Shown piece after piece: positions 1 to 64,000 of a DNA stretch of 64,000 nucleotides. The stretch lies in the NCBI GenBank assembly GCA_015075305.1, contig JABTUS010000006.1, positions 1 to 64,000 of the forward strand, written 5' to 3'. The notes under the pieces were generated by a model that was not told where the DNA came from, did not search any database, and saw only the letters and a program-made list of their open reading frames with translations. Origin of the DNA: Opitutaceae bacterium. Its GTDB lineage: Bacteria; Verrucomicrobiota; Verrucomicrobiia; Opitutales; Opitutaceae. The position numbers and the translations under genes were made by a program. Numbering within the stretch: the stretch's first letter is position 1; every line of letters begins with the position of its first letter.

Positions 1-2
1 TC

Positions 3-2084
3 CGAAATCTGCTCGCCCTTTTCCAGGACTTGAAGCGCTCCACCCTCAGCGTCGGCAACCTTCAGCACTTCTTCGCCCAGCAGGAGCGCGAGTTTCGTGA
101 CGCCAGGAAGGAGCCCAACATCGAGGCCGCCCGGCGCGCGGTGATCGCCATCTACGAGCGCATCCGCACGAAGGTCATCAGCGAGATCATCGTCCGGCGC
201 ACACGCACCGACCTCAGCGACAACGAGGACTACCAGCGCGATTTGGTGGAGCAGGGGATCACGTTCCCCGAGGTTGAGCGACCCCGGCACATCCTGTATC
301 CACTCACCCCCGAACTGGAGGGGCTCTACGATCGCACTGTCCAGATGCTGTCAACCGGCACGCCCACGAGTCTGACCTACAACCGATACAAGGCACTCTC
401 ATTCCTCCGGGCCGAACTGAAACAGAAATACCAGAACGCCGACCGCATCTCGCACCAGCTTGCCACCATCATGCGCACGCTGCTCGTGAAAAGGCTCGAC
501 AGCTCGTTCTACGCGTTCACCGCCTCGCTTCGACGCTTCCGGGATGCCACCCGGGTCATGATCGGCATGTTCGAGCGCGGCACCGTTTACATCGCCCCCA
601 ACCTGCCGGTGAACCAGCTCATCCTGGAGGGCCGCGAGGAGGAACTCGTCGCGCTCATTGCTGACAAGCAGGACGCGGACCCCACCATCGAGGTGTGCAA
701 GCCCGAGGACTTTGCCGAGGATCTGCTCAACGGGCTTCGTCGCGACCTCGACCGAATCGAGCCCATTCTCGCCGACTGGCAGCGTGTCACCGACGCCAAC
801 ATTGATCCCAAGTTTGACATCTTCCTGCACCGCCTGCGGGCCGAGCTGATGAACCGCGACATCAACCGCGAGGGCAAGCTCGTGGTTTTTTCCGAATCGC
901 GGGAGACAACCGACTACCTGACCAAGCGGCTGTCGATCGCCGGCTTTCACCGCGTCATTGCCATCGACGCCGGCAACCGCAGCACCCGGCGCGACGACAT
1001 TCGCGCCAACTTCGATGCCAATTTCGCAGGCAAGCGCCGGAACGATTACGACCTCATCATCTCCACCGAGGTTCTCGCCGAGGGCGTGAACCTCCACCGG
1101 GCCAATATCGTGGTCAACTACGACACCCCGTGGAACTCAACGCGGCTCATGCAGCGCATTGGCCGGGTGAACCGCATCGGCTCGGTCGCCCCGCGCGTCT
1201 ACATTTACAATTTCTACCCCACCTCCCGGGTCGACGACGACATCGAGCTGCGCAAGAAGGCCGTCATGAAGCTCCAGGCCTTTCACTCGGCACTCGGCGA
1301 GGACAGCCAGATTTACTCCACCGACGAGGAGGTGGATACCTTTGGCCTCTTTGAGAAGGTCCCTGAAGATAGCGAACGCGACGAACGACTCACGCTCCTC
1401 ATGGAGCTGCGCCGCTTCCGTGCGCAGAACCCCGAGCAGTTCCGGCGCATCGTCAAGCTGCCCGCCCGGTGCCGGGTCGGCCGCGCCGACGCCGGCCGCG
1501 CGCACACTTCGGTCGCGTTCATCCGCAACGCGCACCGCGACGCCTTCTATCGCGTGCAGCCCGGTGCCGAACCCGGGGAGATCAGCTTCACCGAGGCGGC
1601 CCGTGAGTTTCGCACCCAGCACATCGACGAGCCGGCCATCGCGCTGCACCGCGAGCATCACGCCCAGGTAAACGCCGCCACCGCCGCATTCCGCGAGGCG
1701 GTCATTGCCGACACGCTCGCACCCCTCGCCGTCGAGGTGAAGCAGGGGCCGAATGAGAAGCGCGCCCGCGACTTCGTGGACGGCTTTCTCGCCTTCGACT
1801 TCATCAGCGATGAGGAGCGCCGCCTGATCCGCCTGGCCAAACTCGCGCTGGCCCGCGCCCGCTACGCGAGTCTCCAACGCGAGATCAACCAGCTCCAGCG
1901 CGACACCAAGAAGGTCAAGGTCACCCCGGCGGTCTTGGCCGACAAGCTCTTCGAGATTCTGCGGGAGTATAAACTGGAGGACATGGAGAACCAGGGCGTC
2001 GGCACGGCCGAGAGCATTCGTCGCGCCGAGACCGACCCCGAGATCATCCTCACCGAGTCCTTCGACCATTCATCCAGCAAATGA
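3..2084 (+). CDS. SNF2-family helicase, C-terminal part (5' end outside window)
   Basis: The reading frame is open from base 3, so the TTG at 30 is not a real start and the gene begins before the window. The visible part carries the second RecA-like helicase lobe: KLVVFSESRETTDYL (motif IV region, about nt 873-917), then a motif V/VI stretch around nt 1062-1180 with STEVLAEGVNL and QRIGRVNRIGS. A long alpha-helical C-terminal tail follows. The family I recall as closest is the large SNF2 helicase encoded next to Eco57I-type methyltransferases in defence loci. The TGA stop overlaps the methyltransferase ATG (ATGA, 2081-2084), which suggests translational coupling. Its role would be ATP-driven DNA translocation in a restriction-like system. 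The N-terminal lobe and any nuclease domain cannot be seen, so the exact system type is unresolved. Confidence 0.85.
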   Translation, partial: RNLLALFQDLKRSTLSVGNLQHFFAQQEREFRDARKEPNIEAARRAVIAIYERIRTKVISEIIVRRTRTDLSDNEDYQRDLVEQGITFPEVERPRHILYPLTPELEGLYDRTVQMLSTGTPTSLTYNRYKALSFLRAELKQKYQNADRISHQLATIMRTLLVKRLDSSFYAFTASLRRFRDATRVMIGMFERGTVYIAPNLPVNQLILEGREEELVALIADKQDADPTIEVCKPEDFAEDLLNGLRRDLDRIEPILADWQRVTDANIDPKFDIFLHRLRAELMNRDINREGKLVVFSESRETTDYLTKRLSIAGFHRVIAIDAGNRSTRRDDIRANFDANFAGKRRNDYDLIISTEVLAEGVNLHRANIVVNYDTPWNSTRLMQRIGRVNRIGSVAPRVYIYNFYPTSRVDDDIELRKKAVMKLQAFHSALGEDSQIYSTDEEVDTFGLFEKVPEDSERDERLTLLMELRRFRAQNPEQFRRIVKLPARCRVGRADAGRAHTSVAFIRNAHRDAFYRVQPGAEPGEISFTEAAREFRTQHIDEPAIALHREHHAQVNAATAAFREAVIADTLAPLAVEVKQGPNEKRARDFVDGFLAFDFISDEERRLIRLAKLALARARYASLQREINQLQRDTKKVKVTPAVLADKLFEILREYKLEDMENQGVGTAESIRRAETDPEIILTESFDHSSSK

Positions 2085-5000
2085 CGCGCGACGCCCTGAA
2101 GTCCCTCCTTCAATCGAACTATAAACGAGAGCGCTGGCTTGTGCTGCTGCACGACCTGCTTCCCACGACGCAGGCATTCGGGGCTGCGAAAGACCTGAGC
2201 CTGGACGATGCCTCCATCGCCTCGGCGTCGCAGATTGCGCGCATTCCGCTCGCCGGAGACCGGACTGTCGCCGTGCTGGAAGTGCGTGTCACCGGGCAAG
2301 TGGACTTGCAGCGCAACCGCGTGGGCCTGCGCAACCTTGTCTCCCGTTTCATCGGACAGGAGGGAGCCGATGCCGTGCTTGCCTTCTTCGTAGGAGATGC
2401 GCCCGACTACCGCTTCTCCTTCGCCGCCCGCACCAACCGCTTCACCGCCGACGGCCAGTTGGAGCAGAACGAGACCGCGCCCCGCCGCTACACCTACCTG
2501 TTTGGTCCGGGGCTGCCGTGCCGGACGGCGCTGGAGCGACTCGAACTGCTCCGCTCCCTCGGCGCGCGCGCCCAGCTCTCCGACCTGATCGAGGCCTTCA
2601 AGGTCGAGCCGCTCTTCAAGGAGTTCTACCGTGACTACGGCCGTGTGTTCGAGGCGGTGGAAAACCATGTCCGCCCCTCGCTTTCGGAAAAGGAGCGGCT
2701 TCGCCTCTTCACCCAGCGCCTTTTCAACCGGCTCATGTTCCTTGCCTTCGTCGAGCGCAAGGGCTGGCTCCGCCTCGGTCAGCGCAGCGATTATCTCGCA
2801 GCTCTCTGGAACGACTACAAGGCCCGGCTCCGCACCTCGCCCGCCTCGGTCAACTTCTACGCCGACCGTCTTGTCCCGATCTTCTTCGAGGTGCTCAACC
2901 AGCCCGATCGCCCCGCCGACTCGGTTGATCAGCGAATTGGTTTCGTGCCATACCTCAACGGCGGTCTGTGTGAATATGCTGAAGATGGCACCGACCGCCT
3001 GCCAGCCCTCCGCGTACCCGACGAGGCCATCGCCCTCATCCTCGACTCCGAAACCGGTTTGTTCTCCCGCTACAACTTCACCGTGGCGGAGAGCACGCCG
3101 CTAGAGATCCAGGTGGCGGTCGATCCCGAAATGCTCGGCAAGGTGTTTGAGGAACTCGTCACCGGCCGCCACGAGCAGGGCAGCTACTACACGCCGAAGC
3201 CCATCGTCGCCTTTATGGCGCGCGCCGCCCTGGTCGAGCACCTCGCCGACCGCTGCCGCGCGGAATCACGCGAGGCGGTGGAGAAATTCGTTCACGACGA
3301 CGACGCCTCGGCCCTGCGCGACCCCGAGGCCGTTCATCGCGCGTTGCTCACAATCAAGGTGTGCGACCCCGCCTGCGGCTCCGGCGCCTACCTGCTGGGC
3401 ATGCTGCACGAGCTGCTCGACCTCCGCACGCGCATCTTTGCATCTCGTCAGAAGCCCGACCCCGAGAATGCCTATCAACGCCGCCTCCAGATCATTGAAC
3501 GCAACCTCTATGGCGTCGACAAGGATGCCTTCGCCGTCAACATCGCGCGCCTGCGCCTCTGGCTCGCTCTGGCGGTCGAGTTTGAGGGTCCGGTTCCGCC
3601 GCCACTGCCTAATCTCGATTTTAAGATCGAAGTGGGCGACGCACTCGCCGCCCCCGCGCCGCAGGACATCTTTCAACGCCCGGCGGTGGAGGAATTCCGC
3701 GACAAGAAAGCGGCCTTTCTCCGCGCCCATGGCGAGGAGAAGGCCAGGCTGAAGGCCGAGCTGGAGCACATACGGGCGGACCTTGCGCTTTGGCAGCAGG
3801 CGGACCTGTCCGATCACGGCTTCAACTGGGCCGTGGAGTTTGCGGAGGTGTTTCTGCCCGATGCCGAAGAGCGCGCGCTACTCGGCGAGTTGCTCGCGCA
3901 GGAGGATGCATCCTCGGCAATTCAGTCAGGCGGTTTCGACATCATCGTGGCCAATCCGCCCTACGTGCGACAGGAGCTTATTAAGGAGCAAAAGCCGGTT
4001 CTCAAAAAACGGTTCCCTGAAGTTTTTACGGGTGTTGCGGATCTCTACGTTTACTTCTTCGCCCGCGCCCACGAGTTGCTCCGACCCGGCGGCGTGGCTG
4101 CCTTCATCTCGTCCAACAAATGGCTCCGCGCTGGCTATGGCGAATCGCTCCGTCAGTACTTGCTCGATGGGCATGCTTTTCACCTTGTGATGGATTTTGG
4201 CGAGCTTGGCGTTTTCGACACCGCCGCTACCGACGCGGCAATTTTTATCTGGCAGAAACTGCCACGCATCGCGAGTCCGACCGCGTGGGCGATGGTCAAG
4301 GACTTAAATCTCTGCTACAGCCAGGGTGTTCGCCACCATTTTCAGCTCCTCCGTATCGATGTTCCCGCCAATCAATTCGGCAAGGGCAACGCGCGACTAG
4401 CCTCGATAGCCGCTGCTGGGTTGCGGAAGCGGATGGAAAGTAGGGCTACATTACTTCGAAATTACATTGGCGGTGAGATTAAGTGGGGACTTAAAACAGG
4501 GCTAAATGAGGCGTTCGTTGTCGACAGACTTAAGCGCAAACAGCTCGTCGACGAAACGCCCCTAGCGGACGAGATCATTCGGCCGATCCTCGCAGGCGAC
4601 GATGTGCGCAGATATGAAACACACTTCAGGGAGACTTATATAATTCTCACGAAGATTGGGGTGCCGATCCATAGGTACACCTCGGTTCTACGGCACTTGG
4701 AACCTTTTGAGGAAAAAGCTAGGAAGCGCACCGACCAAGGTCAGCACTGGTGGGAACTGAGAGCGTGCGTTTATTATGAAGAATTTCTGAAACCGAAAAT
4801 CGTTTATCCGGAGATCGGAAAAGAGGCTCGTTTCGTTTTGGAGACGGAGGGACGGTATCTAAACAACAAGTGCTTCTTTTTGCCATCCGCAGATTGGTTT
4901 CTTCTCGCTGTTCTCAACTCCGCATCGGTGTTTGCCTACTTGAAAGAGGTATGTGCGACGCTTGGCGATAAAGATGATGGCGGACGCCTGGAATACCGCG

Positions 5001-5245
5001 CTCAATACTTGAGAAGCCTTATTCCCGACGCGTCGCTGCTGACCGCGACCACATCGGTCGACTCGCCCAGCAGGCGCAGTCCCTGCACGGTCAGCGCCGC
5101 GCCCGCAGCGAGCAGTTCCTTCGCGCGCTTGGGCTTGATCCGGCCGACAGCACCTCGCGCAATCCCCTGGAACAGCCGTGGTCACTCGCGGCCGACGACT
5201 ACGCCAAACGCGCCCGCAAGCTGCACGGCCGCGCGCCTGACATGA
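2081..5245 (+). CDS. Eco57I-type adenine DNA methyltransferase, frame broken near 5035
   Basis: This is a class I SAM-dependent N6-adenine methyltransferase of the Eco57I/type IIG kind. Visible motifs are GSYYTP at residue 367, the SAM-binding DPACGSG at residues 429-435 and catalytic NPPY at 625-628. A TaqI-like target-recognition region follows (GEIKWGLKTGLNEAF, around nt 4470-4520). After PDAS (about nt 5024-5035) the annotated frame turns into Ser/Pro/Arg/Thr-rich nonsense to the stop at 5245. The preceding frame (codons from 5035) instead gives ADRDHIGRLAQQAQ and then a typical methyltransferase tail running into the next reading frame. One base therefore appears to be missing near 5035. 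Restored, the protein would be about 1,350 residues. Either the gene is inactivated or the base is a sequencing error. No slippery heptamer is present, so programmed frameshifting is unlikely. Confidence 0.85.
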   Translation: MTRDALKSLLQSNYKRERWLVLLHDLLPTTQAFGAAKDLSLDDASIASASQIARIPLAGDRTVAVLEVRVTGQVDLQRNRVGLRNLVSRFIGQEGADAVLAFFVGDAPDYRFSFAARTNRFTADGQLEQNETAPRRYTYLFGPGLPCRTALERLELLRSLGARAQLSDLIEAFKVEPLFKEFYRDYGRVFEAVENHVRPSLSEKERLRLFTQRLFNRLMFLAFVERKGWLRLGQRSDYLAALWNDYKARLRTSPASVNFYADRLVPIFFEVLNQPDRPADSVDQRIGFVPYLNGGLCEYAEDGTDRLPALRVPDEAIALILDSETGLFSRYNFTVAESTPLEIQVAVDPEMLGKVFEELVTGRHEQGSYYTPKPIVAFMARAALVEHLADRCRAESREAVEKFVHDDDASALRDPEAVHRALLTIKVCDPACGSGAYLLGMLHELLDLRTRIFASRQKPDPENAYQRRLQIIERNLYGVDKDAFAVNIARLRLWLALAVEFEGPVPPPLPNLDFKIEVGDALAAPAPQDIFQRPAVEEFRDKKAAFLRAHGEEKARLKAELEHIRADLALWQQADLSDHGFNWAVEFAEVFLPDAEERALLGELLAQEDASSAIQSGGFDIIVANPPYVRQELIKEQKPVLKKRFPEVFTGVADLYVYFFARAHELLRPGGVAAFISSNKWLRAGYGESLRQYLLDGHAFHLVMDFGELGVFDTAATDAAIFIWQKLPRIASPTAWAMVKDLNLCYSQGVRHHFQLLRIDVPANQFGKGNARLASIAAAGLRKRMESRATLLRNYIGGEIKWGLKTGLNEAFVVDRLKRKQLVDETPLADEIIRPILAGDDVRRYETHFRETYIILTKIGVPIHRYTSVLRHLEPFEEKARKRTDQGQHWWELRACVYYEEFLKPKIVYPEIGKEARFVLETEGRYLNNKCFFLPSADWFLLAVLNSASVFAYLKEVCATLGDKDDGGRLEYRAQYLRSLIPDASLLTATTSVDSPSRRSPCTVSAAPAASSSFARLGLIRPTAPRAIPWNSRGHSRPTTTPNAPASCTAARLT

Positions 5246-6126
5246 AGCTCTACGAGACCGCCCGGGACGAAACTGCCGCCCTCACCGAACAGATCGCCAA
5301 GGTCGAGGCCGAGATCGACGCCCGCGTCGCCGCTCTCTACGGCCTCGACGCGGAGGACCAACGCTGGGCCGCCCAATCCGCTCCGACTGACGGCAAGCAG
5401 ACCTTGTTCTTCAGCATCCTCGGCAAGCTGAAGGAAGGTTCGGGCTACTTCCCGACGACGGCGATCCAGGCCGCCGCCAACGAGGCCGAGCTGTCGCTCA
5501 CGGACGGTTCGTTCAAGGTCTATCTCACGGAAGCGGTCGCCAAGGGCCTCCTCCACGATGCGGGACGCGGCTGGTATACGCGATTGAGTGAACCCATCAC
5601 GCTCGATCCCAAGCCGGTCGCCAAACTCGTCCGGGCCGTGGAAAAGGCATTCCCGCTGCTGGATTTCAGCGTGTGGAGCACGGTGCAGCTCAATCCGTGG
5701 ATGCACCACCTGCTGGCCCACCCGGTTCATTTTCTCAACGCCCCGGCGGATACGTTGGAGTCAGTGGGCGAAGGACTCCGCGCCGCAGGCTGGGAGGTCG
5801 CGGTCAACCCACCGGCCAGTGTTGCCGCCAAGGCGGTGCAGCCGGGCGAGAAGATGGTCGTCCTACGCCCAACGCTGGGCCGTCAGCCGGCCCCCCAGGG
5901 CAGGCAGGCTGCCATCGAGCAGGTCCTTGTCGATCTCATCGCCGAGTGCGGTGCGCTGGCACTCATGGATCAGCCTGAAGCAGAGGGTGTTGTTGCAGCT
6001 ATTTTGGGTAAGAATAAGGTGCAAATCGCTGCCATGCTGAGATATGCGGCCTCCAGAAAAATTAAAATCCAAGCAATAGACGCAATTAACCAACGTCACT
6101 GTACCGCCAAAAGTGACGTTAGTTAA
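5242..6126 (+). CDS. Methyltransferase C-terminal tail fused to DUF6577/AbiEi-like domain
   Basis: The first ~45 residues (LTEQIAKVEAEIDARVAALY) look like the conserved extreme C-terminus of Eco57I-type methyltransferases, so the ATG at 5242 is probably an internal Met of the larger gene and not a true start. The rest resembles DUF6577, an AbiEi-like family: a winged-helix-like segment with GLLHDAGRGWYTRL near residue 100, then the family-like DFSVWSTVQLNPWMHH and VVLRPT. Such proteins commonly sit before AbiEii-type nucleotidyltransferases, as here, and I infer an antitoxin or regulator role. The frame is continuous through both parts, so unless a further indel is hidden this is a fusion of methyltransferase and antitoxin-like domain. 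The ATGA overlap at 5242-5245 could let it be expressed as a separate protein. Confidence 0.6.
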   Translation: MKLYETARDETAALTEQIAKVEAEIDARVAALYGLDAEDQRWAAQSAPTDGKQTLFFSILGKLKEGSGYFPTTAIQAAANEAELSLTDGSFKVYLTEAVAKGLLHDAGRGWYTRLSEPITLDPKPVAKLVRAVEKAFPLLDFSVWSTVQLNPWMHHLLAHPVHFLNAPADTLESVGEGLRAAGWEVAVNPPASVAAKAVQPGEKMVVLRPTLGRQPAPQGRQAAIEQVLVDLIAECGALALMDQPEAEGVVAAILGKNKVQIAAMLRYAASRKIKIQAIDAINQRHCTAKSDVS

Positions 6127-6128
6127 TT
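6084..6128. promoter_or_regulatory. 17-bp inverted repeat, possible operator or terminator
   Basis: Arms 6084-6100 and 6112-6128 are complementary over 17 bp with a single mismatch, separated by an 11-base loop. The core is AACGTCACT / AGTGACGTT. The structure overlaps the stop codon of the DUF6577-like gene and ends 25 bases before the nucleotidyltransferase ATG at 6154. AbiEi-type antitoxins are known to autoregulate by binding inverted repeats, so an operator is possible. A hairpin terminator or attenuator between the two genes is equally compatible, although no T-run follows. Confidence 0.55.
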
Positions 6129-6153
6129 CATCGGATTTCTGACTTAGAATCCC

Positions 6154-7260
6154 ATGTTCCATTCCGCCATCTATACCCCGGACTGGATTCACGGGCAGAG
6201 GCAGGCGCTGGGCCAGTGTGATCCGGCCATCCGGAGAAATGCGTCTGAGCACTGACGTTACCGGTATTTGCAGGAGAGCGGCCTGCCTTTCATGTTCAAG
6301 GGCGGCACCAGTCTCCTGCTGCATCTGCCTGAAGCCCGGCGCCTGTCACGCGACATCGACATCGTCTGCGGCCGGCCGGCGGCCGAAGTTGATGCGGTGC
6401 TCGCCAAATTGGCTAGTCGAGAGCCGTTTCTGCGGCACGAGGAAGAGCAGCGCGGGGTGCGGGGCCTGCCCCAGCGCCGCCACTTCAGGTTTTTCTACCG
6501 TTCGGTGCTTCCGGGCGCGGCCGAGTCAGAGGTGCTGCTCGATATCGTCGAGGAATCCCACGAGGTGCATGAAGTGGTGATGCGCCCGATCCGCACCAAC
6601 TTCCTGACCCCGGAGCGCGAGATCCTGGTGCGCGTCCCAACGGTCGAAAGTCTCCTCGGCGACAAGCTGACTGCCTTCGCCCCGCACACCACGGGGGTGC
6701 CGTTCCATGCGGAGAAGAGCGGAGGCGAGCAACTGCAGCAGGTGGCGAAGCAGCTCTTCGATGTCGGCGTGCTGTTCGAGGAGGCCACGGACTTCAACAA
6801 GATCGCCGCGACCTACGACGCCGTGCAGGCGCAGGAGTCGGCATATCGGGCCACGAATCCCAGCCGCGAGGCAACGCTCGACGACACCTTCACGGCCTGC
6901 CTGGCGCTCACCGCCACAAAGCAGAAGATCCTCAGCGCCTACCCGGACGCCATGCTGCTCCACGACGGGCTGGACAAGATGCGCGGCCATCTGACCTGGC
7001 CGGAGTTCACCCGGGGCAAAGAGCCACGCCGGCTGCTCGCGGCCCGCGTGGCCGTGTTGGTCGCACACCTCCGTGCAGGACGCAGCCTTGACCTCGTTGG
7101 TCTCCGCTACACCGGCAGCGCGGTCCAGCTCGAAGCATTGAAGGTCGCCAGCCTGAATGGGCACGCGCACTCATGGCTCGATGGCCTGAAGGCCGTGAAC
7201 CCCGAGGCCTATCACTATTGGCATCTCGGATTGAATCTTCCGCCGCCAAGCCAACCCTGA
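6154..7260 (+). pseudogene. AbiEii-like nucleotidyltransferase with interrupted N-terminus
   Basis: The body of the protein carries the nucleotidyltransferase signature of AbiEii/AbiGii toxins: FKGGTSLLLHL followed by RDIDIVC, giving the GG-T/S and D-x-D metal-binding pattern, then a conserved VPTVESLLGDKLTAF region. An ATG at 6154 begins a frame, MFHSAIYTPDWIHGQ, that matches what I remember of the family N-terminus. That frame reaches an in-frame TGA at 6253 before rejoining the conserved part at LQESGLPF (6268). Between 6232 and 6267 the sequence looks like the ancestral codons with several one-base losses: a shifted frame still shows EKCV and ALTL. A TTG start at 6268 without a ribosome site is the only alternative. 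I therefore treat the gene as disrupted, unless the indels are assembly errors. Confidence 0.7.
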
Positions 7261-7277
7261 ACGGAATGCCAGGAAAC

Positions 7278-7352
7278 TGGCGCCCTCACGGGGAATCGAA
7301 CCCCGCTTTGAAGAATGAGAATCTCCTGTCCTAACCGATAGACGATGAGGGC
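7278..7352 (-). tRNA. tRNA-Glu (CTC)
   Basis: The reverse complement folds as a cloverleaf: acceptor GCCCTCA paired with TGAGGGC, D-stem GTCT/GGAC, anticodon stem GGAGA/TCTTC enclosing loop TTCTCAT (anticodon CTC), T-stem CGGGG/CCCCG with TTCGATT, discriminator G and an encoded CCA. Its 3' end faces the defence genes, 17 bases from the end of the AbiEii-like gene. This is the usual geometry of an island integrated at a tRNA 3' end. Confidence 0.93.
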
Positions 7353-7500
7353 GAATTGCGGAGGGTCACAATCCGGTGCTTTTCAGCATTTTCAAGTGGT
7401 AAATCATCAGGGACATTTTCGATGCGAGGGCGGGCGCCGGAAACCTTTTCCCTTGTCGGCATGACACGGGCGCTTCCATAGTGGCGGACGCACTTTCTTT

Positions 7501-7577
7501 GCGCCTGTAGCTCAGTTGGATAGAGCACCTGCCTTCTAAGCTGGTGGTCGTGGGTTCGAATCCCGCCGGGCGCACCA
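7501..7577 (+). tRNA. tRNA-Arg (TCT)
   Basis: A 77-base cloverleaf with acceptor GCGCCTG/CGGGCGC, D-arm GCTC...GAGC, anticodon stem CCTGC/GCTGG around loop CTTCTAA (anticodon TCT, reading AGA), T-arm GTGGG/CCCGC with TTCGAAT, discriminator A and encoded CCA. It is divergent from tRNA-Glu, and the 148 bases between them must hold both promoters. Confidence 0.95.
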
Positions 7578-7674
7578 CTGCTTCCAAGGACCGTGCGTCT
7601 GGTGTTCATTCGCTGAATCGAGTAGAGAAATATTCTGAGAAACGAAATTGGGACGTGGCGGAACAGGATCAGAG

Positions 7675-9864
7675 CTACTTCTCTCGGTCCGGCTTGAAAC
7701 CGATGGCGTTCAGCGCGGGGGCGATCTCGGGGTTGGCCATGAAGTTTTTCCACACGAGGCCCGTGCGGTGGTTCTCGATCATGACCACCGTGGGCGGCTG
7801 GTTCAGCACCATGTAGTCCTCGTCGAACCAGTTCTCCGTCTCGTTGAAGCCGTCGTGGAAGCCGTAGGTGCCCCAGATTCGGTCGCCGAGGTCGCGATAG
7901 AAGTGCCGGAGGGCGGCCATCGATTCTTCGGGCGTGTAGGGCATCGAGGCGAGCGATGCCATGACGTTGATCGTGCCGTTGTCGGAGCGCGGCAGCGCCT
8001 TGGCGCCGCCTGCGTTGACGCCGGCCGAGCGTCCCCAGCAGTCGGCGCCGTAACCGGTGAATCCCCGGGGGTTGTCGATGGCATAGGCGTGCTGGATCAG
8101 CGCAATCGCGCGGTTGTTCGTGAAGTAATTGGTGTAGGCGTCGCGAATGCCGCGCGGGTCGAAGCCCATGAACGAAAAATGAGTGAAGAACAGTTCTCCA
8201 CCGCCGGCCTCGCCGACCTCCAGCTTTATGCCGTGGTAGCTGTGGCCGTTGGTGAAGTGATCGCCCTGCGTGGTCCAGCCCCGGCGGTATTTCACTGCCA
8301 GGTCGGACCTCCCGGCCCAGCCGGTGTGCCACATCGAGGCCGGCACGGGGTGTGTGGGCGAGGCAATGGCAAGCAGGTAGACGATCAGTGTCTCGTTCCA
8401 ACCGATCAACGGGTGGTTGATGTAGAAGTCGTGATCGGGCGACCAGTGCCAGGTCAGCACGTCGCTGCCTTTCTGTCGATACCAGTCCCACTCGACCTCG
8501 CGCCAGAATTGCGTGGCGGTGTCGCGGACCTCTCGCTCGGCCGGCGTGTCATGATTGAAATACTGGCGCGCGGCCAGCAGGCCCTGGATCATGAAAGCCG
8601 TTTCCACGAGGTCGCCGCCGTTGTCGTACTTGCCGAAGTAGTCGAGTGTCCGCCCGGTCTCGCCGTCGAGGAAGTGCGGCCACACGCCGTGGAACCGGTC
8701 GGCCTTGGCGAGAAAACGCACGATCTTGAGCATGCGCTCGACACCCTGCTCGCGCGTGATGAACCCGCGGTCCACGGCGACCATCAGTGCCATGACGCCG
8801 AAACCGTTTCCACCGAGCGCGATCAGGTTCTCGTCGCCGGGCAGGATTTCGGGTGCCATTCCCGCCACGGGATGAGCCGCCTCCCAGAAGTACCGGAAAC
8901 AGCCCTCCTGCACCATATCGAGCAGCGCTGCGTCGGTGAACGGCCGCGTGGCGGCGCTGACGGCTGCGGACAGCTTCGACTCGTTTCCGGCGAGATCAAC
9001 GGCGCTGACCTTGTAGTGGAAGGTCCGTCCGGGGGCGCCGACGAAATCAGGAAAGCGCGTCCAGTCGCCGCGCTGCGTCGCGATGGGGACGTAATCCGTG
9101 CCATTTTCGGACCGATAGATTCGCCAGGCGAGCAGGTCGTCGTCGCTGGACGCCTGCCAGTGCAGGTCGCAGTGCCGCTCGTAACCACGGGCTGTGAGTC
9201 CAATCGGCGTGGCGGGCGGGCTCGTGTCCAAGGGTGCGGCACCGTCGATGAGCATGAAGTCATCCAGGTAGAGCGTGTGCTCGATGCCGTCGTCCAATCC
9301 CGAGATGAAGGTGAGGTTCACCGCATCGCTGATTTCGAAGACACGGTCCCGTGTGCCGCGGTAGAGGCGGTTGTCGCGGGTGATCGGGATTTTCACGCGC
9401 ACCCACTGTTTCGCGGGCAAACGCTCGGCGCCGGAGACAAGCGGGAACGAACTCGATCCCCGTCCGCTGGGCTCCTGCATGAACACGCGGGGGGAATTCA
9501 GTTCCGTCAGCTCGGTGTCGGACCAGCACCAGAAAGCGAGGGTGTCACCGATCAACTGGAACTTCCGCCAGTCGCGCCCGGGTTGGTTGATTTTCACGCT
9601 CCAATCGCCGCCGGTGACGGATTTCCAATGCAGCTTCAGCGCGTTGGGCGGGCTGACAAAGCGGTCGGTCGCGATCGGCAGGCGGCCGTTGACGAGTTCA
9701 AGCGTGCTCGGTGCGACGACCTTTGTCCGGGTGTTGGAGTAACCGCCGGTGGCGGCGGGTGCGTTGGCGAACAGGACATGTCGGTCGAACGACTCGACGG
9801 CTGAAGCGGTGGCCGACAGGAGCAGAACGACGGGAGTGAGAAGCAGGAAGCGGCTGGATTTCAT
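7675..9864 (-). CDS. Secreted GH144-type endo-beta-1,2-glucanase (glucoamylase-like domain)
   Basis: The 729-residue protein starts with a signal peptide (MKSSRFLLLTPVVLLL, cleavage near ASAVES). A beta-rich domain follows to about residue 235, with SWSV-type glucan-binding flavour but no clear family. Next is a fibronectin type III domain at about 240-330 (IGLTARGYERHCDLHW). The catalytic domain from about 335 to the end carries EGCFRYFWEAAHP, NGFGVMALMVAVDRGF and FFTHFSFMGFDPRGIRD, all characteristic of PF10091/COG5368, the family that defines GH144 endo-beta-1,2-glucanases. The start is the ATG directly before the signal peptide; the frame upstream lacks one. It is last in the operon after the GPH symporter and would cut beta-1,2-glucan outside the inner membrane into oligomers. 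The specificity is inferred from family and neighbours. Confidence 0.85.
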   Translation of the reverse strand: MKSSRFLLLTPVVLLLSATASAVESFDRHVLFANAPAATGGYSNTRTKVVAPSTLELVNGRLPIATDRFVSPPNALKLHWKSVTGGDWSVKINQPGRDWRKFQLIGDTLAFWCWSDTELTELNSPRVFMQEPSGRGSSSFPLVSGAERLPAKQWVRVKIPITRDNRLYRGTRDRVFEISDAVNLTFISGLDDGIEHTLYLDDFMLIDGAAPLDTSPPATPIGLTARGYERHCDLHWQASSDDDLLAWRIYRSENGTDYVPIATQRGDWTRFPDFVGAPGRTFHYKVSAVDLAGNESKLSAAVSAATRPFTDAALLDMVQEGCFRYFWEAAHPVAGMAPEILPGDENLIALGGNGFGVMALMVAVDRGFITREQGVERMLKIVRFLAKADRFHGVWPHFLDGETGRTLDYFGKYDNGGDLVETAFMIQGLLAARQYFNHDTPAEREVRDTATQFWREVEWDWYRQKGSDVLTWHWSPDHDFYINHPLIGWNETLIVYLLAIASPTHPVPASMWHTGWAGRSDLAVKYRRGWTTQGDHFTNGHSYHGIKLEVGEAGGGELFFTHFSFMGFDPRGIRDAYTNYFTNNRAIALIQHAYAIDNPRGFTGYGADCWGRSAGVNAGGAKALPRSDNGTINVMASLASMPYTPEESMAALRHFYRDLGDRIWGTYGFHDGFNETENWFDEDYMVLNQPPTVVMIENHRTGLVWKNFMANPEIAPALNAIGFKPDREK

Positions 9865-9890
9865 TGAAATGGATGCGACGGCGGGCAGGG

Positions 9891-11315
9891 TCAGGCGGCG
9901 GGCGATGGAGTGCCTGCGGCCTTGCGCTGGTCGAGCAGGGCCTTGACCTCGTAGGCGCGCCGCTCGGTGAGCGGATAACCGGCCAGCAACCACACACCCG
10001 CGAGGCAGAGCACCGGCGGCAGACCGATTTCCCAGATGCGCAGGTTGAGCAGGGTTGCGTCGCTCTGCGTCGTCGCGCCCTCGACGAAACCCGTGTAACG
10101 CTGCAGGTAGCCGCTGATGACCGTCGCGATCGATACGGCGACCTTCCACCACCAGTTGTAGACGGCGAAGTAGATGCCCTCGCGACGGATTCCGGTGGCC
10201 AGTTCGTCCTCGTCGCAGATGTCCGCGATCATCGCGTTCACGAGTGAAAAGGCGAAGACCATGCCCAGAGAAAGGAAGCAGGTCGGGATCACGGTCAGGT
10301 AGGGTGCCGCGGGGTTGTAGCAGACGATCTTGGTCAGATTGCCACCGATGATCAGTCCGAAGGCGAGCAGCACGGTGAAACGTTTGCCGTGGCGCTTGGA
10401 GATCCATGCCATTGGCAGCGCTCCGGCGATGCCCACGACCGCCCAGAGCGTGCCGTTGACGGCCATGACTTCCGAGGCCTTCTCGGTGTGGCCGTCGAAC
10501 AGGTAGAAAATCTGGATGTAGTTGCTGAAGCCCATCACGAGCTGGAACGCGACGATCAGGAGCACGAAGGCGGACACCAGCCGCAGGAAAGCGCGGTTGC
10601 GGTAGGTGGCTTTGAAGCTCTTGACGATCGACACGCGCGGCTGCCGGCTCACCTGTTTGATTTTTCCCTCCCTGCAGACCAGCGCACACCACATCGCGGC
10701 GCCCGTCAGGATCACGCTCATGCCGAGACAAACCCATTTTATGCCATTGACCGTGTCACCGCCGAAGACCGGGCGGTTGGCGAGGAAATAGACCCACGGC
10801 AGCGTGAGCGCGCCGATGTTGCCGATGAAGCTGGCGAAGGCGAACAGGTTGGTTTTCTCGTGGTAGTCCTCGGTCATTTCCATGCCGAGCGCACCGTGGG
10901 GGATCGAGTAGACCGGCACGACGGTGTAGAAGAACAGCGAGGTCACCACGAAATAGGCGAACATCCACTCCTTGCTCCAGTTCCGCGGAACCGTCCAGAG
11001 GAGCCAGAAGGCGATGCCGAGCAGGACGCCGCCAACGACGAGGAAGGGAATGCGCCGCCCGTAACGGGAGCGGAAGTTGTCGGAGAAGTTGCCGATCAGC
11101 GGGTCGATCAGGGCATCCCACAATCTTGGAAACGCCTGGGCGTAGCCGATCCAGATCGTGCTGACGCCGAGGCCGACGATGTAGACGAGGTTGGTGAGCT
11201 GGACCACCGAGTTTACGGCGACGACAGTGACAATCGCGCCCATGCCATAGGCGATTTTCTGGGAAAGCGGGATGCGGTCGGCAGCGGCGGTGACATGGGC
11301 GGACGGTGGGTTCAT
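9891..11315 (-). CDS. GPH-family (glycoside:cation) MFS symporter
   Basis: A 474-residue inner-membrane transporter with about twelve hydrophobic helices. The N-terminus (IAYGMGAIVTVVAVNS) and the loop WDALIDPLIGNFSDN followed by SRYGRRIPF are the GPH/MelB-family signatures. These proteins import glycosides with Na+ or H+. The ATG overlaps the TGA of the GH3 gene (ATGA at 11312-11315), so the two are translationally coupled. In this locus it most likely carries sophorose and short beta-1,2-gluco-oligosaccharides into the cytoplasm for the GH94 and GH3 enzymes. The substrate is inferred from context only. Confidence 0.9.
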   Translation of the reverse strand: MNPPSAHVTAAADRIPLSQKIAYGMGAIVTVVAVNSVVQLTNLVYIVGLGVSTIWIGYAQAFPRLWDALIDPLIGNFSDNFRSRYGRRIPFLVVGGVLLGIAFWLLWTVPRNWSKEWMFAYFVVTSLFFYTVVPVYSIPHGALGMEMTEDYHEKTNLFAFASFIGNIGALTLPWVYFLANRPVFGGDTVNGIKWVCLGMSVILTGAAMWCALVCREGKIKQVSRQPRVSIVKSFKATYRNRAFLRLVSAFVLLIVAFQLVMGFSNYIQIFYLFDGHTEKASEVMAVNGTLWAVVGIAGALPMAWISKRHGKRFTVLLAFGLIIGGNLTKIVCYNPAAPYLTVIPTCFLSLGMVFAFSLVNAMIADICDEDELATGIRREGIYFAVYNWWWKVAVSIATVISGYLQRYTGFVEGATTQSDATLLNLRIWEIGLPPVLCLAGVWLLAGYPLTERRAYEVKALLDQRKAAGTPSPAA

Positions 11316-13591
11316 GGGCGGGGTGTTTGGGGTGTTGGCGGGGCTGGCGGGCGATGGCGACCGGATGCGGGAGGGAAGGGGGAGCGCACGCGGAAAGAAG
11401 CGCTCTGTCCGCCAGCACTCAGGATAATTTCGCCGGATTCAAGCACAGGCTGGCCGTCGGCGTCGGGAAAGGAAAGATCCCGCGCCGGCTCGACCACGAA
11501 GCGGAACACCCGACTCTCGCCCGCAGCGAGGGTGGCCTGCTCGAAATGTTTCAGTTGACGCAACGGTCGTGTGATGGAGGCGACCGGGTCGCGGATGAAC
11601 CAGAAGACGGTCTCAATACCCTCGCGTGATCCGGCGTTGGTGACAATGACCTCTGCGGCGAGCCGATCGTCGCTCGAAACTTCATCCCTATTCAGGCGCA
11701 GAGGGCTGTAGATGAAGGTCGTGTAGCCCAGTCCATGGCCGAACTCGTAGAGCGGTGTCGCGGGGACATCACGGTACGCACCCATGTCTCCGGCGCGCGC
11801 TCGCGGCCTCATGTTGTGGTAGAGCGGAATCTGCCCGGCGATGCGCGGCCAGGTGACCGCCAGCCGGCCCGAGGGATTGCGCCGGCCGAACAGCATGTCC
11901 GCGAGCGCCGCACCGGCCCGGCTGCCGCCGCACCAGGCAGCGACGACGGCGTTGAGGCGCGGCTCAAACTCATGGATGTCGATCGGTCGTCCGGAAACAA
12001 TCACGAGCACCACCGGCTTGTCCGCGCCGAGCACCCCGCGGATCAGTTCCTCCTGGCGACCCGCAAGGCGAAGCGTCGCGCGCGAGGCGTTTTCACCGCT
12101 CATTGAGGCATCCTCGCCGACACACAGGACCGTGAGGTCCGCCCAATTCGCTGCGGCAAACGCGCGTGCAGGATCGTCCTGCGGATCCCCCTGGATCGAG
12201 CAGCCGGATTCGACGCATAGCTCGACGCCGACGGCCAGGCGCTCGCGAATCGCGTCGGCAATCGATGGGGTCTCCTGCGATTTCCCTTGCTGGGCCCAGC
12301 AACCGAGCAACGCACCGCTCTCCGCGGCAAGCGGGCCGACGACCGCGAGCCGGCGGACCTCTCTCAGCGGGAGCACGCCGTCGTTCTTGAGCAGGACAAT
12401 GGATTTCGCCGCGAACTCCTCGGCCAGGGCGAGGTGCGCAGCGCTCGGCGCTGCGCCGGTCAGCGGGCTTGCGTCCGCGTAGGGACGTTCGAACAAGCCG
12501 AGTTCGAACTTGAGTCGCAGCATGCGGCGGACCGCATCGTCGACGCCGGCTGGTGCGAGACGACCATCGCGCACCAGCACAGGGCTGTGTTCGCGGTAGA
12601 GCCCGGAGGCCATGTCGATGTCCACTCCGGCTGTCAGCGCCTTCCGTGCGGCGTCGGCACCATCGGCGGCAAAACCCTGGCTCATCAATTGTTCCACCGC
12701 GCCCCAGTCGGAAACGACGACGCCGGTGAAGCCCCAGCGGCGTCGCAACACCTCGGTCAGAATGTGCGGATTCGCACTCGCGGGCAAGCCGTTGAGGTCG
12801 TTGAACGCGCTCATGACGGTGCGCGCGCCGGCGCGGATTCCCGCCTCGAACGGCGGCAGGTGCATTTCCCAAAGCGTCTGTGGATGGATTCCGCTGGACG
12901 CGTAGTCGCGTCCGCCCTCGGAGGCGCCGTAGCCGACGAAGTGCTTCAGGCACGCGGCGACCGAGGATGTCTCGCCGGGGTTCGCACCTTGGAAGCCGCG
13001 CACGGCGGCGGCGGCGAAAACGCTCGCGGCATGGGGCGACTCACCGAATGTCTCGGCGATGCGGCCCCAGCGGGAATCGACGCAATGGTCCACCATCGGC
13101 GCGAAGGTCCAGTCGATCCCATGCGCTCGCGCCTCGGTCGCGGCTTGGGCGCTGGCGCGCTCCACGAGAGCGGGATCCCATGCGCAGGCCTGGGCAAGCG
13201 GGATCGGCGTGATCGTTCGGTAGCCGTGGATTACATCGGCAGCGAAGATCGCCGGGATGCCAAGACGAGACTCCTCGACGGCGCGGCGCTGCGCAGCGTT
13301 GCGCACGGACAGGATCGTTTCCGGTGGCCCGCCGACAATGTACGAGCCGTAGGTGGGTCGCATCTTGTCGGCCGACGACGAGAGATTGTTGGCGTTGATG
13401 TCGCCGAGGCCGCATTGGTGCAACTGATCGAGTTTTTCTTCGAACGTCATCCGCCCTAGAAGATCAGCGATACGTTCATCGACGGGAAGGTCGGCTCGGC
13501 GGTAGGCGGGTGGAACGGACGCGGTCTCGACCGAGGTGCCTGAGGAGGTCGCAGGCGTTTCCCTGGCCTTAGCAGGTGAGACCGGGTTCAT
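11312..13591 (-). CDS. GH3 beta-glucosidase, cytoplasmic
   Basis: A 759-residue glycoside hydrolase family 3 enzyme. The catalytic nucleophile is Asp295 in GVVVSDWGAV. The N-terminal TIM-like domain includes the KHF substrate loop (ACLKHFVGYGA) and RDYAS, the middle alpha/beta sandwich has SIVLLKNDGVLPL, and the C-terminal part ends in a fibronectin III-like domain. No signal peptide is visible from the ATG at 13591, which I prefer over the upstream ATG at 13660 because that would overlap the GH94 gene and add unrelated residues. Lack of export fits an enzyme hydrolysing imported sophorose, like Listeria Lin1840, which is encoded beside a GH94 phosphorylase. It shares four bases with the downstream symporter gene. 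Confidence 0.9.
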   Translation of the reverse strand: MNPVSPAKARETPATSSGTSVETASVPPAYRRADLPVDERIADLLGRMTFEEKLDQLHQCGLGDINANNLSSSADKMRPTYGSYIVGGPPETILSVRNAAQRRAVEESRLGIPAIFAADVIHGYRTITPIPLAQACAWDPALVERASAQAATEARAHGIDWTFAPMVDHCVDSRWGRIAETFGESPHAASVFAAAAVRGFQGANPGETSSVAACLKHFVGYGASEGGRDYASSGIHPQTLWEMHLPPFEAGIRAGARTVMSAFNDLNGLPASANPHILTEVLRRRWGFTGVVVSDWGAVEQLMSQGFAADGADAARKALTAGVDIDMASGLYREHSPVLVRDGRLAPAGVDDAVRRMLRLKFELGLFERPYADASPLTGAAPSAAHLALAEEFAAKSIVLLKNDGVLPLREVRRLAVVGPLAAESGALLGCWAQQGKSQETPSIADAIRERLAVGVELCVESGCSIQGDPQDDPARAFAAANWADLTVLCVGEDASMSGENASRATLRLAGRQEELIRGVLGADKPVVLVIVSGRPIDIHEFEPRLNAVVAAWCGGSRAGAALADMLFGRRNPSGRLAVTWPRIAGQIPLYHNMRPRARAGDMGAYRDVPATPLYEFGHGLGYTTFIYSPLRLNRDEVSSDDRLAAEVIVTNAGSREGIETVFWFIRDPVASITRPLRQLKHFEQATLAAGESRVFRFVVEPARDLSFPDADGQPVLESGEIILSAGGQSASFRVRSPFPPASGRHRPPAPPTPQTPRP

Positions 13592-13610
13592 TGATGCGGC
13601 AGAGGCGATT

Positions 13611-16600
13611 TTAGAGAATGATTTCAATGCGGTTTTCGTCCGCGCGCAGAAGCGGGACAATCTCGGCTTTGGGGATCCGCGTGCCGCCTGTTCGATAACG
13701 ATTCGGGTCGCGCCGGCTGGTGTCGAGCAGGTGACCGTTTACGCGCACGGCGGTTGGCGCGAAGCTGGTGTCCCGCACGCGGCAGACGATCCGCACGTGG
13801 CGGCCAAGCACCGTGAGATCCGCGGCCAGGCCGTCCAGACTGCGCGGCAGCACCGGGTCGAAAACGAGGTCGTCGAACGATTCGCGCACGCCAAGGAGGT
13901 GGGAACGGACCGCTCGCAGGAAAATTCCGGGGCCACTGGAATAGAGTCGCCAGCCGGCGCGGACGGCGACCTTCCCATCCCGCAATTCAGACCAGCGATC
14001 CGCAGCCTCCAGCCGGTCGGCGAAGTCGGCGTCGGAACTGGAGAAATAGACGTTGGCCTGGCGCGGAGCTGCGTTTGGCAGAACGGCTGAAAGCCCGACT
14101 GGATTCACGACCTGCAGTGCCGTCCACAGTCCCTCGGCGTCACCGAGGCAGGCGAGGGCCTCGGCATAACGGAGATGAGCGTGGACGTACTGCAGGCCGA
14201 TTTCGCGTCCGACGTTGGCGGCGGTTTCGGCCCGCTTGAACAGGCGCTCCAATCCTCCGCGGTAGGTCGCGGGTTCACTCATCAGGCGCACGCCGTCGGG
14301 ACACAGCAACTCCCGCTTGATCAGCGCGGCGTGGCTTCGCGCTTCGTCGTTGGTGAAAAGCCCCGCGAGCACCGCGCGCGTCATGGGCAGGAGACGGTAG
14401 CGGATGCCGGTGATGCGGTCGTCGGGATGCAGCAGCGGGCGGAAGCGGCCATCGGCCTCATGCACCAGGAAACCCGCGACGACGCCTCCGATCACCGCAT
14501 GGACGGAAAAATCCCTCTGCATGCGCTCAAGCAGAGCCTCCAGTTGCTCCGCCCGGGAAACTTCCCCCGTGCGTCGGCAAACACGGGAGAGCTGACTGAA
14601 CACCTGGCAGGCCAGCGCGACGGTCCAGGTGCTGATCATGCGTGTGCGCATGGCGGGATCGGCGGGCTGGAGCGTGTCGTCCCAGTCGCCGTCGCCGTAG
14701 TCGACCAGCGCAGTGCCCGCGACAAAGCGCTTTTCGCACAAGTCAACCACACGGTCGCAATGCGCCAGGATGCTTTCCCGCGGCCCCGCGGGCGTGAAGT
14801 TCTTGCAGTCGGTATAGCCCGCGATCGTCGAGAGAAACGCCGGCTCGTTGGCGACTTCAACGTAGTCGCACAGCGCCTTCACCGGCCAGAAACAAACGTC
14901 GCCGTGGCTGTGGGGTTGCTGGACGAAGCGGTAGGGTGGAAGCATGAACCACTGCGGCCAGCCGCCGGGTCCTTCCGCGTATTGCTGGGCGAACACATCA
15001 AGGAGGATGCGCCGCACCGTGGCGAATTCTCCCGCCGCCAGCAGCCATTCCACGGAGCCCTGGCACACATCGCGCACGCCCCACGCGCCCCCGCTGTATT
15101 GCTCGAGACCGTGAGGTGCGGAAAAATGAATGCCGGCGTTGTGAGCGAACCACGGCAGCACCTCATCGAGACGCGCGACGGATGCGTCACCACTCCGGTT
15201 CAGCCGCAAGGGAGCGCCGGGCGGCGCAGAGGCTGGTGCGGCACCGTTGTATTCCGCCCGCGCGGCCGCCACGGCTGCGGACAACGCGCCTTCGCCTTCC
15301 AGGGTGCCCAGCATGATGAATGCCGCGCCGGTTGCGGTCGGCGTGCGAAAGACTGCGTACGGTCCCTTTTCGAAGCTGCCGCCGGCGCCGAGCAGTTCGC
15401 CCCCGCCCGCGGCGGCGACACCGGCGGGATTCGCTGCGGCGATCGCGAACGCCGCTCCCGCGTGGTGGCGTGCGGGAAAACTTTCAGCGACCGGGCGCAA
15501 CGCAATCCAACCGTCCGGATGCACCGTGATTTCGCCCTCTGACTCGAACTCGTTGGAGCCGAGTGCAAGCTGATGGGTGACGAGCAGCTCCCGCGGCGCG
15601 CCGCGGACCACCTTCACATCGAGAAAGGAGGCCGGAAGCCGCGCGGAGCACCAGGCACTGATCTCGATCAATCCATCGGCCAGGCGATAGCACCAGCGCA
15701 CCCGGCCGGGCTCGAGCGCAAAGGCGGTGGGCACTCCGAGCTGGAGCCAGCCATGCTTTTTCCTCAGGAAGATTCGCTGTCCGGTGGCGCGAGTGAGGCC
15801 CAGATGGTTGCGCACGACATTCAGCAGGCGCGCCAGACCCGGATTGCCGAGATAGGACTGGGCTCCGAAAATCCCGGCCGCGTAGCAGGTGAAGCCGAAC
15901 TGATCCTGCTGCGGCCAGAGTCCGCCGCCGCTGCGCAGGACATGGCCATGCGGACGGGCTGCGGTTTTCTCTTTCTCGAGGGCAACGACATGGGTGTTGC
16001 CCCCATGAAAAAATGAGAGCAGCCGTCCGTCGGAAGCATGTTCCTCGTGCCGGCGCGGGCCGGGAAACCATGCCTCCCAGTCGGCGGCTGTTGGCGACTC
16101 GCCGTGCAGCCATCCCGCAGTGGTGAACACCGAGCCGTCGGATGCAGGCGACACGACTGCGTCGGTTCCGATCCAGGTTGCGGGCAGCAATTCATGCAGC
16201 CGCGCGAGGTCATCCGCGCCGGATGCGGTGGGATGGTCCTCAGTGTAGCGCACGACGAAGGCAACCTCGGCGGTTGCGCCGGCATCGAGTTCAACGGGCC
16301 GGGATTGGAGTCCAGCCAGCGCGAACTCGTATTGCAGGCGGCGCGAAGGCAGCGCCCGCGACCGAACCGCGGCCGGTTCACCCGTGAAGCGGTGATCGGC
16401 GCCGAAGAACTGGGTGCCGTCTGTGCAGAAGGCTGCCGCGCCGCCAGCGCAGGCACAGGCGAGCCAAGGGTGCCTGCCGCCAGCCATGGTCTGGTTCTGT
16501 CGGGCCAGCACGACGTGGCCCAGCCGGGTGTCCGTCAATGGCAGGAGATCGAGATACTGGGAGTTGTAGGCTTCGTTGTTCCGGACCGCATTCACGTCGG

Positions 16601-17054
16601 CCAGTCCGAGGTCCTGCGCGAACAAGGTGTCGACTCGCAGGGAGGCATCGCCGGTGTTGCGGACGCGGATCCGCCAGCCCCATGCCGTCAGATCGGGGTG
16701 CAGCGCGAATGTGACGGTGCAATCGAGAATCCCAACCGCGCCTGAGCGGCGCCAGGTGGCGGTTTTTCCGTCGAATCCGAAGGCCAGGTTGGGGCCGGCC
16801 AGGGGAGCCCAGCCGGATGGGTTGCCCGATGGATCCAGCGAGCGCACGAGCAGCCGGAAAAGTCCGTCTTCGGCCGGACCTGGCAGCAACTGGTTGATCA
16901 GGGTCTCGCGATGGCGCAGGGCAAAGAGCGCGCCGGAAGGCAGGAATTGCGCCTTCAAGCCGGCGGCGCCGGTCAGTTCGCGGAGGTTAAAGCCATCTGC
17001 GGAGCGCAACCGACAGGATTGAAATGGGAAGGTCGCGGTTGAACTGGCAGCCAT
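13611..17054 (-). CDS. GH94 phosphorylase, 1,2-beta-oligoglucan phosphorylase-like
   Basis: A protein of about 1,147 residues, close to the ~1,090 of the characterised Listeria 1,2-beta-oligoglucan phosphorylase and much longer than cellobiose phosphorylases (~800). It has an N-terminal beta-sandwich, a long middle region and an (alpha/alpha)6 catalytic domain. GAWGVRDVCQGS holds the family's catalytic acid, Asp662. DYGDGDWDD near residue 785 is another conserved GH94 patch. It would phosphorolyse beta-1,2-gluco-oligosaccharides to glucose 1-phosphate. No signal peptide is visible. I chose ATG 17054; an in-frame TTG at 17090 would add twelve residues and swallow a palindrome. It is the first gene of the enzyme operon, 19 bases before GH3. 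Confidence 0.87.
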   Translation of the reverse strand: MAASSTATFPFQSCRLRSADGFNLRELTGAAGLKAQFLPSGALFALRHRETLINQLLPGPAEDGLFRLLVRSLDPSGNPSGWAPLAGPNLAFGFDGKTATWRRSGAVGILDCTVTFALHPDLTAWGWRIRVRNTGDASLRVDTLFAQDLGLADVNAVRNNEAYNSQYLDLLPLTDTRLGHVVLARQNQTMAGGRHPWLACACAGGAAAFCTDGTQFFGADHRFTGEPAAVRSRALPSRRLQYEFALAGLQSRPVELDAGATAEVAFVVRYTEDHPTASGADDLARLHELLPATWIGTDAVVSPASDGSVFTTAGWLHGESPTAADWEAWFPGPRRHEEHASDGRLLSFFHGGNTHVVALEKEKTAARPHGHVLRSGGGLWPQQDQFGFTCYAAGIFGAQSYLGNPGLARLLNVVRNHLGLTRATGQRIFLRKKHGWLQLGVPTAFALEPGRVRWCYRLADGLIEISAWCSARLPASFLDVKVVRGAPRELLVTHQLALGSNEFESEGEITVHPDGWIALRPVAESFPARHHAGAAFAIAAANPAGVAAAGGGELLGAGGSFEKGPYAVFRTPTATGAAFIMLGTLEGEGALSAAVAAARAEYNGAAPASAPPGAPLRLNRSGDASVARLDEVLPWFAHNAGIHFSAPHGLEQYSGGAWGVRDVCQGSVEWLLAAGEFATVRRILLDVFAQQYAEGPGGWPQWFMLPPYRFVQQPHSHGDVCFWPVKALCDYVEVANEPAFLSTIAGYTDCKNFTPAGPRESILAHCDRVVDLCEKRFVAGTALVDYGDGDWDDTLQPADPAMRTRMISTWTVALACQVFSQLSRVCRRTGEVSRAEQLEALLERMQRDFSVHAVIGGVVAGFLVHEADGRFRPLLHPDDRITGIRYRLLPMTRAVLAGLFTNDEARSHAALIKRELLCPDGVRLMSEPATYRGGLERLFKRAETAANVGREIGLQYVHAHLRYAEALACLGDAEGLWTALQVVNPVGLSAVLPNAAPRQANVYFSSSDADFADRLEAADRWSELRDGKVAVRAGWRLYSSGPGIFLRAVRSHLLGVRESFDDLVFDPVLPRSLDGLAADLTVLGRHVRIVCRVRDTSFAPTAVRVNGHLLDTSRRDPNRYRTGGTRIPKAEIVPLLRADENRIEIIL

Positions 17055-17075
17055 GAAGGTGGGAGGCGATGAATC

Positions 17076-17087
17076 AAGCGATCGCTT
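17076..17087. promoter_or_regulatory. 12-bp perfect palindrome upstream of GH94
   Basis: AAGCGATCGCTT is perfectly self-complementary and lies 22 bases upstream of the GH94 ATG, between it and the terminator of the receptor gene. It has no central CG with flanking AA/TT, so it does not match the LacI-type sites at 20247 and 20336. It could bind a different regulator or be chance. Confidence 0.3.
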
Positions 17088-17186
17088 CAATCCCCGTTTG
17101 AAGGGGCGCTGCGAGTCGCCTCGCGGCCAAGGTGCCGCGGATCGGTGGCGTAAGAGGTCGGGAGAATGAACAGGAAAGGTGGGTGG

Positions 17187-17225
17187 AAAAAACGCACCCC
17201 GGCGGGATCGGACCGACGGGGTGCG
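17187..17225 (-). terminator. Rho-independent terminator after the TonB-dependent receptor
   Basis: On the minus strand a GC-rich hairpin with nine-base arms CGCACCCCG / CGGGGTGCG (17217-17225 and 17193-17201), with further pairing inside the loop, is followed directly by six T (17187-17192). It begins 25 bases after the receptor stop codon. It would stop or attenuate read-through from the receptor into GH94, so the enzyme operon probably has its own promoter in the ~130 bases before 17054. Confidence 0.85.
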
Positions 17226-17249
17226 GCTGCGCGAGGCGAAGTCCGCCGC

Positions 17250-20090
17250 CTAGAAACTGAAGTTGGCGGAGATGGTGAATTTGCGCGGATTCAGGAACCT
17301 GTAGTTGCCGCCCTGGACGCCGTTTGTGCCATAGGTCTGGAAGCTCGTGAAGATCAACTTGTCCTCATCGAGGAGGTTGTCGACGTTGAGCTGAAACTTG
17401 GCATCGATTGCGTGGCCGAAGGTTGCGAACTTGGTCGAATAGGACACAAACGCCGAGGCAATCGTGTACGCAGGCGACTGGGTGCGCTTTCCGTTGGCAT
17501 TTTCCCAAGGCTGGCCGTACTGCTTGCCCATGTGGGAGAAGCCGCCGCCCATCTCAAGGCCCTTGAATCCGCCTTCGCGGAAAGTGTAAGCGCCCCAGAG
17601 ATTGTAGATTTCAGTCGGCAGCTTCGGGGTGATCGTGGTCACAGCGGTTGTATCCAGGCGCTTCTGGGCATCCGTGAGCATCGTGCGCAGCAGGATGGCG
17701 TCGGGGGTCGAGCCGTTGGCCACGACCTGCCAGTCGGGCAGGTGCTGGGCGAAATAGACCCGTCCATTGGGACCGTTGTTCTCTTTCTCGCCCTTGGGCT
17801 TCGAATAGTGGGCCTGCAGGCGGATGTTGGGTGTCGGGTTGGCGACGAGTTCGATTTCCACGCCGTGGTATTTCACGTCGTAGGTGTCAACGTAGCTCAT
17901 TGCGGCCTTCAGGCTGCCGGGGCCGCCGGTTACGGTGCCGGCGGGGCCGATGTCCGTCTTGGTGCCGCCCGCCTTGAAGTACTGATCCCAAATGCCCTGG
18001 AAGCCGGGGCTGTCGCCGCCGATGACGTCAGTTGACTTGGTCTCATAGAAATTGACCGTGCCATAGTACTTGTGATCCTTGGTTGAGACACGCAGTCCGA
18101 GGTCGCGACCCTTGCCGAACGACGGTCCAAACACCGTGCCCGTCACGCTGGGGGCGAGACCGCCGGCCGCAGGCTGGAAGTTGCTCGACACGTTCGCAAC
18201 GACGCCGAGCCATTCGGTGACGTAGCCCACGACGCCGGCGGTGTAGGTGTTGCCGGCATCGTCGGCGATCGTCGCCTTGTTGCCGGTTCCCCGGATGCCG
18301 ATCTTGGTGTTCTTGTAGTCGTCGCGGCGCGCGCCGAGCGAGATGTTCACGCGGTCATCCCACAGGCGGCTTTGCGAGAACACGCCGCCATAGTTGATTT
18401 TCTGGGTGGAGTTGAAGTCATACCAGTTGAACGTATGCGCCTGGTAGGCGAAGTCCCCTCCCTCCGGAATGCCCCAGGATGCCTGCGGGTTGTCCCAGTA
18501 GATGCGGCCCCAGATCATCGATTGCTGCCAGACGGGACCATAGGCGGGGCGATAGAACAATTGATACTGGCGGGCATCATAGTCGGTGACCTGATGGCCA
18601 GCGGACACCGAGAAGGTCTGGCGCAGCGGCACATTCCATAGGGTGGAATCGAAGTGATAGGTGTACTGGCCGCGAATTTCGTCCACACGGTGATTTTGCG
18701 TCTGTTTGTCGAGGAACGAGTCGGAATATATCTTGCCGTAGTTGGGGTTGGGCCGGCCATCCGGGAGCTGGCGGTTGAGATCGTACGCCGCGCCCTGTCC
18801 CTGGCCGCCGCCTGCACCTTCAAAGTTCTTCGCTTTGGCGGTGTCGACATACTTGTATCCCTGCAGTTGAAACTCGCTGTGGTCGTTGAACCGGTGCTCG
18901 AAGCTTGCATTCATGGCGAGGGATTTCGCATCGAGGACGCTGTCCGGGGAAGCGATGGCAAATTCCCGCGACGGGGCGGCAGGCACGCTCCGGCCGCTCC
19001 GACCGTCGGTGAAGCTTTCCGGGCGCATGTAGGCGCCGCCGTAGAAATCGCCCGTGCCGGCGCTGCGCAGTCCGTGCGCCCAATTCATCATGCCCAACCC
19101 GGGCACATAGACCCGGTAATTGTCGACGCCACCCCAGGCGTCCATGTACTTTACGCCGGGAGCCCCGGCGGTTGCGACGGGGTTGCTGCCAGCCCCGGCC
19201 ACGGTAGCGCCCCAGGTTGCGGCATTGGTCGTGCCGTTCCAGAGGGAAAGTCCGTCCGTGACCGCGGAGGCATAGACGTTTCGCTCCTGATCCCAGCCCT
19301 CCACGCCTACGCGGATCTGGGTGTTTTCAGAAATCTTGTAGGTCAGGCCCCAATCGAATGCCTTGCGCTTGTCAAAGTCGCCATCCCGCCAGCCGCGCTG
19401 GTCGGCCAGAAGGAGGTTGGCGCGCGTGGCGATCCTTCCCTGGAAGGCATTGACATCAAGGGTGCCGCGGTAGCCGCCCCAACTGGTGGTTTGAACGGTA
19501 CCCTCGCTGAAGGTTTTGTCGTAGCGAGGGGTCTTCGTGTAGGTCGTGAGACTGCCGCCAATGTCGCCGATACCGAAGAGGATGGAGTTGGGACCGCTGT
19601 TGATTTCGATGCGTTCGACGTTGTAGGTGTCGATCACCATGAATGTCGGAAAGTAGTTTTTCGTGGGTGGATTGCCGCCTTGCACATGGCCATCGCCGCG
19701 AATGCTGATTGACCAGAAATTATGGGTATCCCCGGCGGTGCCACCTTCGTTGCCGCTGCGGAAGTTGGTTGGCACCACATTCAGCGACCATTTGAGCGCG
19801 CTCTGCAGGTCGGTGACGCCGGTGTCGGAGATGAACTCCTGGGTCAGGGCGGAAACCGCCGACGGTGTGATTCGCAGCGGAGTGTTCTGTCTCCCGCCAG
19901 CGAGCGAATCGACCGCGACGTAGCCGAAGTCCCGATCGGTGTTCACGGCGAAAGGGTTCATTTGGACTACGTCGTCCCTCGCTGATTCTGTCGAGGGGGA
20001 CGGGGGGGTGGATTGGGCCGTCAGTGCGGCCGGCAGGCCGAACGCCAGTCCGAGGACCAGCGCGAGTTTGCTAGGCATGTGTGTTTTCAT
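17250..20090 (-). CDS. TonB-dependent receptor, probable beta-1,2-glucan importer
   Basis: A 946-residue outer-membrane receptor. The signal peptide is MKTHMPSKLALVLGLAFGLP with cleavage after ALTAQ. A TonB-box-like region follows (DDVVQMNPFAVNTDRDFGYV), then a plug domain with VERIEINSGPNSILFGIGDIGG and a long beta-barrel ending in a terminal Phe (FTISANFSF). The ORF extends further upstream to 20282, but that part is not signal-like, so I start at ATG 20090. There is no SusD partner, as is usual for Verrucomicrobia. Position between lacI and the glucan-degrading operon suggests uptake of beta-1,2-glucan fragments. It is followed by a strong terminator and preceded by two LacI-type operator candidates. 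Confidence 0.9.
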   Translation of the reverse strand: MKTHMPSKLALVLGLAFGLPAALTAQSTPPSPSTESARDDVVQMNPFAVNTDRDFGYVAVDSLAGGRQNTPLRITPSAVSALTQEFISDTGVTDLQSALKWSLNVVPTNFRSGNEGGTAGDTHNFWSISIRGDGHVQGGNPPTKNYFPTFMVIDTYNVERIEINSGPNSILFGIGDIGGSLTTYTKTPRYDKTFSEGTVQTTSWGGYRGTLDVNAFQGRIATRANLLLADQRGWRDGDFDKRKAFDWGLTYKISENTQIRVGVEGWDQERNVYASAVTDGLSLWNGTTNAATWGATVAGAGSNPVATAGAPGVKYMDAWGGVDNYRVYVPGLGMMNWAHGLRSAGTGDFYGGAYMRPESFTDGRSGRSVPAAPSREFAIASPDSVLDAKSLAMNASFEHRFNDHSEFQLQGYKYVDTAKAKNFEGAGGGQGQGAAYDLNRQLPDGRPNPNYGKIYSDSFLDKQTQNHRVDEIRGQYTYHFDSTLWNVPLRQTFSVSAGHQVTDYDARQYQLFYRPAYGPVWQQSMIWGRIYWDNPQASWGIPEGGDFAYQAHTFNWYDFNSTQKINYGGVFSQSRLWDDRVNISLGARRDDYKNTKIGIRGTGNKATIADDAGNTYTAGVVGYVTEWLGVVANVSSNFQPAAGGLAPSVTGTVFGPSFGKGRDLGLRVSTKDHKYYGTVNFYETKSTDVIGGDSPGFQGIWDQYFKAGGTKTDIGPAGTVTGGPGSLKAAMSYVDTYDVKYHGVEIELVANPTPNIRLQAHYSKPKGEKENNGPNGRVYFAQHLPDWQVVANGSTPDAILLRTMLTDAQKRLDTTAVTTITPKLPTEIYNLWGAYTFREGGFKGLEMGGGFSHMGKQYGQPWENANGKRTQSPAYTIASAFVSYSTKFATFGHAIDAKFQLNVDNLLDEDKLIFTSFQTYGTNGVQGGNYRFLNPRKFTISANFSF

Positions 20091-20246
20091 GTGGTGTCGG
20101 TTTCCATTTTTCCGAGTACGGGGAACAGGGGCGGGAATCTCTTCGGCGGATGGCACTTGCTCACGCGAGGGCCACGGAGATTGGGGGATCAGCTTTGCGG
20201 CAGGGTATTGGGTGTCGTTGCAGAGGAGGACTTGCGCATCGAATGA

Positions 20247-20260
20247 TGACAACGTTTGCA
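20247..20260. promoter_or_regulatory. LacI-type operator candidate 1
   Basis: TGACAACGTTTGCA is an imperfect 14-bp palindrome with the central AACGTT core typical of LacI-family operators. It lies 157 bases upstream of the receptor ATG and shares the half-site ACGTTTGC with the second site at 20336. The adjacent LacI gene is the obvious candidate binder. Confidence 0.55.
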
Positions 20261-20335
20261 GCGCAAGGAAAATTTCACTCAAAATTGAATTTCCTAGGCA
20301 AATGCGCGATCTCAGGCGCGGTTTGCCAGATGCGC

Positions 20336-20349
20336 TGCAAACGTTTGCT
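20336..20349. promoter_or_regulatory. LacI-type operator candidate 2
   Basis: GCAAACGTTTGC (20337-20348) is a perfect 12-bp palindrome centred on CG, a classic LacI-family operator shape. It sits eight bases beyond the lacI stop codon in the lacI-receptor intergenic region, 76 bases after the first site's end. Two sites at this spacing could support looping or dual occupancy. Confidence 0.6.
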
Positions 20350-20356
20350 GCACTTG

Positions 20357-21442
20357 TTATCGCTCCGGATGCCTGATGGGCTTGGTCGAGTCCCGGATCA
20401 TCATGGGAGCGGGCATATCGTCGACCGGAACGCTTGCAGGCAGGCCCTTGGTCGCGGCGGCCTCAACGATAAGGCCGACTGCGCGCTCGGCCATGTCCGA
20501 CAGCGGCTGTCGCACGGTGGTCAGCGCCGGCTGGCAGGCGGTCGCCCAGATTCCATCGTCGAAGCCGACCACGGACAGATCGTCCGGACACTTGAGCCCG
20601 GACATGTGAGCGGCATTGATGGCACCGAACGCAATCTCGTCGTTGGCGCAGCAGACTGCTGTCGGACGGTCTTGTCCCCTCATGAATTGGGTGAGCCCGG
20701 CACGTCCGGTTTCGGCGCTGAAGGGGCCTTCGTAAATCCATTCCTGATGAGGCCGGGCACCCGCTTTCTCCAGGATTTCGAGGTATCCCTGCCTGCGCTC
20801 GTGGGCGTCACGGGAGCCGTGCGGCCCCAGGAGAAGCCCGATTTTGCTGTGCCCAAGCTGCAGCAGCAGGCTCGCCACCGAGCGTGCGCCGGCGACGTTG
20901 TCCACCCCGATGACCGGGACACCCAGATCGGAAATCCGGGCCGAGAGCGGGACCGACGATTTGACGAGCACGAATGGCTGGCGGTAGCCCTTGAGTTCGG
21001 CGACGTCGCGCGGGGTCAGCGGCTCCGCGAGGTAGATGAGGCCGGAGGAGTTCACTCCGAGGTGCTGCATGGCCTCCCGAAAGCTCGCGCCCGGTTTGCG
21101 ATGGAGTGTTGAAATCTGCACGCCCCAGCCCCGCGCGGCGGCCGCGTGGAGGATGCCGGCGAGGAAGCGGCCGTAGAATTCGGAAAAGAAGATGTTCTCG
21201 TCGAGCGGGACAACCACGGTGAGGGTTGTCGTGATGCCCTTGCGCAGCATGCGCGCCCCGACGTTCAGCGAGAATTGCATGCGCTCCGCGAGGTCGAGGA
21301 TCTCCCTTCGCCGTTCCTCGCTGACCAGGTGCGCCGTTTCCGGCCGCAACGCGCGCGACACCGTGGATGGCGAAACGCCGAGACTTGCGGCCATCTGCAC
21401 GATGCCGTTCTTGTCTACCTTGGACTTGCGGGATCGGGACAT
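20357..21442 (-). CDS. LacI-family transcriptional regulator of the glucan locus
   Basis: A 361-residue repressor. The N-terminal helix-turn-helix is VQMAASLGVSPSTVSRAL at about residues 15-32. A hinge helix follows, then the periplasmic-binding-protein-like effector domain with GLIYLAEPLTP, VIGVDNVAGARSVA and CCANDEIAFGAINAA. The start ATG at 21442 lies 28 bases inside the end of the amidohydrolase gene, and the HTH position supports this start. Two LacI-type palindromes lie between its stop and the receptor start. I infer that it controls the receptor and perhaps the whole utilisation locus, with a sophoro-oligosaccharide as likely effector. Confidence 0.9.
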   Translation of the reverse strand: MSRSRKSKVDKNGIVQMAASLGVSPSTVSRALRPETAHLVSEERRREILDLAERMQFSLNVGARMLRKGITTTLTVVVPLDENIFFSEFYGRFLAGILHAAAARGWGVQISTLHRKPGASFREAMQHLGVNSSGLIYLAEPLTPRDVAELKGYRQPFVLVKSSVPLSARISDLGVPVIGVDNVAGARSVASLLLQLGHSKIGLLLGPHGSRDAHERRQGYLEILEKAGARPHQEWIYEGPFSAETGRAGLTQFMRGQDRPTAVCCANDEIAFGAINAAHMSGLKCPDDLSVVGFDDGIWATACQPALTTVRQPLSDMAERAVGLIVEAAATKGLPASVPVDDMPAPMMIRDSTKPIRHPER

Positions 21443-22359
21443 GGCAGGTGTGTCAGCTTCAGCACGCGGCGGGCGTTTCCATAGAGAATCTTTCGCTCAG
21501 CAAGCTTGCTCGGAGCGAATCGTTTCACAGAGAGTATCTGTCGCGAACCGGAGCACGCCGGGCCCCGACCGACCGGATCGGAACAGTCGCTCCCATACAG
21601 CAGCTTGTCCTGGTGTCGCGCGAAAAAGGCACGCGCGTGATCCTCATCGCGGATGAAGGCTTGATAACCGGACCCGGCGGAGAGATCGGCATACATGTTG
21701 GGGTGCTCGGAGAGCAGGCGATCGGTCAGGCCGCCCGGTTTGACGGAGCCCTTGGGATAGAGCACCGATTCGTCATAATCCTTCGAGATGTTTCCCCAGA
21801 ACGTCTGCGCATGCCCGATGAAATCGACCGTGGGAAACTTTTCCAGGATGCGAGGGAAGCGCTCGAGATGATGGTTGTAGGTTCCCTGCTGGAAATGAAG
21901 GAGGACGGGGACACCGAATTCCCGTGCGAGAGCGGCGACGCGCTCGATGGAGGCGGAGTCGCAGTCGACATCAAACTTCTGCTCGCCAATGCCGATTGCG
22001 CCGGCCTCCAGTTGACGCCGCATGACCTCGATGGCGTCGGGCTGGTCGCTCACCTCATTGGCGAACCAGCGGAAGCGGTCGGGATACTGTTCGGCCAGCG
22101 CTTTCGTCTCTGGATAGGGATTCACACCCGCGGCAAGTCCGAAGCGTGAACCCGCGGGAAGCAGGATGGTGAACGAGATCCCCATTGCGGCTTGATGGGC
22201 GAGCAACTGCTTCGCGGTGCGGCCGCTGTAGGGCACGTGCTGATGGATGTCGATGATGGGCTCCGCGTCCGGCGATGCGGCCCTCGCGACTGCGGCGGCA
22301 CCGAGCATCGAGGCGGTCATCGTCATGAATTCGCGGCGGGTGAACTCGGAAATTGGCAT
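21415..22359 (-). CDS. Tat-exported amidohydrolase (Amidohydro_2 family)
   Basis: A 314-residue TIM-barrel metal-dependent hydrolase. The N-terminus SEFTRREFMTMTASMLGAAA is a twin-arginine signal. The metal site is suggested by DIHQHVPYSG (H-x-H), the strand-end VPVLLHFQQG, GHAQTFWG and the late Asp in LLYGSDCSDP. The family includes decarboxylases and lactonases; the substrate cannot be told from sequence. It overlaps the lacI start by 28 bases and lies 48 bases downstream of the truncated ClC gene. Its export and position next to the glucan regulator are suggestive but do not prove a link with that pathway. Confidence 0.8.
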   Translation of the reverse strand: MPISEFTRREFMTMTASMLGAAAVARAASPDAEPIIDIHQHVPYSGRTAKQLLAHQAAMGISFTILLPAGSRFGLAAGVNPYPETKALAEQYPDRFRWFANEVSDQPDAIEVMRRQLEAGAIGIGEQKFDVDCDSASIERVAALAREFGVPVLLHFQQGTYNHHLERFPRILEKFPTVDFIGHAQTFWGNISKDYDESVLYPKGSVKPGGLTDRLLSEHPNMYADLSAGSGYQAFIRDEDHARAFFARHQDKLLYGSDCSDPVGRGPACSGSRQILSVKRFAPSKLAERKILYGNARRVLKLTHLPCPDPASPR

Positions 22360-22407
22360 GAAGCTGAAGGAATCAGTGTGAATGAGAATCTGCCTGGAGA
22401 GGGGATG

Positions 22408-23393
22408 TCAGCGCTTTTCTGATTCCTGTTTGTCGCGGCCGAGTATCGGCCCTCGCTCGCGCCGCTCCTCCTCCTCCTGACGTCGAAGCCTGGCGGCGAG
22501 GATATCCGCGCGACCGAGGTAGCCGACAAGCCGCGACGGATGATCGCGGTCAACAACCGGCAGCCGCCCGATTCCCCGCTTGAGCATGAGGCCGATGGCA
22601 TCCTGCAGGGTGACGTCCGCGTGCGTTACGGCGAGGTCCCTGCTGCTTGCTTCGAGCACTGTCGTTCGGGCGGCGGCGCCGGTCTGGATGACCTTCATTA
22701 GATCGCTGCGCGTGATGATGCCGACCAGAGATCCACCCGCGTCCACGATGAGGGTTCCCTGGCGTGTGGCGACGGCGGGATCGCCGCGGGCAATGCGATC
22801 GGCGAGGGTGGCGACGGTGGTGTCGGCGGACACAAGGGGCGGCTTTCGGTCCATGACGTCGCGCACACGCATGAGCTCGAAGACGTCCACACTGTACTCG
22901 CGGGCGATGTGCTGGCCGCGGCGCGCAAGTTTTTCCGTCAGGATGGAGCGCCGGAGAAGGAGAACGGTCACGCAGAGTGCGGCGACGCTGCCGATCATGA
23001 GGGCTGGCAGGGCGTTGAGATCGTGTGTCAGCTCGAGGATGAAAATCATGCCGGTGAGCGGCGAACGCATGGTGCCGCCCATGATCGCGGCCATGCCGAC
23101 CATGCTCCACAGTCCGGGATCGCCGATGCCGGTCAGCAGGCCGATCATCGCGCCGAGTGCGCCACCCATCATGAGAAGCGGGGCCAGAACTCCGCCGGAA
23201 GTGCCGGAGCCCAGGGCTATCGCCCACACGAGGCTCTTGGCGACGAGCAGACTGACGAGGGCCCCCATCAGCACGTTGCCGCGCATCAGGCCGTGGATGG
23301 TTTCATAGCCCACGCCGAGCACCCGGGGATCGATCAGTCCGCCCAGTCCGATGGCCAGTCCGCCGAGTGGGTTTGATTCGGTACCGGCGTCGC
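22408..23393 (-). pseudogene. ClC-type chloride channel, N-terminal half missing, CBS pair retained
   Basis: Homology to voltage-gated ClC channels starts abruptly at LGGLAIGLGGLIDPRVLGVG (near 23358) and runs through the second-half selectivity region SGTSGGVLAPLLMMGGALG and SPLTGMIFILELTHDLNALP. A tandem CBS pair then follows (VRDVMDRKPPLVSADTTV and TLQDAIGLMLKRGIGRLPV) with a charged tail. The first ~200 residues, with the GSGIP and GREGP motifs, are absent. In their place, 36 bases away, is the stop codon of the UDP-galactopyranose mutase gene. The upstream open frame to 23643 is just another frame of that gene. No good start codon lies at the junction. Most likely a deletion removed the 5' half; a misassembly would look the same. 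Confidence 0.75.
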
Positions 23394-24584
23394 TCAGACT
23401 CCGGCCAGGGCCTTGGAATAGCCGACGGTCGTGCGGGGGTGGCCGGATGGCGATGGGCCTGACGCAATGAGTTTGTCCGCTGTGTGCAGCGCGGCGGCGA
23501 CCACCTGGTCCATGTTCAGGTACCGGTACTGCGCGAGGCGCCCGATGAACGTGACGTTCGTCTGGCGTTCGGCGAGTTCGCGGTACTTCTCGATGAGGAG
23601 CTGGCTCTCGGGGCCGGGCACGGGGTAGTACGGATCGTTGCATCCGAAGCGATATTCCTCGGAGAATTCGCGGACGATGTTGGTGAAGCGGCTCGCCTGC
23701 CCGGTGATGTGCTTGAGTTCAACCGTGCGCGTGAAGGGCTCCGGGCCCGGATAGTTCACTTGAAGCGCGGGCTGCAGCAGGCCGTGGGGCGTGTGGTCCG
23801 CGGCCTGCTCCTCCAGGTTGAAGCGCACCGTGCGATAGGGAAGGTGGCCGTGGCGGTGATCGAAGTACTCGTCGATGGGCCCGGTGTAGATCAGGTGCCG
23901 GTAGGTCAGCCGCGGCAGGATTTCGCGGTAGTCGGTGTTGAGTCGAAGCGCAGCCCGCGACTGATCGAACAGCGACTCAAACATGGGGTGGTAACCGCGG
24001 CTGGGCAGCGCCTGGAATTCGTCGGTGAAGTAGCGCTCGTCGACGGTGCTGCGCCAGGGAATGCGGCGGCATACGGACGGGTCGAGATCCTCCGCGGGCC
24101 GCCCCCACTGCTTGGCTGTGTAGCCCCGGAAAAAAAGCTCGTACAGTTCCTCGCCCACCGAGGCTAGGATCGCCTCGCGGGAGTTTGCGGGACTGGCGAT
24201 CGGCAGGGCGCGCTCCGCGAGATACGCCTTGAACTGCTCCTCCGTGGCCCGCGGGTTTCCGCAGAGCTGGCGGTAGGTGTTCAGGTTGACGGGGAAGCTC
24301 CAGTAGCGCTCGCGGGTATAAACCTGGACGCGGTACTGCACCTCGCGCCATTCCGTAAACCGGCCCAGGTAGTCGCGCACATGCGGGGCGTTGGTGCGGA
24401 AATAGTGGGGACCGTACACATGGTAGAGCAGCCCGTTGCGGTCGGTGCGATCATGGCAGTTGCCGCCGATGTGATCGCGTTTTTCGATGACAAGGCAGCG
24501 ATGACCCGCGGCGCCGAGACGCTCGGCGAGGACGAGGCCTGAGAATCCGGCTCCGACTATGACGTAATCATAGGATTCGGACAT
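23394..24584 (-). CDS. glf: UDP-galactopyranose mutase
   Basis: A 396-residue flavoenzyme that interconverts UDP-galactopyranose and UDP-galactofuranose in the cytoplasm, supplying galactofuranose for surface polysaccharide. The FAD-binding Rossmann motif is VIVGAGFSGLVLAERL at the N-terminus. GGNCHDRTD, YGPHYFRTN, FFRGYTAKQWG and LAQYRYLNMDQVV are family signatures. Length is normal and the C-terminus appears complete, with about 25 extra residues after MDQVV. It begins three bases after the GT2 gene's stop, so the two form an operon. Its 3' end abuts the truncated ClC gene. Confidence 0.93.
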   Translation of the reverse strand: MSESYDYVIVGAGFSGLVLAERLGAAGHRCLVIEKRDHIGGNCHDRTDRNGLLYHVYGPHYFRTNAPHVRDYLGRFTEWREVQYRVQVYTRERYWSFPVNLNTYRQLCGNPRATEEQFKAYLAERALPIASPANSREAILASVGEELYELFFRGYTAKQWGRPAEDLDPSVCRRIPWRSTVDERYFTDEFQALPSRGYHPMFESLFDQSRAALRLNTDYREILPRLTYRHLIYTGPIDEYFDHRHGHLPYRTVRFNLEEQAADHTPHGLLQPALQVNYPGPEPFTRTVELKHITGQASRFTNIVREFSEEYRFGCNDPYYPVPGPESQLLIEKYRELAERQTNVTFIGRLAQYRYLNMDQVVAAALHTADKLIASGPSPSGHPRTTVGYSKALAGV

Positions 24585-24587
24585 CGA

Positions 24588-25343
24588 TCAAAGTGTATCC
24601 AGATCCTGGAACAATTTGCGAGCCTTGCGGGCGAAGCCCCAGTAGCGAACCGAGGCGTGCCCGCCGACGCGGTCGCGAAAATGAATCGGGACCTCGATGT
24701 AGCCCTTGGGCTCGAGGAGCAGCGCGACGGCGATGTTGGCGAGATCGAAATTCGAGGGCACCTGCTGCGCGGCCTCCGCCGCGACGTGCGTGTGGTAGAG
24801 ACGGTAGGGCACGTTGGTGTCGTTCAGCCGGGTCCGCTGCTTCAACTTGAGAGACCAGCGAAGGATTGTCGTGACGATCCTGCGGCCGAATCCGTCGTCG
24901 CGCCGGACGCGGCGTCCGTACACCGCAGGCGCATCCTTGCGGCGCTCCCAGATGGAGCGGAAGGCGGAGGGGTCGCATTGTCCGTCGGAATCGATCTGAA
25001 AAACATATTCGGCGCCGATACTGGCCGCCTCCTGATAACCCACCAGGCAGCTCTGGCCGTGACCGCGGTTCTCCTGGTTGTGGATGCGCAGGTCCGGCCA
25101 GTTGAGGGCCATGAGGGCGTCGAGCGTGCCGTCCCTCGATCCGTCGTTGATCACCAGCAGGAGGTAGCGCGGGGCGGTGCGCGCGAGTTCCTTTCTCCAT
25201 TCCGCGAGCACGTCGACGATGACGGATTCCTCGTTGTAAACCGGAATCACCACCACGACGTCTGGAGGAGAGTCAGACACGTCAGTCCTTGCCTTTGAGT
25301 ACGACGGTTTGAAATCACGCCTGGGAAACGCCGGCAGAGGCAT
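24588..25343 (-). CDS. Family 2 glycosyltransferase
   Basis: A 251-residue soluble GT-A glycosyltransferase with VVVVIPVYNEESVI at the N-terminus, VINDGSRDGTLDAL, and the metal-binding QIDSDGQCD (DxD-type). A basic C-terminal segment follows, without the transmembrane helices seen in dolichyl-phosphate mannosyltransferase-like relatives. I use the ATG at 25343; a GTG at 25379 would add twelve residues. Its coupling with UDP-galactopyranose mutase suggests a role in assembling a surface glycan, perhaps one containing galactofuranose. Donor and acceptor are not predictable. Confidence 0.85.
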   Translation of the reverse strand: MPLPAFPRRDFKPSYSKARTDVSDSPPDVVVVIPVYNEESVIVDVLAEWRKELARTAPRYLLLVINDGSRDGTLDALMALNWPDLRIHNQENRGHGQSCLVGYQEAASIGAEYVFQIDSDGQCDPSAFRSIWERRKDAPAVYGRRVRRDDGFGRRIVTTILRWSLKLKQRTRLNDTNVPYRLYHTHVAAEAAQQVPSNFDLANIAVALLLEPKGYIEVPIHFRDRVGGHASVRYWGFARKARKLFQDLDTL

Positions 25344-25529
25344 GGCGCGATATTTGAATGTTAGGCGTGAGTGTGACACGGGACAGGTGCGGTGGCGCGC
25401 AGGAAATGCTGATCGAGGAAAAACTGGTCCCCGATATTATCGGGACACAACCGCAAAGCCTTAAGGCACGCTTTTTAGCAAAATCTTCGACTTTCTTCGC
25501 GCCGTGCTTTCCTATGATCGACTCAGTCC

Positions 25530-27068
25530 ATGAAAAATTTCTATCTGACGACCGCCATCGACTACGTGAACGGATCGCCCCATCTCGGCCATGCCTATGA
25601 GAAGGTGCTTTCCGACGTCATCGCCCGATTCCGTCGTCTCATGGGCGACGAGGTATGGTTTCTGACGGGCACCGATGAGCACGGTCAGAAAGTGCAGCAA
25701 ACGGCGCGTAAACAAGGACTTGAACCACAGGAATTCGTTGACCGAGTCAGCGCGGAATTTGTGGCCCTGTGTGCGAAGCTCAATATCTCGAATGACGACT
25801 TCATTCGTACGACCGAACCGCGGCACAAGAAGGTGGTCGCGGAGATATTGCAGAGGCTCTTCGACAAGGGGGAGATCTACAAGGGCGAGTACAAGGGGTT
25901 CTATTCCACGCGCCAGGAGCAGTTCCTGCAGGACAAGGACCGCAATGCCGACGGGTCGTGGCCGGAGATCTTTGGTGAAGTCACCGAAATCACGGAATGG
26001 AACTATTTCTTCAAACTCCGGCTGTATCAGGACTGGCTGGTGGAGTTCATTCAAAAGAACGAGGATTTCATATTTCCCAAATATCGGGCGAAGCAGGTTC
26101 TGGAATTCCTGAAGGAGCCGCTGAATGACCTGTGCATTTCCCGGCCGCGCGAGCGCCTGGAGTGGGGGATTCCGCTTCCGTTTGATGCGGACTACGTCAC
26201 CTACGTCTGGTTTGACGCGCTGCTGAACTACTATTCGGCCGTTGCCGACAAGCCGGGTGTCTGGCCGGCGAGTGTGCATGTGATCGGCAAGGACATCCTT
26301 GTTCCGCCGCATGCCGTGTACTGGCCGATCATGCTCCACGCGGCGGGGCTGCCGCTGCCGAAGTCGATCCTGGCGCACGGGTGGTGGTCGATCAACGGCT
26401 CCAAAATGTCAAAGAGCACGGGCAATTTTGTCGATGCCGCGGAATATGCCGACAAGTTCGGGGTCGATGCGCTTCGCTATTTCCTGATTCGCGAGATGAG
26501 CGTCGGTCAGGACAGCGATTTTTCCCACGGACAGTTCCTGATCCGCTACACGTCGGAGCTCGCGAACAACCTTGGGAATCTGGTCAATCGCACGCTGAAC
26601 ATGACCAATCGTTTCGCGGCTGGAAAACTCCCGGCCGCAGAGGTTCAGGACGCTCCCGAGGCCGACCTGAAGGCCCTGTGGGGGAGGACCCGCGACGAGA
26701 TGATCACGCTGCATGAAGGCTACCAGTTTCATGTCGCGCTCGAACGCATCCTTGCGTTTGTCACCGCCACCAATGCCTACATCGAGCTGCGTGCGCCCTG
26801 GAAACTCGGCAAGTCCTCCGAGCCCCGAGACCAGGCCCTGCTGCGGACCTCGCTGGCAACCATGGCCGAGGCGCTGCGCCTGGCGGCGGCGGCGCTGGCG
26901 GCCGTGATGCCGACGACAACGCGGAAGATCAACGAGGTGCTGGCCCATGCCCCCGCGGCGAACTGGCTTGATGAACTCGCGTGGGGAGAACGGCTGACTG
27001 GAAACGCGGTTGCTGCATCCGCGATCCTGTTTCCCCGTCCGCAGGAGTCCAAGGCCGGATCGAAATAG
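25530..27068 (+). CDS. metG: Methionyl-tRNA synthetase
   Basis: A 512-residue class I aminoacyl-tRNA synthetase. The HIGH-type motif is HLGH at residues 18-21 and KMSKS is at 292-296. ETWNYFF-like ITEWNYFFKL and YVTYVWFDALLNY are methionine-site signatures. The C-terminal anticodon-binding helical domain is present. There is no C-terminal tRNA-binding (EMAP/Trbp111) extension, so this is the short form. It is the first gene of a two-gene unit with isochorismate synthase, 27 bases apart. Confidence 0.97.
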   Translation: MKNFYLTTAIDYVNGSPHLGHAYEKVLSDVIARFRRLMGDEVWFLTGTDEHGQKVQQTARKQGLEPQEFVDRVSAEFVALCAKLNISNDDFIRTTEPRHKKVVAEILQRLFDKGEIYKGEYKGFYSTRQEQFLQDKDRNADGSWPEIFGEVTEITEWNYFFKLRLYQDWLVEFIQKNEDFIFPKYRAKQVLEFLKEPLNDLCISRPRERLEWGIPLPFDADYVTYVWFDALLNYYSAVADKPGVWPASVHVIGKDILVPPHAVYWPIMLHAAGLPLPKSILAHGWWSINGSKMSKSTGNFVDAAEYADKFGVDALRYFLIREMSVGQDSDFSHGQFLIRYTSELANNLGNLVNRTLNMTNRFAAGKLPAAEVQDAPEADLKALWGRTRDEMITLHEGYQFHVALERILAFVTATNAYIELRAPWKLGKSSEPRDQALLRTSLATMAEALRLAAAALAAVMPTTTRKINEVLAHAPAANWLDELAWGERLTGNAVAASAILFPRPQESKAGSK

Positions 27069-27095
27069 CGGCGAGGCATTCCGGCTCATCGACGC

Positions 27096-28538
27096 GTGAC
27101 GATCCTGCCGCTCAATCCAACGGAAAACGCCACACCGGAGGCGCTGAGGGCGTTCATCTCGCGGTGCCAGGATGCGGCGCGGAGCCGGGGGCGCGCGCAG
27201 CTTGTCAGCATCACGGTGACGGTGGACGCGCTGGATCCTCTTGCGGTGCTGGAGTCGATCTACGAGCCGGGTGAACTGCATTTCTATGCGGAGAATCCCC
27301 GGATGGGGGCGGCGATCGCCGGTGCGGAGGCGGTCGTCTCGCGGGAATCCTCAGGGGCGGATCGATTTGCCGACATTCAGGCGTTCATTGACGAGACCCT
27401 GGAGCATGCGGTCGCGGTGGGCGATGTTGCGGCGCCGTTTGGCGGCCCGCACTGCTTCGCGGCATTCGCCTTCCACGACACGGTATCGCCGGACGAACCG
27501 TTTCCCGCTGCGCGGGTTTTTGTTCCGCGCTGGCAGGTGGCCCGTGCGGGTGATGTCACGACGGCCGTCGCCAATCTGGTTGTCTCAGCCGAGAGCGATC
27601 CGGCGGCCCTTGCCGAGCGCGTGTGGAGGGCGCACAGAAAATTCGCCGCGTTTGACTATCCCCTTGCCCCCCTGCGGGTGGGCCCGGCGCCGGAGGCGCC
27701 CGTTCAGCGGATCTCAACCCGCGAGGTCGGCGACTATCGTGAAGCTGTCAGGAGGGGGCTGGAACTGATCGAGGCGGGCGAGGTGCGAAAGATCGTGCTG
27801 GCGCGCGCGAAGGAGATCGTCACTGAAAACCGGATACATCCGCTGCGGCTTCTCAACGAGCTCCGTCAGCGCTTCCCCGAGTGTCATGCGTTCTCGGTCG
27901 GGGATGGATCCGGACGCAGCTTCATCGGCGCGAGCCCGGAGCGGCTGGTGAGGGTGAGCCGGGGCGTGCTGGAGACGGAGGCTCTGGCCGGTTCGATCCG
28001 CCGGGGAGGGAGCGCGAGCGAGGATGCGGCGCTGGCGGCGGCTTTGCTTCGCAGCGAAAAGGATCTGCGCGAGCATGCGCTCGTTTTCGACTCGATCGCG
28101 AGGCGGCTTGCGCCGCTGGGGGTGGCCCTTGAAAAAGGCGTGCGGCCGGGCCTGCGGAGACTGGCGAATGTCCAGCACCTGTGCACGCCGGTGCGGGTTG
28201 ACCTGCCTTCCGGCGCACGGCTGCTGGACGTCGTGGCCGCATTGCATCCGACACCGGCCGTGGGAGGCACGCCGCGCGATCGCGCGGTGGCGCGGATCGC
28301 GGAGATCGAGCCGACCCCCCGGGGCCTTTATGCGGGGGCGCTCGGGTGGGTGAATGCGCGCGGCGGAGGCGAGTTTCTTGTTGGAATCCGCAGTGCGCTG
28401 GTTGACGGCGTGACAGCCCGGGTGTACGCGGGGGCCGGCATTGTGGCGGGATCCGAGCCGGATCAGGAGTTTGCGGAAACGGAACTGAAGTTCCGCGCGA
28501 TTGAGGCCGTGTTGAAGGAGGGCGCGCCGTCGGGCTGA
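27096..28538 (+). CDS. menF: Isochorismate synthase
   Basis: A 480-residue chorismate-utilising enzyme of the MenF/EntC/DhbC group, converting chorismate to isochorismate, most likely for menaquinone. The C-terminal catalytic half carries GEVRKIVLARAKEI, FIGASPERLVRV, LAGSIRRGG (the isochorismate synthase T/S-x-x-R-G region), LHPTPAVGGTP and GAGIVAGSEPDQEFAETE, the expected Mg-binding end. The start is GTG at 27096, 27 bases after metG. I see no other menaquinone or siderophore genes in the window; menF is preferred because no catechol siderophore genes are near. Confidence 0.9.
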   Translation: MTILPLNPTENATPEALRAFISRCQDAARSRGRAQLVSITVTVDALDPLAVLESIYEPGELHFYAENPRMGAAIAGAEAVVSRESSGADRFADIQAFIDETLEHAVAVGDVAAPFGGPHCFAAFAFHDTVSPDEPFPAARVFVPRWQVARAGDVTTAVANLVVSAESDPAALAERVWRAHRKFAAFDYPLAPLRVGPAPEAPVQRISTREVGDYREAVRRGLELIEAGEVRKIVLARAKEIVTENRIHPLRLLNELRQRFPECHAFSVGDGSGRSFIGASPERLVRVSRGVLETEALAGSIRRGGSASEDAALAAALLRSEKDLREHALVFDSIARRLAPLGVALEKGVRPGLRRLANVQHLCTPVRVDLPSGARLLDVVAALHPTPAVGGTPRDRAVARIAEIEPTPRGLYAGALGWVNARGGGEFLVGIRSALVDGVTARVYAGAGIVAGSEPDQEFAETELKFRAIEAVLKEGAPSG

Positions 28539-28560
28539 GGAAAGTCGCGGCGACAAGAAC

Positions 28561-28583
28561 GCCCGTGCGTCGGATGCACGGGC
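28561..28583 (+). terminator. Hairpin after isochorismate synthase
   Basis: GCCCGTGC (28561-28568) pairs perfectly with GCACGGGC (28576-28583) across a seven-base loop, 22 bases after the menF stop. No T-run follows. It lies between convergent genes (menF and the 28619 gene), where a terminator for either direction is expected. Confidence 0.5.
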
Positions 28584-28618
28584 GCGTGGAATTGCCGGAG
28601 ATGGTGGAGTCAGGCCGG

Positions 28619-29209
28619 CTACTTGAGTTTCGCCAGCTTGGAGAAGTCGATCGCGCTCGCGAACGAGACGAGATCCTCGCGGCTCAGCTGGCTGCCTTCG
28701 ATGGTGACGAGGTAGCGGCCGTCGACGACGGCCTTGATGTCGCCGCCCTTGTCGCCGCTCTTGTAGCTCACCGCCGTCCGCTGCCCCTTGATCGTCTCCA
28801 GTTTCGCCCCCGAACTGGCGATCAGGGCGGGATTGGAGAACATCATGGTCATGGTCTGGAGAAGCGGCGAATCGGACTGGATCTGAATGGTGACGTGAGA
28901 GTCGCCCTTGTTGTAGCTTCGTTTGGCGGAAACCATGCCGCCCATGAACGCACCGGAGGTTGCATCGGACTCGGCCTCTTCAGCCGTCCATCCGGAAGGC
29001 GCACTGGGAAGCAGTTCCGCGACAACGGCGCCCTTCTTCTGGCGGATGAGCTGGCCTGCGTAGTCGATTGCCTGAAGCGCCTCCGTGTAGTTGGAGGACT
29101 CATACGCACTTATGCCTGTCTTGAGATTGTCGACAACCTCATCGGCCCGGACCGGCGCGACGAAAAACGAGGCGGCAAGAAGGAATGGAGTCAGTGGGAT
29201 TGTTTTCAT
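28619..29209 (-). CDS. Exported protein of unknown function
   Basis: A 196-residue protein with a clear signal peptide (MKTIPLTPFLLAASFFVAPV, cleavage after VRADE). The mature part starts with a short helical stretch (TGISAYESSNYTEALQAIDY) that resembles one TPR-like hairpin. A beta-rich domain follows, with SHVTIQIQSDSPLLQTM and GRYLVTIEGSQLSREDLVSF. I do not recognise the family. The second part has the feel of small periplasmic proteins that measure or bind something, but no catalytic residues stand out. It is monocistronic, converging on menF. Confidence 0.75.
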   Translation of the reverse strand: MKTIPLTPFLLAASFFVAPVRADEVVDNLKTGISAYESSNYTEALQAIDYAGQLIRQKKGAVVAELLPSAPSGWTAEEAESDATSGAFMGGMVSAKRSYNKGDSHVTIQIQSDSPLLQTMTMMFSNPALIASSGAKLETIKGQRTAVSYKSGDKGGDIKAVVDGRYLVTIEGSQLSREDLVSFASAIDFSKLAKLK

Positions 29210-29387
29210 GGGAGGATAAGTCCGCGGATGCTGCCCGCGGAAAATCTGAAAGCAATCCCGGACTGGCCATGCGGGACAATGGACGGCGGATGGTCTGTCG
29301 CTTGCAGGAGGCGCTCTCTCCTGATGCGGATGCAGAAGGCGATCCTGACGGGAAGCGGGCCGGGTTGAGCGGCAGTCGTCGCCGCGA

Positions 29388-30068
29388 CTATTTGCCGATC
29401 TCTCGAATCCTCAGGTTGCGGAAGCGGACGTGAAAGGGACCGATGTCGGACCGGATGCGGTGCACCTGGAGGCCGATGAAACCGCTGGCGTCCTCGCTGT
29501 CATGAAAATCCGCGCAGGCGATGCCGTTCACCCATGAACGGATGTGGTCGCCCCTGGCGACGATGCGGTAGTGGTTCCATTCGCCAGCCTTGAACGCGGC
29601 TGCGGTTCCGGGCTTTTTTGAAAGATCGTCGTGCCACTTGGTCCAGCGCGCCTCGTCCCAGAAGTTTCCGGACGTGCCCTTTTCGTTGGCCGCTATTTCG
29701 CACTGGTAGCCGTAGACCTCCCCCCGAACGCGGATGCGGCTCCCGCCGGATGGCTGGGGCGTGTCCTTCGTGAAGATGTGACTGCGAATCTGCACCCCGG
29801 AGTTGAGCTCGTCATCGACCTTGACGTCGAACTCCAGCTCGAAGTCGGCGTAGTCGCGCCGCGTGCAGAGGAAGGTGTTGATGGTCCCCTTGCTTCCGGT
29901 CGTGCCGACAATAGTTCCGTTCTCCACCTTGAAGGTTGCATTGCCACCGTGCACGACCCAGTTGTCCAGGGATTTCCCATCGAAGAGGGAGACCCAGTCC
30001 GCGGCGGGCAGCGAGGTGACCGTGGCGATGGCGAGTGAGATGATGGAGAGGAGGGGTGCAGGGCGCAT
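29388..30068 (-). CDS. DUF1080 (3-keto-disaccharide hydrolase-like) exported protein
   Basis: A 226-residue protein with signal peptide (MRPAPLLSIISLAIATVTSL, cleavage near PAADW). The mature part is one concanavalin-like DUF1080 domain: WVSLFDGKSLDNWVVHGG, GTINTFLCTRRDYADFELEF, NSGVQIRSHI and GEWNHYRIVARGDHIRSWVNG are family hallmarks. Some members hydrolyse 3-keto-glycosides made by oxidoreductases, and an exported Gfo/Idh/MocA oxidoreductase is encoded at 36092. It is divergent from the ceramidase-like gene across about 230 bases in which I see no clear operator. Confidence 0.88.
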   Translation of the reverse strand: MRPAPLLSIISLAIATVTSLPAADWVSLFDGKSLDNWVVHGGNATFKVENGTIVGTTGSKGTINTFLCTRRDYADFELEFDVKVDDELNSGVQIRSHIFTKDTPQPSGGSRIRVRGEVYGYQCEIAANEKGTSGNFWDEARWTKWHDDLSKKPGTAAAFKAGEWNHYRIVARGDHIRSWVNGIACADFHDSEDASGFIGLQVHRIRSDIGPFHVRFRNLRIREIGK

Positions 30069-30301
30069 GGGTGAAATCGGATTCCTGTTGAGAGGCGAAG
30101 TCTAGCCATTCTGTTCCTAAAAGTCTTCCGTCCGGGTGGAAATTGAGGACACGCAGGCGGAACGCCGTGGGCGGCTCCGCACACATTCCATGGTTGCAAC
30201 ATGCTTTTCCGCGCCGCCTCAATACGCGCCGGTTTCGGTGCGCTACGCTTCGCAGATCCATGCGTGGCCACGGGTGGCCGCAAACAATCGAGGAATTACC
30301 C

Positions 30302-31612
30302 ATGAGACTGACTGCTGAGATTCGCTGTGTGGCGTCCTGCCTCCTGATCTGCCTGACGGCGGGTCCGGTGACAAACGGGCTGGCCGCCGATCAGACCGTT
30401 GCGGTCGGGGTTGCGAAGATTGACATCACGCCGCAGGAGCCGATCCGCCTCGCGGGCTATGCGAAGCGCCGCGGCGTGAACTGGAAAGTGGAAAAGCCAC
30501 TTCAGGCGAGGGCGCTCGCCCTGGGGGATGGGCCCGACACGGCGCTGATCGTCACCGTCGAACTCGTTGGCATCACTGCAAAAATCAGCGACGAACTCGC
30601 ATCGGCTCTCGCTCGCAGCCATGGGCTGCCGCGCGATCGGATCGCGGTGTGCGCGATACACACGCACAGCGGCCCGGTCATTGAAGGGCTGCTGGACGGT
30701 TCGCGCAAGGGCGCCTCCGATGCGGAGTGGAAGGCGATTGTGCGCTACGCCACCTGGCTGCAGGGTCGCCTTCAGGAGGTGGCGGAGGCGGCGCTGCGTG
30801 ACAGAAAGCCCGCACATCTGTCCTGGGCCGAGGGATATGCCGGCTTTGCCGTCAATCGCCGCGAATTGGAGCATGGAAAATGGAAGGGATTCGGGATGGT
30901 GCCCAATGGCCCGGCTGATCGCAGCCTGCCGGTCATGGTGGCGGTCGGGGACGATGGCGGGAAGCGCGCGGTCTTCACGAGTTACGCCTGCCATTGCACC
31001 ACCAATGGTGGCGACATGATCGTGCATTCCGACTGGGCCGGCGAGGCGGCCTCGCAGATAGAGGCGGCCTTTCCCGGCGCGATCGCGCTCGTGGCATTGG
31101 GATGCGCCGGAGATGCGCGTCCGTATCCAGGAGGATCGACTGCGGAAGCGAAGGCGCGCGGGCGGGAAATCGCGGCGGAGGTCGGGCACCTTGCGAATTC
31201 CGACATGCGGCCGCTGACTGGAGTGACGGCCGCAACCTACCGCGTGATCAGCCTGCCGCTCGATGCACCGGACAAGCGGGGCGTGATCGAAGAGGTGCCG
31301 CTGCCGGTGCAGACTTGGAGATTCGGCGATGATCTCAGCATGATTTTTCTCGGGGGCGAGATGGTGGCCGACTATTCCCTCCGACTGAAGCGCGAACTGG
31401 ATGCCGGCCGGGTGTGGATCAATGCCTACAGCAACGCGGTGCCGTGTTATGTCGCATCCCGGCGTCTGTATTCAGAAGGCGGATACGAGGTCGATGGCAA
31501 CATGCCCAAGTACGGCTGGCCGTGCCGGCTTGCCATCGGCACGGAGGATCGGGTGGTCTCGGAGGTTCTTTCGCAGGTTGACCGGAGCTTCCATTCAAAG
31601 GCGCGGCGATGA
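30302..31612 (+). CDS. Neutral/alkaline ceramidase-like exported hydrolase
   Basis: A 436-residue protein with a signal peptide (start ATG 30302; longer upstream frame is not signal-like) cleaved near GLAADQ. The mature part begins VGVAKIDITPQEPIRLAGY and contains AICAIHTHSGPVIEGL-like VCAIHTHSGP, a metal-binding signature of the neutral ceramidase N-terminal domain, then YACHCTTNGGDM and GCAGDARPYPGG. True bacterial neutral ceramidases have ~650 residues and a C-terminal Ig-like domain, which is missing here. Verrucomicrobia and Planctomycetes carry many such short relatives of unknown substrate. The TGA overlaps the next gene's ATG (31609-31612), so it is coupled to the dehydrogenase. Confidence 0.83.
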   Translation: MRLTAEIRCVASCLLICLTAGPVTNGLAADQTVAVGVAKIDITPQEPIRLAGYAKRRGVNWKVEKPLQARALALGDGPDTALIVTVELVGITAKISDELASALARSHGLPRDRIAVCAIHTHSGPVIEGLLDGSRKGASDAEWKAIVRYATWLQGRLQEVAEAALRDRKPAHLSWAEGYAGFAVNRRELEHGKWKGFGMVPNGPADRSLPVMVAVGDDGGKRAVFTSYACHCTTNGGDMIVHSDWAGEAASQIEAAFPGAIALVALGCAGDARPYPGGSTAEAKARGREIAAEVGHLANSDMRPLTGVTAATYRVISLPLDAPDKRGVIEEVPLPVQTWRFGDDLSMIFLGGEMVADYSLRLKRELDAGRVWINAYSNAVPCYVASRRLYSEGGYEVDGNMPKYGWPCRLAIGTEDRVVSEVLSQVDRSFHSKARR

Positions 31613-34554
31613 AAACCGGACGGATCGCGACACTGGTCATTGCGGCGGGATGTCTTGCTTCAGCAGGCTGGGCGCAGCCGCTTGCACCGCCGAAGGAGAG
31701 GGTGGTGTTTCCGGATGCGCTGCGGCCGGAGGAGTCGCTCGCGGCCATCCGCGTCCCCGACGATCTCGTGGTCGAGCTGGTTGCCGCGGAGCCCGCCGTG
31801 CAGGATCCGATTGACCTGGCCTGGGGTGCAGACGGGCGCCTCTGGGTGGTTGAGATGGGTGATTATCCGCTGGGCGCCGATGGAAAGGGGGGGGCCGGCG
31901 GACGCATCCGTGTGCTCGAATCGACGCGGCACGACGGCCACTTTGACCAATCGACGCTGTTCGCGGAAGGCCTGCGCTTCCCGACCGCGGTGATGCCCTG
32001 GCGGGACGGCGTGCTGGTGATCGCGGCTCCCGAACTGCTGCTTTTGCGCGACACCGATGGCGATGGGCGGGCCGACGACCGCCGGGTGCTGTTCACGGGA
32101 CTGGGCGTGGGGAATCAGCAGCACCAGGCGAACGGCCTGCAGTGGGGACTCGATGGCTGGGTCTATCTCGCGAATGGCGGCACTCGCGGGACAATCACTT
32201 CAAAACAAACAGGGGTTGCCATCGACATGACGCGCGATGTGCGCATACGGCCGGATGATGGCGGGGCCGAACCGCTGACGGGACGTTCCCAGTTTGGGCG
32301 AAACAGGGACGATTGGGGTAACTGGTTCGGGTGCAACAATGCGAATCCGGTGTGGCACTACGCGCTTGAGGACCGGTATCTGCGCCGCAACCCCAGCCTG
32401 GTGCCGCCGAATCCCATTGTGACCGTTCCGGAGATTCCCGGTGCCGCGCCCGTCTATCCGCGCAGTCGCACGCTGGCGCGGTTCAACAGCCCGGGACACT
32501 ACAATGCCTTCACCTCCGCCTGCAGCGTGATGGTGCTGCGGGATGACGCGCTTGGAGACGCATATTCCGGGAACGTCTTTGTGTGCGAGCCGGTTCACAA
32601 CCTCGTGCATCGGGAAATCCTTTCGTCTCACGGGGCGACGTTTCGCAGTCACCGGGTGCCTGGTGAGGAAAAGTCCGAGTTTCTTGCCTCGACGGACAAC
32701 TGGTCGCGTTTCACGAGCGCGCGCGCGGGTCCCGATGGAGCGTTGTACATCCCGGACATGTACCGGAAATACATCGAGCATCCGCAGTACATCCCGGCCG
32801 CCTGGCTCGCCCTGCTGGGTGATCTGAGGCAGGGTTCGCAGCTGGGGCGAATCTATCGCGTGCGGCGGCGGGGTGCGGCGCTTCGCGCGGTGCCGCGCCT
32901 GGACCAGGCCGGCCCGTCGGAACTGGCCCGGGCGCTGACCAGTCCGAGCGGGGTCCTGCGGGACCTCGCGCAGCAGCAATGGGCCTGGCGCGGATCGGCG
33001 TGGCCGACGGAGGATCTGGAACGCCTGCTTGATCATCCGCAGCCGGCAACGCGTGTGCAGGTCCTGTGCACGCTCGATCTCGCCGGAAAACTCACGGTTG
33101 CGCAGGTGCGTCGTGCGCTCGGGGATGCGCATCCCGGAGTGAGGCGCGAGGCGATCCGCCTGGCGGAACGTTTTGCGGGAGATTCATCCCTGGTGGAGCC
33201 ACTGATTCACCTGGCCGGGGACCCTGATCCGTTTGTCCGGCAGCAACTGGGCTATTCACTCGGCTATTGGCGGGGATCCGGACCAGGCGGCGCCCTGCTG
33301 CGGCTTCTGAGCGCGCAAGAGGATGTTTTTGTGAAGGCTGCGGCGATGTGCTCGGCACCCGCGCATCTGCGCGAAATTCTCACGGGACTCCCGCCCGCAC
33401 AGCCGGTGGAGCCGGCGTTGATTGACCTGGCGGCCGCTGGTGACGCCGAAGTCGCCGATCGCATGTGCGCAATCATCACCGCCAGCCGCGAGCCGGCGTT
33501 TCCTGAGGAGCAGTTTCAGTCGCTCGCACGTTTTCTCGATGTGAGGTCGAAGAAGACGAGGAGTGATTCGTCGCTGGCCAGCCCTGCGGTGCTTGAGGTT
33601 ATTGATGCGGCAGGAAAGGTGGCCGGCGACCCTGGCGCGAATGCGTCGCGCAGAAGCGCGGCGACGCGACTGCTCGGGCGAGTGCCTTCGCGACGGACTT
33701 CGGATGTCGCCCTACTGGCGGGTCTGCTTTCCGAGGTGCAGACGCCGCTCGATGTGCAGATTGCGGCGGTCAACCGCATGGCACAGTTGCCCGGCGCAGG
33801 TGTGGCGCACCTGCTTCTAAAAACCTGGGCCGAGTGCAGCCCGAGGGTTCAGGAGGTCATTTTCGACAGCCTGATCAACCGCCCGGATTGGACACCGTTG
33901 CTGCTCGATGGCTTGGAGAAGGATTCGTCGATGCTTCAGCGCCTGACGGTCGGGCAGCGGTCGCTGCTGACCGGGCATGTGGACGCTTCGATGGCGGAGC
34001 GGGCTCGGCGGGTGTTGAACGCAAGCACGAACCGCGACCGGCAGCATGTGATCGACGCCTACCTCCATGCAATGGCCGCTCTCAAGGGTGACTCCGCGCA
34101 CGGCCGGGAAGTCTTCACGCACGTCTGTGCCGCCTGTCACAAACTGGGTTCTGTCGGCGGAGGGGAGATAGGTCCGGACCTGGCGAGCCTGGCGGATCGG
34201 AGCGCACCCTACGTTGTCACGCATGTGCTCGACCCGAATCGTGTTGTCGAGGGACGCTACCAGCTTCACACGATTGAAATGACGGATGGCCGCACGCTAG
34301 CCGGCATGCTGGCGGGTGAGGCGGGCAACAGCGTCACGCTGGCCGGACTGGATGGTTCCACCCAGACGCTTATGCGCAGCGACATCCGAACCATGACCGC
34401 GACCGATCGTTCGCTCATGCCGGAAGGTCTGGAGACCGCCTTAAGCGCACAGGACATGACGGATCTTGCAAGCTTTCTGGAGGCGATGGGTGAGCATGAA
34501 CCGCCGCGCAGGCGCCGCGGCAAAGCGCATCGAGATTCCACTGTCGGCAACTGA
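31609..34554 (+). CDS. PVC-type membrane-bound dehydrogenase with HEAT repeats and cytochrome c
   Basis: A 981-residue exported protein. After a signal peptide (cleaved near GWAQP), residues ~45-420 form an NHL/glucose-dehydrogenase-like beta-propeller (LAWGADGRLWVVEMGDYP, DTDGDGRADDRRVLFTGLG, ANGLQWGLDGWVYLANGG). HEAT-like helical repeats follow at about 440-800. The end is a small cytochrome c domain with heme motif CAACH at 840-844 and a distal PEGLETALSAQDMTDLASFL. This architecture is abundant in Planctomycetes and Verrucomicrobia and is thought to oxidise sugars or alcohols, passing electrons to the respiratory chain. It is translationally coupled to the ceramidase-like gene. Confidence 0.9.
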   Translation: MKTGRIATLVIAAGCLASAGWAQPLAPPKERVVFPDALRPEESLAAIRVPDDLVVELVAAEPAVQDPIDLAWGADGRLWVVEMGDYPLGADGKGGAGGRIRVLESTRHDGHFDQSTLFAEGLRFPTAVMPWRDGVLVIAAPELLLLRDTDGDGRADDRRVLFTGLGVGNQQHQANGLQWGLDGWVYLANGGTRGTITSKQTGVAIDMTRDVRIRPDDGGAEPLTGRSQFGRNRDDWGNWFGCNNANPVWHYALEDRYLRRNPSLVPPNPIVTVPEIPGAAPVYPRSRTLARFNSPGHYNAFTSACSVMVLRDDALGDAYSGNVFVCEPVHNLVHREILSSHGATFRSHRVPGEEKSEFLASTDNWSRFTSARAGPDGALYIPDMYRKYIEHPQYIPAAWLALLGDLRQGSQLGRIYRVRRRGAALRAVPRLDQAGPSELARALTSPSGVLRDLAQQQWAWRGSAWPTEDLERLLDHPQPATRVQVLCTLDLAGKLTVAQVRRALGDAHPGVRREAIRLAERFAGDSSLVEPLIHLAGDPDPFVRQQLGYSLGYWRGSGPGGALLRLLSAQEDVFVKAAAMCSAPAHLREILTGLPPAQPVEPALIDLAAAGDAEVADRMCAIITASREPAFPEEQFQSLARFLDVRSKKTRSDSSLASPAVLEVIDAAGKVAGDPGANASRRSAATRLLGRVPSRRTSDVALLAGLLSEVQTPLDVQIAAVNRMAQLPGAGVAHLLLKTWAECSPRVQEVIFDSLINRPDWTPLLLDGLEKDSSMLQRLTVGQRSLLTGHVDASMAERARRVLNASTNRDRQHVIDAYLHAMAALKGDSAHGREVFTHVCAACHKLGSVGGGEIGPDLASLADRSAPYVVTHVLDPNRVVEGRYQLHTIEMTDGRTLAGMLAGEAGNSVTLAGLDGSTQTLMRSDIRTMTATDRSLMPEGLETALSAQDMTDLASFLEAMGEHEPPRRRRGKAHRDSTVGN

Positions 34555-34621
34555 ATTTCCACAGGCAAGCGCGACAACAGATCCGGGCTTGTGATAACGT
34601 AGCGGAGTGACCCCATCGCGC

Positions 34622-36058
34622 ATGTCCCGAATCTTCGTCGTGATGCTTGCCGCATTGTCGGCAGGCCTGGTGCTGACTGCCGCGCAGAATTCAGCACCGA
34701 ACATTGTGCTCATACTGGCTGACGACCTTGGCTGGGCCGATCTCAGCTGCCAGGGCGCCGACGTCATCGAGACACCGAACATCGATCGACTCGCGCGCGA
34801 AGGAGTGCGCTTCAATCAGGCGTATGCGATGTCGGTTTGTTCGCCCAGCCGGGCGATGCTCCTCACTGGCCGCCACGCGGTGCGGGTCGGCATCACGGTC
34901 TGGATCGAAAGGGCGCTGAACCGGCCTGCGAATGCGGGACCGTTCGATGCGCCATCGCGCCATGATCTCGACCTCTCGGAAGTCACGCTTGCGGAGCGGC
35001 TGCATGATGCCGGCTACCTCACCGCGATCGTGGGCAAGTGGCATCTCGGGGATGGATCACACGCGCCTGAAACGCAGGGATTCGACATCAATATCGGCGG
35101 CACCCACTGGGGCGCGCCGCCGACCTATTGGTGGCCCTATCGAGGCATGATGGAATCACGTTCGCCCACCGGTGAATTGAGGAGGACAGAATTTCGCTAT
35201 GTTCCCGACCTCGGATTTGGCAAACCCGGCGAATACCTGACCGATCGCCTCACGGACGAGGCCATGCGTGTGATGGATCGCGCGGCGGGGCAGCCTTTTT
35301 TTGTCTACCTTGCCCACTATGGGGTGCACATCCCCCTTGAAGCCAAGGCTCCCGACATCGAGCGCGCTGCATCGAGAATTCGCCCCGGGTCGCATCACCA
35401 GAACGCAACCTATGCCGCGATGGTCAGGAATCTGGACGACAATGTCGGGCGGGTCCTCGAGCATCTTCGGCAGCGCGGATTGGACAGGAACACCGTGGTG
35501 ATTTTTTCAAGTGACAATGGCGGCTACATTGGAAAACCCCGTGGCGAGAGGGCTGCGACGACGAGCAACGCCCCATTGCGCTCCGGAAAGGGCGCGCTCT
35601 ATGAGGGTGGCATACGCGTGCCATTGATCATCCGCTGGCCTGGGATATCCAAGGCGGGCGGAGTGTGTCAGGAGCCGGTATGGCTCGCGGACCTTTTTCC
35701 AACCCTGGCGGGCAGGGAGGCGTCCGCCACCGCTGTGGATGGCATTGATCTTCATCCTTTGATGAGGGACCCGACCGGTCATTTGCCGCGCGAGGCGCTT
35801 TACTTCCATTATCCGCACACCTATCAAACCACGCGTCCCGTGAGCGCGATTCGCATGGGCGACTGGAAACTGCTGGAATACCTTGAAGACGGGCACATCG
35901 AGCTCTACAATCTGGCGAATGATCCTTCCGAACAGGTCGATCTCGCGGCACGGGAAACCTCAAGGGTTGACCAGTTGCGGGCTCGTCTGGCGCAATGGCG
36001 TGTCGAAGCGGGCGCCTGGATGCCCGAATCGAAACGCGAATCCACGGCCAGACCATAG
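34622..36058 (+). CDS. Sulfatase (C-S-P-S-R type), exported
   Basis: A 478-residue arylsulfatase-family enzyme. It starts with a signal peptide (MSRIFVVMLAALSAGLV, cleavage after AAQNS) and continues with the metal-binding NIVLILADDLGWADLSCQG. Cys73 in VCSPSRAMLLTGR is the residue converted to formylglycine. Also present are VGKWHLGDGSHAPE and FSSDNGGYIGKPRG. I use ATG 34622; a GTG at 34607 would add five residues. The active-site core C-x-P-x-R suits aerobic FGE or anaerobic anSME maturation. The fold (GTHWGAPPTYWWP) suggests the S1-type N-acetylgalactosamine/arylsulfatase group, but substrate is not assignable. Confidence 0.93.
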   Translation: MSRIFVVMLAALSAGLVLTAAQNSAPNIVLILADDLGWADLSCQGADVIETPNIDRLAREGVRFNQAYAMSVCSPSRAMLLTGRHAVRVGITVWIERALNRPANAGPFDAPSRHDLDLSEVTLAERLHDAGYLTAIVGKWHLGDGSHAPETQGFDINIGGTHWGAPPTYWWPYRGMMESRSPTGELRRTEFRYVPDLGFGKPGEYLTDRLTDEAMRVMDRAAGQPFFVYLAHYGVHIPLEAKAPDIERAASRIRPGSHHQNATYAAMVRNLDDNVGRVLEHLRQRGLDRNTVVIFSSDNGGYIGKPRGERAATTSNAPLRSGKGALYEGGIRVPLIIRWPGISKAGGVCQEPVWLADLFPTLAGREASATAVDGIDLHPLMRDPTGHLPREALYFHYPHTYQTTRPVSAIRMGDWKLLEYLEDGHIELYNLANDPSEQVDLAARETSRVDQLRARLAQWRVEAGAWMPESKRESTARP

Positions 36059-36091
36059 AACTGAATCTTTAACCCAGCCTCCACAAACCAC

Positions 36092-37393
36092 ATGAACCAG
36101 CCCTCCTCCCGTCGTGATTTCCTGAAGCACGGAGCCGTGCTTGCCGCCGGCGCATCCCTTTTCAACGTGGCGCATGCCGCGCCGAAAGGAGGGTCACTGA
36201 AGGTGGCGCTCATAGGATGCGGCGGTCGCGGCGCGGGTTCAGGTGGTGGCGGGGCGCTCAGGAATTTCATCGACGCGGCGAAGCTGCTGGGGCGCGAGGT
36301 CGACATTGTCGCCGTCGCCGACTGTTTTGAGCACAAGGCCCGCCGGGTGGCCGAGAGCCACAAGCTGCCGGAGAGCCGGGTGCTCTCGGGATTCAGCTCC
36401 TACAAGCGGGTGATGGAGTCGGATGCCGAGTATGTGCTGCTCGCGACACCGCCGGTCTTCCGCCCGCTGCATCTGGCCGCGGCGGTTGCCGCGGGCAAGC
36501 ATGTCTTCTTTGAGAAACCCGTCGCCGTCGATCCCGTCGGCGTGCGCAAGGTCATTGAGATCGGCGAAGCCGCCCGCGCGAAGGGACTGTGCCTCGTGGC
36601 CGGCACGCAGCGACGGCACGACATCGCCTACCTGACAAACAAGGCGCAGATCGAAGCCGGCGCCATCGGGACCATTCTTGGCGGCACGGTTTCCTGGGAC
36701 GGCAAGGTGCCCTGGATTGTGCACCGGAAGCCCGGTCTTCTGAACCGCGAGTACCTCGTGGAGAACTGGCTCAACTTCACCGAGCTCTCCGGCGACCACA
36801 TCTGCGAGCAGCATGTTCACAATGTCGACGTGGCCAACTGGTTCATCGGGCGCGTGCCCGTGGCGGCGCTTGGCTATGGAGGCCGGCTGAGGCGGGAGAC
36901 GGGCAACCAGTACGATTTTTTCAGCGTCGATTTCGACTACGGCGACGGTGTGCACATTCACAGCCAGTGCCGGCAGATTTCCGGCTGCTACAACCGGGTG
37001 GGGGAGTTCTTCCGAGGAACGGAGGGGCAGGTCTTCGGCGGGGGAAAACTCTCGGGGCGGGAAGTCAAGGTGCCTGCGGTCGAGGTTCTCAGTGAGAACG
37101 CGCTGGTGCAGGAACACGTGGACCTCATCAAGGGCGTGCTGGACGGAAAGCCTGAGAATCGCGCCCGTGAGGTCGCCGAAGCCACGATGACGGCGATCCT
37201 GGGCCGCATATCCGCCTACACCGGAAAGATGGTGCGGTGGCGTGAGCTCATGGACGAGCCGGCCTCGCCTTTCTACAACCTTTCGCTCGCGCCGAGGCCG
37301 GAGGACTTTGAGGGAGGCGACGATGTCGGCATGCCCGCCGACCATGCCGCCCTGCCTGGCGACGGTGCTCCCTTCAACGTGCGCAAGACCTGA
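36092..37393 (+). CDS. Tat-exported Gfo/Idh/MocA oxidoreductase
   Basis: A 433-residue NAD(P)-dependent dehydrogenase with a twin-arginine signal (SSRRDFLKHGAVLAAGASLF). The Rossmann fold is VALIGCGGRGAGSGGGG. The family EKP motif is FFEKPVAVDPVG, and GDHICEQHVHNVDVANWFI contributes the catalytic His region. The tail ADHAALPG is typical of the secreted Planctomycete/Verrucomicrobia subfamily. Members exported by Tat fold with bound cofactor and act on sugars, sometimes as NAD-recycling glycosidases or 3-keto-sugar oxidoreductases. The gene lies between two sulfatases, 33 bases after the first and 13 before the second, so it is probably part of the same transcript. Confidence 0.92.
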   Translation: MNQPSSRRDFLKHGAVLAAGASLFNVAHAAPKGGSLKVALIGCGGRGAGSGGGGALRNFIDAAKLLGREVDIVAVADCFEHKARRVAESHKLPESRVLSGFSSYKRVMESDAEYVLLATPPVFRPLHLAAAVAAGKHVFFEKPVAVDPVGVRKVIEIGEAARAKGLCLVAGTQRRHDIAYLTNKAQIEAGAIGTILGGTVSWDGKVPWIVHRKPGLLNREYLVENWLNFTELSGDHICEQHVHNVDVANWFIGRVPVAALGYGGRLRRETGNQYDFFSVDFDYGDGVHIHSQCRQISGCYNRVGEFFRGTEGQVFGGGKLSGREVKVPAVEVLSENALVQEHVDLIKGVLDGKPENRAREVAEATMTAILGRISAYTGKMVRWRELMDEPASPFYNLSLAPRPEDFEGGDDVGMPADHAALPGDGAPFNVRKT

Positions 37394-37406
37394 TGCGCGA
37401 AGACTC

Positions 37407-38966
37407 ATGACTGCAATCTCCCGTTCGCGATTCGGATGGCTGGCGATCGTGCTGGCGCTTGTCATGGGGGGCCGCTGCGAATTGGCAGCCGCTCCGGCGG
37501 CTCCACCGGAGCGGCCGAACATCCTCTTCATCATCTTCGACGACTGGGGTGGCGCGGGGCAGTCGACGGGTTACTCGAATCCGTGGATCCGCACTCCCGG
37601 CTTCGACCGCGTGGCGCGCGAAGGCGTGCGTTTCGACAATGCCTTCACCTCGAATCCCAAGTGCAGTCCTTGTCGCGCAAGCATTCTCACAGGGCGGAAC
37701 ACCTGGCAGTTGAAAGAGGCGGTTTCGCACAACGGCTATTTTCCCGCCGGTTTCGTCGTGTTTCCGGACCTGCTCGAACGGTCGGGCTATTTCATCGGGC
37801 TGACGGGCAAGGGATGGGGACCGGGCGACTTTGAAACCCTCGCGGGCTTCAAGCGGAATCCGGCTGGGCCATCGTTTGACACACGCACGCACAAGCCTCC
37901 CAACAAGGGAATCAATGCCAATGACTATGCAGGCAATTTCGAGGACTTCCTCTCAAAGCGTCCGAAGGACAAGCCCTTCTTTTTCTGGATGGGATTCCGT
38001 GAGCCCCATCGTCCCTACGAGCCGGGATCGGGCCGAAAGTTCGGCATCCATCCCGAGGATGTCAGGGTGCCTGCCTATCTTCCCGACACACCCGTCGTGC
38101 GCGAGGACCTGGCCGATTATGCGCGCGAGGTCGAGTGGGCTGACTCGCATGTCCTGCGCGCCTTGGAACTGCTGGAGAAGGCGGGGCAGCTGGACAATAC
38201 CCTGGTGATCGTGACATCCGACCACGGCATGCCCTTCCCCTATGTGAAGGGCCAGATCGTTGAGGAGGCGTTTCACATTCCTCTGGCGATGCGCTGGGGG
38301 AAGACGATCAAGGCGGGGCGGACTGTCGCGGATTTCATCAATGTGCGCGATTTTGCCCCCACCTTTCTCGAGTTGGCGCGGGTTCCGGTGCATTCCCAGA
38401 TGACCGGATCGAGCCTGAGCGCCATCCTGCGGTCTCCGGAGTCCGGATGGATCGAGAACAGGGACGAGATGCTGGTGGGAAAGGAGCGGCATGACATCGG
38501 ACGGCCGCATGACCTGGGGTACCCGGTGCGCGCGCTGCGCACGCGCGAGTTTTTGTATGTGTGCAACTTTCGACCCGAACGCTGGCCTGCGGGGAATCCG
38601 GAAACGGACTTTGGCAATGTGGATCCCAGCCCGAGCAAATCCCTGCTGGAGGCCATCGGTGGACACTATTACGAACTCGCGTTCGGCAAGCGCCCCGCCG
38701 ATCAGCTTTTCAGGATCACAGACGACCCGGGATGTGTGGACAATCTGGCGGCCGATCCCGTCTACGCGGCGACCGTGCGGCAGATGCGGGAGCGCATGAT
38801 GCAATTGCTGCACGAGGAGGGAGACCCGCGCGTTACGGATCAAGCTGCGGTCTTCGACACCTACAAGTACGTCGGCGGGCGGGCAAAAGGCTACGAAACC
38901 TGGCTGGCTAAGCAGGCCGCCGGCAAGCTCGCTCCGAAGTCCGGCTCAGACGCTGAAAAGCAATAG
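37407..38966 (+). CDS. Sulfatase (C-S-P-C-R type), exported
   Basis: A 519-residue sulfatase with signal peptide (SRFGWLAIVLALVMGGRC, cleavage near LAAAP). The metal-binding motif is NILFIIFDDWGG, the formylglycine precursor is Cys86 in KCSPCRASILTGR, and TSDHGMPFPYVKGQ is the distal metal-site loop. The second Cys in the active motif (position 89) is unusual but within the C-x-P-x-R consensus. The open frame extends upstream to 37242 inside the oxidoreductase gene, but ATG 37407 precedes the signal peptide and lies 13 bases after that gene's stop. It resembles heparan-sulfamidase/S8-like sulfatases in having PHRPYEPGSGR; the substrate remains open. Confidence 0.92.
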   Translation: MTAISRSRFGWLAIVLALVMGGRCELAAAPAAPPERPNILFIIFDDWGGAGQSTGYSNPWIRTPGFDRVAREGVRFDNAFTSNPKCSPCRASILTGRNTWQLKEAVSHNGYFPAGFVVFPDLLERSGYFIGLTGKGWGPGDFETLAGFKRNPAGPSFDTRTHKPPNKGINANDYAGNFEDFLSKRPKDKPFFFWMGFREPHRPYEPGSGRKFGIHPEDVRVPAYLPDTPVVREDLADYAREVEWADSHVLRALELLEKAGQLDNTLVIVTSDHGMPFPYVKGQIVEEAFHIPLAMRWGKTIKAGRTVADFINVRDFAPTFLELARVPVHSQMTGSSLSAILRSPESGWIENRDEMLVGKERHDIGRPHDLGYPVRALRTREFLYVCNFRPERWPAGNPETDFGNVDPSPSKSLLEAIGGHYYELAFGKRPADQLFRITDDPGCVDNLAADPVYAATVRQMRERMMQLLHEEGDPRVTDQAAVFDTYKYVGGRAKGYETWLAKQAAGKLAPKSGSDAEKQ

Positions 38967-39455
38967 CGCCCTGGTCTCTGGCCGGGGCGGGTGACGGCAC
39001 GTCCTGAATGCGCGCCGGCTGTCCGGATGACAGCCGGCCGGACAGACGGGCGTATCATCGCTGGCCACCACATCGGCTCCACAGAGAAAGGCGGTGCCTG
39101 AAATGTGGATTTCGTCGATGGTCGTCGCTGCGATTGCTACGCGATAGGCTGCAGGGGGCGCAGTCTTGAGCAGGCAGTTGGGCTCACTGTGCTGAGGCGT
39201 GCTCATTCCCCTGCCTCAGCCCCGTGTCATTTCCCGCGTGCCTTTTCGTGGTGCAACCTCTGCCGTGCGCGTGGTTGCGCCTGCGCTGCGGTCCGGGTGC
39301 TTGCTACGCCGGGCCGGCGCGACATGCCGCAAATTTCGTTGATTCCGTTTGAAGGACGAAAATTTCCGTCAGCGATGAAGACGGACGGCGATGCAGTCTG
39401 GTAGGATGCGAGCGAGGTGGTCGTTGACGCTCCGTCCCCGATCCACGCAGCCCAA
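38967..39455. other. 489-base intergenic stretch without a gene
   Basis: The first part contains the hairpin at 39014-39038. The remainder has no open frame with coding character and no repeat I can see. It must contain the promoter of the sulfatase at 39456, but no convincing -35/-10 pair stands out. Confidence 0.5.
39014..39038 (+). terminator. Strong GC hairpin after the second sulfatase
   Basis: GCCGGCTGTC (39014-39023) pairs perfectly with GACAGCCGGC (39029-39038) across a five-base loop, 48 bases beyond the sulfatase stop codon. No T-run follows, so it may be a Rho-assisted end or an RNA-stabilising hairpin. Confidence 0.5.
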
Positions 39456-40922
39456 ATGTCCATTCGAACCCAGCTTCTCATCGTCGTCCTTGCCGCCTCG
39501 TTTGTCGCAACCGCACGCGAGTGTTCCGCACAGACGGGCGGCGCAAGGCGGCCCAATATTGTATTCGTCATGACCGATGACCAGGCAACCTGGTCGGTCG
39601 GGGCCTATGGAAACAAGCAGGCGGTGACGCCGAACATTGACAGGCTTGCGCGCGAGGGCGTGCTGCTCCGCAACGCCTTCGTGCCGTCGCCGGTGTGTTC
39701 GGCGAGCCGGGCGACCTTTCTGACCGGGCTTTACGGGACCGAGGTCGGCATCACGGATTTCCTTGCGGGCTCGGAGGTGGCGGCTGGTTTCGGACTGCCT
39801 CCGGAGACGCTCACCTGGCCGGAGGTGCTGCAGCAGCAGGGATATGTCACGGGACTGTCAGGCAAATGGCATCTCGGCACACAGCCGCAGTTTCACCCCA
39901 CGAACCAGGGGTTTGACTGGTTTTTCGGATACATGGGAGCGGTCAACGTTCCGATGAATCCGCCGCTTGAGCAGGACGGCACGGTGCGGACCTTCCAGGG
40001 ACCGATCTCCGACATCCTCACGGATCATGCCATCGGTTTCATAGAGAAGAATCGCGAGCATCCCTTTGCGCTGCTGCTGCATTTCCGCGAACCTCATTTG
40101 AAGTACACGCCGATGCCGGAGGTTGATCAGGAGGCTTACAGGGGGAGGGAGGTGGCCGGCGCGAAGTTTCCCGGGCTAGATCAGCAGGAGGTGGATCAAT
40201 ACACGCGCGAGTATCTAGTTTCGGTGCACGCGGTGGATCGAAACCTGGGACGGTTGCTGAAGCGATTGGAGGAACTGAAGCTCCAGGACAATACCATCGT
40301 GGTTTTCACGAGCGACCACGGATACATGATTGGCCAACACGGCCTGCATACGAAGGGAAACGCCTGGTGGATGTTTCCGGGAATTCCGCACAACACGAAA
40401 CGCCCGAACATGTTTGAGGAGACCATACGCATTCCCTTCATTGTGCGCTGGCCCGGGCACATTCCGGCGGGTTCGCAGGCGTCGGAGCCCTTCTCAAGCG
40501 TGGACAATTTTGCGACGGTTCTCGGGTTGATGGGAGTGCCCGTGCCTTCTGGCAGCCGGCAGCACGGCGCCGATTTCTCCCCGCGGCTGCGCGGCGGGGA
40601 AGTAACCTGGCGCGATGCGATGTTCGGACAGTATGATCTCATCAGCGGAGGCCTGGCCCACATGCGCATGATCCGCACCTCGCGGTGGAAACTTGTCAGG
40701 CACTACCTGAGTCTGGAGCTCGACGAGCTCTACGATCTTCAGAATGATCCTGGGGAGCAGTACAACCTTTACCGACCCGGGCGCGCTGGCGGACGTGCGG
40801 ACGGGCTGGACATTCCGTCGGTGAAGCAGGAGCTCCAGGAGCGGCTGTATGCCTGGCAGCGCGAGATCAAGGATCCGCTTCTGCTCCTCATGGCGCAGGA
40901 ACGCGATCCGGCGAAGCGCTGA
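39456..40922 (+). CDS. Sulfatase (C-S-A-S-R type), exported
   Basis: A 488-residue sulfatase with a signal peptide (MSIRTQLLIVVLAASFVATA, cleavage near CSAQT). NIVFVMTDDQATWSVGAYGN is the metal-binding start. The formylglycine precursor is Cys81 in VCSASRATFLTG, the C-x-A-x-R variant, which is accepted by anaerobic anSME maturases and some FGE enzymes. SGKWHLGTQPQFHPTNQGFD and FTSDHGYMIGQHG complete the active site. The start at 39456 is preferred over 39417 because the signal peptide begins there. It is preceded by 490 non-coding bases and followed by a hairpin, so it is probably its own transcription unit. Confidence 0.92.
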   Translation: MSIRTQLLIVVLAASFVATARECSAQTGGARRPNIVFVMTDDQATWSVGAYGNKQAVTPNIDRLAREGVLLRNAFVPSPVCSASRATFLTGLYGTEVGITDFLAGSEVAAGFGLPPETLTWPEVLQQQGYVTGLSGKWHLGTQPQFHPTNQGFDWFFGYMGAVNVPMNPPLEQDGTVRTFQGPISDILTDHAIGFIEKNREHPFALLLHFREPHLKYTPMPEVDQEAYRGREVAGAKFPGLDQQEVDQYTREYLVSVHAVDRNLGRLLKRLEELKLQDNTIVVFTSDHGYMIGQHGLHTKGNAWWMFPGIPHNTKRPNMFEETIRIPFIVRWPGHIPAGSQASEPFSSVDNFATVLGLMGVPVPSGSRQHGADFSPRLRGGEVTWRDAMFGQYDLISGGLAHMRMIRTSRWKLVRHYLSLELDELYDLQNDPGEQYNLYRPGRAGGRADGLDIPSVKQELQERLYAWQREIKDPLLLLMAQERDPAKR

Positions 40923-40937
40923 ATTGCGGCCGACTTG

Positions 40938-40961
40938 ACTTCAGCCGCAAGCGGCTGAAGT
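40938..40961 (+). terminator. Hairpin after the third sulfatase
   Basis: ACTTCAGCCG (40938-40947) pairs perfectly with CGGCTGAAGT (40952-40961) across a four-base loop, beginning 16 bases after the stop codon. The tail is not T-rich. Position and stability favour a terminator. Confidence 0.6.
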
Positions 40962-41158
40962 GCTCCCTGGGTGCGGGGTGCAGGGATTCGAATGCATCCG
41001 ATCGAATGGAGGGTCGCGTCGTCATTCTCACGGCTTGCATTGTTTCACGTCACAAGTTTCGAATGTTCGCAAAGGACACTATCGGCTCGCCTTTCTGGAA
41101 ATTACTCTCCACGCCTTGCCTTCCTCGCTCGCTGAGCGTTTCCCCAATCCGCGATCTC

Positions 41159-41716
41159 ATGATCAGTGAGCAAGTACCGAACCCCGATCAGAACCAGTGG
41201 TTCCGGAATGAAGTGCTGCCTCACGAGCCTTCGCTTCGAACCTATCTGCGGTGCTCATTTCCCGCCATTCGCGACATCGATGACATGGTGCAGGAGTCAT
41301 ATTTGCGCATTTGGAGGGCACGTCTTGCCCGCCCTGTCTCCTCTGCGAAGTCCTTCCTGTTTCAAATTGCACGTCACCTCGCGATCGATGCGATTCGACG
41401 CACCGCCAGCACTCGACTGGATCGTCAGGTTGATATTGGAGATCTGCTCATCGCCGACAGCGGGCCCAACGCCGCCGAGGCCTTGGGCAGCCATGAAGTC
41501 ATCGATCTACTGGCTCAAGCGCTGGCGGCAATGCCAAGACGTCGTCGTGAAGTTGTCGTGCTTCGGCGTCTCAGACTCCTGTCTCAGAAACAGGTGGCCG
41601 CTCAGCTTGGAATTTCCGAACGAACGGTGGAGAGCCAGCTTGCAAGAGGCATGAGGTTTTGTGAGGCGTATCTTCGGAAGAGGGGAGCCAGCAGTTCCTA
41701 TTGGGATGAGCGCTGA
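41159..41716 (+). CDS. ECF RNA polymerase sigma factor (FecI-like)
   Basis: A 185-residue extracytoplasmic-function sigma factor. Region 2 is PAIRDIDDMVQESYLRIW and region 4 is LAAMPRRRREVVVLRRL followed by the helix-turn-helix QVAAQLGISERTVESQL. The start ATG 41159 gives a normal family length; the open frame extends upstream to 41006 without coding character. Its stop overlaps the FecR gene by eleven bases. With FecR and the downstream STN-bearing receptor it forms the standard cell-surface signalling trio, so it likely drives transcription of that receptor. Confidence 0.92.
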   Translation: MISEQVPNPDQNQWFRNEVLPHEPSLRTYLRCSFPAIRDIDDMVQESYLRIWRARLARPVSSAKSFLFQIARHLAIDAIRRTASTRLDRQVDIGDLLIADSGPNAAEALGSHEVIDLLAQALAAMPRRRREVVVLRRLRLLSQKQVAAQLGISERTVESQLARGMRFCEAYLRKRGASSSYWDER

Positions 41717-42650
41717 CAACCAATCGAAACGTAAGGCGCCCGCGTCTCCCGGTTCCATGCCAGCCGGGGGCGAATCGATGAATCCAATTGATTGGGCGGT
41801 GCGCATTGGCGCAGCGGACACTCTGCTGCGGATTACGGATGCTTACGTCCGCAGAAACCGTCGTCGTCGCACGCTGCTGCTGGTCTCCGGAGTATTGGCA
41901 GCGCTTTTCACCGGATTTCTCTGGCGCGAGCAAACTCCGGCATCGGAGGTGAGAGGCGGTGCCCCGATGGCTACGCTAATCATGTCCGCTCCGTCACATC
42001 AGGTGCTTCCTGATGGTTCGGAGGTGGAGCTCAAGGACAATGCGGAGATCAGTGTGGACTTCCGCGGCACCAACAGACGTGTGTATCTTCGCCACGGTGA
42101 AGCCCACTTCAAGGTTGCGCACGATCTACTAAGACCCTTTGTCGTTGTGGCTGGTGGTTTTCAAGTGGAGGCGGTTGGAACAGCATTTTCAGTCGAGCGT
42201 GGTGTCACTGCCGTCGATGTGCTGGTGACGGAGGGGCGGGTTGCGGTCGAGGAATCAAGCCCGGTGGCATTGTCTCTTCCGCCACAGCAGCCGACTGCAC
42301 AGCGGCCGCGCACCCTTGTCGATGCTGGCAGCAGACTGGTCGTTGAATCGGGAATGAACTCGGAGCCCAGGGCGAGGAGCCTGTCCAGGGACGAGATCAA
42401 CGAATGCATGGCGTGGCGGGTTCCGCGCTTGGAGTTTTCGGGGACGCGGCTTCAGGAGATTCTTCCGCTTGTCACCCGTTACAGTGGCGTACGGATGATC
42501 CTTTCCGATCCGGAGCTGGGCCGGATAAGGCTGAGCGGAACCATGCGTGCTGACAATGTGGAGATGCTCCTGGCACTGCTGGAGGAAGGCCACCGGATTT
42601 CAACCCGGCGAGTGAGTGCGACTGAGATAGTTCTCCGAGAAGTCAGATAG
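41706..42650 (+). CDS. FecR-type anti-sigma / sigma regulator
   Basis: A 314-residue inner-membrane regulator. The cytoplasmic N-terminus (~65 residues) contacts sigma, a basic RRNRRRRT stretch precedes a single membrane helix (LLLVSGVLAALFTGFLW), and the periplasmic FecR domain has LPDGSEVELKDNAEISV and VYLRHGEAHFKVAHD. A C-terminal DUF4974/STN-like module (LEFSGTRLQEILPLVTRYSG) follows. Starting at ATG 41706 overlaps the sigma gene by eleven bases. It would relay occupancy of the receptor at 42773 to the sigma factor. Confidence 0.9.
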   Translation: MSADNQSKRKAPASPGSMPAGGESMNPIDWAVRIGAADTLLRITDAYVRRNRRRRTLLLVSGVLAALFTGFLWREQTPASEVRGGAPMATLIMSAPSHQVLPDGSEVELKDNAEISVDFRGTNRRVYLRHGEAHFKVAHDLLRPFVVVAGGFQVEAVGTAFSVERGVTAVDVLVTEGRVAVEESSPVALSLPPQQPTAQRPRTLVDAGSRLVVESGMNSEPRARSLSRDEINECMAWRVPRLEFSGTRLQEILPLVTRYSGVRMILSDPELGRIRLSGTMRADNVEMLLALLEEGHRISTRRVSATEIVLREVR

Positions 42651-42772
42651 GAGACGTTTTGCGTCCGTGTTTCGGGGATGCACGGTGCGAAACGCGCTTG
42701 AAACCCGATCCCTGCAAATTCTTTTGCGGGATTTGTGGTGTCCGTCCGTCTTGATCAACCGTAAATCACCCG

Positions 42773-45700
42773 ATGCGGTCTTTCGGATTTCACAATCGCC
42801 CAACGCTTCCTCGCATTGCGTCCATTGCAAGGCTGCTCGGTTTTTTCCTGGGGCTGAGGATGCTTCCAGGGGGGCTGCTCGCGGCGGATTCCTCCGCCAT
42901 CACCTTTGCCCTGCCCGCCGGAAACGCTGAACAGACGCTCAGGCTGTTTTCCAAACAATCAGGCTGGGAGGTGCTGTTCCTGACTGGCACGGCCGCCGGT
43001 GTCACCACGAACGAGGTTAAGGGGCTTCTGACGCCCCAGGAGGCGATCGAGCGTCTGCTTGCCAACTCGCGGCTGAAGGCTGTGCCGAACATGAAAATGC
43101 GAGCGGTGCGCATCGTGCCCGCTGAAAACGTGAGCAGCCCTGCAAGGAAGCAGGGTACTCGGAATTTTGAGAACCACCAACCCCCATCCGCTGCCTTGAA
43201 ACAGCCTTCCATTTCACATCCTCGCACAAACTCCATGCACTCCACTGCGACTTCAACATCCGGCGTCAGACGTCTGATCGGCGCGTTTGCCAGCCTCTTT
43301 CTCGGCACAATGACCGTCGATGCCCAGGTTCTGAACCCGGCCAACCCCGAGTCTCTGGGTGCGGTCCACGGCCGTGTGCTTGACGCGACCCGCGGCGAAT
43401 ACCTGAAAAACGCGAGAGTCACCCTTGTCGGCTCCGATAGGGAGGCGCTGACCAATGACTTTGGAGAATACCGGCTTTCCAATGTGCCCGCAGGCACAGC
43501 CACCCTTCGCATCTCCTATGTTGGATGGGCATCCCGGGAATTGAATGTCACGATCCGTGCCGGAGAAAGTGTGACGCAGGATGTCGAGTTCGGAGGTCGC
43601 ACGGATCAGGAGGGAAGCAAAGCCATCATGATGGATGCGTTTACCGTGGCGGCCAACCGGGAAATGGACGGCAAGGCCATCGCCATAAGTGAGCAGCGTT
43701 ATGCAGCCGGCATCGTGAACGTCGTTGCCGCTGACGAATATGGCGATGTGACGGAAGGGAATGTTGGCGAATTCCTGAAGTATCTTCCTGGAGTTCTGGT
43801 CGACTACAATGCCGCCGCAGCCCGAACCATTTCGTTGCGCGGCCTGCCGCCAAGCACAACCCCCGTGTCGATGGACGGGAATCGAATGGCTTCGGCGGCA
43901 TCGGGCAGCGCTTCGCGCACGTTCGAGTTCGAGCAGGTGTCGATAAACAATATCTCCCGCGTCGAGGTCTCAAAGTCGGCCACACCCGACAGGCCGGCGG
44001 ATTCGCTGGGCGGTTCGGTGAACATGGTCAGCAAGAGCGCCTTCGAACGCTCGAAGGCGCTGTTTACGTATCGAGCCTACATGAACATGAACGACACTGC
44101 CATGAAGCTTGGCAGTTCCCCCATGGGACCGGACGGAAAGCGCGAGAACCTGGCAAAACCCGGCTTTGATTTCACTTACATCAAGCCTGTCAGCCGCAAT
44201 TTCGGCTTTGTTGTGACGGGCCTCTTTTCGAGCAATTACAATCCTCAGACCCTGTCGCAGACCAACTGGATTCCGCTGGCAGGCGGCATACCGGGAGGTT
44301 CGCCGGCAGCCGTCACGGGAGACACGCCCTATATGGCTTCCTATCGCGTGCAGACCTCACCCCAGACCACGGAGCGAAGTTCCGTCGGGCTGACGGCGGA
44401 CTGGCGGGTGTCGCCAAGGGACGTCATTTCCCTCCGCGGCCAATACAGCCGGTTCGACAACTACTTTTACATCGCAAACTATACGTTCGACACGTCGCTG
44501 ATCAGTTCGTTTGGACCCACGTTCTCATACGGCGCGGCCAATCGCGGCAACTTTTACGCTTCAACGGGCTGGCGGCGCAAGGTGGGCTCCACCTGGCAGC
44601 CGAGCCTTTCATATCGGCATACGGGTGAAACATGGACTATCGAGGCTGGTGGCTACCATTCAAGCTCTGACAACAGCTATCGCGACATCGATGAAGGATT
44701 CTTTAACGGTGTTACAACTGGAGTCACAAATGCAACGATCGCCTTCGACAACCTCCGGCCCGATCGACCGGGTACCATCACTGTCACGAAGGGCGGGGTC
44801 GTCATCGATCCGTTCAAGCTGTCGAACCAGCAAATCATAACGACGCCCACCTCAGTGAACAACTCTGGTTATCAAGGGCAGGTCAACTCCAACCAGAGCG
44901 AGGCGACCGATACGATGCGGGGTGCTCATGCGAGCTTTAAGCGTGATTTTCATCTTGCTGTTCCGGTCGCCCTAAAGTTCGGGCTCGATTACCGGCAGAA
45001 CCTCCGTGACATCCGGGTGGCCGCTCCAGTCTGGAGATACAATGGACCGGATGGCATCTATTCAACCGGAGAACCTGCAGGGCCGCTGCTGAACACAACG
45101 TTCTCCACGGTCGCCGCACCCTACGGATTTGGCACCATCGAATGGATCGACAGCAGCAAGATGTTTGAACTGTTCAAAGCCCATCCCGATCAGTTCGCGG
45201 AGCAGCTGAACGGACCCTACGGCACGATTCAACGCAGAGTGAATGGCTCGCAGTACATTGATGAATCTGTGAGCGCGGGATACCTGCGCGCCGACGTGCG
45301 CCTGTTCAAGTCACGCCTGCTCGTTGTTGGCGGCGTTCGCTATGAGCGCACGAGGGCCGGCGGTGAAGGTCCGCTGAACGACGCCAATGCCATCTACCAG
45401 CGCGACGCGAAAGGGGAGCTGGTCCTCGGCGCCAACGGACGGCCGGTTCCCATCACCACCGATGCCACGGAGCAAACCCGGCTGCGGTTCAAGGAAAGGG
45501 GTGCCCACGTGAGCCGCAGTTATGATGGATATTATCCAAGCGCCAATGCCTCCTTCAGGATCACTGACAACCTGATTGCGCGCGCCAGTTATGCGCGAAC
45601 GATTGGTCGGCCTGACTTTGGCAACATCATTCCGAGCACCGTATTGCCGGATCTGGGTGGAGCGAGCATGGACATCAGGGTGAAGAACACCGCATTGCTT

Positions 45701-46378
45701 CCGTGGGAGGCCGACAACTTCGATTTGTCGCTCGAGTACTATTTTCAAAAGGCGGGAGTCCTGTCGGCTGGTGTCTTTCGAAAGGATTTCAGCAACTTCT
45801 TCGGTGCATCCGTCATGCCGGCGACACCGGAGCTTCTGCAGAAATTCGGACTGGAGCCGGAATATGCCGGCTACAATATTCTGACGACCACGAACGTCGG
45901 AGATGCGCGTGTGACTGGCCTCGAGCTCAACTACAGCCAGCAGCTCACCTTCCTCCCTGATTTTGCCCGAGGCGTGTCAGTTTTCGCCAATGGAACCTCG
46001 CTCGATCTCGAGGGCTCAACTATCGCGGATTTCAACGCCTTTGTTCGAAGGAACGGTTCGTGGGGCGTTTCGCTGAATCGCCCAAGGTATTCGCTCATGC
46101 TCAAGTGGATCTATCGTGACGATCAACGGCTTCTTGCCCGCACGGGATCGGGCGTTCCACCGGGCACCTACCAGTGGCTGAAGGGCAGCCTGAAGCTAGA
46201 TATCAACGCCGAGTACCGCCTGCAAAAGCACGTTTCTTTGTTTGCCAACGCCCGCAACATCACGAACGAGCCTTATGTGCTGGGGTACTACAATGAAGGC
46301 ACGCCGTCCTATGCGCGCCAGTACAACACGCAGGACTTCGGCGTTCAATACACACTGGGCGTCAAGGGCAGCTTCTGA
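42773..46378 (+). CDS. TonB-dependent receptor with N-terminal STN signalling domain
   Basis: A 1,201-residue outer-membrane receptor. Order: signal peptide (about 1-40, ending LLAADS), STN domain at about 44-115 (ITFALPAGNAEQTLRLFSKQ), linker, a second signal-peptide-like segment after Met155 (RRLIGAFASLFLGTMTVDAQ), carboxypeptidase-regulatory-like domain at about 195-275 (GAVHGRVLDATRGEYL), plug (VEVSKSATPDRPADSLGGSV) and barrel ending in Phe. The STN domain fits the FecR and ECF sigma genes just upstream. The buried second signal peptide is odd: either two once-separate genes have fused in frame, or translation also begins at ATG 43235 giving a receptor without STN. Ligand unknown. Confidence 0.9.
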   Translation: MRSFGFHNRPTLPRIASIARLLGFFLGLRMLPGGLLAADSSAITFALPAGNAEQTLRLFSKQSGWEVLFLTGTAAGVTTNEVKGLLTPQEAIERLLANSRLKAVPNMKMRAVRIVPAENVSSPARKQGTRNFENHQPPSAALKQPSISHPRTNSMHSTATSTSGVRRLIGAFASLFLGTMTVDAQVLNPANPESLGAVHGRVLDATRGEYLKNARVTLVGSDREALTNDFGEYRLSNVPAGTATLRISYVGWASRELNVTIRAGESVTQDVEFGGRTDQEGSKAIMMDAFTVAANREMDGKAIAISEQRYAAGIVNVVAADEYGDVTEGNVGEFLKYLPGVLVDYNAAAARTISLRGLPPSTTPVSMDGNRMASAASGSASRTFEFEQVSINNISRVEVSKSATPDRPADSLGGSVNMVSKSAFERSKALFTYRAYMNMNDTAMKLGSSPMGPDGKRENLAKPGFDFTYIKPVSRNFGFVVTGLFSSNYNPQTLSQTNWIPLAGGIPGGSPAAVTGDTPYMASYRVQTSPQTTERSSVGLTADWRVSPRDVISLRGQYSRFDNYFYIANYTFDTSLISSFGPTFSYGAANRGNFYASTGWRRKVGSTWQPSLSYRHTGETWTIEAGGYHSSSDNSYRDIDEGFFNGVTTGVTNATIAFDNLRPDRPGTITVTKGGVVIDPFKLSNQQIITTPTSVNNSGYQGQVNSNQSEATDTMRGAHASFKRDFHLAVPVALKFGLDYRQNLRDIRVAAPVWRYNGPDGIYSTGEPAGPLLNTTFSTVAAPYGFGTIEWIDSSKMFELFKAHPDQFAEQLNGPYGTIQRRVNGSQYIDESVSAGYLRADVRLFKSRLLVVGGVRYERTRAGGEGPLNDANAIYQRDAKGELVLGANGRPVPITTDATEQTRLRFKERGAHVSRSYDGYYPSANASFRITDNLIARASYARTIGRPDFGNIIPSTVLPDLGGASMDIRVKNTALLPWEADNFDLSLEYYFQKAGVLSAGVFRKDFSNFFGASVMPATPELLQKFGLEPEYAGYNILTTTNVGDARVTGLELNYSQQLTFLPDFARGVSVFANGTSLDLEGSTIADFNAFVRRNGSWGVSLNRPRYSLMLKWIYRDDQRLLARTGSGVPPGTYQWLKGSLKLDINAEYRLQKHVSLFANARNITNEPYVLGYYNEGTPSYARQYNTQDFGVQYTLGVKGSF

Positions 46379-46384
46379 ACGTGA

Positions 46385-49300
46385 CTAGAATGTGCGGGTG
46401 AATTCAACGGTCCATGTTCGGCCTGCCGCAACATTCTGGCTTACCGTGGCATCATATCCAAAACTCTCAGATGCAAGGGGCGGCGCCTTGTCGGTCAGAT
46501 TGATGACTCCGACACGAAGCTTGGTATTGCGAAGAAACCACATGGATGATTTTCCGAAATCGTAGGCACCAGTGAGATTGAACGTCCAGAACGGATCGAT
46601 CACGCGACGGTAGACCGTCTGGCTGCCGTTGAAAAAAGCCTCAATGTAACCCGGGCGTCCCAGGGATTCATAAATCGCGGCGGTGGTCGTGGCTCCAGTA
46701 TCATGGGTCTTTCCAATGTAGTAGGCTCCTGCTGAGGCAGTCCATGAACCACGTTGCCACGAAACATTTGTCATGCCCCGCAGCCTTGCGGCGCCACCGG
46801 CGTAGAGCTCGTTCGACACGGTCGGTTTCACGTTTGCCGGAGCCACGGTGGTCTCGGAACGATCGAGCACGGCCCACTCCGAATTGATCAGGAAGCGACC
46901 TGCTGGCAGAGGCGGGAGGTAGTAGCGTACTCCGAAATCAACACCTTTGTGCTCGCTGCTCGAGATGTTCACGAATGGGCGATTCAAGGAGAAAATGCGC
47001 CCGGCGGTCGCCGCCAGATTGCCAGGGTTCGCGGCATTGTAGGCATTGAATGCGGCAATATCCTCCGGAGTCACGGCGTAGCGGACAACGTCGGGGTCGC
47101 CCTTGTAGTTTGTTGTTCCGCTCCCAAGGTCAATTTGATTGATCGGTGTTCCGGATGCCCGCTGGGCTTTCGTATAGGCGAGGAGAAGCGCAGTGTCGCT
47201 TTCACGTATTTGCGCGACAGAACGCTGTCCCAGCAGATTCGTTCGACTGATCTCCCACCAGTCCACCGTAAGGCTGAGGCCCTTGATCCGCGGGATATCA
47301 AGCACAAACCCGCAGGTGAATCCCTCCGACTCCTGCGGCTTCAGGTTTGGATTGCCTCCAAAGTAGTTGCGCTGGACATAAGGGCCGTCCGCGAGAAATG
47401 GGTTGCGGTAGGTATCAATGTCTCCAGCCCCGGCCGATATCGACCATCTCGGGCTGGTGAAAAGTGCCGCAAGGCTCGGCGCCATGAATCCTTCATTGTA
47501 GGACCCCCGAATCATCAACCATGAAAAGGGGCGCCAGTTCGCGCCAATTTTTGGTTTCGTGGTGTCTCCGAAGTCGCTGTACTTTTCGTAGCGGGCTGAA
47601 CCAGAGATTTCCAGCGTTCGGAGCAGCGGCATGGAATGGGATGAAGGGATGACGGGAACGACGAACTCTGCGTAGAGGCTGGTGACATTCCGATCGCCGA
47701 ACACATCGGGTCGCGGCGGATGCAGCAGAAAATCGTTGTTTGTGGTGTCCAACCCAGAGGTGGCTGGATTCTCTCCGCTGAACGGGGGGCGGCGGTCACT
47801 CAGTTTCTCGCGCCGATGCTCCGTGCCGACGGCGGACATGATGCTGCCGCCGAAGTATGAGAACAGGCTGCCGCTGGCCCTTGCATCGATGCTCGCAATG
47901 GAGCTCCTGGCATTGCGCGCGAACACCTCGGCGAATGAATCGACCGTTGATGAGGCGTTGGAATAGGGCTTGTCAGCCACAACCGCACCGTTCTGCACCT
48001 TGAAAGTGTAGCCGAAGGGATTGTAGGCTGTGGAGTCGGTTCGGGAGAGCGCGGCCTGGAGCTTGCTCTCGCGAACATCAGGAAACGCATCATCTTTTCC
48101 CTGGACTTCATTGTAAAACACCGCGCTGGACCAGGTCCATGTTTCGCCGAACCTTCCCTTGATGCCCCCAGTGAGGCGGTACACATCCGCCTTTGTCTGG
48201 ACTGATTCCGCCGCAAGGTCTGCCAGCGTCATTGCAGTGAAACTTATCGCGCGTGGCGCGCCGGTCAGTCGTAAGGTCCCATCCGCGTTGGGTGCGCCTG
48301 TGGCGCTGTAGAAGCGTGAACCGTACGGATTGTACGGATTGTCCACCGCCATGATCTTCAGTGCATCGGAGGTGGGGGCATTGAGTGCCAGAGGTTGCCG
48401 TCGCATCGTCGACCGCGACTTGTAGTAGGCCGCATCGCCAAAAAGGGTCATCGTGGGCTTGAGATCAAACTCAGCGGAGAGGAATGCGTTGCCCCGGCGC
48501 ACACGTGGGGCCAGCATTCCAAATTGATTGAGATCAAGCCAGAAGGAAGGGTCATTGGTTCTGGAGGGCGCCGCATTGGTCAGTGAGGGAGCATTGTTGA
48601 CCAGTCGAAAATAGGAGTTCGAGGTGGCCGTTCCGACGCGGAAGGTTGGCCAGTAGCCCCTTGCTGAACGGCCGTCAAACGGCCCCCCTTTGACGTTCCA
48701 TGGAGCTGGAGCTCGCGCGGAATTGTCAGCACTGCGGCTGAAGTCGCGCTGGTCCAGGAAAATTGCGTCCCGATACAGGGATTCAATGGTGCCAAAAAAG
48801 CGGCCCCGACCTCGGGCGAAATGACTTCCAAAGCTCAGGATGCCCTGAAGGCTTTCCCCTCCGCCATGTTCCGGCCAGCCGTAGCGAAGCGAGGCCTCCG
48901 TACCCTGATAGTCCCGGCGCATGACATAGTTGATGACCCCACCGACCGCGTCGGATCCATAGATCGCCGACGCACCGTCGCGAAGTATTTCGATGCGGTC
49001 GATTCCTCGCGTTGGAAGTTGGTTGACATTGACGGCCTGAGTCAGTCCTGCGGTCATTGGATTGACCGCCATGCGACGCCCGTCGATGAGGATGAGCGTG
49101 GCGGTTGAACCAAGGTTGCGGAGATTGATGTTTGCGTTGTCACCTCGTGCGCCCGATGAGCCAAGGCGGGTCTCATTTTCAGGCAGATTGACCACGGAGG
49201 GCAGCGAAACCAAGAGATCCGCGGGGAGCACCGCATTCCGCGCCTCCATCGCGCTTCGATCGATGACCGTCACCGGAGCAATCTTCTCCATATCCGCGCG

Positions 49301-49477
49301 CCTTATGTTGGTGCCGGTTACAATAAATTGCTGGAGATTAACAATCTCATCACTTTCTGGCGAAGTGGTTGGCGTTTGCGCGTTGAGATTTGATCCTTGA
49401 AGAGCGATCCAGCAGGCAAGAGTAGTGGTCGCTTGATAAAGCCGGAAGCGTGCGCGGAAAAGAGGCATGGAGAGCAT
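46385..49477 (-). CDS. TonB-dependent receptor
   Basis: A 1,030-residue outer-membrane receptor. The signal peptide ends near LNAQTP. A TonB-box-like IVNLQQFIVTGTNIRRAD, plug domain with LILIDGRRMAVNP, IDRIEILRDGASAIYGSDAVGG and VINYVMRRDYQGTEA, and a barrel ending WTVEFTRTF follow. It belongs to the large receptor group in which the plug contains DGRR and GSDAVGG; these often carry peptides or oligosaccharides, so the ligand is open. I start at ATG 49477; an ATG at 49468 is equally possible and the frame further upstream is not signal-like. Its stop codon is only six bases from that of the STN receptor, on the opposite strand. Confidence 0.9.
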   Translation of the reverse strand: MLSMPLFRARFRLYQATTTLACWIALQGSNLNAQTPTTSPESDEIVNLQQFIVTGTNIRRADMEKIAPVTVIDRSAMEARNAVLPADLLVSLPSVVNLPENETRLGSSGARGDNANINLRNLGSTATLILIDGRRMAVNPMTAGLTQAVNVNQLPTRGIDRIEILRDGASAIYGSDAVGGVINYVMRRDYQGTEASLRYGWPEHGGGESLQGILSFGSHFARGRGRFFGTIESLYRDAIFLDQRDFSRSADNSARAPAPWNVKGGPFDGRSARGYWPTFRVGTATSNSYFRLVNNAPSLTNAAPSRTNDPSFWLDLNQFGMLAPRVRRGNAFLSAEFDLKPTMTLFGDAAYYKSRSTMRRQPLALNAPTSDALKIMAVDNPYNPYGSRFYSATGAPNADGTLRLTGAPRAISFTAMTLADLAAESVQTKADVYRLTGGIKGRFGETWTWSSAVFYNEVQGKDDAFPDVRESKLQAALSRTDSTAYNPFGYTFKVQNGAVVADKPYSNASSTVDSFAEVFARNARSSIASIDARASGSLFSYFGGSIMSAVGTEHRREKLSDRRPPFSGENPATSGLDTTNNDFLLHPPRPDVFGDRNVTSLYAEFVVPVIPSSHSMPLLRTLEISGSARYEKYSDFGDTTKPKIGANWRPFSWLMIRGSYNEGFMAPSLAALFTSPRWSISAGAGDIDTYRNPFLADGPYVQRNYFGGNPNLKPQESEGFTCGFVLDIPRIKGLSLTVDWWEISRTNLLGQRSVAQIRESDTALLLAYTKAQRASGTPINQIDLGSGTTNYKGDPDVVRYAVTPEDIAAFNAYNAANPGNLAATAGRIFSLNRPFVNISSSEHKGVDFGVRYYLPPLPAGRFLINSEWAVLDRSETTVAPANVKPTVSNELYAGGAARLRGMTNVSWQRGSWTASAGAYYIGKTHDTGATTTAAIYESLGRPGYIEAFFNGSQTVYRRVIDPFWTFNLTGAYDFGKSSMWFLRNTKLRVGVINLTDKAPPLASESFGYDATVSQNVAAGRTWTVEFTRTF

Positions 49478-49685
49478 GGGGGTTGCAGGTGGTGGAGAAG
49501 CCGTGGGAGACGTTGGCGGAGGAATGCTGTGAACTTCGAGTGGGGATTGGTCATAGAACGCCGCTTGAATGGGAAAGTCACAACCGATTTGTGGTGGTGT
49601 GCGCAATGAACCAGTGCCGAGGAGCGGCGGAGGAGGTTTCGATTGAATTCGTTGAGATGATTGCCTCACCTCATTCGATGTGCCG

Positions 49686-50255
49686 TCAGTCTCTGGCAGC
49701 GCGCCCGGCGCGCGCAAGGAAGAGCGCCATCGCGGCCAGGGCGCCCAGGATGTGGGCAAGGCTCGAGACGCGCACGGCGTTGGTGCCGAAGGAAGCGAAC
49801 AAGGGGGACGGCGACCAGGCATCCAGACCGAATTTGAGTCCAACCAGTGCCAGTGCGCCGAACCACCAGGCGCGACTGGTTGTGCTGCGGCGCAGTTGCT
49901 CAAGTATCAGCAATACCACTACACCTGCCCCGAGGCCAGACAGGCCGCCATAGGTCGGCATGTCCGGGGCGAATGCAAGAAGGCCTGCGCTGAGCAGCGG
50001 TGCGGCCACCAGGACGAAACGCGGGAGGCTGCCCGGCCGCAGGCGTTCCAGCCAGCCGCCGGCGCCGGCAAGCACGGCCACGTTCCATCCCAGGTGGGAA
50101 GGGGAGAAATGCATCCAGTGTCCTGTCCACAACCGCCACCACTGCCCGTCGAGAATCGCGCCGCGGTCGTAAAGAAGCGTGGATCCGGCGGCAGGCAGAA
50201 GCCATCCGATGAAGGCGGGTGCCACACACCACAGGACAGGGTGGAGCAACTTCAT
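49686..50255 (-). CDS. rrtA: Rhombosortase (rhomboid-family intramembrane serine protease)
   Basis: A 189-residue polytopic membrane protease. The conserved HWMHFSPSHLGWN is at 46-58, catalytic Ser106 in TYGGLSGLGAG and catalytic His168 in SLAHILGALAA. Length and motifs match the rhombosortase branch of the rhomboid superfamily, which cleaves proteins carrying GlyGly-CTERM tails. Its ATG overlaps the stop of the rhombotail lipoprotein gene (50252-50255), so protease and substrate are translationally coupled. Confidence 0.88.
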   Translation of the reverse strand: MKLLHPVLWCVAPAFIGWLLPAAGSTLLYDRGAILDGQWWRLWTGHWMHFSPSHLGWNVAVLAGAGGWLERLRPGSLPRFVLVAAPLLSAGLLAFAPDMPTYGGLSGLGAGVVVLLILEQLRRSTTSRAWWFGALALVGLKFGLDAWSPSPLFASFGTNAVRVSSLAHILGALAAMALFLARAGRAARD

Positions 50256-51133
50256 CGGCGTGAACGGATGAGTCCGCCGACCGCCAGCAGAGCCAGGATG
50301 GCGACGAACGAGCCGTCGAGCGCACCGCCGCCGGTGTAGCCGGGCTTGTGCTCGATGCGCACCGACTCCGGTTCCTCGCGGGCGCGCACCTTGAAGCGGT
50401 CGAGCTCCTGCGCGAGATTCGCCGTCATCTGCACCGACGCGTCATCGAAACTCTGCTGCGACGACTTGCGCAGCTCGTATTCGTTGCGGATTGGGGTCGC
50501 GTGGTTTTTGATCGAACTCGTGCCCGGTGCGCGGAAGAGGAGGCTGCGACTCTGGATGTCGTAGACCACGGCTTCCATCAACGTATGAGTTGTGTTGCGC
50601 TGCCCTGGGACGATGTAGGGGCCGACGATGGTCCAGTAGGCCAGGCTGGCCACTGTATTGTCCGAATTTTGAGTCTGATCATAGGCGATCAGCGCGACAA
50701 CATCGATGCCCATGAGGGCGCGCAACTGGTCCAGATTCTCAAAGCCGCCGCCGGGTCTCAGGTAGGTTGCTGGAATGATCTCGATGGATTGAACGAAGGG
50801 CAGGGACTTGAACTGGGACGCGACCTTGTGCAGCAGCTCGTGCTTCGGCAGTTCGTCAAACCCCAGGCCGGAGCGACCGAATGCCGGGATGCCGGCCGTG
50901 CCGGTCGGGACGAAGGCCACGCCGACCCGCAGCGGAAGACGAAGCGTGGGAATCTGTGGCTGGATGAAGGGCATGTTCTTGCCGGGATAGAGGAACTGAA
51001 CGACGCTGCTGGCCTCGTGGCGGTGGTTTCCCCATATCCCGACGCAAGCGCTCAGGCCGAAGGTGAGCGCGAGCGTGAGGGTGGCGAGCAGCAGGCGCGT
51101 TGTGCGTGGTCGGGGGTCAAAGGTGTTTTCCAT
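50252..51133 (-). CDS. Rhombotail lipoprotein with GlyGly-CTERM tail
   Basis: A 293-residue lipoprotein. The lipobox is LSAC with the lipidated Cys at residue 30. The body has FDELPKHELLHKVASQFKSL and VVALIAYDQTQNSDN. The C-terminus contains a Gly-rich site (GYTGGGALDGSF), a hydrophobic helix (VAILALLAVGGLI) and a basic end (RSRR), the tripartite GlyGly-CTERM signal. This is the family known to sit beside a rhombosortase as its dedicated target. After lipidation at one end and cleavage at the other the protein could be released or retained as a lipoprotein. Its function is unknown. It is divergent from the LysR gene. Confidence 0.88.
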   Translation of the reverse strand: MENTFDPRPRTTRLLLATLTLALTFGLSACVGIWGNHRHEASSVVQFLYPGKNMPFIQPQIPTLRLPLRVGVAFVPTGTAGIPAFGRSGLGFDELPKHELLHKVASQFKSLPFVQSIEIIPATYLRPGGGFENLDQLRALMGIDVVALIAYDQTQNSDNTVASLAYWTIVGPYIVPGQRNTTHTLMEAVVYDIQSRSLLFRAPGTSSIKNHATPIRNEYELRKSSQQSFDDASVQMTANLAQELDRFKVRAREEPESVRIEHKPGYTGGGALDGSFVAILALLAVGGLIRSRR

Positions 51134-51266
51134 GGCGCGCAGGATACCGGAAGGTCCCGCGGCTGCGTTAATCGATAAATCCGATGGAGGCCATCGACGA
51201 AACTGGCGGTACGGTGATTTGAAACGGCGTTGCCTCGTTCAGGCCGGATTGCAGTGTCGTGCGGAC

Positions 51267-52169
51267 ATGAACGTCCACCACCTGGAGTTGTTCTATTACG
51301 TGGCGAGGCATGGTGGCATCAGCCGCGCGGTGCGCAACATGCCCTACGGCATCCAGCAGCCGGCTGTCAGCGGGCAGATCCTGATGCTCGAGGAGGACCT
51401 CGGCGCAAAACTGTTCGAGCGCCAGCCGTTCAAGCTTACGCGTGAGGGTGAGGAACTCTATGCGTTCGTCCAACCGTTCTTCGAGAATCTGATTCCAATG
51501 GCCGACAGGCTTCGCAAGCAGTCCGCGCCTTCCCTGCGCATAGGCGCTTCGGAGCTTGTATTGCGCGACTACCTGCCAGCGGTGATGGGACAACTGCGCC
51601 GCCACGAGCCGCGCCTGCGACTGACGTTGAGATCGGGTTTTCAGAGGGAGATGGAGGGCTGGCTGATCGACAGGGAGATCGACCTCGCCATTGTGCCGCT
51701 CGAGAGCCGGCCGCCGGCGCGACTGCACTGCCTGCCCTTGCTGCGGCTTCCGCTTGTCCTGCTCGTGCACAGAAAGTCGAAAATCAAATCGGCTGAGGAG
51801 CTCTGGGCGCGGGACGCGATCGCGGAGCCGCTCATCGGACTCCCTCCTTCCGAACCACTGAGCAGGAATTTCCGGCGCGGCCTGAAGCGATTAAAGGTAG
51901 ACTGGCCGCTTTCCATCGAGGCCAGCTCAATGGGGCTTGTCACCCGCTATGTGGCCAACGGCTATGGAGTCGGCGTGAACCTGGGCGACACTGAGGTGGT
52001 GAGACACAGCGATGTGCGCGCGCTGCGGCTCAACGGTTTCGATCCGATTGAGATCGCCGCACTGTGGAGCGGAGAGGCTTCGCCGCTCGTGCGCGTGGTG
52101 CTTGAGGAATCGCAGCGCTTCGTGGCCAGGCACTGGCCGGACCGCGCTGTGGTGGACAGGGTGGACTAG
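51267..52169 (+). CDS. LysR-family transcriptional regulator
   Basis: A 300-residue regulator. The N-terminal winged helix-turn-helix is HHLELFYYVARHGGISRAV followed by QQPAVSGQILMLEEDLGAKL. The effector domain has LRIGASELVLRDYLPAVMG and ATG start 51267 gives standard length; the frame upstream to 51063 overlaps the divergent lipoprotein gene and lacks family character. The linker IQQPAVSGQI is of the NhaR-like kind. It is divergent from the rhombotail gene across about 130 bases, so that pair could be its target, though LysR proteins usually activate catabolic genes and none is adjacent. Confidence 0.88.
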   Translation: MNVHHLELFYYVARHGGISRAVRNMPYGIQQPAVSGQILMLEEDLGAKLFERQPFKLTREGEELYAFVQPFFENLIPMADRLRKQSAPSLRIGASELVLRDYLPAVMGQLRRHEPRLRLTLRSGFQREMEGWLIDREIDLAIVPLESRPPARLHCLPLLRLPLVLLVHRKSKIKSAEELWARDAIAEPLIGLPPSEPLSRNFRRGLKRLKVDWPLSIEASSMGLVTRYVANGYGVGVNLGDTEVVRHSDVRALRLNGFDPIEIAALWSGEASPLVRVVLEESQRFVARHWPDRAVVDRVD

Positions 52170-52245
52170 GACGCGCCGTTGGCGCGCGGCCCGATAGGCC
52201 ACTGCAACCGGTTGTTCGTCGGTCGGCGATGCAATTCCGCAGTGG

Positions 52246-53100
52246 TCATTCCGCGAATTTATAAGCAATCCGGGCAATGCGCCCGCGCCAGTATGGCTTT
52301 ACGCTGCCTGGCAGAAGCCAGGCCACCTCACCATCGAGCGGCACACGCATTCGATCCCGCTCGACGTAGTTCCAGAATCGACCTTGCCAAGGTGTGGGGG
52401 CGATCTGACCGCTCACCATTCGTCCGCGCGCTTCTGCGCGAACCGTCTCGACAAGATCCGACTCGTTGAATGTGAACAGCATGGTCACGGAAATGTTTCC
52501 GTCGGTCAGCGTGGCATGGGCCGAGTGATCATCAACGGGTTCCCATCGCGTACCCTGGCTGGGAAGAAGTGCGGTCGGATACCATGTTGCCTCCGCGAAG
52601 AAACGCATGAGTTCGCCCTCCGCCATGTCACGGGTTCCATTTGCCCTGGCCAGTGAAAAGAGGCCGAGCAGTGAGGCGTTGAGAAGTCCTTCGCCCGCCA
52701 GGTATGCGTCGTGAACGCGCACCGACAGACCGGATATGATCGCGATCCGGGCATCCCAGTCGAAGCCAGGCCGCTGCGTGATAACCTTCTGATCCGACTT
52801 GAAGGGTTTCCATTGGTCACGGGCTTCGCCCATGTTGAAAGTGCCGCGGTGACGAAGGTGCACCTCCGTGATCATGGGCTGCCCCTCCGTGAGCGCTGCG
52901 CGGAAGAACCGCTGCGCCGGAGCGGGCAGTCCTTCAAGTTCACGAAAGTCAATGATGCGCGGTTGGACAGGCACGCGTGCCGCATCCATTCGTGCGCGCA
53001 GTTTCCGTGTGCCTGAGTTCCAGCGATGTGATCCGAGGATCAGTGCCGCAGCAGCAACAGCAGCGAGGGAAAACAGGATTGCCAAGACGACACTCGGCAT
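52246..53100 (-). CDS. DUF6544 family membrane-anchored protein
   Basis: A 284-residue protein with an N-terminal hydrophobic anchor (VVLAILFSLAAVAAAALIL). The body contains LPAPAQRFFRAALTEGQP, VHLRHRGTFNMG, MRFFAEATWYPTALLPSQG and FWNYVERDRMRVPLDGEVAWLL, which I recall as DUF6544 signatures. The fold resembles lipid/lipoprotein-carrier beta-sheets, but no function is known. An unusually good ribosome site, AGGAGGT eight bases before the ATG, fixes the start at 53100. It lies 32 bases downstream of the VPDGG protein gene. Confidence 0.8.
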   Translation of the reverse strand: MPSVVLAILFSLAAVAAAALILGSHRWNSGTRKLRARMDAARVPVQPRIIDFRELEGLPAPAQRFFRAALTEGQPMITEVHLRHRGTFNMGEARDQWKPFKSDQKVITQRPGFDWDARIAIISGLSVRVHDAYLAGEGLLNASLLGLFSLARANGTRDMAEGELMRFFAEATWYPTALLPSQGTRWEPVDDHSAHATLTDGNISVTMLFTFNESDLVETVRAEARGRMVSGQIAPTPWQGRFWNYVERDRMRVPLDGEVAWLLPGSVKPYWRGRIARIAYKFAE

Positions 53101-53132
53101 GCGTCGACCTCCTGGGGGATCAGGGCAGAAGG

Positions 53133-53891
53133 TCAGTCCTCGCCATGACCCCCGCTTGACTCGTGAGCAATATCCGGCCGCTTGCGCGAATAAGCGCAAG
53201 TCACCACCAGCCATAGCATCCCGACAGCGAGCATCCCTGCTGTGCCACCGCCGTCCGGCACTGACAGGGCATGGGCGCGGAGATCGAGCGTTGTACGGAT
53301 CCCATCCCCCCGCAGCCATTCGTTTGACGTGAAGGTATACACTCCGGGGTCGAGCACCTCGTCAAAATTCAAGTAGTTCCGGTAGAGGTTGCCCGGGGGG
53401 CCCCAGACGAGAGGGATCGCACCAAGAGATTCCGACACCAGTGATGCAGGCCCTGAGAAATAGGCTGAGTAGCCAAGAATTGTGATTCGGGTGGGCTCCG
53501 GCAGGCTGAATTTGAATTCAAAATTCGAATTGGCGACACCGCCCGGACCATAGTTGTCCACTATCGAGTGCGCTATCGTGACTTCAGTGGATGTGATGTT
53601 CGATCGCTGCATGGCAGCCACTGAACCCCCGCCAAAGGGAGTGCCAAACGCACTTGCATCAAACAGACCGAAAGTTCCATCCGATGAATGCGTTTCAATT
53701 CCACCGCCGTAGTAGCTCACAAAAACGCTGCGGGCTTCCGATAGCAGCACCATTTCCGCGAAAGCCGGCGCAGTGAGGAGCGTGCCGAGGGCAAGAATGC
53801 GCCCGAGCGACAGGGCGCGATGAAAGAGCGAGGCCGTCCGGCGCGCGGGGACAGGCACGGCAGCTCCGCGCATGGGTTGAGGAGTAGTCAT
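53133..53891 (-). CDS. Exported protein with VPDGG-type C-terminal sorting signal
   Basis: A 252-residue protein with a long N-terminal region and signal peptide (RILALGTLLTAPAFA). The mature part is beta-rich, with SNFEFKFSLPEPTRITILGY and DPGVYTFTSNEW, resembling the domains common in PEP-CTERM-sorted proteins. The C-terminus VPDGGGTAGMLAVGMLWLVV plus a basic stretch (YSRKR) is the VPDSG/VPDGG variant recognised by exosortases; the ~15 residues after YSRKR are unusual because the tail normally ends at the basic cluster. No exosortase gene is in the window. The start at 53891 precedes the signal peptide; a hyphenated palindrome TGGATA-ACGG-TATCCA lies at 53902-53917 just upstream. Confidence 0.78.
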   Translation of the reverse strand: MTTPQPMRGAAVPVPARRTASLFHRALSLGRILALGTLLTAPAFAEMVLLSEARSVFVSYYGGGIETHSSDGTFGLFDASAFGTPFGGGSVAAMQRSNITSTEVTIAHSIVDNYGPGGVANSNFEFKFSLPEPTRITILGYSAYFSGPASLVSESLGAIPLVWGPPGNLYRNYLNFDEVLDPGVYTFTSNEWLRGDGIRTTLDLRAHALSVPDGGGTAGMLAVGMLWLVVTCAYSRKRPDIAHESSGGHGED

Positions 53892-54358
53892 GACATATAA
53901 CTGGATAACGGTATCCAATTTATTTGTCTGTGCAGGGGAGTCGAGTCCCAATCGGGGAGCATCCGTGAGAAGGGACGCCGAAAAACCAGGTTGCGGAGCA
54001 GTGCTGGCTTGCCAGGCGTGTCCCCTCGGCATGACAAAGCATGCCCGTCCAACGGAGGGGGAGGGGCGCAGGCCGCAAACTGCATTCGCGTGATTGCCTT
54101 GGGACGGAATTCGGTGAGAGTCGGGCTGTGATCGCGTCGATTGCCTTTCGAAATTTCGGTATGATCCGGAGTGATAGGTGACAGATTGTCCATGGTGATG
54201 GGTTAGCACAGGGGGGGTATGATCCTCCCAAGCCAAAGGGGTCAAACTTCACCTTTCGCACTTTTTGAAGACCAAACACCATCGATAATCTTAACGGCAT
54301 GAAAGAGTCATTCTCAATGGATAGACCCTAACGTTTGTGGGGTTCGAGATGACCATGA
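53892..54358. other. 467-base stretch without a gene
   Basis: Upstream region of the VPDGG protein gene. The only structure I see is the small palindrome TGGATA-ACGG-TATCCA at 53902-53917, close enough to the start to overlap a ribosome site or operator. Short open frames here have no coding character. Confidence 0.4.
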
Positions 54359-54587
54359 ATGCTGCAGGAGGGCCCGGCATATGCGGACCATGGTGACGCC
54401 ACGTACCGCCAATTTGCCTACAACGGACGCAGGGAATTGACCGCGGGCATCGAATACCTTGGCACCAATGTGGCGAGCCAGGCCGCGCCGCTGCCAGGTC
54501 GCTGCCATGAATACGCCCACGACTCCATCGGGAACCGTCAGTGGTCGAACAGTACCGGCGTGAGCGGGCTGCGTGACGAAGCAAACT
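54359..54587 (+). pseudogene. RHS/YD-repeat protein remnant
   Basis: A short in-frame stretch reads YRQFAYNGRRELTAGIEYLG, then PLPGRCHEYAHDSIGNRQWS and NSTGVSGLRDEANS. The pattern Y-N-x-R-R-E-L-T followed by G-R-x-x-E-Y-A-x-D-x-I-G-N-R is the YD-repeat consensus of RHS proteins. Only about 70 residues remain, without start, core end or toxin domain. The match stops exactly where the palindromic repeat begins (54588), suggesting truncation at the repeat. RHS proteins are ~1,500-residue shells around toxin cargo. Confidence 0.65.
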
Positions 54588-54767
54588 CGAGAGAAATGTG
54601 CCGCCCCTTCAGGGCTCTCTGTTTTCGGTTCACCCGTGAACCCATGGCGTTGCCATGGGCTGGGAATATGGCGCCCCTTTGGGGCTCCCGATTCCGACTC
54701 AGTCGCTCACCTCGAACCCATCGCTTCGCCATCGGCAGGGGATGTATCGCCCGGTTGGGGCTGAGGC
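54588..54767. repeat. Palindrome-rich repeat block A
   Basis: Two or more degenerate units of the ~68-base repeat described at 54940. The first (54588-54663) matches 54940-55015 over 76 bases with one difference. Each unit contains a CCCCTTCAGGG/CCCCTTTGGGG-type hairpin and a CCATGGCGTTGCCATGG palindrome. The second and third units (54664-54767) are decayed. Short open frames across the block are not real genes. Confidence 0.8.
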
Positions 54768-54939
54768 ATGTCAGTGCAACTTGAGGTCACATTGTGCGAT
54801 ACCGATGGGGAATTGGGCCGGCGGCGTCTTGTGATCGGCGTCGCCTGGGCACGACAGAGCGCGCCCCTCCATTTTTTTATGAGTGCCGAAAATCGATTAA
54901 TGCGAGCGCTGCACGGTGCCTTGGGCTGTGGAGGAAGTT

Positions 54940-55240
54940 CGAGAGAAATGTGCCGCCCCTTCAGGGCTCTCTGTTTTCGGTTCACTCGTGAACCCATGGC
55001 GTTGCCATGGGCTGGTGATATTGCGCCCCTTCGGGGCTTCGCATTCCGACTCACCCCGAAACCGTGGCGTTGCCATGGGCTGGAGATATTGCACCCCTTC
55101 GGAGCTTCGCATTTCGGCTCACCCCGAACTGATCGCGTTGCCATGAGCTGGGGGAATTGCGTCCTTTCAGGGCTTCGGATACCCGCTCACCAGAAACCCA
55201 TGGTGTTGCCATGGACTGGGGATAAATCGCCCCGATGCTC
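54940..55240. repeat. Tandem 68-bp palindrome-rich repeat array, block B
   Basis: Four tandem units at 54947-55015 (69 bases), 55016-55083, 55084-55151 and 55152-55219 (68 each), plus a partial one to 55240. Each has the order: ATATTGCGCCCCTTCGGGGC-like hairpin, CTTCG, ACTCACCCCGAA-like spacer, then a CCATGGCGTTGCCATGG-like palindrome and GCTGG. Units are diverged by up to about a third, so the array is old except for the first unit, which is nearly identical to one in block A. All units point the same way. I recall similar sequences scattered in other PVC-group genomes, often mis-annotated as small proteins, but know no described function. Confidence 0.85.
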
Positions 55241-55414
55241 GCTTCCGGCGCGCTCTCATGAAACGCTTGCTTCGCCCTGTCTTCCTTGAATATCCACTTC
55301 CCAGTGGTTGCCCCGACTGATCAGGTGAAAACAAGCCTCCTCGTGCTGATCGTTACCGGCCCATCCGCACGCCAAGGCAGGACGGGACTGATACGAAATG
55401 GAGCAAGACGGGCG

Positions 55415-56938
55415 ATGGCCTTGAGGTTCCGTCGTCTCCGCGACATCAGGCCGAATTTGCGACCAGTATGGCTTTTGTGCGTGATGGCAGGCATCAGCGC
55501 GGCCATGCCGTGCTTCAGTTCGCTGGCCGCGACCGCGGCGGACTATCGGATTCACTTGGATGAACGCGCATCGGGTGAAGCGGTGAGCCCGCTGCTGATG
55601 GGATTCAATATCGTTTACTGCTACGAACGCGACGAAGGCTGGCAGGCGGGGAGAGGGAAGGTGCCCGACCTGCTTGCGGAGCTGAACACGCGCATTCTGC
55701 GGTACCCGGGTGGGACGGTGGACACGTTCTTTCATTGGAAGAATCCGACCGGACAAGGCTGGGTCGACAGTTGGAGTCCTGAGTATGATCCGAAAAGGAA
55801 TTCTCCACCCTCAGCCACGATGTCGCTGGATGAATACCTCGATCTCGTGCGGTCGCGTGGAATCTCACCACTGATCGGGGTGAACCTCAGTTCGGGACTC
55901 CGCTTTCCGGACCGGCATGCCGAAGCTCTGGCGGAGGCGGAGGAACTGGTGCGGCACTGCAGGGACCGGGGTGTGTCCGGGGCCTTGTACTATCTGGACA
56001 ATGAGCACTATAGGCCTGACGCGAATTTCCATTCCACACCCGAGGTATACGCTGATGAGTTCAACCTCTATGCAAAGGCCATTCGCGCCACAGACCCCAA
56101 GGCCAGGCTCATCGCCAACCTGCATTCCGGGGCCAACGCCACGGGCTACGATTCGGTCCGTCGCGTGGTGCGGCGTGCCGGCGCAAACATCGACTTTGTC
56201 GACCTGCACTTCTACTGGCGCCACAATGACACGAGTTTCGATGCGTGGACAAAGGAACCGCACATGCTGCACCAGCGCGGCCGGCCCTATCGGGACCAGC
56301 GCGATCTCTACCGACAGATTTTTGCCGAAGAAGGCTTTCCGAATATCGATGTGATTTCGCTCGAATGGAACATCTCAGCCAACGGGCAGAATCCACAACC
56401 GACGCAATCGGAGGCGGCGTTGATGGTCTCGGAGCAGTTCATCCAGTTCATTCAATCGGGCATGAAGGTCGCCTGCTTCTGGCCGCTGAGCATGCCTGGG
56501 AATTTCCGCTGGCAGTATCGCTGCCTCTTGAATTCAGGACGCGACTACATTCCGAACAAGGTGCACGGCATGTTTCGCGAGTTTGCCGACATCGGTGGAC
56601 AGAGCCGGCTCGGCTCCTCCGTGGCCGCACCTGCGGATCATGAATGGCTGACTCATCTGGCGCTTAGCTCGGCCGATGGCCGGATCCTGACGCTGTTTCT
56701 GGTCAACAAGAACCAGACACTGAGTGCGGCGGAGGTGACCGTTGACCTGCCGGTGGCGCTGGGTCCCGATGCAAGAGTGTCTGCCGAGGGATTTGAGGCC
56801 GGCGACAACTCCGGGGAACTGCTTCATGTTCATCCCATTGAGGTTTCGGTACGGGATGGCCGTGCCTATTGGAAAATGCCGGGAAACTCGTTTGCCAAAG
56901 TCGTGCTTTCCCGGACGGTGGACGGCGAAAGTCGGTAG
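55415..56938 (+). CDS. GH51-like clan GH-A glycoside hydrolase, exported
   Basis: A 507-residue enzyme with a signal peptide (PVWLLCVMAGISAAMPC..., cleavage near ATAAD). The (beta/alpha)8 barrel begins with LLMGFNIVYCYERD, and ILRYPGGTVDTFFHWKNP is the GH51-type strand. The likely acid/base is Glu197 in YYLDNEHY and the nucleophile Glu317 in ISLEWNIS. A C-terminal beta-sandwich (LTLFLVNKNQTLSAAEVTV) is also GH51/GH39-like. The start ATG 55415 is the first before the signal peptide. Alpha-L-arabinofuranosidase is the commonest activity in such enzymes, but the match is loose and another clan-A specificity is possible. It appears monocistronic. Confidence 0.75.
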   Translation: MALRFRRLRDIRPNLRPVWLLCVMAGISAAMPCFSSLAATAADYRIHLDERASGEAVSPLLMGFNIVYCYERDEGWQAGRGKVPDLLAELNTRILRYPGGTVDTFFHWKNPTGQGWVDSWSPEYDPKRNSPPSATMSLDEYLDLVRSRGISPLIGVNLSSGLRFPDRHAEALAEAEELVRHCRDRGVSGALYYLDNEHYRPDANFHSTPEVYADEFNLYAKAIRATDPKARLIANLHSGANATGYDSVRRVVRRAGANIDFVDLHFYWRHNDTSFDAWTKEPHMLHQRGRPYRDQRDLYRQIFAEEGFPNIDVISLEWNISANGQNPQPTQSEAALMVSEQFIQFIQSGMKVACFWPLSMPGNFRWQYRCLLNSGRDYIPNKVHGMFREFADIGGQSRLGSSVAAPADHEWLTHLALSSADGRILTLFLVNKNQTLSAAEVTVDLPVALGPDARVSAEGFEAGDNSGELLHVHPIEVSVRDGRAYWKMPGNSFAKVVLSRTVDGESR

Positions 56939-57034
56939 ATCTCATGCCACGACTTGAATAAGGGCATGATCCGGCGACATGCCGGGTTTCATTGTGACGA
57001 ACACCGTTGAATTCCAACTGCGCGGCTGGCGCCT

Positions 57035-58135
57035 TCAGGAAGTTACGCGCAGCAAGTCCGAAAAAAAAGCTGCGTCCAGGTCCAGTGGCGGACCGACGCG
57101 GTGCACGGTCCTGCCCGGGTGCCAGGTGCCGGAGACAAAATAGTTCATTGCACGCGCAGGGGGGCCGGATTCACCGCGGTGGAGCTGCGACACCACCAGT
57201 TCGACCGCGGCGGCGCCGATGTGATCACTGTTCCCGTGGACTCCGCTCGTGTTCCTGTGCTCGGGCATCCAGTCGAGATGCACCCATCCGATGTCGGCTG
57301 AGGAGGTTTTCCTGTAAAGCTGGAGCAGCGAATGGATCGTCTGGTGGGTGCCGAAAACCACATCCGGGCGGTGCTTTCGCAGCCAGCGCAGCAGCGCGTC
57401 GGGCTTGTCCCGGTGGATGCGGCAGATCGGAATTGAGGCGGTCCCCTTCGCGTATTCCTGGACGGCCCAGAATCCGGCCGAACAGCGGTGCGCCATGGCG
57501 CTGTCGAAGTGTTCGTCCATGACCAGACCGAGACGGCGATAGCCGAGGGCGAGCACCTCGCGCGCAGCGACAACTGCGCGCATGTACTGGTCGTTGGCGA
57601 CGTAGTGAATCTGGGGACTCGCCAGCGGCACGCCGAGCGAGGCGGATGCGAACGGGGAGATGTCGAACGGCAGACAGCGGTTCGGACACAGCGCACTGGG
57701 CATGTGCTCAACGACGAGGCCCATGATGTTGCGCGTGTGGAGCATCTCCAGGAGCCGGCGGTTGGGCAGCGAGGGATCCAGGAAGAACTCATCGAGGTTG
57801 TATCCCAGCTCGGAGGCCCGCCGGCGCGCGCCCTCGATGTAGTTTCGGTGAACCCGTCCGGCGAGCCGGGGCGTGGACTCAGGGACCGTGTGAAGATAGC
57901 CCAGCGTTCCCCGGTAGGCGGCGTTCCGTCTTCGCACGCGGGACAGCAGCAGGGAGACGAGTGGATTGGGCGTGTAGCCAAGCTTCCTTGCGGCGGACTG
58001 TACCCTTCGGCGCGTTCCCTGGGGAATTCTGGGATCGTTGCGCAGTGCGAGGGAAACGGTGGAGAGGTGCACGCCGACGGCATCCGCGAGCATTTTTTGC
58101 GTGACGATGGGCTTGCCGATTTTGTTCAACGACAT
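57035..58135 (-). CDS. LacI-family transcriptional regulator
   Basis: A 366-residue regulator. The helix-turn-helix is VTQKMLADAVGVHLSTVSLAL, and the following segment GYTPNPLVSLLLSRVRRR is the subtype common in Opitutaceae, with an extra Leu-rich stretch in the hinge. The effector domain has ASPQIHYVANDQYMRAVVAA and DVVFGTHQTIHSLLQ. It lies 48 bases downstream of the CehA-like gene on the same strand, so both may be co-transcribed. Likely targets are that gene and the divergent receptor at 61000, but I found no clear CG-centred palindrome between them. Confidence 0.88.
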   Translation of the reverse strand: MSLNKIGKPIVTQKMLADAVGVHLSTVSLALRNDPRIPQGTRRRVQSAARKLGYTPNPLVSLLLSRVRRRNAAYRGTLGYLHTVPESTPRLAGRVHRNYIEGARRRASELGYNLDEFFLDPSLPNRRLLEMLHTRNIMGLVVEHMPSALCPNRCLPFDISPFASASLGVPLASPQIHYVANDQYMRAVVAAREVLALGYRRLGLVMDEHFDSAMAHRCSAGFWAVQEYAKGTASIPICRIHRDKPDALLRWLRKHRPDVVFGTHQTIHSLLQLYRKTSSADIGWVHLDWMPEHRNTSGVHGNSDHIGAAAVELVVSQLHRGESGPPARAMNYFVSGTWHPGRTVHRVGPPLDLDAAFFSDLLRVTS

Positions 58136-58183
58136 GAACTGAACATGATCCGCGGGATCTGGTCAACGGGTTGCGCGTGCGTC

Positions 58184-60754
58184 TCAGTCATCCTCGGTTT
58201 TTCGTCCGCCCGGCCGGGGTTTCCCGTCGGGCAGCGGGGCGTCGAGAAGATCCCTGCTCGGGGAGAACCCGTTTCCATCGACATCGACGAAGATGGGATT
58301 GCTGACTGCGATGGGATGCAGCTTTGCGAATTGCCCGCCAAGGACCCTTCCCACGGTCGCAGTCTCGCCTGTGGCTATGACAATGATGTGGGCATCCTGT
58401 GAAAGCGTGAGGGGAATCGCGCGATCGAATTGGATCACTCCGTCGAGAAAATCCTTGGTGTTTCGTTGACGCGTGAGATTGCCGTCGGGGACTTGCCGCC
58501 CATTGACAAGGATCTGAACGCGGTCGATGTGCGCCCAGCTTGCCTGCAGCACCCTGACCTTCAGCAGAATCCTTCCGCCTGGCATGGTGATGGAATCGCC
58601 AGGGATGGCGCCGTCGATTGACACATCCAGGAATGGTCCGTTGCTCATGACGATGTGTCCCTGCTTCGCGGCGCGGGCAACATCCCAGGGATCGAGACGG
58701 GCAATGTCATCGTTCTGGACATGGATGAAGTTGAAGATCGATCCGCTCGCATGGCCCACCGTGTGCGCGTCGGTGTTCGCCGTCCCGAAGATGCGATCGC
58801 CCTGGTTGAGCATTTGCAGCCAGTGGAAGGCGCGGCTCCTGCGCCCCTTCGCCCCCGGAGCCGTGTCGGCGAGCAGGGAATGGATCGTTTCACGGATCTC
58901 CATGACATCGGTGATAGGCCGGGTTCCGAATCCGCCGTCGAGAGCGCCGTCCCGGTCGCGATCGAAATAGAGCCATCCGATGTCAGGGTGGTTCTGCTGC
59001 ATCAGCTTCGGCGAACGGTGGTCGAGTTCAAACAGGCGCGTCATCTGCACGAATGGATTGGCGTCAGTGCGTGGCGCCCCGAAGCCCTGCTGGTCTTCAT
59101 GGATTTCAAGGGGGAAGGCGATCTGGTGGTTGATGCTTCCGGGACCGGGACGGCCGCTCAGCTCCATCGATGCCGCGGAGGCGATGTATTGCCGAATGCC
59201 GAGCGCCTCGATGGTGGGGGAATAGGTGGAGATGCGATTGTGCTCAGTGGCCGGTGCAAACTCGATGCCGGAGCCTGCAAGATTGAGCACGCGCCCGGAA
59301 AACTCGACCGCTGAATCCCCGCTGCCCGTGGAATGGTTGTGGAGATCGGCTATGATCCAATGAGGCGTGGAATATTCGCGGTGGAGCTGGACGGACAGCC
59401 GGACCGTTCCTCCGACAGGGATGGAAACCGGCCTCACCACGGCTTCATACTCGGGGCCCCGTGAGACATGCACATCATATTCTCCCGCGGGTGCGGGAAA
59501 CGTGTCGTCACCCCGTGCGCTGAAGAAGAGCGAGCCGGCGCCATTCGCACGCTTGGGCGGGCCCAGGTTTGGATTCGGCGTTCCGTTGCGGCCGCGGAAC
59601 TCAATCTTGACCGGCATGCGTTCACCGGTGCCCGCTTCCGAGATGTCGAGGGAGACAAGGGATTGTGGCGGAAGGCGGAGCGTGGCTTCGCCCCTTGGCA
59701 CGCCATGCTCAATTATCAGAGGCTGCTGGAAATCCGCCCGGCCCGCCTGCTCGACAATCAGCTTGTATTCTCCGTCGGCGAGGGGAAACGCCAGCCTCCC
59801 ATTGCGATCGCTCAGCGAGGTCGAGGCGAGTTTCCCCTCCTGATAGACCGCCGCCATCGCGTCCTGAATCGGAGCGCCGTCGGCTTCCTTCACGGTGACC
59901 AGCACCGGATCGGCTTTCCGGCCATGAGCGCTGGCTGCGGCGAACTGGACGCCGGCTAGATCGCGCGCAACAAAAAGGTTCCTCTCGATTTCAATCTTCC
60001 CGCCAGGCTCGAGAGCGAGGGTAGGTTGCTGCCGGGGATTGACCGATGGATAGTGGACGAGAGTACCGATGGAGCGGAGATTCTTGTGATCGAGATCCTG
60101 TTTGGCGCGTTGGGCGCGCCCATCCGAGCCGGAAAGTCCGTAGGCAGCGTGGAACCACGGACTGGCCATGCCAATCACGTCCTGGTCGCCCTGCGCCTGC
60201 TGGCAGGCGATGTCATTGTCGAGACGCAGCCAGTCATGAACCGCCAGGCTCACGGTGTGACCGGAGGTGTTCTCATGAGTGGTGCGAATGTGCAGCCAGG
60301 AGTTTCCGTCGCTCAGGCTGTAGGTTGTCGATGAGCGGTAGGGCTCCTTGTCGGTGGGGTCGCGGACCACGATGAGTTCAGCGGTGGCCCCGCCGCTCCT
60401 CATGATGCCTGCCCGGTTTGCCGAAACTCCCGTCGGGCGGTAGCCCTGGGGGTAGAGGACTACGAGCTGATCGTTGTTGTCCGCACGAGTCGTGAAGTCG
60501 ATCACGGCGCCCTGCACTCCCTCGACCATCTGATTGGCATCGCGCCATTGGGACGTCTGACCGATGACTGCGGTGACAAGGTCATTCCGAATGATCCAGT
60601 CGCCAACCATGCCATCAGCCTCCTTTCCGGAAGGAAGCTCCGAACGCGTTTCGTGGGTGACCTGAAAAACCTCGGCCGCGCTCAACGGGTGCCGGATGGA
60701 TGGAGCGAGCGCAAGTGCCGAGGCGCAGAAACAGGAGATTGGATGCATTTTCAT
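58184..60754 (-). CDS. CehA/McbA-type PHP-domain metallohydrolase, exported
   Basis: An 856-residue protein with a signal peptide (ISCFCASALALAPS..., cleavage near LSAAEV). Residues ~30-290 are a beta-sandwich domain, ~310-450 carry carboxypeptidase-regulatory-like repeats (VTVKEADGAPIQDAM, NGRLAFPLADGEYKL), and the PHP-type hydrolase domain starts at Asp470 in DLHNHSTGSGD with later TEHNRIS and GTANTDAHTVG, all metal ligands. The start at ATG 60754 precedes the signal peptide. CehA and McbA hydrolyse the carbamate carbaryl, but most relatives have unknown, probably phosphate or ester, substrates. It is divergent from the receptor at 61000 and upstream of the LacI gene. Confidence 0.85.
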   Translation of the reverse strand: MKMHPISCFCASALALAPSIRHPLSAAEVFQVTHETRSELPSGKEADGMVGDWIIRNDLVTAVIGQTSQWRDANQMVEGVQGAVIDFTTRADNNDQLVVLYPQGYRPTGVSANRAGIMRSGGATAELIVVRDPTDKEPYRSSTTYSLSDGNSWLHIRTTHENTSGHTVSLAVHDWLRLDNDIACQQAQGDQDVIGMASPWFHAAYGLSGSDGRAQRAKQDLDHKNLRSIGTLVHYPSVNPRQQPTLALEPGGKIEIERNLFVARDLAGVQFAAASAHGRKADPVLVTVKEADGAPIQDAMAAVYQEGKLASTSLSDRNGRLAFPLADGEYKLIVEQAGRADFQQPLIIEHGVPRGEATLRLPPQSLVSLDISEAGTGERMPVKIEFRGRNGTPNPNLGPPKRANGAGSLFFSARGDDTFPAPAGEYDVHVSRGPEYEAVVRPVSIPVGGTVRLSVQLHREYSTPHWIIADLHNHSTGSGDSAVEFSGRVLNLAGSGIEFAPATEHNRISTYSPTIEALGIRQYIASAASMELSGRPGPGSINHQIAFPLEIHEDQQGFGAPRTDANPFVQMTRLFELDHRSPKLMQQNHPDIGWLYFDRDRDGALDGGFGTRPITDVMEIRETIHSLLADTAPGAKGRRSRAFHWLQMLNQGDRIFGTANTDAHTVGHASGSIFNFIHVQNDDIARLDPWDVARAAKQGHIVMSNGPFLDVSIDGAIPGDSITMPGGRILLKVRVLQASWAHIDRVQILVNGRQVPDGNLTRQRNTKDFLDGVIQFDRAIPLTLSQDAHIIVIATGETATVGRVLGGQFAKLHPIAVSNPIFVDVDGNGFSPSRDLLDAPLPDGKPRPGGRKTEDD

Positions 60755-60999
60755 TGCGTGAGGTGCGCTGGTGTCGCTGATGAGAATGGCCTTTGAAGCC
60801 GCGCTCAATGGGATGGCCGTTCGACACGTTGAATGCAATGGCGGCTGGGATGCGCAACGATTTGAATGAAGCGTGCCTTGCACTTGGATCGGATGAAGCG
60901 CCTATGATCCGGACGACTGTTCCCCGCACATCCATCCAGTTCTTGAACCCGGCCAGATTGCGGCCAGTCTGAAAATCCCGACAACCACGACACCTGACC

Positions 61000-63915
61000 A
61001 TGAAGCGAATCAATCATGCCGTTCCAACCCGCATCCTTGGAGGATGCCTGCTTGCGATTGCCTGCTGCCTGCCTGCCCACGGACAGGCGGCGGCCACCAC
61101 CACCACGGACAGGAGGGATGATGATGAGGTGATCAAGCTTTCGCCCTTTGAGGTTCGACCGGATGAAGATGTGGGCTACCAGGCCGCGAACACCACTTCC
61201 GGCAGCCGCCTCAACACGAGTCTGAAGGACACGGCGGCGTCGATTTCCGTTTTTACGCCGGAATTCCTGTCCGACATCGCGGCGACGAGCGTGACGGACA
61301 TGCTCGCGTTTGCCACAAATGCGGAACTCAATGCGGGCGACTCCGAGGGATCCGGCTTCAACAATCCCCGGGACTTCAATTCCCGGGGTGGGGAGCCCTT
61401 CCGCATTCGCGGCATTCCGGCCAATGTGTCCACCGATTATGTGGCGACAGCGATCCCTCAGGATCTGTACAATATCGAGCGGGCCGAGGTGGCCTCGGGG
61501 GCCAACTCGATCCTCTTTGGTTCCGGTGACGCTGGCGGCATCGTGGCGCTTTCCACAAAGAAGGCGCGTGTGAACAAGAACCGGTATGTCGGGCAGATGC
61601 AGGCGAGTTCGTGGGACTCCTGGCGCTATTCGACCGACCTGAACCAGGTCCTCATTCCGCGAAAGCTGGCCGTCCGAGTGAATGGACTCTACGAAGACGC
61701 AGAAACCTGGCGGACGTTTGAATACAACAAGCAAAAGCGCTACACGGCAGGCCTGACGTACAAGCCCTTTGAATCGACGACGATCTCAGCGTCCTATGAG
61801 GATGGCCTGACCAACCAGAGCGTTGGCCTTCGCTGGAATGTGACTGACCAGTACAGCGTATGGAACGCGACTGGGCGCACGGTCACCGACGTGCTTCCGA
61901 CGCCGGCGGCCAATGCGCAGGCAGTCGGCCTCGTGGCATTCAATGCCAACCAGCGCTTCACATTCTACACGCAGGACGGGATTGTCACGAATCTGCGCCA
62001 GAAGATCCAGACCACGATCGCTCCAAAGCCTGCGAGCACGCTACTTCCCCTGTCCGTCTTCCCGATCACGGTGAATTGGGCGGGACCCGACGTGTATCTG
62101 AAGCGAGACTTCAACAACGGCCAGATCGTGGTCGACCAGGCGGTTGGTGATCGAATCGCACTGCAGGCGGGTTACTACCGCAATTACACTGACGCCAGGG
62201 CGCGGACGTTTTTCTACAACAGCAACAACATGGATCTCTACGGAGATCCCAACAAGAACATCCCCGCATCGAGTGGCACCGGGACGATTGTCAATCCGCG
62301 AGCGGGTCAGCTGTATCTCGAGTCGAATCAACGCGGAGACTACACGACCACGGAGAACGAGGTTTATCGGTTCACCGGAGTCTACGAACTTGATGCGAAG
62401 AAGCTGGGCACCCACCGCATTGCGGCGCTCTATGAGAGTGCGGTGACGGATCAGCATACCTGGACTGATCGGGAGATCCTGGTGAAGCAGGACAATTCGC
62501 CCGTGCAGAATGTGACCGCCCCCGAGAATGCCCAGAACTCGGTCTGGCGGCGCAATTACATCACTGAAGGCAACTATTCAACCTATGCGCTCCATGGCCT
62601 CTATGCGCCGATCACTCCGTTCTCCTACCTGGGCAACACCCTTTCCGGCCGGACGGTCACGACCGGCGAGCTGATATCACGCAAGGACATCTCGAGCTAC
62701 GTCATTGCCGCGCAGAGCACTTGGATGAATCGCCCCAGCGCAACCTGGTTCAGGCGGCTGACCTCAACGCTCGGATACCGTGAGGACCAGATCAAGTATT
62801 TCGACACGACCTCGGGCCGCGTGGCGGCTGACGATCCGCGCATTGCTTCCGGCGAGCGCATCCGGAACGAGGTGACGGCGCTGCCCGGATTCAACGAGAA
62901 CGACATCAAGGCGACAACACTGACGGCGGGAGCTGTGCTGGCATTGAACAATCGGCTTTCACTGCTTTACAATCGCTCCAACAATATCGGCGCCCCGCGT
63001 TTCGACAGGCGCATACTTCCGGACGGACGCATTCCGCCCACGCCGGAGGGGAAGAACTGGGAGGCGGGCGTCATGATCGACCTGCTCGGTGACGACCGTT
63101 ACTTTGCGCGCATCAACTATTTTGACACATCCCAGATCGGCGATGCGGCGGTTTCACCCAGTGGAGCCGTGACGAACGCCACTGCGCTGGGACGCTCTCA
63201 GACGCTCGAGATTCTTGCGGAGTTTGTTCGCGTCGGTCGGATGACCCAGGCCGAGGCGGACAAACAGGGATTCAACTGGAATGCCGCAATCATCGATACC
63301 GCGACGCATGGTTTCGAGGTGGAGTTCGTTGGGAATCCAACGCCCAACTGGACGTTTCGCGCCAACTACTCGCACAGCCTTCGCGACCGCGAGAACTTCT
63401 TCGTGGAGGGCCGCACGTTCTTCACGGCCAAGTTTGAGGAGTGGCGAAAGCTGGCCGCAGGGAACCCAGCCCTGCAGGCCTTTTTGGAGTCGCGCATCAC
63501 GACGATCCAGGACGACGAGATCGACGGCCGGGCTGCGGCCCAGGAGCAGGGCTTTGGCAACATCCCGCACAAGGTCAATGCGGTCAGCCGCTATGCATTC
63601 ACCAACGGAACGCTCAAGGGCGCGTTTTTAGGCGGCGCTGTGCGCTACCAGAGCAAGGTTTTCTCCCAGACGGACACGGTTACCGGCCGCGACTACTACG
63701 CCAACGAGTCGATCTACGCGGATGCCTTTGCGGGCTACAAGTTCCGACCCTCATGGTTGCGCAAGGCCCAGCTGACGCTTCAGCTCAACATACGCAACCT
63801 GACAAACTCCTACCTCGTCACGACGGCACGCTGGAATGCGGATTTCAGCGGACCGCGCCGCCTGTATGTGCGTGATCCGCGTTCGTTCCGGCTGACGGGC
63901 ACTCTTGAATTTTAA
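61000..63915 (+). CDS. TonB-dependent receptor
   Basis: A 971-residue outer-membrane receptor. The signal peptide (RILGGCLLAIACCLPAHG, cleavage near QAAA) is followed by a TonB-box-like DDDEVIKLSPFEVRPDEDVG. The plug has VTDMLAFATNAELNAGDSEG, IERAEVASGANSILFGSGDAGG, and the barrel ends in FRLTGTLEF. It belongs to the same Verrucomicrobia receptor group as the one at 17250 (shared FGxGDxGG plug motif). The next coding sequence starts six bases after its stop. Divergence from the CehA-like gene and proximity to a LacI gene suggest sugar-type control. Confidence 0.9.
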   Translation: MKRINHAVPTRILGGCLLAIACCLPAHGQAAATTTTDRRDDDEVIKLSPFEVRPDEDVGYQAANTTSGSRLNTSLKDTAASISVFTPEFLSDIAATSVTDMLAFATNAELNAGDSEGSGFNNPRDFNSRGGEPFRIRGIPANVSTDYVATAIPQDLYNIERAEVASGANSILFGSGDAGGIVALSTKKARVNKNRYVGQMQASSWDSWRYSTDLNQVLIPRKLAVRVNGLYEDAETWRTFEYNKQKRYTAGLTYKPFESTTISASYEDGLTNQSVGLRWNVTDQYSVWNATGRTVTDVLPTPAANAQAVGLVAFNANQRFTFYTQDGIVTNLRQKIQTTIAPKPASTLLPLSVFPITVNWAGPDVYLKRDFNNGQIVVDQAVGDRIALQAGYYRNYTDARARTFFYNSNNMDLYGDPNKNIPASSGTGTIVNPRAGQLYLESNQRGDYTTTENEVYRFTGVYELDAKKLGTHRIAALYESAVTDQHTWTDREILVKQDNSPVQNVTAPENAQNSVWRRNYITEGNYSTYALHGLYAPITPFSYLGNTLSGRTVTTGELISRKDISSYVIAAQSTWMNRPSATWFRRLTSTLGYREDQIKYFDTTSGRVAADDPRIASGERIRNEVTALPGFNENDIKATTLTAGAVLALNNRLSLLYNRSNNIGAPRFDRRILPDGRIPPTPEGKNWEAGVMIDLLGDDRYFARINYFDTSQIGDAAVSPSGAVTNATALGRSQTLEILAEFVRVGRMTQAEADKQGFNWNAAIIDTATHGFEVEFVGNPTPNWTFRANYSHSLRDRENFFVEGRTFFTAKFEEWRKLAAGNPALQAFLESRITTIQDDEIDGRAAAQEQGFGNIPHKVNAVSRYAFTNGTLKGAFLGGAVRYQSKVFSQTDTVTGRDYYANESIYADAFAGYKFRPSWLRKAQLTLQLNIRNLTNSYLVTTARWNADFSGPRRLYVRDPRSFRLTGTLEF

Positions 63916-63921
63916 TCGAAC

Positions 63922-64000
63922 ATGAGCCGTCGCCTTGCAGTTCTCTGGTGCCTCCTCCTGGCGGCGGCTGCCGCGCTGTCCGCCCGTCAGCCCAATGTCA
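63922..64000 (+). CDS. Exported protein, N-terminus only, probably a sulfatase (3' end outside window)
   Basis: The ATG at 63922, six bases after the receptor stop, opens a frame that begins with a signal peptide (SRRLAVLWCLLLAAAAALSA) and reaches RQPNV at the window edge. Sulfatases in this window have the same signal-(K/R)-PN-(I/V) start, so a sulfatase is my best guess. Too little is visible to be certain. It should be co-transcribed with the receptor. Confidence 0.5.
   Translation, partial: MSRRLAVLWCLLLAAAAALSARQPNV

What the first reader, a model, noticed from the sequence alone, without database searches (positions are those of the whole stretch)
54588..55240. Array of 68-bp palindrome-rich tandem repeats
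At least six copies in two blocks, each with two hairpins of fixed order and spacing (CCCCTTCGGGG-like, then CCATGGCGTTGCCATGG-like). The order of structure is better kept than the sequence: in several units changes keep part of the pairing. One 76-base copy is almost identical between blocks, indicating recent copying. Such an element could be a REP-like mobile repeat, a structured RNA, or a recombination hotspot. I know no published description in this group.
Basis: seen in the sequence. Interest (0 to 1): 0.6.

Follow-up and report, generated by a model that had tools for sequence, protein, structure and literature searches.

The report
Relic arms of a hairpin transposon
The repeat array looks like a broken, tandemly copied end of a small single-strand DNA transposon whose hairpin ends are filed in databases as an RNA of unknown function, and related genomes point to the transposase that most likely moves them.

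Summary
In detail: two blocks at 54590-55247 with six units of two hairpins (B-A). It is not a single-locus duplication: a covariance model finds 108 copies at E<=0.01 in this genome, solo, tandem, or as mirror pairs with 94-102 bp between units. The two-hairpin core matches Rfam RF01687 "Acido-Lenti-1 RNA" (33.4 bits in the window, cutoff 37), a putative RNA of unknown function. In relatives the same hairpins flank, in mirror image, a 150-residue IS200-like transposase: [A' B' A'] tnpA [A B A]. Its motifs (DHxH, WQ, YI--Q--HH) are those of TnpA_Y1 subclass 1.2, which its describers listed without REP-like hairpins. Across 240 genomes of the phylum, RF01687 and this transposase co-occur (both 45, alone 19 and 7; odds ratio 57); another Y1 clade does not (odds ratio 1.07). 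One relative holds gene-less copies with the arms of its gene-bearing copy. I conclude that RF01687-type repeats are transposon DNA and non-autonomous derivatives. The window copy is a relic: half-arms in tandem, joined to an Rhs-like fragment, in a genome with no detected subclass 1.2 gene. Mobility itself was not shown.

The parts
54300..54579 (+). Rhs-like gene fragment (YDSIGNRQWSNSTG motif; the name Rhs is recalled from the motif), broken off at the array; also dispersed in the genome
   Evidence: 31 whole or partial matches in 13 of 20 other stretches, some in long open frames (L044); eight matches of a longer query end exactly at 54579. No Pfam hit for the short window ORF.
54603..54615 (+). 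hairpin A1 (inner hairpin), block 1
   Evidence: Direct reading; corresponds to the hairpin next to tnpA in relatives
54634..54690 (+). unit 1: hairpin B 54641-54659, hairpin A2 54673-54685
   Evidence: R2 77 bits; RF01687 29.1 bits at 54641-54686
54710..54766 (+). unit 2: hairpin B 54717-54735 (two broken pairs), hairpin A2 54749-54761
   Evidence: R2 67.6 bits
54763..54940 (.). segment between the blocks, itself dispersed in the genome
   Evidence: BLAST matches in 12 of 20 other stretches examined
54955..54967 (+). hairpin A1, block 2
   Evidence: 54932-55053 is 91% identical to 54580-54701
54986..55042 (+). unit 3: hairpin B 54993-55011, hairpin A2 55025-55037; best RF01687 match of the stretch scanned
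   Evidence: R2 76.4 bits; RF01687 33.4 bits, E 1.6e-5, cutoff 37
55054..55110 (+). unit 4, partly degenerate
   Evidence: R2 60.6 bits
55122..55178 (+). unit 5, degenerate hairpin B
   Evidence: R2 62.7 bits
55190..55247 (+). unit 6, hairpin B good, last hairpin A broken; outside model training set
   Evidence: R2 35.4 bits
55228..55342 (-). remnant of a different Y1 gene (the clade of G000:C8:44345, REP_Tyr_transpos-like but below that model's cutoff)
   Evidence: 90 of 115 columns identical; NF047646 58.5 bits, cutoff 80, for the intact gene

Best explanation
The array is a relic of a small ssDNA (HUH, Y1) transposon. Shown: in relatives, hairpins of the same two-hairpin family stand in mirror image on both sides of a 150-aa IS200-like transposase gene as [A2' B' A1'] tnpA [A1 B A2]; gene-less copies consist of such arms back to back; the window holds one-sided half-arms A1-(B-A2)n in tandem, fused to a broken Rhs-like gene. 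Inferred: the transposase (TnpA_Y1 subclass 1.2 by its motifs) binds the hairpins as single-stranded DNA, cleaves beside them with its tyrosine, and moves both its own copy and gene-less derivatives; hairpin order and pairing are kept because the enzyme reads them, not because an RNA folds. In this genome the enzyme has probably been lost, and the window array then grew and spread by ordinary duplication and recombination, together with the Rhs-like fragment. RF01687 'Acido-Lenti-1 RNA' is, on this reading, the B-A2 part of such arms.
For: (1) Mirror arms read by eye on both sides of tnpA in 10 of 11 relatives' loci L094-L104 (model hits), in 15 loci picked from other genomes, and in a named Bacteroidota plasmid with different hairpin sequences. 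(2) Of 80 tnpA loci found by protein only, 54 have an R2 hit within 250 nt on at least one side and 35 on both; density 3.43 per kb at 0-200 nt against 0-0.12 beyond 1 kb. (3) RF01687 at or above its own cutoff in 8 of the 40 of those loci that were scanned, each with a match within 150 nt of the gene. (4) Same 240 genomes: RF01687 64, tnpA 52, both 45; odds ratio 57, p 4e-26; other Y1 clade odds ratio 1.07, p 0.88. (5) R2 hit at E<=0.01 within 250 nt in 13 of 20 tnpA loci (from 12 genomes); of 30 loci of the other Y1 clade (from 17 genomes that include those 12) 2 have a hit, one inside the gene and one about 520 nt away. (6) In genome G029 the arms of the gene copy match a gene-less copy at 103/114 and 96/118, with palindromic copies of about 260 bp in number (132 BLAST matches, both strands counted). 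(7) Covariation in 127 distinct units: 98.3% of cells paired, 13 of 13 pairs with double changes, 0/500 shuffles, yet G.T 9 against A.C 20 of 1602 cells, i.e. no wobble excess. (8) The protein is related to, and its model folds like, ISDra2/IS608 TnpA, solved with end hairpins.
Against: No subclass 1.2 gene was detected in this genome, so movement here is history at best. 19 of 64 RF01687 genomes lack a tnpA hit and 7 of 52 tnpA genomes lack RF01687. Among the 38 nearest genomes, 2 of 8 with tnpA (G011, G026) have no R2 hit, and 4 of 30 without tnpA have one or more. 24 of 80 tnpA loci have no R2 hit in the rows used; 7 of 20 in the second set have none within 250 nt. L103 shows only short hairpins, and a plasmid gene 40% identical (L271) has quite different short palindromes. 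The between-arm test is mixed: inverted within-locus similarity beats the 99th percentile of between-locus pairs in 23 of 79 loci, but direct-orientation similarity does so in 28 of 79, as repeats also pile up in tandem; a control further out gives 0 of 57. No empty/filled site pair and no target rule was obtained; in G029 the copies sit inside another repeat. Subclass 1.2 is assigned by motifs, not by the authors' profile. The association with group II introns (odds ratio 4.0) shows that general mobile-element load contributes something.
Confidence: 0.85

Rival explanations
1. A structured non-coding RNA, as RF01687 is filed: the hairpins work in a transcript, and the copies are multiple RNA genes or processing units.
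For: Rfam types it as an sRNA gene; the source table marks it 'y' under 'RNA?'; strong covariation.
Against: Mirror-image arms around a transposase; G.T pairs are no commoner than A.C mismatches, whereas RNA stems tolerate G-U (recalled); copies stand in both orientations and as mirror pairs; co-occurrence with one transposase clade.
Confidence: 0.06
2. Classical REP/RAYT system: the repeats are moved by the other Y1 clade of this genome (the L012 type, REP_Tyr_transpos-like).
For: Four matches of that clade exist in this genome, and a remnant of one abuts the array at 55228-55342.
Against: None of the five own-genome Y1 loci L009-L013 shows an R2 hit within its 1.5-kb flanks (a fourth L012-type match on C10 was not looked at); the clade shows no co-occurrence with RF01687 and no hit within 250 nt in 30 control loci.
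Confidence: 0.04
3. Simple local and segmental duplication of palindrome-rich DNA beside Rhs-like genes, with no transposase involved at any time.
For: In this genome the array is copied together with the Rhs-like fragment and the inter-block segment; a sub-family with a broken B stem was amplified.
Against: Explains the window's recent history but not mirror arms around tnpA in other phyla, nor nine mirror pairs with 94-102 bp spacing in this genome.
Confidence: 0.04
4. Landing sites for group II introns (hairpin-directed insertion), retained or spread by the introns.
For: RF00029 co-occurs with RF01687, odds ratio 4.0; one intron of this genome sits in an Rhs-like fragment next to an array. 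That introns are noted near Acido-Lenti-1 in public descriptions is recalled, not read here.
Against: The link is far weaker than that with tnpA; among genomes with tnpA it vanishes (odds ratio 0.94), though it is 5.4 among genomes without.
Confidence: 0.01

Closest known systems
Rfam RF01687 Acido-Lenti-1 (Weinberg et al. 2010, PMC2864571; one table passage seen)
   Same: Same two hairpins in the same order (B then A) and spacing; RF01687 model hits fall on the arms about 40-60 nt from the tnpA ends in several loci.
   Different: Filed as an RNA; the model covers two of the three hairpins of an arm and says nothing of the mirror layout or the transposase. The window units score just below its cutoff.
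TnpA_Y1 subclass 1.2 (Quentin et al. 2018, PMC6006769; outline, section 12, section 15 part 1 and passages read)
   Same: DH[IV]H, WQ and Y---Q--HH motifs, about 148-150 aa, close to IS200 TnpA; mostly 1-6 matches per genome here.
   Different: Listed there with REP 'no', generally without terminal IS200 structures, mostly Cyanobacteria and Bacteroidetes. Here it has mirror arms of three hairpins and occurs, by record titles, in Verrucomicrobiota, Planctomycetota and other phyla.
REP/REPIN with RAYT (TnpA_REP)
   Same: Palindromic repeats around a Y1 gene, gene-less mirror pairs and clusters.
   Different: No GT[AG]G foot at hairpin B; transposase IS200-like (NF033573 above cutoff), three hairpins per arm.
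TIRYT/TIRtrons (Di Nocera et al. 2013, PMC3733652; passages read)
   Same: Y1 genes flanked by inverted repeats, some of which form dispersed families.
   Different: Quentin et al. place 20 of 26 TIRYTs in subclass 2.1 with helix-turn-helix tails and the other six in 2.2 and 2.5; none in 1.2.
IS200/IS605 elements (ISDra2, IS608)
   Same: Related sequence and fold, with structures solved on end hairpins.
   Different: Those have one hairpin per end and no mirror-image arms (recalled).

Membership tests
Rfam RF01687 Acido-Lenti-1 | Score at or above the gathering cutoff of 37 bits | tested here: not met
   Window units 33.4 and 29.1 bits. Arms next to tnpA reach it in 8 of 40 loci scanned
Rfam RF01687 Acido-Lenti-1 | Two hairpins in the order and spacing of the model | tested here: met
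   Full-length model alignment 1-46 at 54993-55038 and 54641-54686
Rfam RF01687 as a functional RNA | Transcribed and acting as RNA | not testable with these tools
   No expression data; indirect evidence against
TnpA_Y1 subclass 1.2 | HuH DH[IV]H, W motif WQ, Y motif Y---Q--HH | tested here: met
   A4, 21 proteins of relatives and other genomes: D54 H55 H57 W95 Q96 Y115 Q119 H123 invariant, I116 H122 in at least 90%; motifs. No such protein in the window's own genome
TnpA_Y1 subclass 1.2 | Match to the authors' subclass profile | not testable with these tools
   Profile not held
TnpA_Y1 subclass 1.2 | No REP-like structures at the gene (as published) | tested here: not met
   this is the new point
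REP/RAYT | GT[AG]G tetranucleotide at the hairpin foot | tested here: not met
   3' of hairpin B C (95%) and T (96%) are conserved, i.e. AG on the other strand; the next position is G in 67% and others vary
REP/RAYT | Cognate Y1 gene flanked by the repeats in the same genome | tested here: not met
   Not found in G000; met in relatives
IS200/IS605 | TnpA of the IS200 family | tested here: met
   NF033573 65, 61 and 66.9 bits, cutoff 55; PF01797, for proteins of other genomes
IS200/IS605 | Strand-specific excision and insertion 3' of a short target | tested here: inconclusive
   Element ends TGTGGTTT recur in G029 but copies sit inside another repeat; no empty site
CRISPR array | Identical repeats separated by unique spacers of constant length | tested here: not met
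   The 68-bp period is filled by hairpins and linkers of one family

The most novel reading that the evidence does not exclude
TnpA_Y1 subclass 1.2 defines a separate kind of single-strand transposon with mirror-image, three-hairpin ends. Because both DNA strands then carry the same ends, the element could be taken from either strand, free of the strand rule of IS200/IS605, and its gene-less palindromes have seeded the repeat families filed as Acido-Lenti-1 RNA in many bacterial phyla.
Probability: 0.35. Interest if true: 0.8.

Novelty: new variant of a known kind. Interest (0 to 1): 0.66.

Why it matters
It joins two orphans: an RNA family without a function (RF01687) and a transposase subclass for which no cognate hairpins had been listed. 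If right, RF01687 annotations (for example those from which a regulatory role beside Tannerella proteases was suggested, passage) may be transposon ends, and the system offers a compact, directly testable enzyme-DNA pair. It also suggests a way to tell DNA hairpins from RNA hairpins when both covary: the ratio of wobble pairs to their mirror mismatches.

Tried and rejected
RNAalifold on 39 own-genome units gave only 4 pairs and no covariation, probably because an amplified sub-family has a broken B stem; the model built from it (R1) was not used. The hairpin structure was then given by hand, so counts on A2 and A5 lean towards it; the slid-partner controls address this.

The idea that the own-genome REP_Tyr_transpos-like genes move the repeats was tested and rejected. 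Group II introns as the cause were tested and kept only as a minor link. Integron attC sites were considered because of the hairpins; not tested, no cassette layout seen. TIRYT was considered as the nearest published idea; the protein class differs.

Weak spots. score only about 150 candidates per genome, so 108 copies is a lower bound. One search used genome handles typed. In one search rows down to E 0.01 were used, and the control's zero within 250 nt was set by hand from the two rows. The 20 tnpA loci were picked by me from the list (not every copy of each genome), with the RF01687 places already seen. One search scored up to 16 candidates per genome at E<=1e-20. The 80 loci are the best 80 of 191 relatives, include G007 and G008 again (L110, L174) and look-alikes (L128, L130). 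One search used 52 loci chosen because most had hits. Only 40 of the 80 loci were scanned with Rfam. The mirror arms were judged by eye. The wobble count has no yardstick from a known RNA measured here. Related genomes are not independent, so the p values are too small.

Papers: in the listings of full-text searches (titles and abstract starts), and in the parts read of the five papers opened (PMC2864571, PMC13298647, PMC10059132, PMC3733652, PMC6006769), I saw nothing that joins RF01687 or subclass 1.2 TnpA with such repeats; the other listed papers were not opened, supplements were not seen, and the library lacks most subscription papers.

Full report
What is in the window. Two blocks of hairpin units lie at 54590-55247. 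TRF sees the 68-bp array 54990-55224, and 54580-54701 is 91% identical to 54932-55053. Each block reads A1, then repeated B-A2. Hairpin B is CCCATGGC-GTT-GCCATGGG in the good copies, hairpin A is GCCCC-TTC-GGGGC or a variant. Rfam names the B-A pair Acido-Lenti-1, RF01687, at 33.4 and 29.1 bits, below the cutoff of 37.

It is dispersed. BLAST of the 653-bp stretch gives 60 matches in the own genome, itself included. The covariance model R2, made from 39 units of this genome, gives 108 matches at E<=0.01, a lower bound, and 119 at E<=0.1. Ninety of these form 47 clusters: singles, same-strand tandems, and nine mirror pairs with 94-102 bp between the units. L060 shows such a mirror pair: A2' B' A1', a short centre, A1 B A2. 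Among 38 genomes, the own one and its nearest relatives, 10 have matches, patchily, from 1 to over 100.

The neighbourhood. Upstream, 54300-54579 is an Rhs-like fragment (name recalled from its motif) whose relatives lie in long open frames elsewhere in the genome. Twelve other matches carry this fragment plus the start of the array, so part of the spread in this genome is segmental copying. The segment between the blocks has matches in 12 of 20 other stretches. Just after the array, 55228-55342 is a remnant of another kind of Y1 gene.

The transposase. In relatives G007 and G008 the repeats surround an open frame of 150 aa. A search for that protein in 38 genomes found it in eight; six of these eight have R2 hits, and four of the other 30, the own genome among them. 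Reading the flanks of 11 loci by eye showed the layout [A2' B' A1'] tnpA [A1 B A2] in 10, with hairpin sequences that differ between loci but resemble each other between the two arms; L103 has only short hairpins. The protein is IS200-like by NCBIfam and Pfam, related to ISDra2 and IS608 TnpA in sequence, and its predicted structure (mean pLDDT 86) is closest to ISDra2 TnpA bound to its left-end DNA, with the REP transposase 4er8 further down. Its invariant motifs are those that Quentin et al. 2018 give for TnpA_Y1 subclass 1.2, for which they report no REP-like structures.

Tests of the link. A protein-only scan of one genome per species returned 80 loci (best of 191) whose record titles name Verrucomicrobiota, Planctomycetota, Chlorobiota, Armatimonadota, Chloroflexota, Acidobacteriota (Terriglobia) and others. 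R2 hits crowd at the gene: 54 of 80 within 250 nt on at least one side, 35 on both, 24 with no hit in the rows used; density 3.43 per kb in the first 200 nt and at most 0.12 beyond 1 kb; the nearest upstream hit is on the minus strand in 33 of 48 loci and the nearest downstream hit on the plus strand in 29 of 41, as the mirror layout asks. RF01687 itself reaches its cutoff in 8 of 40 loci scanned. In a second set of 20 tnpA loci, 13 have an R2 hit at E<=0.01 within 250 nt and 10 carry an RF01687 match at E<=0.01, nine of them within 150 nt of the gene; of 30 loci of the other Y1 clade from RF01687-bearing genomes, two have weak hits, one inside the gene and one about 520 nt away. A direct arm-to-arm comparison is mixed: 23 of 79 loci exceed the 99th percentile of between-locus pairs in inverted sense, 28 in direct sense, and 0 of 57 in a control further out.

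Co-occurrence. In 240 genomes of the phylum RF01687 is found in 64, subclass 1.2-like tnpA in 52, both in 45, neither in 169: odds ratio 57, p 4e-26. The other Y1 clade (80 genomes) gives odds ratio 1.07, p 0.88. Group II introns (82 genomes) give odds ratio 4.0, p 6e-6. The genomes are related, so these p values overstate independence.

Gene-bearing and gene-less copies. G029 has one tnpA copy and many palindromes of about 260 bp with ends like AAACCACA...TGTGGTTT. The arms of the gene copy match the gene-less copy L077 at 103/114 and 96/118, and each other at 98/117.

DNA or RNA. On 127 distinct units 98.3% of cells pair, 13 of 13 pairs show double changes, and sliding the partners drops pairing to at most 62.5%. 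The cells that are not Watson-Crick are G.T 9, A.C 20, other 7 of 1602. Selection on an RNA should favour G-U over A-C (recalled); no such excess is seen, as expected for DNA that folds on either strand. In the own-genome set it is 13 against 16. The model accepts G-U as a standard pair, so its bias is against this result.

Generality. A plasmid of Persicobacter (Bacteroidota) carries the same three-hairpin mirror arms with quite different hairpin sequences, hardly seen by R2. A more distant plasmid gene in Bernardetia (40% identical, DHLH motif) has short GCAGCT-type palindromes instead.

What is shown and what is inferred. Shown: the array, its dispersal, the mirror arms at tnpA, the co-occurrence, the gene-less derivatives in one genome, the covariation. 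Inferred: that TnpA binds, cuts and moves these hairpins; that RF01687 is not an RNA; that the own genome has lost its enzyme (97.6% complete assembly, none found); that the window array is a relic amplified by recombination. No movement was seen.

Prior art. TIRYT/TIRtrons and REPIN/RAYT systems make the idea of Y1 enzymes with dispersed flanking repeats known. What I saw in no listing or opened paper is the pairing of subclass 1.2 with three-hairpin mirror arms and of these with RF01687.

Noticed in passing
window 54763-54940: The segment between the two blocks belongs to another dispersed family of this genome and contains part of a further palindrome (GCGCGCCCCTCC, seen as an inverted pair in L060 at about 3660-3730).
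   Followed up: partly
window 54300-54579; L044, L046: 31 whole or partial copies of an Rhs-like fragment in 13 of 20 stretches; eight matches end at exactly the same base, some lie in long open frames: perhaps displaced Rhs ends.
   Followed up: partly
L049 about 9530-11465 (G000:C1): A group II intron with its reverse transcriptase appears inserted in an Rhs-like fragment, beside a short inverted repeat GTATTCGAG...CTCGAATAC, about 300 nt from a repeat array.
   Followed up: partly
L126 4143-4265: Two abiF RNA matches (RF03085) in the flank of a tnpA locus.
   Followed up: no
L190-L219 (G029): Many G029 palindromes lie inside another repeated sequence (TTAGGGCGTGTGATCAATTAA-like), perhaps a preferred target.
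   Followed up: no
L013 (G000:C2:41025): A Y1 domain lies in frame within a long open frame that by eye resembles a restriction or methylase subunit; could be an insertion that kept the frame.
   Followed up: no
L271 1501-1968 (Bernardetia plasmid): A related IS200-like tnpA flanked by repeated GCAGCT-type palindromes: possibly another enzyme-repeat pair.
   Followed up: no
G000:C3 at about 203.4, 206.8, 210.9 and 242.7 kb (L060 in part): Similar repeat copies, three of them detected as mirror pairs, recur along one contig.
   Followed up: no
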